The translations under genes were made by a program, and so were the position numbers. A DNA stretch of 43,832 bases from Piscinibacter caeni (GTDB taxonomy: Bacteria; Pseudomonadota; Gammaproteobacteria; Burkholderiales; Burkholderiaceae_C): NCBI GenBank assembly GCA_003265685.1, contig QJOU01000082.1, positions 1 through 43,832 on the forward strand, given 5' to 3'. The notes beneath the pieces are model-generated. The model did not search any database, was not told the DNA's origin, and was given only the letters and a program-made list of their open reading frames with translations. Below, piece by piece: positions 1-43,832 of the stretch. Positions within the stretch are counted from its first letter, which is position 1. Each line of letters starts with the position of its first letter.

Positions 1-399
1 CCGCGCGGCGCCGAACGCAGCGCGCCGGTGGCGCAGCCGGCACCCAAGGTGGCCGCGGCGCCGGCCTGCGCCGACTGCGGCGTGGTCGAGTCGGTGCGGG
101 CGGTCAAGCGCAAGGGCGAGGCCAGTGGCGTCGGCGCGGTGGCCGGCGGCGTGCTCGGCGCGGCGGTCGGCAACCAGTTCGGCAAGGGCAACGGCCGGGC
201 CGCGATGACGGTGCTCGGCGCCGTCGGCGGCGGCGTGGCCGGTCACGAGGTCGAGAAGCAGGTCAAGAGCACCGTGGTCCACCAGGTCAGCGTGCGCATG
301 GACGACGGCAGCCTGCGCACCATCGAGCAGACGAGCGCGCCGGCCGTCGGCCAGCGCGTGCAGGTGCAGGGCCGCACGCTGAAGGCCCTGCCGGCCTGA
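1..399 (+). CDS. Glycine-zipper 2TM-domain protein, 3' part
   Basis: The reading frame is open from the first base of the window, so the 5' end is missing. A GTG at 28 is in frame but need not be the start. The visible part has a CADC motif near its beginning, then a Gly/Ala-rich stretch of about 45 residues with repeated GxxxG spacing (AVAGGVLGAAVGNQFG, then VLGAVGGGVAGHEVEKQV). This is typical of the glycine-zipper 2TM family (SlyB / 17-kDa antigen-like), which sits in or on the outer membrane. A small soluble tail follows. A signal peptide or lipobox would lie upstream and cannot be checked. The gene ends 3 bp before the convergent comM. Family assignment is good; function is unknown. Confidence 0.75.
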   Translation, partial: PRGAERSAPVAQPAPKVAAAPACADCGVVESVRAVKRKGEASGVGAVAGGVLGAAVGNQFGKGNGRAAMTVLGAVGGGVAGHEVEKQVKSTVVHQVSVRMDDGSLRTIEQTSAPAVGQRVQVQGRTLKALPA

Positions 400-402
400 G
401 CC

Positions 403-1923
403 TCACTGCACGGCCAGCACGCGCCGGTACTGGATCGCCTCGGCCAGGTGCGGCAGCGCGATCGTGTCGCTGCCGGCCAGGTCGGCGATGCTGCGCGCGA
501 TGCGCAGCACGCGGTGCCAGCTGCGTGCCGACCAGCCGAGCCGCGCCGCGGCGTTGCGCAGGAACTCGGCACCGGCGCTATCCAGCGCCGCGTGGCGTTC
601 GAGCGCCGCGCCGGCCAGTGATGCATTGAGCCCGCCCTGGCGCTGCAGGGCACGGCCGCGCGCGGCGGCCACACGCGCCGCGACCGGCGCGCTCGCCTCG
701 CCGTCCGGCGCGCGCTCCAGCGCCTCGGGCGCGACGGCGGGCACCTCCACCTGCAGGTCGATGCGGTCCAGCAGCGGGCCGCTGAGCCGGCCCTGGTAGC
801 GCGCCACCGTGTCGGGCGTGCAGCGGCAGGCGCGCAGCGGGCTGCCGAGGTGGCCGCAGGGGCAGGGGTTCATTGCGGCCAGCAGCTGGAAGCGGGCCGG
901 GAACTCGGCCTGGCGCGCCGCGCGCGAGATCGTGATGCGGCCGGTCTCGAGCGGCTCGCGCAGGGCCTCCAGGCTGGCCTTGGCGAACTCGGGCAGCTCG
1001 TCGAGGAACAGCACGCCGTGGTGCGCCAGCGAGATCTCGCCCGGCCGCGGCGGCGAACCGCCGCCCACCAGCGCCGCCGGCGAGGCGCTGTGGTGCGGCG
1101 CGCGCAGCACGCGCTGACCCCAGGCGAGCGGCACGAAGGCGCCGGTCAGGCTCAGCACCGCGGCCGACTCGAGCGCCTCCTCGTGCGTGAGCGGCGGCAG
1201 CAGGCCGGCGAAACGCTGCGCCAGCATCGACTTGCCCGAGCCCGGCGGCCCCACCATCAGCAGGCTGTGGCCGCCGACCGCGGCGATCTCGAGCGCCCGC
1301 TTGGCGGCGGCCTGGCCCTTCACGTCGCGCAGGTCCGGCAACGCGACGGCAGGCGCGGGCGCCGCAGCGCAGGCGGCCGGCAGGGCCGTGGCCGCGTCGC
1401 CCGGCAGCAGCGCGCGCACCACGTCCAGCAGGTGCGTGGCCGCCAGCACGCTGCGCCCGCCCACCTGCGCCGCATGGGCCGCGCTCTCGGCCGGCAGCAC
1501 CAGGGCGCGCGGCGACGTGGTGTCGTCGCGCCGCAGCGCCAGCGCCATCGCCAGCGCGCCGCGCACCGGGCGCAGCTCGCCGGCCAGCGAGAGCTCGCCG
1601 GCGAACTCGAAGTCCGCGAGCCGGGCCGCGTCGAGCTGCCCGCTCGCGGCCAGCAGGCCGAGCGCGATCGGCAGGTCGAAGCGGCCGGATTCCTTGGGCA
1701 GCTCGGCCGGCGCCAGGTTCACCGTGATGCGCTTGTTGGCCGGGAACTCGAGCCCGCTGGTCTGCAGGGCGGCACGCACCCGTTCGCGCGACTCCTTGAC
1801 CTCGGTCTCCGCGAGGCCCACCAGCGTGAAGCTCGGCAGGCCGTTGGCGAGGTGCACCTCGACCGTCACCGCCGGGGCGCGCAGCCCGTCGAGCGCGCGG
1901 CTGTGGACGACGGCCAGCGACAT
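403..1923 (-). CDS. comM: YifB/ComM-family Mg-chelatase-like AAA+ ATPase
   Basis: A 506-residue protein, the usual length for YifB/ComM. The N-terminal third is the Lon-protease-like (ChlI) domain without an ATPase site. The AAA+ Mg-chelatase domain begins near residue 200, with Walker A GPPGSGKSM at about 225-233 and Walker B-like LFLDELPEF further on. A CPCG motif follows, and the C-terminal Mg-chelatase-like domain closes the protein. ComM is known as a hexameric helicase that promotes branch migration during natural transformation. That role here is inferred from family. The start at 1923 is divergent from the LysR gene, with 58 bp between them, so the two promoters must be very close. 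Confidence 0.93.
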   Translation of the reverse strand: MSLAVVHSRALDGLRAPAVTVEVHLANGLPSFTLVGLAETEVKESRERVRAALQTSGLEFPANKRITVNLAPAELPKESGRFDLPIALGLLAASGQLDAARLADFEFAGELSLAGELRPVRGALAMALALRRDDTTSPRALVLPAESAAHAAQVGGRSVLAATHLLDVVRALLPGDAATALPAACAAAPAPAVALPDLRDVKGQAAAKRALEIAAVGGHSLLMVGPPGSGKSMLAQRFAGLLPPLTHEEALESAAVLSLTGAFVPLAWGQRVLRAPHHSASPAALVGGGSPPRPGEISLAHHGVLFLDELPEFAKASLEALREPLETGRITISRAARQAEFPARFQLLAAMNPCPCGHLGSPLRACRCTPDTVARYQGRLSGPLLDRIDLQVEVPAVAPEALERAPDGEASAPVAARVAAARGRALQRQGGLNASLAGAALERHAALDSAGAEFLRNAAARLGWSARSWHRVLRIARSIADLAGSDTIALPHLAEAIQYRRVLAVQ

Positions 1924-1981
1924 CGGTCCTTCCCCTCCCTTGGCGGGGCATTGTGCCTGCTACATTGGCCGCCACGCCCCC

Positions 1982-2911
1982 ATGAACCTGACCCAGCTGC
2001 GCTACTTCGTCCGCGTTGCCGAGATGGGCAGCTTCAGCAAGGCCGCCATCGAGCTGGACGTCGCGCAGCCGGCGCTGAGCCGCCAGGTGCGCCTGCTCGA
2101 GACCGACCTGCACGTCAACCTGCTGCAGCGCACCGGCCGCGGGGTGCTGCTCACCGAGCCGGGCAAGCGGCTGTTCGACCATGCGGTGGCCATCCTGCAG
2201 CTGGTGGCGCGCGCCCGCGAGGACGTCAGCGCGAGCCGCGACGAGGCCAGCGGCCGCATCGTCGTCGGCCTGCCGCCGAGCATGGGCCGGCTGCTCACGC
2301 TGCCGCTGGTCGATGCCTTCGAGCGCGAGCTGCCCAAGGCGCGGCTGGCCATCGTCGAGGGACTGTCGACGCACATCGTCGAGTGGATCTCGACCGGGCG
2401 CGTCGACCTCGGCCTGATCCACAACCCCGAGGCCAACCCGGCGATCGAGACCCTGCCGGTGCTCGACGAGCCGCTGTGCCTGGTCAGCGCGGCCAAGGGA
2501 GCACGCGGCGACGCGGCCCGCAAGGCCGCGCCGCTGCCCTTTGCCGAGCTGGCCAAGCTGCCGCTGGTCGTGCCCGAGCAAACCCACGCGATCCGCAAGC
2601 TGCTCGAGACGCAGGCGGCGCTGGCCGGGCTGAAGCTGAACATCGCCTACGAGGTGTCCAGCGTGCAGGCGATCCTGGAGCTGGTGCGGCATGGCCATGG
2701 CAACGCGGTGCTGGCGCGCAGCGCGGTGCTGGCCTCGGAGCAGGCCGGCGCGCTGCGCGTGCAGCCGCTGGCCGAGGCGGCGCTGACGAGCCGGCTGTGC
2801 ATGGCCGTCTCGGCGCACAAGCCGGCCACGCCGGTGCTACGCCAGGCGATGCGGCTGCTCAACGAACTGGTGCTGGCCACCGCCCGGCCCGGCCATAACA
2901 AGCTGCGATAG
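1982..2911 (+). CDS. LysR-family transcriptional regulator, probable regulator of the protocatechuate operon
   Basis: A 309-residue LysR-type regulator. The N-terminal winged helix-turn-helix is clear (MNLTQLRYFVRVAEMGSFSKAA, then QPALSRQVRLLE), and residues from about 90 form the PBP2-like effector domain. The ATG at 1982 was chosen because the protein then begins exactly at the canonical LysR N-terminus, although the frame is open further upstream. It lies 79 bp before the protocatechuate operon on the same strand. In Comamonas the LysR protein PmdR controls the equivalent pmd operon, so a PmdR-like role with a pathway intermediate as effector is a reasonable inference. The inverted repeat at 2896-2917, overlapping its stop codon, is a candidate binding site. 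Family call is certain; the regulated target is inferred. Confidence 0.92.
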   Translation: MNLTQLRYFVRVAEMGSFSKAAIELDVAQPALSRQVRLLETDLHVNLLQRTGRGVLLTEPGKRLFDHAVAILQLVARAREDVSASRDEASGRIVVGLPPSMGRLLTLPLVDAFERELPKARLAIVEGLSTHIVEWISTGRVDLGLIHNPEANPAIETLPVLDEPLCLVSAAKGARGDAARKAAPLPFAELAKLPLVVPEQTHAIRKLLETQAALAGLKLNIAYEVSSVQAILELVRHGHGNAVLARSAVLASEQAGALRVQPLAEAALTSRLCMAVSAHKPATPVLRQAMRLLNELVLATARPGHNKLR

Positions 2912-2917
2912 CTGTTA
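2896..2917. promoter_or_regulatory. Candidate LysR-type operator (inverted repeat)
   Basis: An imperfect inverted repeat with arms TAACAAGCT and AGCTGTTA around GCGAT, unusually AT-rich for this DNA. It overlaps the stop codon of the LysR gene. It is centred about 60 bp upstream of the start predicted from the -35/-10 pair at 2932-2960, where LysR proteins normally bind. The T-N11-A pattern is present but weakly informative. Regulatory function is inferred. Confidence 0.4.
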
Positions 2918-2931
2918 GCGGGGCCCCTTTC

Positions 2932-2960
2932 TTGTGAGGGTCGGGGGCGACGCCCAGAAT
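2932..2960 (+). promoter_or_regulatory. Candidate sigma-70 promoter of the protocatechuate operon
   Basis: TTGTGA at 2932-2937 and CAGAAT at 2955-2960 are separated by exactly 17 bp. Each hexamer matches four of six consensus positions, as expected for an activator-dependent promoter. Predicted transcription would start near 2967, with a leader of about 25 bases before the first gene at 2991. Confidence 0.4.
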
Positions 2961-2990
2961 CCCGGCACTTCTCCACGCCCCGAGCACCCC

Positions 2991-3680
2991 ATGCCCACCC
3001 CGCTGACCGGCATCTCCTCGATGGCCACCCGCGCCCTGCTGGCGGACCTGGTGGCCGCCTGGCACGCCCAGGGCGGCGCCGTGGTGACGATCGAGTCGGT
3101 CGGCGGCGTCGATGCGACCCGGCGGGTGCAGGCCGGCGAGGCCTTCGACCTGGTGGTGCTGGCGGCCGACGCGATCGATAAGCTGCTCGCCGCCGGCCAC
3201 GCCGTGCCGGGCAGCCGGGTCGACCTGGTGCGCTCCGGCGTGGCGGTGGCGGTGCGCGAGGGGGCGCCGTTGCCCGACATCACCAGCGAGGCGGCGGTGC
3301 AGCAGTCCCTGCTCGCGGCGCGTTCGATCGGCTACTCCACCGGCCCGAGCGGCACCGCGCTGCTCGCGCTGTTCGAGCGCTGGGGCCTTGCCGAGCAATT
3401 GAAGGGGCGCCTGGTGCAGGCCCGCCCCGGCGTGCCGGTGGCCACGCTGGTGGCCGGTGGCGAGGCCGAGGTCGGCGTGCAGCAGCTCAGCGAACTGCTG
3501 AACGTGCCGGGCATCCGCATCGTCGGCCCGCTGCCCGAGCCGATCCAGATCACCACCGTCTTTGCCGGCGCGGTCTGCAGCGCGTCGGCGCAGCGCGACG
3601 CGGTGCGCGCGCTGCTGGACTTCTGGGCCTCTCCCGGGACCGCGGCGACCAAGCGGTGCCACGGTATGGAGCCGGCCTGA
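2991..3680 (+). CDS. Substrate-binding (PBP2/ModA-like) protein without signal peptide
   Basis: A 229-residue type-2 periplasmic-binding-fold protein of the ModA/SBP_bac_11 kind. It shows VTIESVGGVDATRRVQAGEAFDLVV near the N-terminus, a middle segment with GYSTGPSGTALLALFERWGL, and a C-terminal segment resembling ModA-type solute-binding proteins. The ATG at 2991 gives MPTPLTGISS at the N-terminus. No hydrophobic signal peptide is present from this start or from an in-frame GTG at 2934, so the protein may stay in the cytoplasm. No permease or ATPase gene accompanies it. It is the first gene of the protocatechuate operon, 32 bp ahead of ligJ. It could be an intracellular binder of an aromatic acid or intermediate. 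The function is not known. Confidence 0.75.
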   Translation: MPTPLTGISSMATRALLADLVAAWHAQGGAVVTIESVGGVDATRRVQAGEAFDLVVLAADAIDKLLAAGHAVPGSRVDLVRSGVAVAVREGAPLPDITSEAAVQQSLLAARSIGYSTGPSGTALLALFERWGLAEQLKGRLVQARPGVPVATLVAGGEAEVGVQQLSELLNVPGIRIVGPLPEPIQITTVFAGAVCSASAQRDAVRALLDFWASPGTAATKRCHGMEPA

Positions 3681-3712
3681 ACGCACACGAGAGGACCCGA
3701 GGAGACACGCCC

Positions 3713-4741
3713 ATGATCATCGACATCCACGGCCACTACACCACCGCCCCCAAGGCGCTGGAGAACTGGCGCAACCAGCAGATCGCCGGCATCAAGGACC
3801 CGGCGGCCAGGCCCCGGGCGAGCGACCTGAAGATCTCCGACGACGAGATCCGCGAGACCATCGAGACCAACCAGCTCGCCAAGATGCGCGAGCGCGGCTC
3901 CGACCTGACGATCTTCAGCCCGCGCGCCAGCTTCATGGCGCACCACATCGGCGACTTCGAGGTCTCGAGCACCTGGGCGGCGATCTGCAACGAACTCTGC
4001 TTCCGCGTCGCGCAGCTGTTCCCGGATCACTTCATCCCCGCCGCGATGCTGCCGCAGAGCCCGGGCGTCGATCCGGCCACCTGCATCCCCGAACTGGTGA
4101 AGTGCGTCGAGCAGTACGGCAACGTCGCGCTGAACCTGAACCCGGACCCGTCCGGCGGCCACTGGACCAGCCCGCCGCTGACCGACCGCGCCTGGTACCC
4201 GATCTACGAGAAGATGGTCGAGTACGACATCCCGGCGATGATCCACGTCAGCACCTCGTGCAACGCGTGTTTCCACACCACCGGTGCGCACTACATCAAC
4301 GCCGACACCACGGCCGTGATGCAGCTGATCCAGGGTGACCTGTTCAAGGATTTCCCTACCCTGAAGTTCGTCATCCCGCACGGCGGCGGCGCGGCGCCCT
4401 ACCACTGGGGCCGCTACCGCGGCCTGGCGCAGGAGCTGAAGAAGCCGCTGCTGAAGGACCACCTGCTGAAGAACATCTACTTCGACACCTGCGTGTACCA
4501 CCAGCCCGGCATCGACCTGCTGACGCGCGTGATCCCGGTCGAGAACATCCTGTTCGCCAGCGAGATGATCGGCGCGGTGCGCGGCGTGGACCCGGAGACC
4601 GGCTTCAACTACGACGACACCAAGCGCTACATCGAGGCGAGCACGCAGCTGAGCGCCGCGCAGAAGCACATGATCTACGAGGGCAATGCACGACGTGTCT
4701 ATTCGCGCCTCGATGCCGCGCTCAAGAAGAAGGGGAAGTAA
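3713..4741 (+). CDS. ligJ: 4-Oxalomesaconate hydratase (LigJ/PmdE type)
   Basis: A 342-residue amidohydrolase-superfamily enzyme. It hydrates 4-oxalomesaconate to 4-carboxy-4-hydroxy-2-oxoadipate in the protocatechuate 4,5-cleavage pathway. The metal-site residues expected for LigJ are in place: His6 and His8 in DIHGH, His178 in AMIHVSTSC and Glu284 in FASEMIG. His223 lies in IPHGGGAAPYHWGR. The ATG at 3713 follows a purine-rich GAGGAGAC-like sequence and gives the DIHGH motif at its usual place. LigK starts 3 bp after the stop. Order and products match pmdE-pmdF of Comamonas testosteroni. Confidence 0.92.
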   Translation: MIIDIHGHYTTAPKALENWRNQQIAGIKDPAARPRASDLKISDDEIRETIETNQLAKMRERGSDLTIFSPRASFMAHHIGDFEVSSTWAAICNELCFRVAQLFPDHFIPAAMLPQSPGVDPATCIPELVKCVEQYGNVALNLNPDPSGGHWTSPPLTDRAWYPIYEKMVEYDIPAMIHVSTSCNACFHTTGAHYINADTTAVMQLIQGDLFKDFPTLKFVIPHGGGAAPYHWGRYRGLAQELKKPLLKDHLLKNIYFDTCVYHQPGIDLLTRVIPVENILFASEMIGAVRGVDPETGFNYDDTKRYIEASTQLSAAQKHMIYEGNARRVYSRLDAALKKKGK

Positions 4742-4744
4742 GTC

Positions 4745-5428
4745 ATGTACGAACTCGGAGTCGTCTACCGCAACATCCAGCGCACCGACGCGGCCGTGCG
4801 CGACGGCCTGGCCAAATTCGGCAGTGCCACGGTGCACGAGGCGATGGGCCGTGTCGGCCTGCTCAAGCCCTACATGCGCCCGATCTACGCCGGTGCGCAG
4901 GTCTCCGGTACCGCGGTGACGGTGCTGCTGCAGCCGGGCGACAACTGGATGATGCATGTCGCGGCGGAGCAGATCCAGCCAGGCGACATCGTCGTGGCGG
5001 CCGTCACCGCCGAGTGCACCGACGGTTACTTCGGCGACCTGCTGGCCACCAGCTTCCAGGCGCGCGGCGCGCGGGCCCTGATCATCGACGCCGGCGTGCG
5101 CGACGTGAAGACCTTGCAGCAGATGGACTTCCCGGTCTGGAGCAAGGCGATCAGCAGCAAGGGCACGATCAAGGCGACGCTCGGCTCGGTGAACATCCCA
5201 GTGGTCTGCGCCGGCGCGTACGTGACGCCCGGCGACGTGATCGTGGCCGACGACGACGGTGTGGTCTGCGTGCCGCGCGCCATGGCCGCCAAGGCACTCG
5301 AGGCCGCCGCCGCGCGCGAGGCCAACGAGGGCGAGAAGCGCGCCAAGCTGGCCTCCGGCGTGCTGGGCCTGGACATGTACAAGATGCGCGAGCCGCTGGC
5401 CAAGGCCGGGCTGAAGTACATCGACTGA
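4745..5428 (+). CDS. ligK: 4-Carboxy-4-hydroxy-2-oxoadipate aldolase (LigK/PmdF type)
   Basis: A 227-residue class II pyruvate aldolase of the HMG/CHA aldolase (RraA-like fold) family, at full family length. It cleaves 4-carboxy-4-hydroxy-2-oxoadipate to pyruvate and oxaloacetate, the last step of the pathway. Conserved features are [21 protein letters not shown] with Gly97-Asp98, and Arg119-Asp120 in GVRD, the residues that hold substrate and metal in this family. The C-terminal tail ([21 protein letters not shown]) is typical of LigK and absent from RraA. The coding sequence is separated by single-digit gaps from ligJ and from the following oxidoreductase, so co-translation is likely. Confidence 0.93.
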
Positions 5429-5429
5429 C

Positions 5430-6326
5430 ATGAAGATCGCGCTGATCGGCTACGGCGAGGTCGGCCGGATCCTCGCGGAGGATCTGAAGGGGCACGAGCT
5501 GGCGGCCTACGACCTGAAGCTCGAGGACGAGCGCGGCAATGCGCTGCGCGAACAGGCGGCCGGCATCGGCGTGCGGCTCGCGGCTTCGCATGCCGACGCG
5601 GTGCGCGGTGCGGAACTGGTCGTCTCGGCCGTCACGGCGAGCCAGGCCGTCGCGGTGGCCGAGGCCGGTGCGCCCGGCCTCGCCCCGGGTGCGTTCTTCC
5701 TCGATTTCAACTCCGCCTCGCCCGGCGCCAAGGGCCGCGCCGCGCAGATCGTGAACGCCGCCGGCGGTCGTTACGTCGAGGGTGCGGTGATGACCTCGGT
5801 GCCGCCCTACCGCATCAGGGTACCGCTGCTGCTCGGCGGTCCGCAGGCCGCGGCGCTCGAGCCGGTGCTCGCCGGCCTGGGCTTCGCGCCCAAGGTGGCG
5901 AGCGAGACCCTCGGCGTGGCCAGCGCCACCAAGATGTGCCGCAGCGTGATGATCAAGGGCTTCGAGGCGATGGTGATCGAGAGCTTCACCGCGGCGCGCC
6001 ACTACGGTGTGGAAGACGCGGTGATCGCCTCGCTGAAGGAAACCTTTCCCGGCATCGACTGGGAGAAGCAGGCCGCCTACTTCTTCCAGCGCGTCATCGA
6101 ACATGGTCGGCGCCGCAGCGAGGAGGTGCGCGAAGTCGCGCAGACCGTGCGCGAGGCCGGCCTCGAACCCTGGAGCGCTGCCGGCACCGCCGAGCGCCAG
6201 GCCTGGGTGGCCGACCTGGCCGACGCCGGGCTGTTCGGCGCCAGGGGCACGCCGGCATTCGCCCGCAGCCCCGACTGGCGCATCGAAGCCGACCGAATCC
6301 TCGAACACCTCAGGAAGAGCGACTGA
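5430..6326 (+). CDS. NAD(P)-binding oxidoreductase with DUF1932 domain
   Basis: A 298-residue protein. The N-terminal Rossmann domain (GYGEVGRILAEDL at about residues 7-19) belongs to the 6-phosphogluconate/beta-hydroxyacid dehydrogenase group. FNSASPGAKG sits where that family has its substrate loop. From about residue 170 the chain matches DUF1932 (ATKMCRSVMIKGFEAMVIES), which includes the conserved Lys of this superfamily. It starts 1 bp after the ligK stop, and its stop overlaps the ligI start (TGATG). It should therefore be made in step with the pathway enzymes. No step of the known protocatechuate 4,5-pathway needs such an enzyme, so it may handle a side product or a related substrate. 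The substrate is unknown. Confidence 0.85.
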   Translation: MKIALIGYGEVGRILAEDLKGHELAAYDLKLEDERGNALREQAAGIGVRLAASHADAVRGAELVVSAVTASQAVAVAEAGAPGLAPGAFFLDFNSASPGAKGRAAQIVNAAGGRYVEGAVMTSVPPYRIRVPLLLGGPQAAALEPVLAGLGFAPKVASETLGVASATKMCRSVMIKGFEAMVIESFTAARHYGVEDAVIASLKETFPGIDWEKQAAYFFQRVIEHGRRRSEEVREVAQTVREAGLEPWSAAGTAERQAWVADLADAGLFGARGTPAFARSPDWRIEADRILEHLRKSD

Positions 6327-7240
6327 TGGAATTCACCAAGACCCCCGGCTGGCTGGACTGGTACGCCGGCCCGAGCAAGCCGCAGTTCGTGCTGCCGCCC
6401 GGCAGCGTCGACGCGCATTGCCATGTGTTCGGCCCCGGTGCCGAATTCCCGTTCGCCCCGGAGCGCAAGTACACGCCCTGCGATGCGAGCAAGCAGCAGC
6501 TGTTTGCGCTGCGTGATCACCTCGGCTTCGCGCGCAACGTGATCGTGCAGGCCACCTGCCACGGCGCCGACAACCGTGCGATGGTCGACGCCTGCCTGGC
6601 CTCGAATGGCAAGGCGCGCGGCGTGGCCACCGTCAAGCGCAGCATCACCGACGATGAACTGAAGCAGCTGCACGCGGCCGGCGTGCGCGGCGTGCGCTTC
6701 AACTTCGTCAAGCGGCTGGTCGACTTCACGCCCAAGGACGAGCTGATGGAGATCGCCGGGCGCATCGCGAAGCTCGGCTGGCACGTCGTCATCTACTTCG
6801 AGGCGGTCGACCTGCCCGAGCTGTGGGACTTCTTCACCGCGCTGCCGACCACCGTCGTGGTCGACCACATGGGCCGGCCGGACGTTTCCAAGCCGATCGA
6901 CGGCCCCGAGTTCGAGCTGTTCGTCAAGTTCATGCGCGAGCATCCGAACGTGTGGAGCAAGGTGAGCTGCCCGGAGCGCCTGTCCGTCTCCGGCCCGCCC
7001 GCGCTGAATGGTGAACGCCACGCCTACCGCGACGTGATCCCGTTCGCACGCCGCATCGTCGAGACCTTCCCGGACCGGGTGTTGTGGGGCACCGACTGGC
7101 CGCACCCGAACCTGAAGAACCACATGCCCGACGACGGGCTGCTGGTCGACTTCATCCCGCACATCGCCACCACGCCGGCCTTGCAGAAGAAGCTGCTGGT
7201 CGACAATCCGATGCGCCTGTACTGGCCGGAGGAAGTCTGA
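6326..7240 (+). CDS. ligI: 2-Pyrone-4,6-dicarboxylate hydrolase (LigI/PmdD type)
   Basis: A 304-residue amidohydrolase that opens the lactone 2-pyrone-4,6-dicarboxylate to 4-oxalomesaconate. His31 and His33 in SVDAHCHVFGP match the catalytic histidines of LigI, and GTDWPHPN near residue 250 carries the catalytic Asp. The N-terminal lid region and length agree with the family. The ATG at 6326 overlaps the previous stop by one base, so its translation is probably coupled. The gene lies directly before ligA, as in the Comamonas pmd cluster. Confidence 0.93.
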   Translation: MEFTKTPGWLDWYAGPSKPQFVLPPGSVDAHCHVFGPGAEFPFAPERKYTPCDASKQQLFALRDHLGFARNVIVQATCHGADNRAMVDACLASNGKARGVATVKRSITDDELKQLHAAGVRGVRFNFVKRLVDFTPKDELMEIAGRIAKLGWHVVIYFEAVDLPELWDFFTALPTTVVVDHMGRPDVSKPIDGPEFELFVKFMREHPNVWSKVSCPERLSVSGPPALNGERHAYRDVIPFARRIVETFPDRVLWGTDWPHPNLKNHMPDDGLLVDFIPHIATTPALQKKLLVDNPMRLYWPEEV

Positions 7241-7241
7241 G

Positions 7242-10431
<3,190 letters not shown>

Positions 10432-10435
<4 letters not shown>

Positions 10436-11163
10436 GCACCGCCGAGACCCTGGTGCTGCTGCCGGGCCTGATGTGTGACGGCGCGGTCTGGGCCGACCAG
10501 GTCGCTGCGCTCGGCGCCGCGCGCATGGTGGTCGTACCGACCTACGGTGAGCTCGATTCGCTCGGTGCGATGGCGGAGCATGTGCTTACCCTCGTGCCGC
10601 CCGGCCCGCTGGCGGTCGCCGGCCATTCGATGGGCGGGCGCGTGGCCTTCGAGGTCCTGCGCCGTGCACCCGAGCGGGTGGCGCGGCTCGCGCTGCTCGA
10701 CACCTCGTACCACCCGCTGCCCGGGGGCGAGGCCGGCGAGCGCGAACGTGCCGGCCGCCTGGCGCTGCTGGCCATCGCGCGCGAGCAGGGCATGCGTGCG
10801 ATGGCCCGCGAGTGGGCCCAGGGCATGCTGCACCCGAGCCGGCTCGGCACGCCGCTGTTCGAGGCGGTGCTCGACATGTTCGAGCGCCGCACGCCGGTGC
10901 AGTTCGCGGCCCAGATCGAGGCGCTGCTGGCCCGTCCGGACGCTACGCCGCTGCTCGGCCGGATCCGCGTGCCCACGCTGCTGCTGTGCGGCCGCGAGGA
11001 CGGCTGGAGCCCGCCGGCGCGCCACGAGTTCATGCAGGCGCAGGTGGCAGGCGCACGCCTGATCGTGCTCGAGCGCTGCGGTCACATGAGCACGATGGAG
11101 CAGCCGGCGGCGGTGACGGCCGCGCTGGCGCGCTGGCTGGCCGAACCTCTTCAGGCGGCCTGA
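10432..11163 (+). CDS. Alpha/beta-fold hydrolase, probable CTG start
   Basis: A protein of about 243 residues with the alpha/beta hydrolase fold. It has an N-terminal strand LVLLPGLMCDGAVW, nucleophile elbow AGHSMGG (catalytic Ser near residue 63), acid region LLLCGREDGWSPP and catalytic His in ERCGHMSTMEQP. No ATG or GTG lies at the proper N-terminus. A CTG at 10432 overlaps the reductase stop and follows a strong GGAGGAG Shine-Dalgarno, so it is the best start. The next GTG, at 10453, would cut into the first strand. It is the last gene of the operon and might hydrolyse an ester or amide precursor of protocatechuate. Fold is certain, substrate unknown. Confidence 0.85.
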
Positions 11164-11185
11164 ACCCGGCGCGCGCCCGCCTGGG

Positions 11186-11230
11186 CGCACCACGCCGGTG
11201 ATCCGCTGATCGATGCACCGAAACGGGGCG
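11186..11230. promoter_or_regulatory. Candidate tandem NtrC enhancer sites
   Basis: Two 17-bp elements match the NtrC consensus TGCACC-N5-GGTGCA. CGCACC-N5-GGTGAT at 11186-11202 matches 9 of 12 positions. TGCACC-N5-GGGGCG at 11214-11230 matches 10 of 12. They lie about 70-110 bp upstream of the sigma-54 promoter at 11293, a usual enhancer distance. A weaker TGC-N11-GCA match is at 11253-11269. NtrC binding is inferred. Confidence 0.5.
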
Positions 11231-11292
11231 GCGACGCAGGGCTACCGGGCCGTGCACGCGCATCCCGCATGCGCAGACGCCGTTGTGGGCTG

Positions 11293-11308
11293 TGGCACAG
11301 AAGCTGCA
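11293..11308 (+). promoter_or_regulatory. Sigma-54 (RpoN) promoter for porin-glnK-amtB
   Basis: TGGCACAGAAGCTGCA fits the -24/-12 consensus (TGGCAC-R-N4-YTGCW) at every defined position. GG is at 11294-11295 and GC at 11306-11307, 10 bp apart. It lies 45 bp before the porin start. Sigma-54 plus NtrC control is the known regime for glnK-amtB, so nitrogen limitation should switch this operon on. Confidence 0.8.
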
Positions 11309-11353
11309 GAAGGTGCGGCAAGGCACCCATCCCATCAACCGGAGTCACCCACG

Positions 11354-12082
11354 ATGAAACGGCTTCTCCTTGCCCTGTCCGCGCTCGCATTCGGCATCTC
11401 CCCCGCGCTCGCCGACGATGGCCTGACCGCCAACGTGTCCCTGGTCACCAAGTACAAGTACCGCGGCCAGGACCAGAGCGACCCCTCCAAGCAGGCCGTG
11501 CCCGCCATCCAGGGCGGCTTCGACTACACGCTCGGCGGCTTCTACCTCGGCAACTGGAACTCCTCGATCGGCTTCGCCAACGGCACCGAGATGGACTTCT
11601 ACGGCGGCTACAAGGGCGAGATCGCCAAGGACCTGGGCTACGACGTCGGCCTGCTGCAGTACTACTACCCCGGCAGCGGCTCGTCGGCGGCCAACACCAC
11701 CGAGCTGTACGGCGGCATCAGCTGGAGCTTCCTGAGCTTCAAGTACTCGCACGTCGTCTCGAAGGACTACTTCGGCCTCGGCGACGCGACCGGCACCAAC
11801 GTCAAGGGCCGCAACACCGGCTACTTCGACGTCTCGGCCAACTACCCGATCGTCGATGGCCTGACGCTGAACGCGCATGTCGGCTTCACGCGCCTGAACG
11901 GCGACCTGAAGGACGCCAACCCGGACGTCTACGTCAACTACACCGACTACAAGATCGGCGCCACCTACGACCTCGGCAAGGGCCTCTCGGTGGCCGGCGC
12001 GGTGGTCGGCGCCACCAAGAAGGACGCCTGGGGCGACGCCAACAAGGCGCGCCTCGTCGTGTCGCTCAGCAAGGCGATGTGA
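11354..12082 (+). CDS. TorF-family putative porin, first gene of the glnK-amtB operon
   Basis: A 242-residue outer-membrane beta-barrel protein with a clear signal peptide (residues 1-21, cleavage after SPALA). The mature chain starts DDGLTANVSLVTKYKYRGQDQS, the hallmark of the TIGR02001/TorF-like family. Alternating aromatic and glycine residues and amphipathic strands continue to the end, but the last residues are SKAM rather than the usual terminal Phe. ATG 11354 was chosen because it gives the signal peptide. It is 35 bp upstream of glnK and shares its promoter. A role in passage of small nitrogen compounds across the outer membrane is inferred from this position only. Confidence 0.85.
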   Translation: MKRLLLALSALAFGISPALADDGLTANVSLVTKYKYRGQDQSDPSKQAVPAIQGGFDYTLGGFYLGNWNSSIGFANGTEMDFYGGYKGEIAKDLGYDVGLLQYYYPGSGSSAANTTELYGGISWSFLSFKYSHVVSKDYFGLGDATGTNVKGRNTGYFDVSANYPIVDGLTLNAHVGFTRLNGDLKDANPDVYVNYTDYKIGATYDLGKGLSVAGAVVGATKKDAWGDANKARLVVSLSKAM

Positions 12083-12108
12083 TCGCCACCACCCGCAACT
12101 TCCGTTAG

Positions 12109-12456
<348 letters not shown>

Positions 12457-12482
12457 GCGCAGAGGGACCCCAAGAGACAACC

Positions 12483-13976
12483 ATGAAGAAACTACTTGCA
12501 AGCCTCGCCCTGGGCCTCGCGGTCCTGGGCTTCTCCGGCAGCGCCCTGGCGCAGGCCGCGTCGGCGCCCGAGGCCGCGGCCTCCGCGGTGGCCGCCGCGC
12601 CGGCCGAAGCGGCCTCCGCCGCCGAGGCGGCGCCGGCCGCCGCCGCGCCGGTGGCCAACAAGGGCGACGTGGCCTGGATGGTGGTGGCCACGCTGCTCGT
12701 GATCATGATGACGGTGCCGGGCCTCGCGCTGTTCTACGGCGGCCTGGTGCGCAGCAAGAACATGCTGTCCGTGCTGATGCAGGTGATGGTCACGTTCTCG
12801 CTGATCGTCGTGCTGTGGTTCGTCTACGGCTACAGCCTGGCGTTCACCGAGGGGAATGCCTACATCGGCGGATTCGATCGTCTCTTCATGAAGGGGCTGT
12901 TCGATCCTGCCGCGGGCACCTTCGCGATGGGCGCCACGTTCAGCAAGGGCGTCTACATCCCCGAGCTGCTGTTCGCGGCCTTCCAGGCCACCTTCGCCGG
13001 CATCACCTGCTGCCTGATCGTCGGCGCCTTCGCCGAGCGCATCAAGTTCTCGGCGGTGCTGCTGTTCATGGTGCTGTGGTTCACCTTCAGCTATGCGCCG
13101 ATCGCGCACATGGTCTGGTTCTGGATGGGCCCGGATGCCTACAGCGCGGCTGGCGTCGTCGACGAGATGAACGGCAAGGCCGGCCTGATCTGGCAATGGG
13201 GTGCGCTCGACTTCGCCGGCGGCACCGTGGTGCACATCAACGCCGCCGTCGCGGGCCTGGTCGGCGCGTACATGATCGGCAAGCGGGTCGGCTACGGCAA
13301 GGAAGCGTTCACGCCGCACTCGCTGACGCTGACCATGGTCGGTGCCTCGCTGCTGTGGGTGGGCTGGTTCGGCTTCAACGCCGGCTCGGCGCTCGAAGCC
13401 AGCAACAGCGCCGTGCTCGCCTTCGCCAACACCTTCTCGGCCACCGCCGCGGCAGTGCTGGCCTGGTGCATCGGCGAGACGCTGATGAAGGGCAAGGCCT
13501 CCATGCTGGGTGCCGCCTCGGGTGCGGTGGCCGGCTTGGTGGCGATCACCCCGGCGGCCGGCAACGTCGGCCTGATGGGCGCGATCGTGGTCGGCTTCGC
13601 CGCCGGCTTCGCCTGCCTGTGGGGCGTCAACGGCCTGAAGAAGATGCTCGGCGCGGACGACTCGCTGGACGTGTTCGGCGTGCACGGCGTGGGCGGCATC
13701 GTCGGCGCGCTGCTGACCGGCGTGTTCAACACCCAGTCGCTCGGCGGCCCGGGCCTGGTGACCGACTGGGTCACCGCCACGGTCGGCTCCAACGCCATCG
13801 GCGCGCAGGTGTGGATCCAGCTCAAGGCCGTGCTGCTGACCATCGTCTGGTCGGGCGTGGTCTCGCTGGTGGCCTACAAGATCGTCGACCTGGTGATCGG
13901 CCTGCGGGTGCCGGAAGACGAGGAGCGCGAGGGCCTGGACATCACCTCGCACGGCGAGACGGCGTACCACAACTGA
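12483..13976 (+). CDS. amtB: Ammonium transporter AmtB with long Ala-rich leader
   Basis: A 497-residue Amt/Mep/Rh channel for ammonium uptake in the inner membrane. A signal peptide (residues 1-24) precedes an unusual Ala/Pro/Glu-rich periplasmic linker to about residue 58. The eleven-helix channel then starts at GDVAWMVVATLLVIMMTVPGLALFYGGLVR. The twin pore histidines lie in VHINAAVAGLVGAY and FGVHGVGGIVGALLTG. It forms the operon end with glnK, and the terminator at 14000 follows. The low-complexity leader makes it longer than the roughly 400-430 residues usual for bacterial Amt proteins. Confidence 0.95.
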   Translation: MKKLLASLALGLAVLGFSGSALAQAASAPEAAASAVAAAPAEAASAAEAAPAAAAPVANKGDVAWMVVATLLVIMMTVPGLALFYGGLVRSKNMLSVLMQVMVTFSLIVVLWFVYGYSLAFTEGNAYIGGFDRLFMKGLFDPAAGTFAMGATFSKGVYIPELLFAAFQATFAGITCCLIVGAFAERIKFSAVLLFMVLWFTFSYAPIAHMVWFWMGPDAYSAAGVVDEMNGKAGLIWQWGALDFAGGTVVHINAAVAGLVGAYMIGKRVGYGKEAFTPHSLTLTMVGASLLWVGWFGFNAGSALEASNSAVLAFANTFSATAAAVLAWCIGETLMKGKASMLGAASGAVAGLVAITPAAGNVGLMGAIVVGFAAGFACLWGVNGLKKMLGADDSLDVFGVHGVGGIVGALLTGVFNTQSLGGPGLVTDWVTATVGSNAIGAQVWIQLKAVLLTIVWSGVVSLVAYKIVDLVIGLRVPEDEEREGLDITSHGETAYHN

Positions 13977-13999
13977 TCCGCTGTTTCCCGCCATGCCCA

Positions 14000-14024
14000 G
14001 GGCCGCCGCGAGGCGGCCCTTTTT
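14000..14024 (+). terminator. Rho-independent terminator after amtB
   Basis: A perfect 8-bp GC stem, GGGCCGCC paired with GGCGGCCC around a GCGA tetraloop, is followed at once by five T residues. It lies 24 bp after the amtB stop and closes the nitrogen operon. Confidence 0.9.
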
Positions 14025-14092
14025 CATGGCCGCAGCGCGTCCGCGGGGCCGGCCCACCCGTAGGTCCGGCATACCGATTCGAGGAGCGCCCC

Positions 14093-14698
14093 ATGCGAAC
14101 CCTGCTGACCCTGGCCGTCGCGCTGATCGGCGCGGCCGCCGCCCCCGCCGCGCCGGCCCAGGCGCTCGCCTTCAGCGTCGACCCGGCGCATACCCGGGTG
14201 CACTGGGAGGTGAAGCACTTCGGCACCTCGACGCAGCGCGGCCGCTTCGGCGCGGTGGACGCCCACATCGTGCTGGACCGTGAACAGCGCCGCGGCGAAC
14301 TCTCGGTGACGATCGACACCCGCGTGGTCGACAGCGGCGTGCCGGCGCTCGACGGCATGCTGCGCGGCGCCTCCTTCCTGGCCGCCGAGCAGCATCCGCA
14401 GGCCTACTTCGTGGCCAGCAGCCTGGAGTTCGACGGCGACCGGATGGTCGGCGCGCGCGGCGAGTTCACGCTGCGCGGCATCTCGCGGCCGCTGCAGTTG
14501 CGCGCGCTGCACTTCGCCTGCCGGGACGACGCCGGCCGCGAGGTCTGCGGCGGCGACTTCGAGGCCGAGTTCCGCCGCAGCGACCACGGCATCACCTTCG
14601 GCCTGCCCTTCGTCGGCGATGCGGTGCGCCTGACGATCCAGGTCGAGGCGTCCCGGCCGGCGGGCTTGCAGGCAGCAGCGGGAGCCCCACATGCCTAG
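14093..14698 (+). CDS. YceI-family periplasmic protein
   Basis: A 201-residue secreted protein. Residues 1-26 form an Ala-rich signal peptide, and the rest is the YceI lipocalin-like barrel: FSVDPAHTRVHWEVKHFGTS at the start, the middle VDSGVPALDGMLRGASFLAAEQHPQAYF, and FRRSDHGITFGLPFVGDAVRLTIQVE at the end. Known YceI proteins bind polyisoprenoids such as ubiquinone-8 in the periplasm. The ligand here is not shown. ATG 14093 follows GAGGAGCG. It sits alone between the amtB terminator and gshA. Confidence 0.88.
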   Translation: MRTLLTLAVALIGAAAAPAAPAQALAFSVDPAHTRVHWEVKHFGTSTQRGRFGAVDAHIVLDREQRRGELSVTIDTRVVDSGVPALDGMLRGASFLAAEQHPQAYFVASSLEFDGDRMVGARGEFTLRGISRPLQLRALHFACRDDAGREVCGGDFEAEFRRSDHGITFGLPFVGDAVRLTIQVEASRPAGLQAAAGAPHA

Positions 14699-14734
14699 AA
14701 TTCCGGTTCCGACGCGCTCCTTCCGGGCCCCGCC

Positions 14735-16030
14735 ATGGTTCCTCACCTCATCACCGCCCTGACCGGCCCGATCAACGAACTCGAGCAGCGCATCCTCGAA
14801 TCGCTGCCTGCCATCGAGCGCTGGTTCCGCCTCGAGTGGATGGAGCACACGCCGCCGTTCTACACCTCGGTGGACGTGCGCAACGCCGGCTTCAAGCTGG
14901 CGCCGGTGGACACCAACCTGTTCCCGGGCGGCTTCAACAACCTCACCGAGGAGATGTTGCCGCTGGCCGTGCAGGCGGCGATGGCGGCGATCGAGAAGAT
15001 CTGCCCCGAGGCCAAGAACCTGCTGCTGATCCCGGAGAAGCACACCCGCAACACGTTCTACCTGACCAACGTGCAGCGGCTGATGCAGATCTTCACCCAG
15101 GCCGGGCTGAACGTGCGCCTGGGCACGCTGGACGACACCATCAAGGAGCCCACCGAGATCGCGCTGCCCGACGGCTCGGCGCTCAAGGTCGAGCCGCTGG
15201 TGCGCACCCGCGGGCGCCTCGGGCTGAAGGATTTCGACCCCTGCACCATCCTGCTCAACAACGACCTGTCGGCCGGCATCCCCAAGGTGCTGGAGGGGCT
15301 GCACGAGCAGTACCTGCTGCCGCCGCTGCACGCCGGCTGGGCGATCCGGCGCAAGACCAACCATTTCCAGGCCTACGAGGAAGTGGCCAAGAAGTTCGCC
15401 AAGCTGCTGGGCATGGACCCGTGGCTGATCAACCCGATGTTCGCGCGCTGCGGCGAAGTCAACTTCAGCGACGGCACCGGCGCCGAATGCCTGATGAGCA
15501 ACGCCGAGGCGCTGCTGGCCAAGATCCGCCGCAAGTACAAGGAATACGGCATCGGCGAGAAGCCGTTCATCATCGTCAAGGCCGACGCGGGCACCTACGG
15601 CATGGGCATCATGACGGTGCGCGACCCGAAGGACCTGGCCGAGCTGAACCGCAAGACGCGCAACAAGATGAGCGTCATCAAGGACGGCCAGGAGGTCAGC
15701 GAGGTCATCCTGCAGGAAGGCGTGCCGACCTACGAGCGTGTCAACGACGCGGTGGCCGAGCCGGTGGTCTACATGATCGACCGCTACGTGGTGGGCGGCT
15801 TCTACCGCGTCAACGCCGAGCGCGGCATCGACGAGAACCTCAACTCGCCGGGGGCGAGCTTCGTGCCGCTGGCCTTCGCCGAATCCGGCCACCTGCCGCG
15901 CCCGGGCGTCAAGCCCGGCGCGAGCGCGCCGAACCGCTTCTACATGTACGGCGTGATCGCGCGCCTGGCGATGGTGGCGGCGAGCTACGAGCTGGAAGCG
16001 ACCGACCCGGACGCCGAGATCTACGAGTAG
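14735..16030 (+). CDS. gshA: Glutamate-cysteine ligase, T. ferrooxidans-type GshA
   Basis: A 431-residue protein of the betaproteobacterial GshA family (TIGR02049 type), distinct in sequence from the E. coli enzyme. Recognisable stretches are FYTSVDVRNAGFKLAPVDTN, FPGGFNNL, KTNHFQAYEEVAKKF and KADAGTYGMGIMTVRDP. It ligates glutamate and cysteine with ATP, the first step of glutathione synthesis. TAGAAT at 14696-14701 resembles a -10 element. The next enzyme, gshB, is unusually distant, starting at 30203. The call on the family is firm. The start at 14735 gives the usual N-terminus MVPHLITALTGPI. Confidence 0.92.
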   Translation: MVPHLITALTGPINELEQRILESLPAIERWFRLEWMEHTPPFYTSVDVRNAGFKLAPVDTNLFPGGFNNLTEEMLPLAVQAAMAAIEKICPEAKNLLLIPEKHTRNTFYLTNVQRLMQIFTQAGLNVRLGTLDDTIKEPTEIALPDGSALKVEPLVRTRGRLGLKDFDPCTILLNNDLSAGIPKVLEGLHEQYLLPPLHAGWAIRRKTNHFQAYEEVAKKFAKLLGMDPWLINPMFARCGEVNFSDGTGAECLMSNAEALLAKIRRKYKEYGIGEKPFIIVKADAGTYGMGIMTVRDPKDLAELNRKTRNKMSVIKDGQEVSEVILQEGVPTYERVNDAVAEPVVYMIDRYVVGGFYRVNAERGIDENLNSPGASFVPLAFAESGHLPRPGVKPGASAPNRFYMYGVIARLAMVAASYELEATDPDAEIYE

Positions 16031-16107
16031 CCCGGCGGCACCTGACGTAGGATAGGCGCTCCGAAGAAATCGCCGGACCGGCTCGCAGGGGCCGCGACCG
16101 GTCGTTC

Positions 16108-17982
16108 GTGAGTTCGTCCAGCCCCAAGTCCAGCCTCGCGGCCCTCACGCTCGCGGCCATCGGTGTCGTCTACGGCGACATCGGCACCAGCCCGCTGTAC
16201 GCGTTCAAGGAGGTGTTCGCGCACGGTCATGTGCCGATGAGCACGGAGAACATCTTCGGCGTGCTGTCGCTGATGTTCTGGACGCTGACGGTGATCGTCT
16301 CGCTGAAGTACGTGGCGCTGATCCTGCGCGCCGACAACAACGGCGAGGGCGGCCTGATCGCGATGCTCGCGCTGGCCTCGCAGGCGGTGCGCGACAAACC
16401 GGTGCTGCACGGCCGGCTGATGCTGCTGGGCATCTTCGGCACCGCGATCTTCTTCGGCGACGGCGTCATCACGCCGGCGATCTCGGTGCTCTCCGCGGTC
16501 GAGGGGCTGGAGGTCGCCGCGCCCGGCCTGCATGCCTACATCCTGCCGGTCACGCTGGCGGTGCTGACGGCGCTGTTCCTCGTGCAGCGCCACGGCACCG
16601 CGAGCGTGGGGCGCTTCTTCGGGCCGATCACGGTGCTGTGGTTCGCGGTGCTGGCGGTGCTCGGCGCACCGCACATCGCGCGCAACCCGGCCATCCTCGC
16701 CGCGCTGAGTCCGCACTATGCGCTCGAGTTCCTGACCGCGCACCCGCACACCGCCTTCGTCGCGCTCGGCTCGGTGGTGCTGTGCGTCACCGGCGCCGAG
16801 GCGCTGTATGCCGACATGGGCCACTTCGGCAAGAAGCCGATCCGCCTGGCCTGGTTCAGCCTGGTGATGCCGGCGCTCGTGATCAACTACTTCGGCCAGG
16901 GCGCGATGCTGCTGGCGCACCCGGAGAACGCGAAGAACCCGTTCTACGAGATGGCGCCGACCTGGGCGCTGTACCCGCTGATCGCGCTGGCCACCGCGGC
17001 CACCGTGATCGCCTCGCAGGCGCTCATCACCGCGGCGTTCTCGGTCACCAAGCAGGCCACGCAGCTCGGCTACCTGCCGCGCATGCGCGTGCTGCACACC
17101 TCGGTGAAGGACACCGGCCAGATCTACCTGCCTGCCGTCAACTGGGGCCTGTACGTCTGCATCGTGCTGGCGGTGGTGCTGTTCAAGTCGTCCAGCAACC
17201 TGGCGGCGGCCTACGGCATCGCGGTGACGATCGACATGCTGATCACGACGACGATGACCTTCTTCGTGATCCGCTACGGCTGGAAGTACCCGTGGTGGCT
17301 GTGCGCCGGCGCGACCGGCTTCTTCTTCCTGGTCGACTTCACCTACTTCGCCGCCAACGTGGTGAAGGTGATCGACGGCGGCTGGTTCCCGGTGGTCATC
17401 GGCGCGGCGATGTTCGTGCTGCTGATGACCTGGAAGCAGGGCCGCAAGCTGATGAACGAGCGGCTGCGCGAGGACGCGATCGACCTGAAGAGCTTCCTCG
17501 AGGCGGTGTTCGTCAGCCCGCCGGCGCGCGTGGCTGGCACCGCGGTGTTCCTGGTGGCCGACCAGGGCATGACACCCAACGCGCTGCTGCACAACCTGAA
17601 GCACAACAAGGTGCTGCACGAGACCAACCTGTTCGTCACCGTGCGTCACCACGAGGTGCCGTGGATCGGCTTCGACAAGCGCTGCGAGATCGAGCCGCTG
17701 GGCCGCGACTGCTGGCAGGTGACGCTGCACTTCGGCTTCAAGAACGACCCCGACGTGCCCGAGGCGCTCGAGCTGCTCAAGGGCCGCGGCGTGCAGCTCG
17801 AGGACATGGAGACGAGCTACTTCCTCTCGCGCGACATCGTCATCCCGAGCATGGGCGACGGCATGGCCGGCTGGCGCGAGAAGCTGTTCGTCAGCATGCA
17901 CCGCAACGCCGCGGCGGCCGCGGATTTCCTGAACCTGCCGGCGAACCGTGTGGTCGAGCTGGGCGCCAAGCTGCAGATCTGA
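16108..17982 (+). CDS. kup: Kup-family potassium uptake protein
   Basis: A 624-residue K+/H+ symporter. The Kup signature [19 protein letters not shown] is at about residues 13-31. Roughly twelve membrane helices run to about residue 450, and a cytoplasmic C-terminal domain of some 170 residues follows, as in E. coli Kup. The start is a GTG at 16108 without a strong ribosome-binding site. It fits because the predicted N-terminus ([19 protein letters not shown]) is short, as in homologues. The stop (TGA) is followed immediately by the ATG of the next gene. Confidence 0.95.
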
Positions 17983-19155
17983 ATGTCGTTCCTGCGTGAC
18001 CTGTCGCTGAGCGCGGCGACGGCGGGTTTCGTCGCCGTGCTCGTGGGCTTCACGAGTTCCGTGGCGATCGTGTTCTCGGCCGCCACCGCGCTCGGCGCCA
18101 CGCCGGCGCAGACCGCGTCGTGGATGTGGGCGCTCGGCCTGGGCATGGGGCTGTGCTCGGCGCTGCCCTCGCTGTGGCTGAAGAAGCCGGTGATGGTGGC
18201 CTGGAGCACGCCCGGCGCCGCGGTGCTGGCCACCGCCGCGGCCGGCGGCGGCTTCACGATGGCGCAGGCGGTCGGCGCCTTCGTGGTGTGCGCGCTGCTG
18301 ATCACCCTGGCCGGCGCCACCGGCTGGTTCGAGCGCGTGATGGACCGCATCCCGATGCCGATCGCCAGCGCGCTGCTGGCCGGCGTGCTGGCGCGATTCG
18401 GGCTGGACGCCTTCGTCGCGCTGAAGACGGACTTCGGCCTGGTGCTGACCATGCTGCTGGTCTACCTGGTCGGCCGGCGCGCCTGGCCGCGCTACGCGGT
18501 GCCGGTGGTGCTGGCCGCCGGTACCTTGTTCGCCGCGCTGCAGGGCCGCCTGCAGCTGCAGGGCGTGAGCCTGGCGCTGACCATGCCGGAATGGGTCACG
18601 CCCGAGTTCACCGCGGGCGCGGCGGTGAGCCTGGCGCTGCCCTTGTTCGTCGTCACGATGGCCTCGCAGAACCTGCCGGGCGTGGCCGCGATCCGCGCGG
18701 CCGGCTACACCATGCCGATCTCGAAGATCATCACGCTCACCGGAGCGGCCACGCTGCTGCTGGCGCCCTTCGGCGCCTTCGCGCTGAACCTGTCGGCCAT
18801 CACCGCGTCGATCTGCATGGGCCGGGAGGCCCACGAAGACCCGGCGCGGCGCTACACCGCGGCCGTGGCCTGCGGCGCGATCTACGTCGTGATCGGCCTG
18901 TTCGGCGCCGCAGTGGCCGGCGTGCTGACCGCCTTCCCGCGCGCGCTGGTGGTGGCCATCGCCGGCCTGGCGCTGCTCGGCAGCATCGGCGGCGGCCTGG
19001 CCGCGGCGCTGAAGGACGAGCACCACCGCGAAGCCGCGCTGATCACCTTCCTGGTCACGCTCTCGGGCCTGAGCCTGGCGGGCATCGGCTCGGCCTTCTG
19101 GGGCGTGGTGGCGGGCGCGTTGGCCCTGATCGTGCAGGGCGTGCGGCGCACGTAG
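17983..19155 (+). CDS. BenE-family (benzoate/H+ symporter-like) transporter
   Basis: A 390-residue inner-membrane protein with about twelve hydrophobic segments. It opens with FLRDLSLSAATAGFVAVLVGFTSSVAIVF and contains WSTPGAAVLAT and MASQNLPGVAAIRAAGY, all typical of the BenE family. Length is normal. BenE proteins are associated with benzoate uptake, but substrate specificity cannot be read here. It begins directly after kup (TGAATG), so it is probably translated with it. Given the protocatechuate operon 7 kb upstream, aromatic-acid import is possible, but they share no operon. Confidence 0.85.
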   Translation: MSFLRDLSLSAATAGFVAVLVGFTSSVAIVFSAATALGATPAQTASWMWALGLGMGLCSALPSLWLKKPVMVAWSTPGAAVLATAAAGGGFTMAQAVGAFVVCALLITLAGATGWFERVMDRIPMPIASALLAGVLARFGLDAFVALKTDFGLVLTMLLVYLVGRRAWPRYAVPVVLAAGTLFAALQGRLQLQGVSLALTMPEWVTPEFTAGAAVSLALPLFVVTMASQNLPGVAAIRAAGYTMPISKIITLTGAATLLLAPFGAFALNLSAITASICMGREAHEDPARRYTAAVACGAIYVVIGLFGAAVAGVLTAFPRALVVAIAGLALLGSIGGGLAAALKDEHHREAALITFLVTLSGLSLAGIGSAFWGVVAGALALIVQGVRRT

Positions 19156-19164
19156 ACTGGCCCG

Positions 19165-20166
19165 GTGAGCGAGCACCACCCCGACGACCCGACCCGCGTC
19201 ATCGCCTGGGACAGCGGGCGCGCCGAACTGCAGCGGCTCGGCGCGATGCTCGGCCCGGTCTGGTTCAGCGCCGACGGCCACCCGGATTTCGCGCCGCTGC
19301 AGGTCGCCCCCTGGTTTGCCGAGCCCGGCGCCGCGGCGCTGCCGGGCATCCTGCGCCGCCTGCGCGGCGACTGGCCCTGCGTGCCTTTCGGCCGCACCGA
19401 CCGGCCCGAGGGCCTGCCGGCCGGCTGGGCGCTGCGCGAGCCGGGCGACGCCTGCGGCCATGGCTACGCCGCCAACCACGAGTGGGACTGGCTCGAGACG
19501 GACGACCCGCAGGTGCTGGCGCTGGCGATCGAGCCGCCCGGGCCGGTGAAACGCATGACACGCGTGGTCGAGGTCGAGGCCCATGCACGCGCGCTGCTGA
19601 TGACGCTGGTGATCGAGATGCGCGCGCCTGCCACGCTGCCGATCGCGCTGCACCCGACGCTGCGCCTGGACCTCGGCTCGGTGCGCCTCGCCCTGCCGGC
19701 GCACGAGGGCGGCGTGGTCTACCCGGTGCCGGCCGAGCCGGGCGTCTCGCTTCTGGCGCCCGACGCGCGCTTCGAGCGGCTCGACCAGGTGCCGCTGGCC
19801 GCGGGCGGCACGCTGGACCTGACGCGCTACCCGCTGGCGGCCGACAGCGAGGAGCTGCTGCAGCTGCGCGAGCTCGACGGCCCCGTCGCGCTGCACTACG
19901 TCGACGCCGGCTGGACCCTGCAGCTCGACTGGGACCACCGCGCACTGCCCGACCTGATGCTGTGGGTCAGCCACCGCGGCCGTGCCTACCCGCCGTGGAA
20001 CGGCCGGCATCTCGCGCTCGGCGTCGAGCCGGTGCGCGGCCCGTTCGACCTCGGCCGCGTGGCGGCGCCGCCGGCCGAGCATCCGCTGGCCGATCGCCGC
20101 GGCCTGTGGCTCACGCCGGAGGAGCCGTTCATCCTGCGGCACCGCATCAGCGCGAATCCCGCATGA
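19165..20166 (+). CDS. Aldose 1-epimerase-like (galactose mutarotase fold) protein
   Basis: A 333-residue protein starting at a GTG, 9 bp after the BenE-like gene. The chain is mainly beta, with a central HPTLRLDLGSVRLALP, a later YPLAADSEELLQLRELDGPVALHY, and LMLWVSHRGRAYPPWNGRHLALGVEPVRGPF. The last resembles the C-terminal part of mutarotase-fold enzymes where the catalytic Glu lies (GVEPV). It probably binds a sugar, which would suit the sugar module downstream. It is separated from that module by a structured repeat. Assignment to the superfamily is fair, but the precise activity is uncertain. Confidence 0.62.
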   Translation: MSEHHPDDPTRVIAWDSGRAELQRLGAMLGPVWFSADGHPDFAPLQVAPWFAEPGAAALPGILRRLRGDWPCVPFGRTDRPEGLPAGWALREPGDACGHGYAANHEWDWLETDDPQVLALAIEPPGPVKRMTRVVEVEAHARALLMTLVIEMRAPATLPIALHPTLRLDLGSVRLALPAHEGGVVYPVPAEPGVSLLAPDARFERLDQVPLAAGGTLDLTRYPLAADSEELLQLRELDGPVALHYVDAGWTLQLDWDHRALPDLMLWVSHRGRAYPPWNGRHLALGVEPVRGPFDLGRVAAPPAEHPLADRRGLWLTPEEPFILRHRISANPA

Positions 20167-20190
20167 CCACTCTCTCGTCGACCGCGGCGG

Positions 20191-20275
20191 CGCGGGCCGA
20201 ACGCCGTGCCGCTCCCAAGCCGGCCCGCATCCCCTCGGGGGATCGGCCCGCGTACTCGCGGGCCGAGGGGTCGTC
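20191..20275 (+). repeat. Structured intergenic repeat, left copy
   Basis: An 85-bp element that recurs inverted at 30058-30145. It holds a 32-bp stretch identical between copies (20216-20247), a small hairpin ATCCCC-TCG-GGGGAT, and a second hairpin at 20245-20264 with arms GGCCCGCG and CGCGGGCC around TACT. Its end, GAGGGG, is placed as Shine-Dalgarno for the LacI gene at 20276. In the other copy the second stem has different but still complementary bases. Confidence 0.8.
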
Positions 20276-21253
20276 ATGAGCGTGACCATCCGCGACATCG
20301 CCGAGGCCGCCGGCGTCTCGATCGGCACCGTCTCGCGCGCGCTGAAGAACCAGCGTGGCCTGTCGGACGAGACGCGCCGGCTGGTGCGGCGCGTCGCGCG
20401 CGAGCTCGGCTACGACGCGGCGCGGCTGCGCAGCACGCGTGCGCAGCGGCTCGTCTTCCTGCTGCACCGCCAGCACAGCAGCTTCGCCACCAATCCGTTC
20501 TTCTCGTACGTGCTGCACGGTGTCGAGGAGGCCTGCCGCGACTACGGCATCGCGCCCACGCTGCTGGCCACCGGGCCGGCCGACCCGGTGCGCGACCAGC
20601 TGCGCCTGCACGAGCCCGACGCGGTGCTCGCGGCCGGCTACTTCGAGGCCGAGGTGCTGAACCTGGTGGCCGGGCTCGAGCTGCCGATGGCGCTGGTCGA
20701 TTTCTGGATGCCCGGCCAGCCCTCGGTGAACCCCGACAACGTCGAGGGCGGCTTCCTCGCCACGCGGCACCTGCTCGAGACCGGCCGCAGGCGCATCGCC
20801 TACATCGCCGGCTCGCTGGCGCACTACAGCCTGCGCGAGCGGGCGCACGGCTACCGGCGCGCGCTGTTCGAGGCCGGCATGCTGGCGGACCCGGACCTGG
20901 AGATCGTCGCGCCGCCCGGCGTCGAGCCGGCCGACGGCGCCGCGCACGCGATGCGCCAGCTGCTCAAGCTGCGCCAGCGCCCCGACGCGGTGTTCGCCTG
21001 CAACGACATGGTGGCGCTGGCCGCGCTGCAGGTCTGCCAGGAGGCCGGCCTGCGCGTGCCGCAGGACATCGCCATCGTCGGCTTCGACGACATCCCCGCC
21101 GCCGCCGGCGCGCAGCCGGCGCTCTCGACCCTGCGTGTCGACAAGGAGGCGCTGGGCCGCGCCGGGGTCGACCTGATCATGCGCGGCCACGAGATGCCGC
21201 AGCAGATGGTGCTGCCGGTGGAACTGGTGGTGCGGGGGTCGAGCGGCTCCTGA
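20276..21253 (+). CDS. LacI-family transcriptional repressor of the sugar module
   Basis: A 325-residue LacI/GalR regulator. The helix-turn-helix is at residues 3-25 (VTIRDIAEAAGVSIGTVSRAL) with the hinge helix after it. The rest is the sugar-binding periplasmic-fold domain, including YIAGSLAHYSLRERAHGYRRAL and DAVFACNDMVALAALQVCQE. ATG 20276 follows the GAGGGG at the end of the structured repeat. It lies 135 bp upstream of the binding-protein gene on the same strand, so it is presumably the local repressor and responds to the imported sugar. The operator was not found with confidence. Confidence 0.93.
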   Translation: MSVTIRDIAEAAGVSIGTVSRALKNQRGLSDETRRLVRRVARELGYDAARLRSTRAQRLVFLLHRQHSSFATNPFFSYVLHGVEEACRDYGIAPTLLATGPADPVRDQLRLHEPDAVLAAGYFEAEVLNLVAGLELPMALVDFWMPGQPSVNPDNVEGGFLATRHLLETGRRRIAYIAGSLAHYSLRERAHGYRRALFEAGMLADPDLEIVAPPGVEPADGAAHAMRQLLKLRQRPDAVFACNDMVALAALQVCQEAGLRVPQDIAIVGFDDIPAAAGAQPALSTLRVDKEALGRAGVDLIMRGHEMPQQMVLPVELVVRGSSGS

Positions 21254-21388
21254 TCCGCCCGGCTTGTTTCGTTCCGAGCGTTGACTCCCGCCCGGGAAAC
21301 TCCGCTGAACATCGGTCAAGCCCGGCGCGACACTGCGCTCCCGCAGGCCGGCGGACCGGCCTGCCCCTCGACACCACAGGAGACAGGC

Positions 21389-22621
21389 ATGAAGAAGATC
21401 ATCGCGGCGGCCGCGGCGCTGCTGGTCAGCGGCGCCAGCTTCGCGCAGAGCGTGGAGGTGCTGCACTGGTGGACCTCCGGCGGCGAGGCCGCGGCGCTGA
21501 ACGTGCTCAAGGGCAACCTCGAGAAGCAGGGCGTCAAGTGGAACGACATGCCGGTGGCCGGCGGCGGCGGCGAGCAGGCGATGACCGCGCTGCGCGCCCG
21601 CGTCACGGCCGGCAACCCGCCCACCGCCGTGCAGATGCTCGGCTTCGACATCACCGACTGGGCCAAGCAGGGCGTGCTGGCCGACCTGAACGCGGTGGCC
21701 GCCAAGGAAGGCTGGGACCGTACCGTTCCCAAGGCTCTGCAGGCCTTCTCGAAGTACGACGGCAAGTGGATCGCCGCGCCGGTGAACGTGCACTCGACCA
21801 ACTGGGTTTGGGCCAACAAGGAGGTGCTCGACAAGGCCGGCGTCACCAAGCTGCCGACCACCTTCGACGAGTTCATGGACGCCGCCGCCAAGGTGCAGAA
21901 GGCCGGCTTCATCGCGCTGGCGCACGGCGGCCAGCCCTGGCAGGAAGCGACCATCTTCGACGGCGTGGTGCTCTCCACCGGCGGCATCGACTTCTACCGC
22001 AAGGCCTTCATCCAGAAGGACAAGGCCGCGCTCGGCTCGGACACCATGCTCAAGTCCTTCGAGCGCATGGCCGCACTGCGCAAGCTGGTCGACAAGGACT
22101 TCAGCAACCGCGACTGGAACCTCGCCGCGGCGATGGTCATCAACGGCAAGGCCGGCTTCCAGATCATGGGCGACTGGGCCAAGGGCGAGTTCCTGAACGC
22201 CAAGAAGGTGCCGGGCAAGGACTTCGTCTGCTTCCGCTTCCCGGGCACGCAGGGCATGGTCAGCTTCAACTCCGACCAGTTCGCGATGTTCAAGGTCAAG
22301 GGTGACGCGGCCGCGGCGCAGGTCAAGCTCGCCAGCGCCATCATGGACCCGGGCTTCCAGTCGGCCTTCAACGTGGTCAAGGGCTCGGTGCCGGCGCGCA
22401 CCGACGTGCCCGACACCGCATTCGACGACTGCGGCAAGAAGGGCATGAAGGACCTGGCCGAGGCGAACGCCAAGAACACGCTGGTCGGCTCGATGGCGCA
22501 CGGCCACGCGGTGCCGGCGTCGATCAAGAACGCGTTCTACGACGTGATCACGCGCCACTTCAACGGCCAGATCGACAGCAAGGCGGCCGTCAAGGAGATG
22601 GTCGCCGCGGCGTCCAACTGA
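21389..22621 (+). CDS. Carbohydrate ABC transporter, substrate-binding protein (family 1)
   Basis: A 410-residue extracellular sugar-binding protein. Residues 1-19 form a signal peptide (cleavage after SFAQ), and the mature part starts [20 protein letters not shown], a pattern seen in glucose/mannose-type binding proteins such as GtsA. Also present are [19 protein letters not shown] and [16 protein letters not shown] 21389 is preceded by AGGAGA. It is the first gene of an ABC importer operon running to 25452. The ligand is not determined by sequence. A monosaccharide or small glycoside is likely from the family and from the enzymes encoded downstream. Confidence 0.93.
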
Positions 22622-22641
22622 GCGGCTGAAGGAGGACCGCC

Positions 22642-23514
22642 GTGCGCGCACCGCCGATCGCCAAGCTCGTGCTCAGCCCGAGCGTGCTGCTGATCGGCGC
22701 GTGCGTGTACGGCTACATCGCCTTCACGATCTACCTGTCGTTCACCGCGTCCACGCTGATGCCGGTGACCACCTGGGCCGGGCCGGACGCGTACAGGCGC
22801 CTGTTCGAACTCGGCAACTGGGAGGTGTCGGTCAGGAACCTCGGCATCTTCGCGACGCTCTACATCGTGCTGTGCGCGGTGCTGGGCTTGGCGCTCGCGG
22901 TGCTGATCGACCAGAAGATCCGCGCCGAGGGCGCCTTCCGCTCGATCTTCCTGTACCCGATGGCGCTGAGCTTCATCGTCACCGGCACGGCGTGGAAATG
23001 GGTGATGGACCCGGGCATCGGCCTGGAGCGCTCGCTGCGCTCGATCGGCTGGGAGAGCTTCAGCTTCGGCTGGGTGAAGGACTCGGACCTCGCGATCTAC
23101 TGCATCGTCATCGCCGCGGTCTGGCAGACCTCGGGCTTCGTGATGGCGCTCTTCCTCGCCGGGCTGCGCGGCGTGGACCACGAGGTGATCAACGCCGCGC
23201 GGCTCGACGGTGCGCGCACCTGGCGCATCTACCAGCGCGTGATCTTCCCGCAGCTCGGCGCGAGCTTCGTCTCGGCGCTGGTGATCCTGGCCCACATGGC
23301 GATCAAGAGCTACGACCTCGTCATCGCGCTGACCGGCGGCGGCCCCGGCCGCTCGACCTGGCTGCCCTCAGTCTTCATGTACCAGTACACCTTCACGCGC
23401 AACGAGATGGCGGTGGGCGCGGCCAGCGCGGTGCTGATGCTGATCGCCATCGCGATCGTCGTGATGCCGCACATCATCCGCGAGACGCGCAAGCTGGCGG
23501 GCGGCCATGGCTAG
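22642..23514 (+). CDS. Sugar ABC transporter permease 1
   Basis: A 290-residue inner-membrane protein of the MalF/UgpA/GtsB type with six predicted helices. The coupling EAA loop is visible as DHEVINAARLDGARTWRIYQRVIFPQL. The GTG at 22642 has a strong AAGGAGG Shine-Dalgarno 7 bases before it and gives MRAPPIAKLVLSPSVLLIG, a normal N-terminus. Its last 8 bases overlap the second permease gene, a common arrangement for equal production of the two subunits. Confidence 0.93.
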   Translation: MRAPPIAKLVLSPSVLLIGACVYGYIAFTIYLSFTASTLMPVTTWAGPDAYRRLFELGNWEVSVRNLGIFATLYIVLCAVLGLALAVLIDQKIRAEGAFRSIFLYPMALSFIVTGTAWKWVMDPGIGLERSLRSIGWESFSFGWVKDSDLAIYCIVIAAVWQTSGFVMALFLAGLRGVDHEVINAARLDGARTWRIYQRVIFPQLGASFVSALVILAHMAIKSYDLVIALTGGGPGRSTWLPSVFMYQYTFTRNEMAVGAASAVLMLIAIAIVVMPHIIRETRKLAGGHG

Positions 23515-24376
23515 GAAGAAGACCCTCGCGCAGCAGGCGCCCCGCTGGCTGCTCTACGCGGTGCTCGGGTTCCTGGCACTGCTGTTCCTGCTGCCGATCT
23601 ACGTGATGCTGGCCAACTCGATCAAGCCGCTGGACGAGATCCGCGGCGGCGACCTGATGGCCCTGCCGGCGGCGCCCACCATCGAGCCCTGGCGCCAGGC
23701 CTGGAGCCTGGCGCAGATCGGCGTGCAGCCGACCGGGCTCGCGCCGTACTTCCTGAACTCGCTGCTGATGGTGGTGCCGGCGGTGCTGATCTCGGCGGTG
23801 ATCGGCGCCTTCAACGGCTACATCCTCACCCAGTTCCGCATGCGCGGCGCGCAGACCATCTTCGCGCTGCTGCTGTTCTCGATGTTCATCCCGTTCCAGA
23901 TCGTGCTGATCCCGATGGCACGCACGCTCGGGCTGCTCGGGCTGGCCGGCACCGTGCCGGGCCTGGTGCTGGTGCACACGATCTACGGCATCGGCTTCAC
24001 GACGCTGTTCTTCCGCAACTACTACTCGGCCTTCCCGGGCGAGCTGGTGCGCTCGGCGCGCATGGACGGCGCAGGCTTCTTCCGCCTGTTCTTCCGCCTG
24101 CTGCTGCCCAACAGCGCGCCGATCATGGTGGTGGCGGTGATCTGGCAGTTCACCAACATCTGGAACGACTTCCTGTTCGGCGCCTCGTTCTCGGACTACA
24201 AGTCCTTCCCGATCACGGTGGCGCTGAACAACCTCGTCAACAGCAGCACCGGGGTGAAGGAATACAACGTGCACTTCGCCGGCGCCTTCATCGCCGCGCT
24301 GCCGACGCTGATCGTCTACGTGCTGTCGGGCAAGTACTTCGTGCGCGGCCTGATGGCCGGTTCGGTGAAGGGATAA
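23507..24376 (+). CDS. Sugar ABC transporter permease 2
   Basis: A 289-residue MalG/UgpE/GtsC-type permease with six predicted membrane helices. The EAA coupling motif is ELVRSARMDGAGFFRLFFRLLLPNSAP. The C-terminus (LSGKYFVRGLMAGSVKG) is the family's standard ending. It overlaps the first permease by 8 bases, and the ATPase gene starts 11 bp later. Together with the first permease it forms the channel of the importer. Confidence 0.93.
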   Translation: MARKKTLAQQAPRWLLYAVLGFLALLFLLPIYVMLANSIKPLDEIRGGDLMALPAAPTIEPWRQAWSLAQIGVQPTGLAPYFLNSLLMVVPAVLISAVIGAFNGYILTQFRMRGAQTIFALLLFSMFIPFQIVLIPMARTLGLLGLAGTVPGLVLVHTIYGIGFTTLFFRNYYSAFPGELVRSARMDGAGFFRLFFRLLLPNSAPIMVVAVIWQFTNIWNDFLFGASFSDYKSFPITVALNNLVNSSTGVKEYNVHFAGAFIAALPTLIVYVLSGKYFVRGLMAGSVKG

Positions 24377-24387
24377 GGACCCAGGCC

Positions 24388-25452
<1,065 letters not shown>

Positions 25453-25462
25453 GGAGATCGAG

Positions 25463-26467
25463 ATGGTCAAGCCGATGCGTTGGGGCTTCGTCGGCGCCAG
25501 CAACATCGCCGAGCGGGTGATCCCGGCGCTGCGCAAGGTGCCCGGGCAGGAGCCGGTGGCGGTGTGCTCGCGCAGCGCCGAGCGTGCGCGCCAGTTCGCG
25601 ACGGCGATGGGCCTGCAGGCCTCGTACACCGACCTGAGCGCGTTCCTGAAGGAGGGACGCTTCGACGCGGTCTACGTCAGCTCCACCAACGAGCAGCACT
25701 GCGCGCAGACGCTCGCCGCGCTGGCGGCTGGCTGCCACGTGATGTGCGAGAAGCCGATCGCGATGAACCTGCCCGACGCGCGCCGCATGGTCGAGGCGGC
25801 GCAGCGCGCGGGGCGGGTGCTCGGCACCAACCACCACCTGCGCGCGCAGGCCGCGCACCGGATGATGCGCGAGATCGTCGACCGCGGCGGCATCGGGCGG
25901 CTGCATGGCGTGCAGGTGTCGCACGCGGTGTTCCTGCCGCCGCACCTGCAGGGCTGGCGGATCGATGCGCCCGGCGCCGGCGGCGGCGTGGTGCTCGACA
26001 TCCTGGTGCACGACGCCGACCTGCTGCGCTACCTGGTCGGCGCCGAGCCGCAGCGCATCGTCACGCGCGTGCAGCACAACGGCCTGGCGCGCGGCACGCT
26101 CGAGGACGGCGCGATGAGCGTGATCGAGTTCGACGGCGGCGTGCTGGCGCAGACGCACGAGTCCTTCGTCGCGCAGCATGCGGCGACCCGCCTGCACCTG
26201 CTCGGCACCGAGGGCTCGCTGTACGCCGTCGGCTCGCTGACGCAGGCCGGCACCGCGAAACTCTGGCAGCGCGACGCGCAGGGCGAGCGCGAGCTCGAGG
26301 TGCCGGCGACGGACCTGTACGAAACCGGCTTCCGCGCCTTCGCCGCCGCCTGCGCGGGGCAGGGCGCACCATTGGCGAGCGGCGAGGACGGCCTGCGCTC
26401 GATGGCGGTCGCGCTGGCCGGCCTCGCCTCGGCCGCGAGCGGCCGCGCCGAAGCCATCACCTTCTAG
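25463..26467 (+). CDS. Gfo/Idh/MocA-family sugar dehydrogenase
   Basis: A 334-residue NAD(P)-dependent oxidoreductase. The Rossmann motif is GFVGASNIAERVIPAL at residues 8-23. The family's catalytic EKP motif is intact (CEKPIAMN), and GGGVVLDILVHDADLLRYL carries the conserved Asp/His of the active site. Such enzymes oxidise a hydroxyl of a sugar, inositol or sugar acid. Its place directly after the ABC ATPase, 11 bp before the DUF1479 gene, says that it acts on the imported sugar or a derivative. It is distinct from LigC in this window, which lacks the EKP lysine. Confidence 0.88.
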   Translation: MVKPMRWGFVGASNIAERVIPALRKVPGQEPVAVCSRSAERARQFATAMGLQASYTDLSAFLKEGRFDAVYVSSTNEQHCAQTLAALAAGCHVMCEKPIAMNLPDARRMVEAAQRAGRVLGTNHHLRAQAAHRMMREIVDRGGIGRLHGVQVSHAVFLPPHLQGWRIDAPGAGGGVVLDILVHDADLLRYLVGAEPQRIVTRVQHNGLARGTLEDGAMSVIEFDGGVLAQTHESFVAQHAATRLHLLGTEGSLYAVGSLTQAGTAKLWQRDAQGERELEVPATDLYETGFRAFAAACAGQGAPLASGEDGLRSMAVALAGLASAASGRAEAITF

Positions 26468-26478
26468 GAGAGACGACC

Positions 26479-27726
26479 ATGGAAGCCTGGATGAACGACG
26501 TGCCCCGGGCGGTCACGGAAACCCAGCGCATGTTGCGCCGCGAGGTGCCCGATGTCGCGGGCCGCTTCCTGCGCCTGTCGCAGGCGCTGGCCGACGAGGT
26601 GAGCGCGATCCGTGCCGAGCAGGCGAGCGGCGGCGCCGTGCCCGAGCTCGCCTATGCCGACGTGGCGGCCGGCCGCGTCTCGGCGCAGCAGGTTGCGCGC
26701 ATCAAGCGGCGCGGCTGCGTGGTGATCCGCAGCGTCTACGACCGCGCGCAGGTCGAGGCCTGGAACGACGACGTGGTGCGCTACATCGACGACGTGCGCT
26801 ACCTCGAGCGCATGAAGGAGAAGGCGGGCCTGGACAAGTACTTCAGCACGCTCGCCTCGAGCCGGCCGCAGATCTACAGCCTGTACTGGTCCAAGCCGCA
26901 GATGTTCGCGCGCCAGCACGAACACATGGCCGTCACGCGCGCCTGGCTGAACCGGCTCTGGACCTTCGAGAAGGACGGCGTGCGCTTCTTCGACCCCGAC
27001 CGCCAGTTCAACTACGCCGACCGCATCCGCCGCCGCGAGCCGGGCGATGCCTCGCTCGGGCTCTCGCCGCACTCGGACGGCGGCTCGGTCGAGCGCTGGT
27101 GCGAGGCCAGCTTCCGCGCGATGTACCGCCCGGTGTTCGAGGGCGACCCGCTCGCCTTCGACCCGTTCGACGCCGAGGGCCGCATCGCGACGAAGGAGAT
27201 CCCCTCGCCGGCGGTGTGCTCGGCGTTCCGCACCTTCCAGGGCTGGACCGCGCTGACGCGCCAGGGCCCGGGCGACGGCACGCTGCGCCTCGTGCCGCTG
27301 GCGAAGACGACACCGTGGATGCTGCTGCGCGCGCTGCAGGACGACGTGCCCGAGGGTGACCTGTGCGGCGCGCAGCCCGGCCGAGCGCTCGGTGCCTCGC
27401 CGCAATGGCATGCCGCCTTGCTCGAAGGCCTGGTCTCGATTCCGCAGATGGAGCCGGGCGACACCATCTGGTGGCACTCCGACGTGATCCACGCCGTGGA
27501 AGACAGGCACGGCGGCACGGGCTACAGCAACGTGATCTACATCGGCGCGGCGCCCTGGTGCGCCAAGAACGAGGCCTTCGCGAAGAAGCAGGCCGCGGCC
27601 TTCCTCGAGGGGCGCAGCAGCCCGGACTTCGCCCCCGAGGACTACGAGCTCGGCTTCGATGCGCGCGCCAAGGCGGCCGACCTGTCGCCGCTCGGACGGC
27701 GGCAGATGGGACTGGAGGCGTGGTGA
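26479..27726 (+). CDS. DUF1479 (YbiU-like) protein, probable Fe(II)-dependent oxygenase
   Basis: A 415-residue protein of the DUF1479/YbiU family at normal length. A likely double-stranded beta-helix iron site is visible: His198 and Asp200 in LSPHSDGGS, and a distal His in PGDTIWWHSDVIHAVED (His338, or His333). This matches the HxD...H arrangement of 2-oxoglutarate-dependent oxygenases such as the phytanoyl-CoA hydroxylase group. No reaction is known to me for DUF1479. It is coupled to the AGE-family gene by a GTGA overlap and lies inside a sugar operon, so a sugar or sugar acid is the natural substrate to suspect. Oxygenase activity is inferred. Confidence 0.85.
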   Translation: MEAWMNDVPRAVTETQRMLRREVPDVAGRFLRLSQALADEVSAIRAEQASGGAVPELAYADVAAGRVSAQQVARIKRRGCVVIRSVYDRAQVEAWNDDVVRYIDDVRYLERMKEKAGLDKYFSTLASSRPQIYSLYWSKPQMFARQHEHMAVTRAWLNRLWTFEKDGVRFFDPDRQFNYADRIRRREPGDASLGLSPHSDGGSVERWCEASFRAMYRPVFEGDPLAFDPFDAEGRIATKEIPSPAVCSAFRTFQGWTALTRQGPGDGTLRLVPLAKTTPWMLLRALQDDVPEGDLCGAQPGRALGASPQWHAALLEGLVSIPQMEPGDTIWWHSDVIHAVEDRHGGTGYSNVIYIGAAPWCAKNEAFAKKQAAAFLEGRSSPDFAPEDYELGFDARAKAADLSPLGRRQMGLEAW

Positions 27727-28943
27727 CGGCCGACTTCCGCAGTCCTGCGTTCCTGCTCGACCACATCCGGCACACGCTCGCGTTCTACGACGCGCGCTGC
27801 GTCGATCCGTCCGGCGGCTTCTTCCAGTTCTTCAAGGACGACGGCACGGTCTACGACCGGCGCACACGCCACCTCGTCAGCAGCACGCGATTCGTGTTCA
27901 ACCACGCGATGGCGTGGCGGCGCTTCGGCACGCCGGGCTACCAGGAGCGGGTCCGCCACGGCCTGGCCTTCCTGCAGGCCGCGCATGCGCAGCCCCAGGG
28001 CGGCTACGCCTGGCAGATCGACTGGCACGCCGGCCGCGCGACGGTGCGCGACGGCACCAACCACTGCTACGGCCTGGCCTTCGTGCTGCTGGCGCATGCG
28101 CACGCGTTGATGGCCGGCGTCGACGAGGCTCGTGCCGGGCTCGAGGCGACCTGGTCCCTGATGGAGCAGCGCTTCTGGGAGCCGGCCAACGGCCTGTATG
28201 CCGACGAAGCCTCGCCGGACTGGCGCCTCAGCGCCTACCGCGGCCAGAACGCCAACATGCATGCCTGCGAGGCCAACCTCGCGGCATGGGACGCCACGCA
28301 CGATGCGCGTTACCTGCAGCGTGCGCTGACGCTCGCCGAGTCGGTCACCGGCCGGCTCGCGGCGCTGGCGGAACCGGAACAGGGGCTGGTCTGGGAGCAC
28401 TACCGCGTGGGTGCGGACGGTGCCTGGTCGGTCGACTGGGACTACAACCGCGAGGACAAGACCAACATCTTCCGACCCTGGGGCTACCAGACCGGCCACC
28501 TCACCGAATGGGCCAAGCTGCTGATGCAGCTCGAGCGCGCGCTGCCCGCAGGTGAGCGGCCCGGCTGGCTGCTGCCGCGCGCGCGCCATTTCTTCGACAC
28601 CGCGATGGCGCGCGGCTGGGATGCGCAGCACGGCGGCCTGGTCTACGGCTTCGGTCCGGACGGCAGCGTCTGCGACGGCGACAAGTACTTCTGGGTGCAG
28701 GCCGAGAGCTTCGCCGCCGCCGCGCTGCTCGCGCTGCGCAGCGGCGACGCCTCGTACTGGGCCTGGTACGAGCGGATCTGGTCGTACGCCTGGCAGCATT
28801 TCGTCGACCACCGCCACGGCGCCTGGTACCGCATCCTCGCGCCGGACAACACGAAGCTGACGGACGAGAAGAGCCCGGCCGGCAAGACCGACTACCACAC
28901 GATGGGCGCGTGTTACGACGTGCTGAGGGGGCTGGGTGCATGA
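27723..28943 (+). CDS. AGE-family sugar epimerase/isomerase
   Basis: A 406-residue (alpha/alpha)6-barrel enzyme of the N-acylglucosamine 2-epimerase superfamily, which includes mannose isomerase, YihS and cellobiose 2-epimerase. The residues expected at the active site are present: Arg56 (SSTRF), His180 (GQNANMH), His259 (FRPWGYQTGHLTEWAKL) and His392 (KTDYHTMG). It should therefore be an active aldose-ketose isomerase or 2-epimerase. Start GTG 27723 overlaps the DUF1479 stop. Mannose/fructose-type isomerisation is likely by similarity. YihS-type action on sulfoquinovose is possible, but no sulfo-sugar genes are seen nearby. Confidence 0.9.
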   Translation: MTADFRSPAFLLDHIRHTLAFYDARCVDPSGGFFQFFKDDGTVYDRRTRHLVSSTRFVFNHAMAWRRFGTPGYQERVRHGLAFLQAAHAQPQGGYAWQIDWHAGRATVRDGTNHCYGLAFVLLAHAHALMAGVDEARAGLEATWSLMEQRFWEPANGLYADEASPDWRLSAYRGQNANMHACEANLAAWDATHDARYLQRALTLAESVTGRLAALAEPEQGLVWEHYRVGADGAWSVDWDYNREDKTNIFRPWGYQTGHLTEWAKLLMQLERALPAGERPGWLLPRARHFFDTAMARGWDAQHGGLVYGFGPDGSVCDGDKYFWVQAESFAAAALLALRSGDASYWAWYERIWSYAWQHFVDHRHGAWYRILAPDNTKLTDEKSPAGKTDYHTMGACYDVLRGLGA

Positions 28944-28950
28944 GCGCGTC

Positions 28951-29000
28951 GGGCCGCTCCCAAGCGCGAATCCCGGAGCACGCAGTGCGGAGGGCAGTCC
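28951..29000 (+). repeat. Intergenic repeat fragment related to the structured repeat family
   Basis: GGGCCGCTCCCAAGC at 28951-28965 shares GCCGCTCCCAAGC with 20208-20220 of the left structured repeat. After it the sequence differs: a short hairpin (GCAC-GCA-GTGC, 28978-28988) and GGAGGG at 28989-28994. That GGAGGG is correctly placed as Shine-Dalgarno for the gene at 29002. It may be a different member of a repeat family that supplies ribosome-binding sites. Confidence 0.5.
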
Positions 29001-29001
29001 A

Positions 29002-29496
29002 ATGACCCTGGAGCAGGACCTGGCGAAGCTCGCCGAGCAGGAGGAACGCCTGCAGTTCGATCGTTTCGGCGCGGCCGACGCCTGGTCGCTCGGCTGCGCG
29101 CTGAAGAGCCTCGCCGAGTCGCGCGGCCAGGTGGTGACGATCGAGATCCGGCTCGGGCGCGAGCTGGTGTTCTTCCACGCGATGCCGGGCACTGCGCCGA
29201 GCAACGCCGACTGGGCGCGCCGCAAGCGCAACACCTGCGAGCTGCTCGGCCGCAGCTCCTACCGCGTCGGCCGCGAGCTGGAGCATGGCGGCGGCACGCT
29301 CGAATCGAAGATGGGCCTGGCCACGCGCGACTACGCCAGCCACGGCGGCGCCTTCCCGATCAAGCTGCGTGGCATGGGCGCGGTCGGCACCGTCACCGTC
29401 TCCGGCCTGCCGCAGCGCGATGACCATGCGCTGATCGTGGAACTGCTGGCGCCGCTGGCCGGTGTGCCGCTGGCCGAGGTGGTGCTGCCGAACTGA
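29002..29496 (+). CDS. UPF0303 / haem-degrading-domain (HbpS-like) protein
   Basis: A 164-residue protein of the UPF0303 family (DUF336/HbpS-like fold). Typical segments are QFDRFGAADAWSLGCAL, DWARRKRNTCELLGRSSYRVGREL and FPIKLRGMGAVGTVTVSGLPQRDDHALIVEAL-like text near the end. No signal peptide is seen. ATG 29002 follows GGAGGGCAG from the repeat fragment. It lies 58 bp after the AGE-family gene and may be the last gene of the sugar operon. Relatives (GlcG, PduO C-terminal domain) occur in metabolic operons, with unclear function. Confidence 0.82.
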   Translation: MTLEQDLAKLAEQEERLQFDRFGAADAWSLGCALKSLAESRGQVVTIEIRLGRELVFFHAMPGTAPSNADWARRKRNTCELLGRSSYRVGRELEHGGGTLESKMGLATRDYASHGGAFPIKLRGMGAVGTVTVSGLPQRDDHALIVELLAPLAGVPLAEVVLPN

Positions 29497-29583
29497 GGCT
29501 CAAGAAATTCGAATGATGGCGTCAAGCCGGCCCGGACACGAGCCCGGTCCCGGCGCCTAATCTTCGCTCCGTGCACGATAGAA

Positions 29584-29599
29584 CCGCAGCTGACTGCGG
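29584..29599. promoter_or_regulatory. Perfect inverted repeat upstream of doxX-like gene
   Basis: CCGCAG-CTGA-CTGCGG is a perfect 6-bp inverted repeat 30 bp before the DoxX start. It could be an operator or an mRNA hairpin in the leader. There is no T-run, so it is not a terminator. Function is inferred only from position. Confidence 0.3.
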
Positions 29600-29629
29600 A
29601 ACCGGCAACCCAATCACGGAGCGTTGAAA

Positions 29630-30055
29630 ATGTTGAATACCCTGAAGACCCCCCTGCTGCTGGCTGGCCGCGTGCTGCTGGCGCTGATGTTCATCCTGGC
29701 CGGCTGGGGCAAGCTCACCGGCATCGAAGGCACGGCCGGCTACATCGCCAGCGCCGGCCTGCCGTTCCCGGCCGCGCTGGCGGTGGTGACGGGCTTGCTC
29801 GAACTGTTCGGCGGCCTGGCCCTCGTGGTCGGCTTCCAGGCGCGCTGGGCCGCGCTGGCGCTGGGCCTGTTCACGCTGGCCGCGAGCGTGCTGTTCCACA
29901 AGTTCTGGGCCGTGCCCGCCGACCAGGCCTTCGTGCAGCAGCTGATGTTCATGAAGAACCTGTCGGTGGCCGGCGGCCTGTTCATGGTCGCGGCGCTGGG
30001 CGCTGGGGCGCTGAGCCTCGACGCCCGTCGGGACCCCGCGCTCGCGTCGGCCTGA
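29630..30055 (+). CDS. DoxX-family membrane protein
   Basis: A 141-residue integral membrane protein with four hydrophobic helices. It shows GRVLLALMFILAGWGKLTGIEGTAGYIASAGLPFP, the DoxX family's opening, then GLLELFGGLALVVGF and a histidine-containing FHKFWAVP loop. ATG 29630 was preferred to the TTG at 29624 because GGAG at 29618-29621 is well spaced only for the ATG. DoxX-like proteins are linked with respiratory or redox stress functions in other bacteria, but the role here is unknown. It is followed at once by the inverted copy of the structured repeat. Confidence 0.88.
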   Translation: MLNTLKTPLLLAGRVLLALMFILAGWGKLTGIEGTAGYIASAGLPFPAALAVVTGLLELFGGLALVVGFQARWAALALGLFTLAASVLFHKFWAVPADQAFVQQLMFMKNLSVAGGLFMVAALGAGALSLDARRDPALASA

Positions 30056-30057
30056 AC

Positions 30058-30145
30058 GACAGCCCCTCGGCCGACGGGTACGTCGGCCGATCCCCCGAGG
30101 GGATGCGGGCCGGCTTCGGAGCGGCCGTGCGCTCGGCCCGCCGCT
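30058..30145 (-). repeat. Structured intergenic repeat, right (inverted) copy
   Basis: Read on the minus strand this matches 20191-20275 closely, including a 32-bp identical core. The second hairpin (30069-30088) has arms GGCCGACG and CGTCGGCC around GGTA. Compared with the other copy, two bases differ in one arm and two in the other, and all pairs are kept, so the folded form is conserved. It starts 2 bp after the doxX stop. Confidence 0.8.
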
Positions 30146-30155
30146 CCTGTCCACG

Positions 30156-30184
30156 AAGGGCCCGCACTGCGGGCCCTTTTCGTT
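30156..30184 (+). terminator. Rho-independent terminator after doxX-like gene
   Basis: AAGGGCCCGC pairs with GCGGGCCCTT around ACT, and the descending arm runs into TTTTCGTTT. It closes transcription from doxX and isolates gshB, which starts 19 bp later. Confidence 0.85.
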
Positions 30185-30202
30185 TGTGCGACAGTGCCGG
30201 GC

Positions 30203-31150
30203 ATGCGCATCCTCTTCGTCGCCGACCCGCTCGAGCACTTCAAGACGCACAAGGACACGAGCTTCGCGATGATGCGGGCCGCGGCCGCACGCGGCCACCA
30301 GCTGTTCGCCTGCGAGCCGAAGGACCTGGTGTGGCGCCGCGACGGCCGCGTCGTCGCCGCGCTGCGCCAGATCGGGCTCACCGGCGACCACCCGCAGTGG
30401 TTCGCCGAGCTGGCCACGCCGACGCTGGCGCTGGCCGAGCTCGACGCGGTGGTGATGCGCAAGGACCCGCCCTTCGACAGCGAGTACTTCTACGCCACCC
30501 ACCTGCTGCAGCAGGCCGAGCGCGAGGGCGCCCGGGTGTTCAACAAGCCGGCGTCGCTGCGCGACCACCCGGAGAAGCTCGCGATCCTCGAGTTCCCGCA
30601 GTTCATCGCGCCGACCATCGTGACGCGCGACGAGGCGGCGATCCGCGCCTTCCACGCCGAGCAGCGCGACATCATCCTCAAGCCGCTCGACGGCATGGGC
30701 GGCATGGGCATCTTCCGCGTCGGGCCCGACGGGCTGAACCTCGGCAGCATCGTCGAGACGCTCAACAAGGGCGGCAGCACCACGGTGATGGCGCAGCGCT
30801 ACCTGACCGAGATCGTCGAGGGCGACAAGCGCATCCTGCTGGTCGGCGGCGAACCGGTGCCGCATGCGCTGGCGCGCATCCCGCAGGGCAGCGAGATCCG
30901 CGGCAACATGGCGGTGGGCGGCAAGGGCGTCGCCCAGCCGCTGTCGGCGCGCGACCGCGAGATCGCCGCGGCGCTCGGCCCGGTGCTCGCCGCGCGCGGC
31001 CTGCTGCTGGTGGGCCTGGACGTGATCGGCGACTGCCTCACCGAGATCAACGTCACCTCGCCCACCGGCTTCCAGGAGATCGCCAACCAGACCGGCTTCG
31101 ACGTCGCCGGCATGTTCGTCGCCGCCCTCGAACGCACGCTGGCCGCATGA
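30203..31150 (+). CDS. gshB: Glutathione synthase
   Basis: A 315-residue ATP-grasp ligase that adds glycine to gamma-glutamylcysteine. It begins MRILFVADPLEHFKTHKDTSFAMM and contains the family motifs VMRKDPPFDSEYFYATHLL, ILKPLDGMGGMGIFRV (ATP-binding loop) and GLDVIGDCLTEINVTSPTGFQE (Mg/ATP site). The ATG at 30203 gives the normal N-terminus and is preferred to a GTG at 30194. GACAGT just upstream may be a -10 box, which would make the leader very short. Its stop overlaps the amidase start (ATGA). Confidence 0.95.
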   Translation: MRILFVADPLEHFKTHKDTSFAMMRAAAARGHQLFACEPKDLVWRRDGRVVAALRQIGLTGDHPQWFAELATPTLALAELDAVVMRKDPPFDSEYFYATHLLQQAEREGARVFNKPASLRDHPEKLAILEFPQFIAPTIVTRDEAAIRAFHAEQRDIILKPLDGMGGMGIFRVGPDGLNLGSIVETLNKGGSTTVMAQRYLTEIVEGDKRILLVGGEPVPHALARIPQGSEIRGNMAVGGKGVAQPLSARDREIAAALGPVLAARGLLLVGLDVIGDCLTEINVTSPTGFQEIANQTGFDVAGMFVAALERTLAA

Positions 31151-32424
31151 ACGAGTGGAATCGGCTGAGCGCCGCCGAGGCGGCGCGCCGGATCGCCCGA
31201 CGTGAGCTGACGGCCGAGGCGCTGATGCGCTCCTGCCTCGAGCACATCGCCGCCCGCGAGCCCGCGGTGCTGGCCTTCGCCCACCTCGACCCCGACGCCG
31301 CGCTGGCGCAGGCGCGGGCGCTCGACGCCGGCCCGCTGCGCGGCCTGCTGCATGGCCTGCCGCTGGGCGTGAAGGACATCTTCGACACCGCCGACCAGCC
31401 CACGGCCTACGGCTCGCCGATCTACGCCGGCCACCGGCCCGCGGCCGACGCCGCGCCGGTGGCGCTGGCGCGGGCGGCCGGCGCGGTGATCGCCGGCAAG
31501 ACCGTCACCACCGAGTTCGCCAACATGACGGCCGGCGCGACGCGCAACCCGCTGAACCCGGCGCATTCACCGGGCGGATCCTCCAGCGGCTCGGCGGCGG
31601 CGGTGGCGGACTTCATGCTGCCGCTTGCGCTCGGCACGCAGACCGCCGGCTCGATCATCCGCCCGGCCGCCTGCTGCGGCGTGGTCGGCTTCAAGCCGAG
31701 TTTCGGCCGCGTGCCGCGTGCCGGCGTGAAGCCGAACGCGGAGTCGATGGACGTGGTGGGCGGGTTCGGCCGCACGGTGGAGGATGCGGCGCTGCTGGCC
31801 GCCGTGCTGCTCGACGACCGGCGGGTGCTCGACGAGGCGCCGCCGGACACCCTGCGCCTCGGGCTCGTGCAGGGGCCGGACTGGGCGCAGGCCGAGCATG
31901 ACGTGCGCACCTGCTGGGACCAGGCCGTAGGGGCGCTCGCACCGAAGCTCGCCCGCTGCGAGGACGCGCCGCTGCCGGCCGACTTCGCCGACGTGGCCGC
32001 GGTGCAGGCGGCGCTGCAGGCGCACGAGACGGCACGCTCGCTGGCTCACGAGTACCGCGTGCATGCGCAGCGGCTCAGCCCGGCGCTGCGTGCGCTGCTC
32101 GAGGCGGGCGCGGCCATCGACGCGCGGCAGGTCGAGCTGCACCGCGCCCGTGCGGAACGCTGGCGGCGCGAAACCGAAGCGCTGTTCGAGCGCTACGACG
32201 TGCTGCTCGCGCCCAGCGCCGTCGACGAAGCGCCCGAGGGCCTGCCCTTCACCGGCGACCCGATCTTCTGCCGCCCCTGGAGCCTGCTCGGCCTGCCCTG
32301 CGTGCACCTGCCGTTCGCGCGTGCCGCGAGCGGCCTGCCGGTCGGCCTGCAGCTGGTCGGCCGGCAGGGCGAGGACCATCGCGTGCTCGCCGCGGCGCGG
32401 CGGGCCATGGACTGGCTGGCCTGA
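31147..32424 (+). CDS. Amidase-signature-family hydrolase
   Basis: A 425-residue amidase. The Ser-cisSer-Lys triad is visible: Lys in GLPLGVKDIFDTAD, the Gly/Ser-rich signature SPGGSSSGSAAAVA, and the nucleophile region GTQTAGSIIRPAACCGVVGFKP. A C-terminal region with LLAPSAVDEAPEGLPFTGDP and GLPVGLQLVGRQGEDHRVLAAAR matches the family. Start ATG 31147 overlaps the gshB stop by four bases. GatA-like glutamine transfer is unlikely because no gatB/gatC genes are near. The substrate amide is unknown. Confidence 0.9.
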   Translation: MNEWNRLSAAEAARRIARRELTAEALMRSCLEHIAAREPAVLAFAHLDPDAALAQARALDAGPLRGLLHGLPLGVKDIFDTADQPTAYGSPIYAGHRPAADAAPVALARAAGAVIAGKTVTTEFANMTAGATRNPLNPAHSPGGSSSGSAAAVADFMLPLALGTQTAGSIIRPAACCGVVGFKPSFGRVPRAGVKPNAESMDVVGGFGRTVEDAALLAAVLLDDRRVLDEAPPDTLRLGLVQGPDWAQAEHDVRTCWDQAVGALAPKLARCEDAPLPADFADVAAVQAALQAHETARSLAHEYRVHAQRLSPALRALLEAGAAIDARQVELHRARAERWRRETEALFERYDVLLAPSAVDEAPEGLPFTGDPIFCRPWSLLGLPCVHLPFARAASGLPVGLQLVGRQGEDHRVLAAARRAMDWLA

Positions 32425-32449
32425 GCCTGAGTCTGAGCCTCTGTGTCGA

Positions 32450-33298
32450 TCAGCGGCGCGCGGCACCGCGCCGCAGCGCCCAGGCCAGCGCCAGCACCGC
32501 CGCGGCGGCGGCCGCCAGGGCCGCCCAGGCCTTGCCCGGCACGCTGCCGGCCAGCGCCTGCGCGGTGGAGGGCAGCGGCAGCGCCACGCTGATCACGCCC
32601 ACCGGCTTGCCCTCCACGTAGCCGAAACCGCCGCCGCCGTTGAACTGCGTGTTGGTGCGCAGGAACTCCGGCGCCTGGGCCGCCGAGGCGTGGCAGGTCA
32701 GGCAGCTCTTCTGCGCTACCACGGCGCGGGCGTAGAGCAGGCGGCCGCCGCGCTGCGTCCAGTACTCCCGGCGCTGGCCGTCGGCAGCCTGCAGCGCGTC
32801 CATCGCCTCGAGCTCGAAGGCGTCGGGCGCGTTGCTGGTGTTCAGCACGGTGCGCGCGGTGAGCCGGTAGCGCGCCTTGCTGCCCGAGGCGGCGATCACG
32901 TCGGCCACCTCGCGCTGCACCAGCGCCGGGTTCTTCCAGTGGTAGGCCTCGACACGCTGCATCGCATCGTGCTCCACGCCGCTCTGGCCGCTGCGCGTGC
33001 CGCTCAGCAGGCCGGCATCGCCGCTGCTGGCGGCATACACGGCGCGCGTCAGGAAGCTGCCGGGGATCCTGGCGTCGGTGCCGACGGTGCGCACGTGCAC
33101 GCCGCCGTACTGTGAGGCCCAGCGGCCGACGTTCTCGACCAGGTCCGCCACGGTGCGGCTCTCGCTGACCGATTGAGACAGCACCAGCGATTCGGCCGTC
33201 CACCAGGCGGCGCCGCCCAGGCTGGCGACCAGAAGGAGTGCCGCGGCGAGGGGCGCGGCGGCGGACGTTTGCGGACTGGCGGGACGGGCGACGGGCAT
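32450..33298 (-). CDS. DUF3365 (Tll0287-like) haem-binding membrane protein
   Basis: A 282-residue protein with an N-terminal membrane helix or uncleaved signal (about residues 13-32) and a second helix near the C-terminus (about 254-275). The domain between them is the DUF3365 sensor-like fold with one c-type haem motif, CLTCH at residues 199-203. It also has AYHWKNPAL and EYWTQRGGRLLYARAVV, common in this family. ATG 33298 gives the membrane helix at the start. It follows the di-haem peroxidase on the same strand, so both may serve electron transfer or redox sensing in the periplasm. Confidence 0.85.
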   Translation of the reverse strand: MPVARPASPQTSAAAPLAAALLLVASLGGAAWWTAESLVLSQSVSESRTVADLVENVGRWASQYGGVHVRTVGTDARIPGSFLTRAVYAASSGDAGLLSGTRSGQSGVEHDAMQRVEAYHWKNPALVQREVADVIAASGSKARYRLTARTVLNTSNAPDAFELEAMDALQAADGQRREYWTQRGGRLLYARAVVAQKSCLTCHASAAQAPEFLRTNTQFNGGGGFGYVEGKPVGVISVALPLPSTAQALAGSVPGKAWAALAAAAAAVLALAWALRRGAARR

Positions 33299-33408
33299 GG
33301 CGCGGTGCTCACGAAACGGGACAGCGCCTTCTACGCAAGCACGGCCCGGACGGAGGCGCGCGGGGCCGTGCCGGCGGCCCCGCGCGTGCAAAAAGTCCGC
33401 GAAGTTCC

Positions 33409-33436
33409 CTGATCCCGCCGGCAGCGGCGGGATCAG
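33409..33436 (-). terminator. Stem-loop between the peroxidase and DUF3365 genes
   Basis: CTGATCCCGCC pairs perfectly with GGCGGGATCAG (11 bp) around a GGCAGC loop, 4 bp downstream of the peroxidase stop on the minus strand. A run of five T residues occurs only about 14 bases past the stem, so termination may be partial, or the stem may stabilise the mRNA. Confidence 0.5.
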
Positions 33437-33440
33437 CGCG

Positions 33441-35576
33441 TCACGGCTGCCCCTGGCCCGACAGCAGCCGCAGCGTGTAGCGCAGCGGCCGCTCGTCGCG
33501 CCCGTCGCGCCCGCCGCGCGCCAGGCGCAGTTCGCGCACCACGCTGCGGCCGGGGGCGAGCTCGCCCTCGGGCAGGAACACCCGCAGGTAGGGCTCGCCC
33601 GCCTTCGTCGTGCCGCTCGCGTTGAGCAGGCGCGCGTCGCGCGGCAGGCCCTGCAGCACCACCAGCAGGTGGGTGTCGATCACCGCCGTGCTGTTGTTGG
33701 TGATGCGCAGCACGTCGTGCTGGCCCGGGCCGCCGCGGGGGCCGTCGCTGCGCAGCGCCACATGGGCCTGCGGCGTGACGTCGAGGAACTCCAGCCCCTG
33801 GTCGCGGCGCGACAGCGGGTCGTCGTTGTCCTGCGCCCGGCCGCTGGGCGGGAAGCCGTCGCGGGCGCCGAGCGCGGCGAGATCCGGGCGGTACTTCGAG
33901 TAGCTCACGTCGCGCTCGTTGAGCTGGAAGCTGCGCGTGCTCGAGGCCGGGTCGTGCGACAGGAAGGCCGGGTCGTAGAGCGCGTTCTCGAGGAAGTCGG
34001 TCAGCTCCTCGACCTCCCGCTCGTCGAGCCCGAGGCCGCGCGGCGCGCCCGCACCGCGCGGGAACGCGAATCGCGGCGAGAGTGTCGGCGCACTGCCGGC
34101 CACGGCGTCCTGCGGCACGCCGGCGTTGAAGTACTGCACCACGTCCTTCACGCGCGTGAACGCGCCGTTGTGGAAGAACAGCCGCGCGTCCTTCAGCTGG
34201 CGCAGCGTCAGCGTGCGGAACTTGAAGGCGTCGCTGTCGCGCCCGGTGATCTCGCGCCGGCCGTCGTCGCGGAAGGCCGGGTCGTTGCGCGCCGCGCGGT
34301 TGAGCGCCTGCAGCGGGTGGTCGGCCAGGCCGAGGTTGTGGAAGTTCTCCTCGACGAAGGCGCCCACGCCGGCCACGTCCGGGTCGTTGACCTGCTTGTT
34401 CAGCATCGGCCCGCTGTGGCAGGTGAAGCAGCCGGCACCGCCCTGCTCGGCTCGCGTGAAGAACAGCTTCGCGCCGCGCCGCTGCTTCTCCGTCAGCGCG
34501 CCGTTCGCGCCGGCGAGGAAGCGGTCCCAGGGCGTATTGCGCGTCACCACCGTGCGCATGAAGCTCGCCGTGGCGCGGAAGGCGGTCACGTCGTTGATCA
34601 GCGCGTCGCAGGCACCCGGCGCGGGCGCGATCTCGGGCCGGCAGCCCGGGGCCTGCGCCGCCTCCTCGGGGAAGGCCTCGCGGAACAGCGCCCGGTAGAC
34701 GGCGATCTTCTCCAGCGCGCCCGACTGCGCCTCGAGCATGCGGTGCGCGTCGAGCAGCAGCAGCGCGACGTTCTCCTGCGCCGGGTGGCCGAACGGGTTC
34801 AGGCCGCCGGGCGAGGCATCCGGCTCGCCAGCGAAGCCGCCCATCAGCAGCCGGTTGTTGAAGGCGAAGCCGATCACGCCGGGGGCGTTGCGGCCCACGC
34901 TGTCCAGCCAGTCGAGCCGGCCGGTGGCCAGCAGCTGGAAGGGCGGCGGCAGCTTGCGGCCCAGCGCCGGGCTGCCGGCGATCACGCCGTTGGCGGTCTG
35001 GTAGATGTCGGTCAGCGTCGGCAGCGCGTCGACGCGCGCGTCGCCCGGGAACAGCGGCGCCTGGCGCAGCGCCGGCAGGATGTCGGTGCGCGGGCGGCGG
35101 CGCGGGATGAAGCGGCCGTCCTCGTCGGTGTAGCCGCGGCCCTCGCCGCCGACGGCGAAGTTCAGCAGCGTGCCGGCCTTGGAGGCCGCCTCGCCGAAGT
35201 GGCAGCTGCCGCAGGAGGCGGTCTGCGCCGTGGCCGGCGAGCCGCCGAACTCGGGCCGGATGCGCGCCGTGCGCACCGGGTCGTGGAACATCAGCTTGCC
35301 GAGGTAGCGCTTGGCCTCGGTGGTCCGGAAGTACGGGTCGGGCCGGCCGTCGGCCAGCCGCGGCTGCGGCAGGTCGGCCTCGGCCGGCACCTGCAGCGTC
35401 TGCAGCCCGCCCACCTGGCGGGCGATGTGCTCGCGCAACTGCACCGGGCTCGCGCCCTCTTGCCCATGGTCGTGCGCGCCGGCGGCCAGGCCGCTGCCGG
35501 CCAGCGCCAGCGCCAGCAGCGTGGCGGCCAGCGGCCGCGTCCGTCGACCCAGCGGGTCGGGTGTCGTGTTCCTCAT
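33441..35576 (-). CDS. Di-haem cytochrome c peroxidase-family protein with C-terminal beta-sandwich extension
   Basis: A 711-residue exported protein: Arg-rich signal peptide (residues 1-34) and HDHGQE at the mature N-terminus. Two c-type haem sites are CGSCH (122-126) and CFTCH (382-386), in the order seen in MauG/CcpA-like proteins. The peroxidase part ends near residue 560. The last 150 residues look like an extra beta-sandwich (ITNNSTAVIDTHLLVVLQGLP, then AGEPYLRVFLPEGELAPG). This makes it about twice the length of classical bacterial CcpA. A GGAGG lies 8 bases before ATG 35576. The substrate could be peroxide or an organic compound. Confidence 0.88.
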   Translation of the reverse strand: MRNTTPDPLGRRTRPLAATLLALALAGSGLAAGAHDHGQEGASPVQLREHIARQVGGLQTLQVPAEADLPQPRLADGRPDPYFRTTEAKRYLGKLMFHDPVRTARIRPEFGGSPATAQTASCGSCHFGEAASKAGTLLNFAVGGEGRGYTDEDGRFIPRRRPRTDILPALRQAPLFPGDARVDALPTLTDIYQTANGVIAGSPALGRKLPPPFQLLATGRLDWLDSVGRNAPGVIGFAFNNRLLMGGFAGEPDASPGGLNPFGHPAQENVALLLLDAHRMLEAQSGALEKIAVYRALFREAFPEEAAQAPGCRPEIAPAPGACDALINDVTAFRATASFMRTVVTRNTPWDRFLAGANGALTEKQRRGAKLFFTRAEQGGAGCFTCHSGPMLNKQVNDPDVAGVGAFVEENFHNLGLADHPLQALNRAARNDPAFRDDGRREITGRDSDAFKFRTLTLRQLKDARLFFHNGAFTRVKDVVQYFNAGVPQDAVAGSAPTLSPRFAFPRGAGAPRGLGLDEREVEELTDFLENALYDPAFLSHDPASSTRSFQLNERDVSYSKYRPDLAALGARDGFPPSGRAQDNDDPLSRRDQGLEFLDVTPQAHVALRSDGPRGGPGQHDVLRITNNSTAVIDTHLLVVLQGLPRDARLLNASGTTKAGEPYLRVFLPEGELAPGRSVVRELRLARGGRDGRDERPLRYTLRLLSGQGQP

Positions 35577-35849
35577 CGGGAGACCTCCATCTGTCGGGTT
35601 GAACGCCCGCCGCGGCCGGTGCTGCCGGCCTTGGAGGGCACTTCAAGCCTCGGCGCCGGGGGTCACGCCGCTGTCACGTGCCGATGCTGGTGCGGCCACG
35701 TTCCGGTCCCGGAAGCGTCCGCGGGGCGGCGGTCCGCGCTTTCCCGCTCCCTCGTTCCTGGGACACCGGCCGATGGGGTCGGGCAGCGCGCCCCTAGCAT
35801 CCGCGCGACCCGCGTGCAGGCGCATCCACCCCAACGCGAGAGGACCCGC

Positions 35850-36735
35850 ATGGCCCCTTCACCTACCAACCCGCCGCCACCAGCGACTTCTGGGAGCTGC
35901 TGTTCGGCATCGAGCAGAGCATCGCGCTCAGTTCGGTCACGCCGACCAGGGCGGTGCTGAATGCGGGTTCGGCGGCGCCGGCGCCGACACGATGAACGGC
36001 GGCGACGGCGACGACATCCTGTTCGGCGGCAGCGGCTTCACGAGCTACACGCTGGCCGCCAACGTCGAGAACCTGTCGGTCTACACGCCGTTCCCGTCGC
36101 TCGCGAACCCGACCCCGCCGGCGATCACGGGCAACGGCAACGCGCTGAACAACAAGATCTCGGTGCTCAACGTGGCCTTCGGCGGCCAGACGCAGGGCGC
36201 GGTGCGCCTCGACGGCAAGGCCGGCAACGACCGCATCGCCGCCGGCGCGGGCAACGACACCCTGATCGGCGGCGCCGGCAACGACAGCCTGATCGGCGGC
36301 GTGGGGGCCGACGACTTCGTGTTCAACAGCAAGGTCGGCACCGACCTGGTCTACGACTTTCGGACCGGCAGCGACGACATCGCCATCTCGCAGGCGGCGC
36401 TGCGCGTCGGCGACGGCGACACGGTGGTGGAGGGCGGCCTGGTGCGCGCCGCCTCGGGCGGCTTCTCGGCCACGGCCGAGCTGGTGATCGTGCAGTCCAA
36501 CATCGCCGGCGCCATCACCGCCGCCAGCGCGGCGGCGAAGATCGGCGACGCGACGGCGGCCTACGCGGTCGGACGCACCGCCATCTTCGCGGTCGACCAC
36601 GGCAGCGCGACCGGCGTGTTCCTGTTCACCGCGGCCGACGCGAATGCCGACGTCTCGGCCGCCGAGCTGACGCTGCTGGGCACGCTGCCCTCCACGCTGT
36701 CGACCGCGCTGGGCGACTACCTGTTCGTCAGTTGA
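35850..36735 (+). pseudogene. Broken RTX-type calcium-binding protein gene (two frame disruptions)
   Basis: Three frames hold pieces of one protein. ATG 35850 has a good ribosome-binding site, but its frame soon becomes nonsense and ends at 35960. Frame 2 from 35858 reads FTYQPAATSDFWELLFGIEQ then SIALSSVTPTRAVLN, a protein-like N-terminus, and stops at 35995. Frame 1 from about 35960 to 36735 reads GFGGAGADTMNGGDGDDILFGG, then an RTX block with GGAGNDSLIGGVGADDFVFN and a typical RTX C-terminal domain ending DYLFVS. A 2-base insertion after ATGGCC and a second indel or deletion near 35955 would explain it. The remaining repeats (about four nonapeptides) are few. A sequencing error is possible, but two errors would be needed. 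Confidence 0.7.
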
Positions 36736-36739
36736 TGCG

Positions 36740-38080
36740 TTAGTTGATGAAGTGAAGCGCGCGGAAGCGCTGGCGGAAGGCCTGCACGCGCGGCGCCACC
36801 GCCAGCGGGTCGCCCTCCAGCGCGTCGGCGATCAGCGCGCCGAGTTCGTCCATGTGCGCGGGCCCCATGCCCAGCCGCACGATCTCCGGCACGCCCAGGC
36901 GCAGGCCGTTGACGTCGCCGGCCACCGGCGCGATCGGCAGGCCGATGCCGCAGGCCAGCAGGCCGGCGCGGCCGAGCCGTTTCGCCGCGGCCTGGCCGCC
37001 GCCCCAGCGCGCCGCCTCGACGGCGAACTGGTGCGAGGTGGTGGCGCCGCGTGCCATCGCATGCACCGGCAGGCCGCGCGCCTGCAGCGCGACGGCGAGC
37101 GCACGCGCCGTCTCCTGCATCGCGTGCGCATAGGCGCTGCCGTGGCGGCGCCAGTCGATCAGCCCGACCGCCAGCGCGGCCACGCGGCCGGCGTCGAAGT
37201 TGGCCGTCAGGCCGGGGTAGGCGATCGCGTCCAGGCGCTGCGCGAGCGCCGCGTCGTCGGTGACGATCAGCCCGCCGGGCGGGCCGCCCAGGCTCTTGTA
37301 GGTGCTCATCGTCAGCGCGTGCGCGCCGAGCTTCAGCGGGTTCTGCCAGGCGCGCCCGGCGATCATGCCCGACAGGTGCGCCGCGTCGAACAGCAGCTTG
37401 GCGCCCACCTCGTCGGCCACCGCGCGCAGCGCCGCCACCGGGTGCTCGAACAGGTTCAGGCTGCCGCCCGCGGTGATGAGTTTCGGGCGGTGCTGCAGCG
37501 CCAGCGCGCGCAGCGCCGGCACGTCGACGGTGTAGCCGTCGGCCAGCACCGGCGCGGGAATCGTCGTCAGCCCGTACAGCCCCGCCGCGCCGGCGGCATG
37601 GTGCGTGACATGGCCGCCGATCTCCGGCGGCGGCGCGATGATGGTGTCGCCGCTGCGGCAGGTGGCCATGAACACGTACAGGTTGGCCATCGCACCCGAG
37701 GCCACGCGCACCTCGGCGTAGGCGGCGTCGAACACCTCGGCGGCCAGCTCGGCGGCGATCACCTCGATGCGCTCGATCGCCTCCAGCCCCATCTCGTACT
37801 TGTCGCCCGGGTAACCGAGCGAGGCGCGCGTGCCCAGGCCCGCGGCCATCAGCGCCTCGGCGCGCGGGTTCATCACGTTGCTGGCCGGGTTCAGGTTGAT
37901 GCCGTGCTGGTCGTGGATGCGGCGGTTCTCGGCGGCGAGCCGGAACAGGCGTTCGGCCAGCGTGTCGGCGTCGCTCGCGGCGGTCTCGGCGGCGACGGAT
38001 TGCACGAGGTCCTCGCAGGTGCGCGGGACCCAGGGGCGGCGTTGCAGCATCGGCGGCTCGGTTGGTGGGCGAGCGGTCAT
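36740..38080 (-). CDS. Serine hydroxymethyltransferase-like PLP enzyme
   Basis: A 446-residue (from ATG 38080) or 436-residue (from ATG 38050) fold-type I PLP enzyme related to GlyA. Recognisable segments are LNPASNVMNPRAEALMAAGL, GYPGDKYEMG, LLFDAAHLSGMIAG (Asp and His that hold PLP) and STYKSLGGPPGGLIV with the PLP lysine. In true SHMT that last motif is usually TTTHKTLRGPRGG. Here His is Tyr and the Arg-Gly-Pro-Arg is changed, so the substrate may be different (an alpha-methylserine or threonine-type aldol reaction is possible). Neither start has a strong Shine-Dalgarno. Divergent from uup, with 23 bp between starts. Confidence 0.82.
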   Translation of the reverse strand: MTARPPTEPPMLQRRPWVPRTCEDLVQSVAAETAASDADTLAERLFRLAAENRRIHDQHGINLNPASNVMNPRAEALMAAGLGTRASLGYPGDKYEMGLEAIERIEVIAAELAAEVFDAAYAEVRVASGAMANLYVFMATCRSGDTIIAPPPEIGGHVTHHAAGAAGLYGLTTIPAPVLADGYTVDVPALRALALQHRPKLITAGGSLNLFEHPVAALRAVADEVGAKLLFDAAHLSGMIAGRAWQNPLKLGAHALTMSTYKSLGGPPGGLIVTDDAALAQRLDAIAYPGLTANFDAGRVAALAVGLIDWRRHGSAYAHAMQETARALAVALQARGLPVHAMARGATTSHQFAVEAARWGGGQAAAKRLGRAGLLACGIGLPIAPVAGDVNGLRLGVPEIVRLGMGPAHMDELGALIADALEGDPLAVAPRVQAFRQRFRALHFIN

Positions 38081-38096
38081 TGTGCCGGGGGACAAT
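38079..38096. promoter_or_regulatory. Symmetric AT element between divergent SHMT-like and uup genes
   Basis: ATTGT and ACAAT form an inverted repeat with an 8-bp spacer in a 23-bp intergenic gap. GACAAT at 38091-38096 could be the -10 box of uup, whose ATG follows 7 bases later, implying a leaderless or nearly leaderless mRNA. No good -35 box was found. The inference is weak. Confidence 0.3.
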
Positions 38097-38103
38097 CGGC
38101 CGC

Positions 38104-39986
<1,883 letters not shown>

Positions 39987-39990
<4 letters not shown>

Positions 39991-40646
39991 CGCGGCGCCG
40001 GCAGCTTCTTCTCGGCGTCCTGCCGGTACGCCTGCAGCGCCTTGCCGAGCGTCTCCAGCCAGGCCGACTCGGTGACGATCTGGCGCCCGTCCTCGACATG
40101 CGCGCTGATGGTGGTGGAGCCGGTCGTGCCCGAGACGTCCAGGTCGGTGGCGACGTCGGCCGCCACCGTGATGGCCCAGAAGCCGGGCTGGATCCAGGAC
40201 CAGAACTTCCGGATGTGCACGTCCACGACCAGCGCGTTCGGGTCGGGCGTCTTCTCGTCGCCCACCCGGTAGCCCGCCGCCGTGAACGCCGCGGCGAGGT
40301 TCTCGCGCACCACGCCGGCAACGGTCTGGCCTTCCTGCAGCAGCACGTCGCCGAGCGCCTTGCCGAAGCTGTTGCGCTTGCGGCCGATGGCGCGCGCCTT
40401 GATGTCCGCCGTGGCCTGCGCCGCGCCCTCGAAGCCGAGCGACGGCGTGCTCGGCTCGTCGGGCGCCTGCTCGAACACCCGCTCGTCCGTCACCGAGCGG
40501 ATCAGCACCGCGGGCGCCTTGGCATCCGGCGCGCGGGCGGCGGCCGGGGGCGGCGAGGCCAGCCGGACCTCGCTGCGGCTCGTCGCACAACCTTCGAGCA
40601 GCAGCAGCGGGGCGAGCAGGGCGAGGGCGAGGGTTCGTTTCATCAT
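39987..40646 (-). CDS. YajG-like lipoprotein, stranded last gene of the DUF802 operon
   Basis: A 219-residue lipoprotein. Residues 1-20 form a signal sequence with lipobox LLEGC (Cys20), so the mature protein is lipid-anchored. The chain resembles YajG-like lipoproteins: VLIRSVTDERVFEQ, ARAIGRKRNSFGKALGDVLLQEGQTV, VRENLAAAFTAAGYRV and FWSWIQPGFWAITVAADV. ATG 40646 overlaps the TGA of the DUF2894 remnant (ATGA). The lipoprotein was therefore once translationally coupled to DUF2894 and is now separated from it by the insertion. It probably belongs functionally to the DUF802/OmpA set. The product is unstudied to my knowledge. Confidence 0.8.
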
Positions 40647-40906
40647 GCGGACGAGTCTCCGCGCGCCGCGTCGCCGCCGCGTTGAGCGCGCGCAAGTGGC
40701 GTGCGTCGGCCACCGGGGCGGCCGCGCGCGGCCGTGCCGGGCCTGGCATCGGCCAGGCCGGCCGACTGCTCCAGCCAGAGCAAGGTGTCGACCTGACGCA
40801 GCAGCGCGTCGAGGTAACCCGGCGCGAGCGCGTGCAGTTCGCGCAGCGCGCGGTGCAGCACCTGCGAGGTTTCAGCGGTCCGGCCTGCGCCGGCACCTGG
40901 GCCAGC
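40643..40906 (-). pseudogene. Remnant of DUF2894 gene, original 3' end
   Basis: Read on the minus strand this is the end of a DUF2894 gene without its beginning. LAQVPAQAGPL is followed, after a 1-base deletion relative to the intact copy, by QVLHRALRELHALAPGYLDA, LLRQVDTLLWLEQSAGLADA and a Gly/Arg-rich tail to TGA 40643-40645. It shares 76 identical bases with the intact gene (40794-40869 with 42211-42286). Upstream it fuses to unrelated sequence at about 40907. It overlaps the lipoprotein start. No complete start codon context exists, so it is non-coding or gives at most a 72-residue fragment. Confidence 0.85.
40771..40906 (-). repeat. Direct repeat, left copy (DUF2894 segment)
   Basis: About 136 bp that recur at 42188-42324 in the same orientation. 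The core 40794-40869 is identical to 42211-42286. After a 1-base deletion, a further 27-bp stretch (40873-40899) is also identical. The two copies bound the inserted DNA. Confidence 0.92.
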
Positions 40907-42187
40907 ACCTTAGTCGCGACCAGCGTGCGGCCTTGCCCCAACACAATGCCGCCGGCTCACGTACCGACTTCAAGTCGGCGCCGGGCGCAGGCGAAGTCAT
41001 GCGCCAGTGTTGATCACGAGCGCCGGCCCGGCATGCCCCACGATCTGTTCGCCGACCAAGCTGGCGAAGTCTGTCGACGACAACCGCTTTGCGGCGAGGA
41101 ACTCGAAATGGCTGCAGTAGCCGGACAGCACCTGTTCTCGTGCGCAAAGTCGGCGCGCGTAGCGAATCGCCTGCTCGTCGATGGTCCGGATGCCGGACGT
41201 GAGCGCAGTACCGGGCCCATAGCCGACGCGCAACTGATCAATCCAGTCGATCCCCTTAGTCTGCTTATGGGCGAAGTCGAGCACGGACACCAGGGCCGAT
41301 GCGGGCAGAGCGTTGACATAGCGACCGTCAAGTAGTCTTGCAGCTTCGTCGAGCAGCAGAAGCCGGCGCGCCTGCGCACGCGCCATCTCGGACCAAGCGC
41401 CATGGTACGTGACCATGTCCCGATGCGCAGCCTCGTGCAAGCCAAGGTCGCTCGCGCACAGCACCGCCCCGATCATCGCTGTGGCCGCGAAATCCTCGAG
41501 AACCTCCAAATCGTCCAGCTTGGTCGCACTCGCTGCCTGTGTTCGGTAGTGGTACGCCAGAGACGCAAATGAGGTCTTCGCTGACAGCATCAACTGGTGC
41601 CGCATCTGCCCATTCGTTGCACTCGCTGCATGGGTCAAATCACTGACCGCGGCGCGCAACTGCCCTTCGCTGGCGCTACCCAGCCAGTTCTTTATGGCAG
41701 CCACGCGCTCCTCGACTTGGCTCACCTTCTTCGACAGGTACACAACGCTCACCAGCGACGTCGCGAGTCCGAGTCCGGCGAGGGCGGTCGAGGCCATCGA
41801 CCATGAAAGCACGCGCGAGACTTCCTGGCTTAGCGCGTGCAGTTGGTACCCGTTGATGAGTTCGGGGATCAGATTGAGGCCAGGAACCAGCTGCAGAGGT
41901 GCGGTCGCTGCTGGAAGTGCCAGGTGGGCAAGGATGCGGCCCGACTGATCCCTGATGACGCCGCCATGCAGCGAGTAGATCTGGCTTGCGAGTCCGGCCA
42001 GATAGTCGGCCGGAATCTCCCTGAGCACTGTGAAGCCGGGCGTGCCAATCATTCGCTCCCCCTCCGCCCGTTTCAGCCGGGCTGCTCCGATCCTATCCGG
42101 CCTTGCCGGCGCTGCGACGTCCCCGCTTGCTGGGGTCGCCTCGCGGTGCGTTGCCATTCGTGAGCGAACCGAGCCCACTGGCACTCT
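40907..42187. mobile_element. Inserted lower-GC segment between DUF2894 repeats
   Basis: Some 1.28 kb lies between direct copies of a DUF2894 segment and separates DUF2894 from its former partner, the lipoprotein gene. Hand counts: 62% GC for 41461-41520 and 58% for 41521-41580, against 83% for 42421-42480 in the host gene. It holds one gene (40997-42052), a 7-bp inverted repeat just after it (CCGACTT at 40964-40970, AAGTCGG at 40972-40978) and the new end of DUF2894. No integrase, transposase or terminal inverted repeat is present, so the way it entered is unknown. Single-crossover integration of a circle through the shared segment would give this structure. Confidence 0.7.
40997..42052 (-). 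CDS. Unrecognised membrane protein carried by the insertion
   Basis: A 351-residue protein whose family I do not recognise. The N-terminal 70 residues (VLREIPADYLAGLASQIYSL, HGGVIRDQSGRILAHLAL) look like a small folded domain. They are followed by an amphipathic stretch (LHALSQEVSRVLSW), one membrane helix at about 83-106 and a short coiled coil (KKVSQVEERVAAIKNWLG). A mostly helical soluble domain runs to the end. ATG 42052 has an excellent GGAGGGGGAG ribosome-binding site, and the codons are less GC-biased than in the neighbours. It sits within the DUF2894/lipoprotein junction. A defence, toxin or sensor role is imaginable from the architecture but not supported. Confidence 0.85.
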   Translation of the reverse strand: MIGTPGFTVLREIPADYLAGLASQIYSLHGGVIRDQSGRILAHLALPAATAPLQLVPGLNLIPELINGYQLHALSQEVSRVLSWSMASTALAGLGLATSLVSVVYLSKKVSQVEERVAAIKNWLGSASEGQLRAAVSDLTHAASATNGQMRHQLMLSAKTSFASLAYHYRTQAASATKLDDLEVLEDFAATAMIGAVLCASDLGLHEAAHRDMVTYHGAWSEMARAQARRLLLLDEAARLLDGRYVNALPASALVSVLDFAHKQTKGIDWIDQLRVGYGPGTALTSGIRTIDEQAIRYARRLCAREQVLSGYCSHFEFLAAKRLSSTDFASLVGEQIVGHAGPALVINTGA

Positions 42188-42512
42188 CCAGCCACAATAG
42201 CGCATCGACGTGACGCAGCAGCGCGTCGAGGTAACCCGGCGCGAGCGCGTGCAGTTCGCGCAGCGCGCGGTGCAGCACCTGCGAGGAGTTCAGCGGTCCG
42301 GCCTGCGCCGGCACCTGCGCCAGCGCCTCGCGCAGGCGGCGGTCGACGCGCAGGCGCGCCCAGGTGGCGCCATGGGTGCTGACGGCCTTCAGCGGCGCCG
42401 GCGCGCTCGCCGCCGCGGTGCCGTCGGCGTGCGCCGGCACGCGGCCCAGCCGGTCGACCAGCGCGCGCAGCGCGTCCAGCCCGGCCCGCGGCAGGTCCGG
42501 CGTCGAACTCAT
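42093..42512 (-). CDS. DUF2894 family protein with exchanged C-terminus
   Basis: A 139-residue protein of the DUF2894 family, as I recall it from Burkholderiales. Its core is LDALRALVDRLGRVPAHADG, LREALAQVPAQAGPLNSSQV and LHRALRELHALAPGYLDALL. The last 31 residues (ESASGLGSLTNGNAPRGDPS and a basic tail) come from the inserted DNA and replace the tail preserved in the remnant at 40643. Its ATG overlaps the OmpA-like gene stop by four bases. No enzyme motif or signal peptide is seen. The small soluble protein is probably a cytoplasmic partner of the motor-like proteins encoded before it. Confidence 0.8.
   Translation of the reverse strand: MSSTPDLPRAGLDALRALVDRLGRVPAHADGTAAASAPAPLKAVSTHGATWARLRVDRRLREALAQVPAQAGPLNSSQVLHRALRELHALAPGYLDALLRHVDALLWLESASGLGSLTNGNAPRGDPSKRGRRSAGKAG
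42188..42324 (-). repeat. Direct repeat, right copy (inside intact DUF2894 gene)
   Basis: Partner of 40771-40906. The copy lies inside the readable DUF2894 frame and keeps the frame, whereas the left copy has lost one base near 40870. Distance between copies is 1,417-1,418 bp. Confidence 0.92.
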
Positions 42513-43174
42513 CGCGGGGCCGCCTCGGCGGCCCGGCGGCGTGGCGTCGGCGCCATCTCCACGCGCCGGTTCAGCGCGCGGCCGGCCGCGTCGGCGTTCG
42601 AGGCCACCGGCTGCTCGGCGCCGAAGGCGGCCGCGAACACCGCCGAGGCCGGCACGCCGTCCTCGATCAGCGTGCGTGTCACGGTCAGCGCGCGCTGCGC
42701 CGAGAGTTCCCAGTTGTCGGCGAAGCGGGCACGGCCGCCGTCGCGCACCGGGCGGTCGTCGGTGAAGCCGCTGACCATCAGCACCTCGTCGCGCGTGGCC
42801 AGGTAGGCGGCCAGCGGACCGGCCAGGCTCTTCAGCAGCTGGCGGCCGTCGGGCTGCAGCTCGGCCGAGTTGAACGCGAACAGCACGTTGCCGCTGATGC
42901 CGATGCGGCCGTCGGCCAGCGTCACACGGCCGGCGGCGAGCGGGCCGGCCAGCGCGCGTTCGAGCGCCTCGCGCCGCTGCGCCTCGGCCTGGCGCTGCTG
43001 CACCTCCTGCTTCAGGCGCTCGGCCAGGTCGAGCTGCAGGCCGAGCGCACAGACCAGGATCAGCACGAACGCGCCCAGCAGCCCGGCCATCAGGTCGCCG
43101 AACACGGCCCAGACCGGCGTGGACGCCTCGGGGGCCGCCTCGTCGTCCTCGTCGTAGGCGTGGCCGAACGTCAT
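42509..43174 (-). CDS. OmpA/MotB-like peptidoglycan-binding protein
   Basis: A 221-residue protein. An acidic N-terminus is followed by one membrane helix (about residues 21-48) with Asp27 in VFGDLMAGLLGAFVLILV. This resembles the proton-binding Asp of MotB and ZorB (DLM at the helix start). A short coiled coil leads to the OmpA domain (VLFAFNSAELQPDGRQLL, VSGFTDDRPV, NWELSAQRALTVTRTLI, NRRVEM) that binds the cell wall. It overlaps the DUF802 gene before it and DUF2894 after it by four bases each. It is therefore a likely stator subunit with the DUF802 protein as MotA/ZorA-like partner. Energising by an ion gradient is inferred. Confidence 0.88.
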   Translation of the reverse strand: MTFGHAYDEDDEAAPEASTPVWAVFGDLMAGLLGAFVLILVCALGLQLDLAERLKQEVQQRQAEAQRREALERALAGPLAAGRVTLADGRIGISGNVLFAFNSAELQPDGRQLLKSLAGPLAAYLATRDEVLMVSGFTDDRPVRDGGRARFADNWELSAQRALTVTRTLIEDGVPASAVFAAAFGAEQPVASNADAAGRALNRRVEMAPTPRRRAAEAAPR

Positions 43175-43832
43175 GCCGCGTCCGCCTCGGCGCGCGCGGC
43201 CACCCGCGCGACCTGCTGCAGGTCCTCGACGATCTGCTTCTGCGAGCCGAGCGTCAGGTCGACGATCTCGCGCGCCTGCGCCACGTAGTAGGCGAGCTGC
43301 TCGTCGCTGCGCGCGAGCGAGTGGCCGAGCGCCGCCTCGATGCGCTGCAGCTGCGCCGTCATCTGCGTGCTCGCCTGGCCGAAGGCCTGCACCGCGGCGC
43401 CGAAGCCTTCGCCCAGGCGCGCCACCTCGGCCAGCCCCTGGCTGGCCTGCCCGGCCGCGGCCTGCAGGCGTTGTGCGCCGTCCTCGATCTGGCGCGTGAA
43501 CTGCGCGCCGCTGCGTTCGAGCTGTTCGCCCGCGGCCTGCACCAGCGCGTCGATCGCGGCGCGCTGCTCGCCGCCGGCATGGCGCAGCGCGTCGAGCAGC
43601 TCGCCCAGCGTGGCGAGCAGGCGGTTGCGCTCCTCGAGCGCGGCGTTGTCGCGCGCCAGGCTCTGGCTCAACGCGCCGCGCAGCTCGCCGATCACGGCGG
43701 CCGCGGCGCGCGGGGCGTCCGCGGCCTGGGCGAGCAGCTGGCCGACCTGCGCCAGCGTCTCGCGCGACTGCGCCTCGGTCTGCTCGGCCAGGCGGCGCGT
43801 GCCGGCCTCGAACGCGGCGGCCAGGCGTTGCT
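43171..43832 (-). CDS. DUF802-family protein, C-terminal part
   Basis: The frame is open to the window edge, so the N-terminal part is missing. The 219 visible residues are almost entirely alpha-helical coiled coil (QRLAAAFEAGTRRLAEQTEA, LRHAGGEQRAAIDALVQAAG). They end in LAYYVAQAREIVDLTLGSQK and QIVEDLQQVARVAARAEADA, which I recognise as a DUF802 C-terminus. Full-length members carry MotA/TolQ/ExbB-like membrane helices at the N-terminus and a long tail, as ZorA does. That part is outside the window and cannot be confirmed. It is the first visible gene of a coupled set of four. Confidence 0.8.
   Translation of the reverse strand, partial: QRLAAAFEAGTRRLAEQTEAQSRETLAQVGQLLAQAADAPRAAAAVIGELRGALSQSLARDNAALEERNRLLATLGELLDALRHAGGEQRAAIDALVQAAGEQLERSGAQFTRQIEDGAQRLQAAAGQASQGLAEVARLGEGFGAAVQAFGQASTQMTAQLQRIEAALGHSLARSDEQLAYYVAQAREIVDLTLGSQKQIVEDLQQVARVAARAEADAA

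Follow-up and report, generated by a model that had tools for sequence, protein, structure and literature searches.

In the published accounts of type III Zorya anti-phage systems drawn on here, the DUF2894 protein is ZorG and the DUF3348 protein is ZorF (PMC8565338, PMC11890865). Displacement of gene ends by incoming DNA has been proposed elsewhere: according to PMC5361080, old 3' ends in T6SS immunity arrays and Rhs loci are displaced by homology-anchored insertion. When circularised DNA entered the E. coli chromosome by one crossover (PMC3240628), anchor duplications of 109-950 bp were left in 14 sequenced clones, and 56 of 60 clones were PCR-positive for the duplication; the same source states that homology-facilitated illegitimate recombination (HFIR) typically predicts deletion, not duplication.

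The locus analysed here lies in a 43,832-nt stretch of a Piscinibacter caeni contig (the window). As in the type III Zorya systems of PMC8565338, zorA3, zorB3, and a DUF2894 gene stand in order, but zorG carries a foreign tail, a JukB-like gene has been added, and a DUF3348 gene appears on another contig end only. With the T6SS effector-immunity and Rhs loci it shares a new 3' module at a conserved anchor and an old 3' end orphaned downstream; displacement there is repeated and the modules are related, as far as PMC5361080 describes them, whereas at zorG it is rare and the cargo unrelated. With the circularised-fragment and HFIR insertions it shares one homologous junction and a duplicated anchor, although those were made with laboratory plasmids at lacZ (PMC3240628) and the window holds a natural event with a putative donor. 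Finally, the N-terminal half of the cargo matches the PADLOC profile of JukB from the Juk system described in PMC13282480, whereas the remainder is uncovered by the profile, the insert has no second gene, and the cargo is a predicted protein.

Results

Self-comparison of the window confirmed the 76 identical bases reported in the preliminary description (40794-40869 and 42211-42286). This core is the longest exact repeat in 38000-43832; in 20 mononucleotide shuffles of these positions the longest was 12-16 bp, and exact repeats in window positions 1-40000 reach 20 bp at most. The length of about 136 bp first given for the direct repeats is a fair one: an ungapped search returned 92% over 101 nt and 95% over a further 40 nt, and a gapped local alignment of 42328-42183 with 40910-40765 spans 147 columns. 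The GC content is 0.638 in 40911-42185, the approximately 1.27 kb between the repeats, compared with 0.730 in 38000-40768 and 0.769 in 42287-43832, so the lower GC described for an enclosed 1.28 kb is real. One repeat copy lies in an intact DUF2894 ORF of 139 aa and the other in a frameshifted remnant, again as first described, and both are matched by PF11445 (Table 1). The remnant covers positions 151-183 of the 185 in the profile, which is the C-terminal part of the family, and lacks one base beside the core. Together with the DUF2894 gene, matched as ZorF3, the ZorA3 and ZorB3 matches in PADLOC give the combination that defines type III Zorya; on these matches, the zorG hit by the insertion is the predicted last gene of such an operon. 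The only DUF3348 match in the same genome is partial and sits at the end of another contig (C155). The names clash between sources: the DUF2894 profile matched at 42093-42512 is ZorF3 in PADLOC-DB and ZorG in the papers.

Table 1 Features of the zorG locus in the window.
Feature	Position	Strand	Basis
zorG (DUF2894), intact frame, chimeric	42093..42512	-	PF11445 6.5e-25; PADLOC ZorF3 3.6e-35; alignment with G004
Foreign zorG-like tail	42093..42210	-	None of the zorG genes compared is a close relative; best other match 23/45
Displaced native 3' end of zorG (remnant ORF)	40643..40861	-	PF11445 1.2e-6; 83% over 200 bp to G004, continuing past the stop into the lipoprotein gene
zorB3 (OmpA/MotB-like)	42509..43174	-	PADLOC ZorB3 3.9e-109; PF00691
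zorA3, C-terminal part, truncated by the window end	43171..43830	-	PADLOC ZorA3 8.9e-84
Lipoprotein-like gene, downstream neighbour of native zorG	39987..40646	-	ORF; same order in G004; Pfam Lipoprotein_16 below cut-off only
Cargo: JukB-like protein gene, 351 aa	40997..42052	-	PADLOC JukB 3.2e-9 in a 402-aa ORF; no Pfam family
Repeat copy A	42183..42328	-	Exact core 42211-42286; gapped and ungapped alignments
Repeat copy B	40765..40910	-	Exact core 40794-40869; gapped and ungapped alignments
Foreign DNA, spacer from cargo to remnant	40911..40996		No match elsewhere

The empty site anticipated by the preliminary description, with DUF2894 directly overlapping the lipoprotein gene, was found in a genome of the same genus (G004), where the two genes overlap by ATGA. 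The DUF2894 protein of G004 ends in ..GGDATRGDSSA, and the remnant has this same C-terminus. In a three-way alignment, copy A tracks G004 up to about 42211 and diverges after it, and copy B tracks G004 on the 3' side of the core. The intact zorG copy is thus a chimera, native in its 5' part to about 42211 and foreign in its 3' part, and the remnant keeps the native 3' end. The foreign and native tails agree at 18 of 30 ungapped positions (shuffle mean 8.2). Because the foreign tail also resembles zorG, the right junction lies at homologous positions, where two diverged DUF2894 tails meet at equivalent codons. The core matches its own copy at 76 of 76 positions, and its next best match is G004, with a score of 54 of 76. 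Conservation across many genera keeps the left part of the repeat from being assigned to native or foreign DNA: for that part of copy A, L201 is a slightly better match (score 35) than copy B (34). The empty site and the right junction at equivalent codons support the earlier proposal that recombination at DUF2894 brought in foreign DNA with part of that gene.

The insert holds a single long ORF, and the ORF list of the insert gave no second gene that could be a JukA partner. Since this cargo gene starts 40 bp behind the zorG stop on the same strand, it is probably co-transcribed with zorG. Its match to the PADLOC JukB profile runs over positions 10-153 of 323, the N-terminal half alone, and not over the full length that marks a Juk system. 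A search of NCBIfam gave matches far below cut-off only, the PDB sequence search returned one match with an E-value of 0.54, and the predicted structure is poor (mean pLDDT 42.5). The gene is rare: with the own genome counted each time, the cargo protein had matches in 4 of 299 relatives, a search with a two-row alignment found relatives in 2 of 369 class genomes, and the JukB profile hit 6 of 299 family genomes. A homologue in G279 is 41% identical to the cargo and matches the JukB profile at 6.5e-12. Near some homologues (G279, G420) lie genes for what we take to be WYL-like regulators. A home-made JukB-like profile, which recovered the known cases used to build it and two weaker ones (L238, L239), detected no JukB-like gene in any of 120 fetched zorG loci.

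Neither the scan of genome contigs nor that of viral contigs returned a donor with zorG beside the cargo. Protein searches of plasmids and phages likewise gave no donor (one plasmid match had 22% identity), and neither did DNA searches. A 126-base query for the 40911..40996 region matched 1 of 60 genomes, which was the own genome, and no plasmid, and two patterns from that region were absent from the viral contigs. Because no donor was found, the left junction is unreadable, and we infer the route by which the insert arrived.

The locus probably arose by recombination anchored in zorG homology, most simply by a single crossover with a circularised fragment, which would have duplicated part of zorG and given it a foreign tail. 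The putative donor fragment would have carried the zorG 3' end of another lineage followed by the JukB-like gene, and would have recombined with the resident zorG. At the homologous junction, an exchange near 42211 at equivalent zorG codons would have replaced the native tail and left the frame open. The left junction, near 40910, would be non-homologous; since it lies upstream of the right junction in zorG terms, about 117 bp of zorG was duplicated. The native 3' end was shifted about 1.3 kb downstream, where the remnant acquired its frameshift. The simplest version needs one crossover with a circularised, end-trimmed fragment, and it is ranked ahead of HFIR because a deletion would be expected from the latter. 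A homologous junction at equivalent positions and a duplicated or lost anchor are the marks of homology-anchored insertion, and the locus shows such a junction together with duplication. Against this route, donor and host would need to be almost identical across about 115 bp and to agree at only about 60-68% beyond it.

Of 399 family genomes, 122 have a PF11445 match, counting the own genome, and 120 DUF2894 loci were compiled from 119 of the other 121 genomes (G104 twice; G194 and G484 left out). Since most loci carried 13-15 kb of downstream sequence and some were shortened by contig ends (1.42 Mb downstream in total), longer insertions would escape the survey. A displaced zorG 3' end was clear in two of 282 ordered same-genus pairs, the window with G004 (1e-56) and G319 with G511 (2.5e-15); the other 14 hits listed were at 1e-5 or weaker. 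A second-copy DNA search detected an 86-bp zorG fragment in G332 (L057 7865-7950; 90.7%) about 3 kb downstream and over the same codons as the core of the window, with no native zorG tail behind it; in a profile search of the loci, this fragment was the only match away from the zorG gene itself. Insertion at the 3' end of zorG therefore recurs but is rare, comes without a visible tyrosine integrase, and is not linked to defence in the other two cases. Of the hotspot suggested in the preliminary description, what stands is the two clear displaced ends and the partial remnant in G332, a weak case given how rare recurrence is. Its expectation of other cargo at the same position holds in G319 and G332, whose inserts carry unrelated genes, but in these two other cases only.

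In G319 (L147), approximately 4.4 kb has been inserted within the 3' end of zorG, and the last native bases of the gene are stranded at about +4369 from the stop. Several other candidates were rejected. Downstream repeats above 50 bits in L115, L143, and L152 lie beyond the zorG stop, one of them starting 3 nt before it, and a second zorG fragment in G104 has the same symporter-like neighbour on both contigs, which points to a strain duplicate within that assembly. blastn alignments broke inside zorG by more than 20 bp on both sides in 8 of the 22 pairs at >=85% identity, among 122 pairs, a count made with no other gene as control. The three cases inspected (g110, g22, g31, but not g129 and g179) showed either low-complexity tails that drift or insertions beyond the stop, and were set aside as signs of a hotspot; G319 against G511 is the only alignment-break case that keeps a displaced native end. 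Judged by look, the cargo of the other inserts is ordinary, presumably TrpB-like in g110, receptor-like in G319, and nitroreductase-like in G332.

The preliminary description had alternatively proposed an attachment-like site of an element that repairs its target gene. In this reading, a small element whose attP is the zorG 3' end would have been inserted by an integrase that acted in trans or was since lost, and the element would have brought a gene end of its own. A frame kept open and direct repeats on either side of the insert agree with it, though the repeats are also expected from a crossover, and the G332 remnant covers the same codons, but it does so in the stretch of highest conservation, where a match is easiest to detect. 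A JukB-like homologue in G350 (L231 7062-9099) lies directly behind a 207-aa tyrosine recombinase, look-alikes of which were seen by eye in the own genome (G000:C40 and G000:C11); no long direct repeat surrounds that gene. No tyrosine recombinase was detected in the 1.42 Mb downstream of zorG in the 120 loci, with a profile that covers the tyrosine class only and that recovered its own seeds and two outside loci (L195, L196). The sole long ORF of the insert is not a tyrosine recombinase either (no Pfam match), leaving no integrase of this class in the insert or its surroundings. Phage records contained no DUF2894 match, the viral-contig scan gave no relative that was confirmed, and zorG receives a foreign tail, not its own. 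These findings speak against a target-repairing element and make site-specific integration unlikely.

A tandem duplication of zorG followed by decay, in which the 5' part of the second copy disappeared and the lower-GC gene came in between the two copies on its own, would fit a remnant that is decayed and frameshifted, but it leaves unexplained why the foreign tail is on the intact copy and the native tail on the decayed one, and the exact 76 bp favours a recent single event; we regard it as highly improbable. An assembly artefact that fused two strains through the 76-bp overlap is the least probable explanation: the genome is a draft of 310 contigs with 2.81% contamination, and a strain duplicate of zorG does occur in another assembly (G104), but two false joins would be required, only one of them in a long exact overlap, and no second copy of the insert occurs in the own genome.

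Discussion

Homology-anchored recombination is the preferred explanation. New relative to the preliminary description is that the target gene appears to belong to an anti-phage operon and that the cargo resembles part of another anti-phage system. The locus is a readable scar of the addition of a defence-like gene to such an operon; no integrase is visible, and the two junctions, the displaced native end, and an empty site are all available. The scar alone is an ordinary product of recombination, of a known kind but interestingly placed, and the pairing of Zorya with a JukB-like gene may be due to chance. A bolder and quite doubtful reading is that type III Zorya operons recruit membrane effectors, JukB-like ones among them, at an exchange point in the zorG 3' end, and that 3' displacement thereby diversifies these operons, as in T6SS and Rhs loci. 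As the foreign zorG tail stands directly before the cargo, recruitment would imply an unsampled lineage with an established pair of zorG and a jukB-like gene. If the JukB-like protein does work with Zorya, the locus would be a testable case of effector recruitment.

Two further observations concern the surroundings of these genes. Shorter JukB-like genes with a gene of approximately 200 aa just upstream occur in G393 (L228 958-2543) and G182 (L016 923-2448), and each pair is possibly a two-gene system. In the genus of the window, an ABC-F-like gene (in the 38110-40646 stretch) is present in 8 of 8 genomes searched, the match continues through the lipoprotein gene in the window and G004 only, and DUF2894 was found in the same two genomes only, so the stretch from Zorya to the lipoprotein gene may itself be a variable region.
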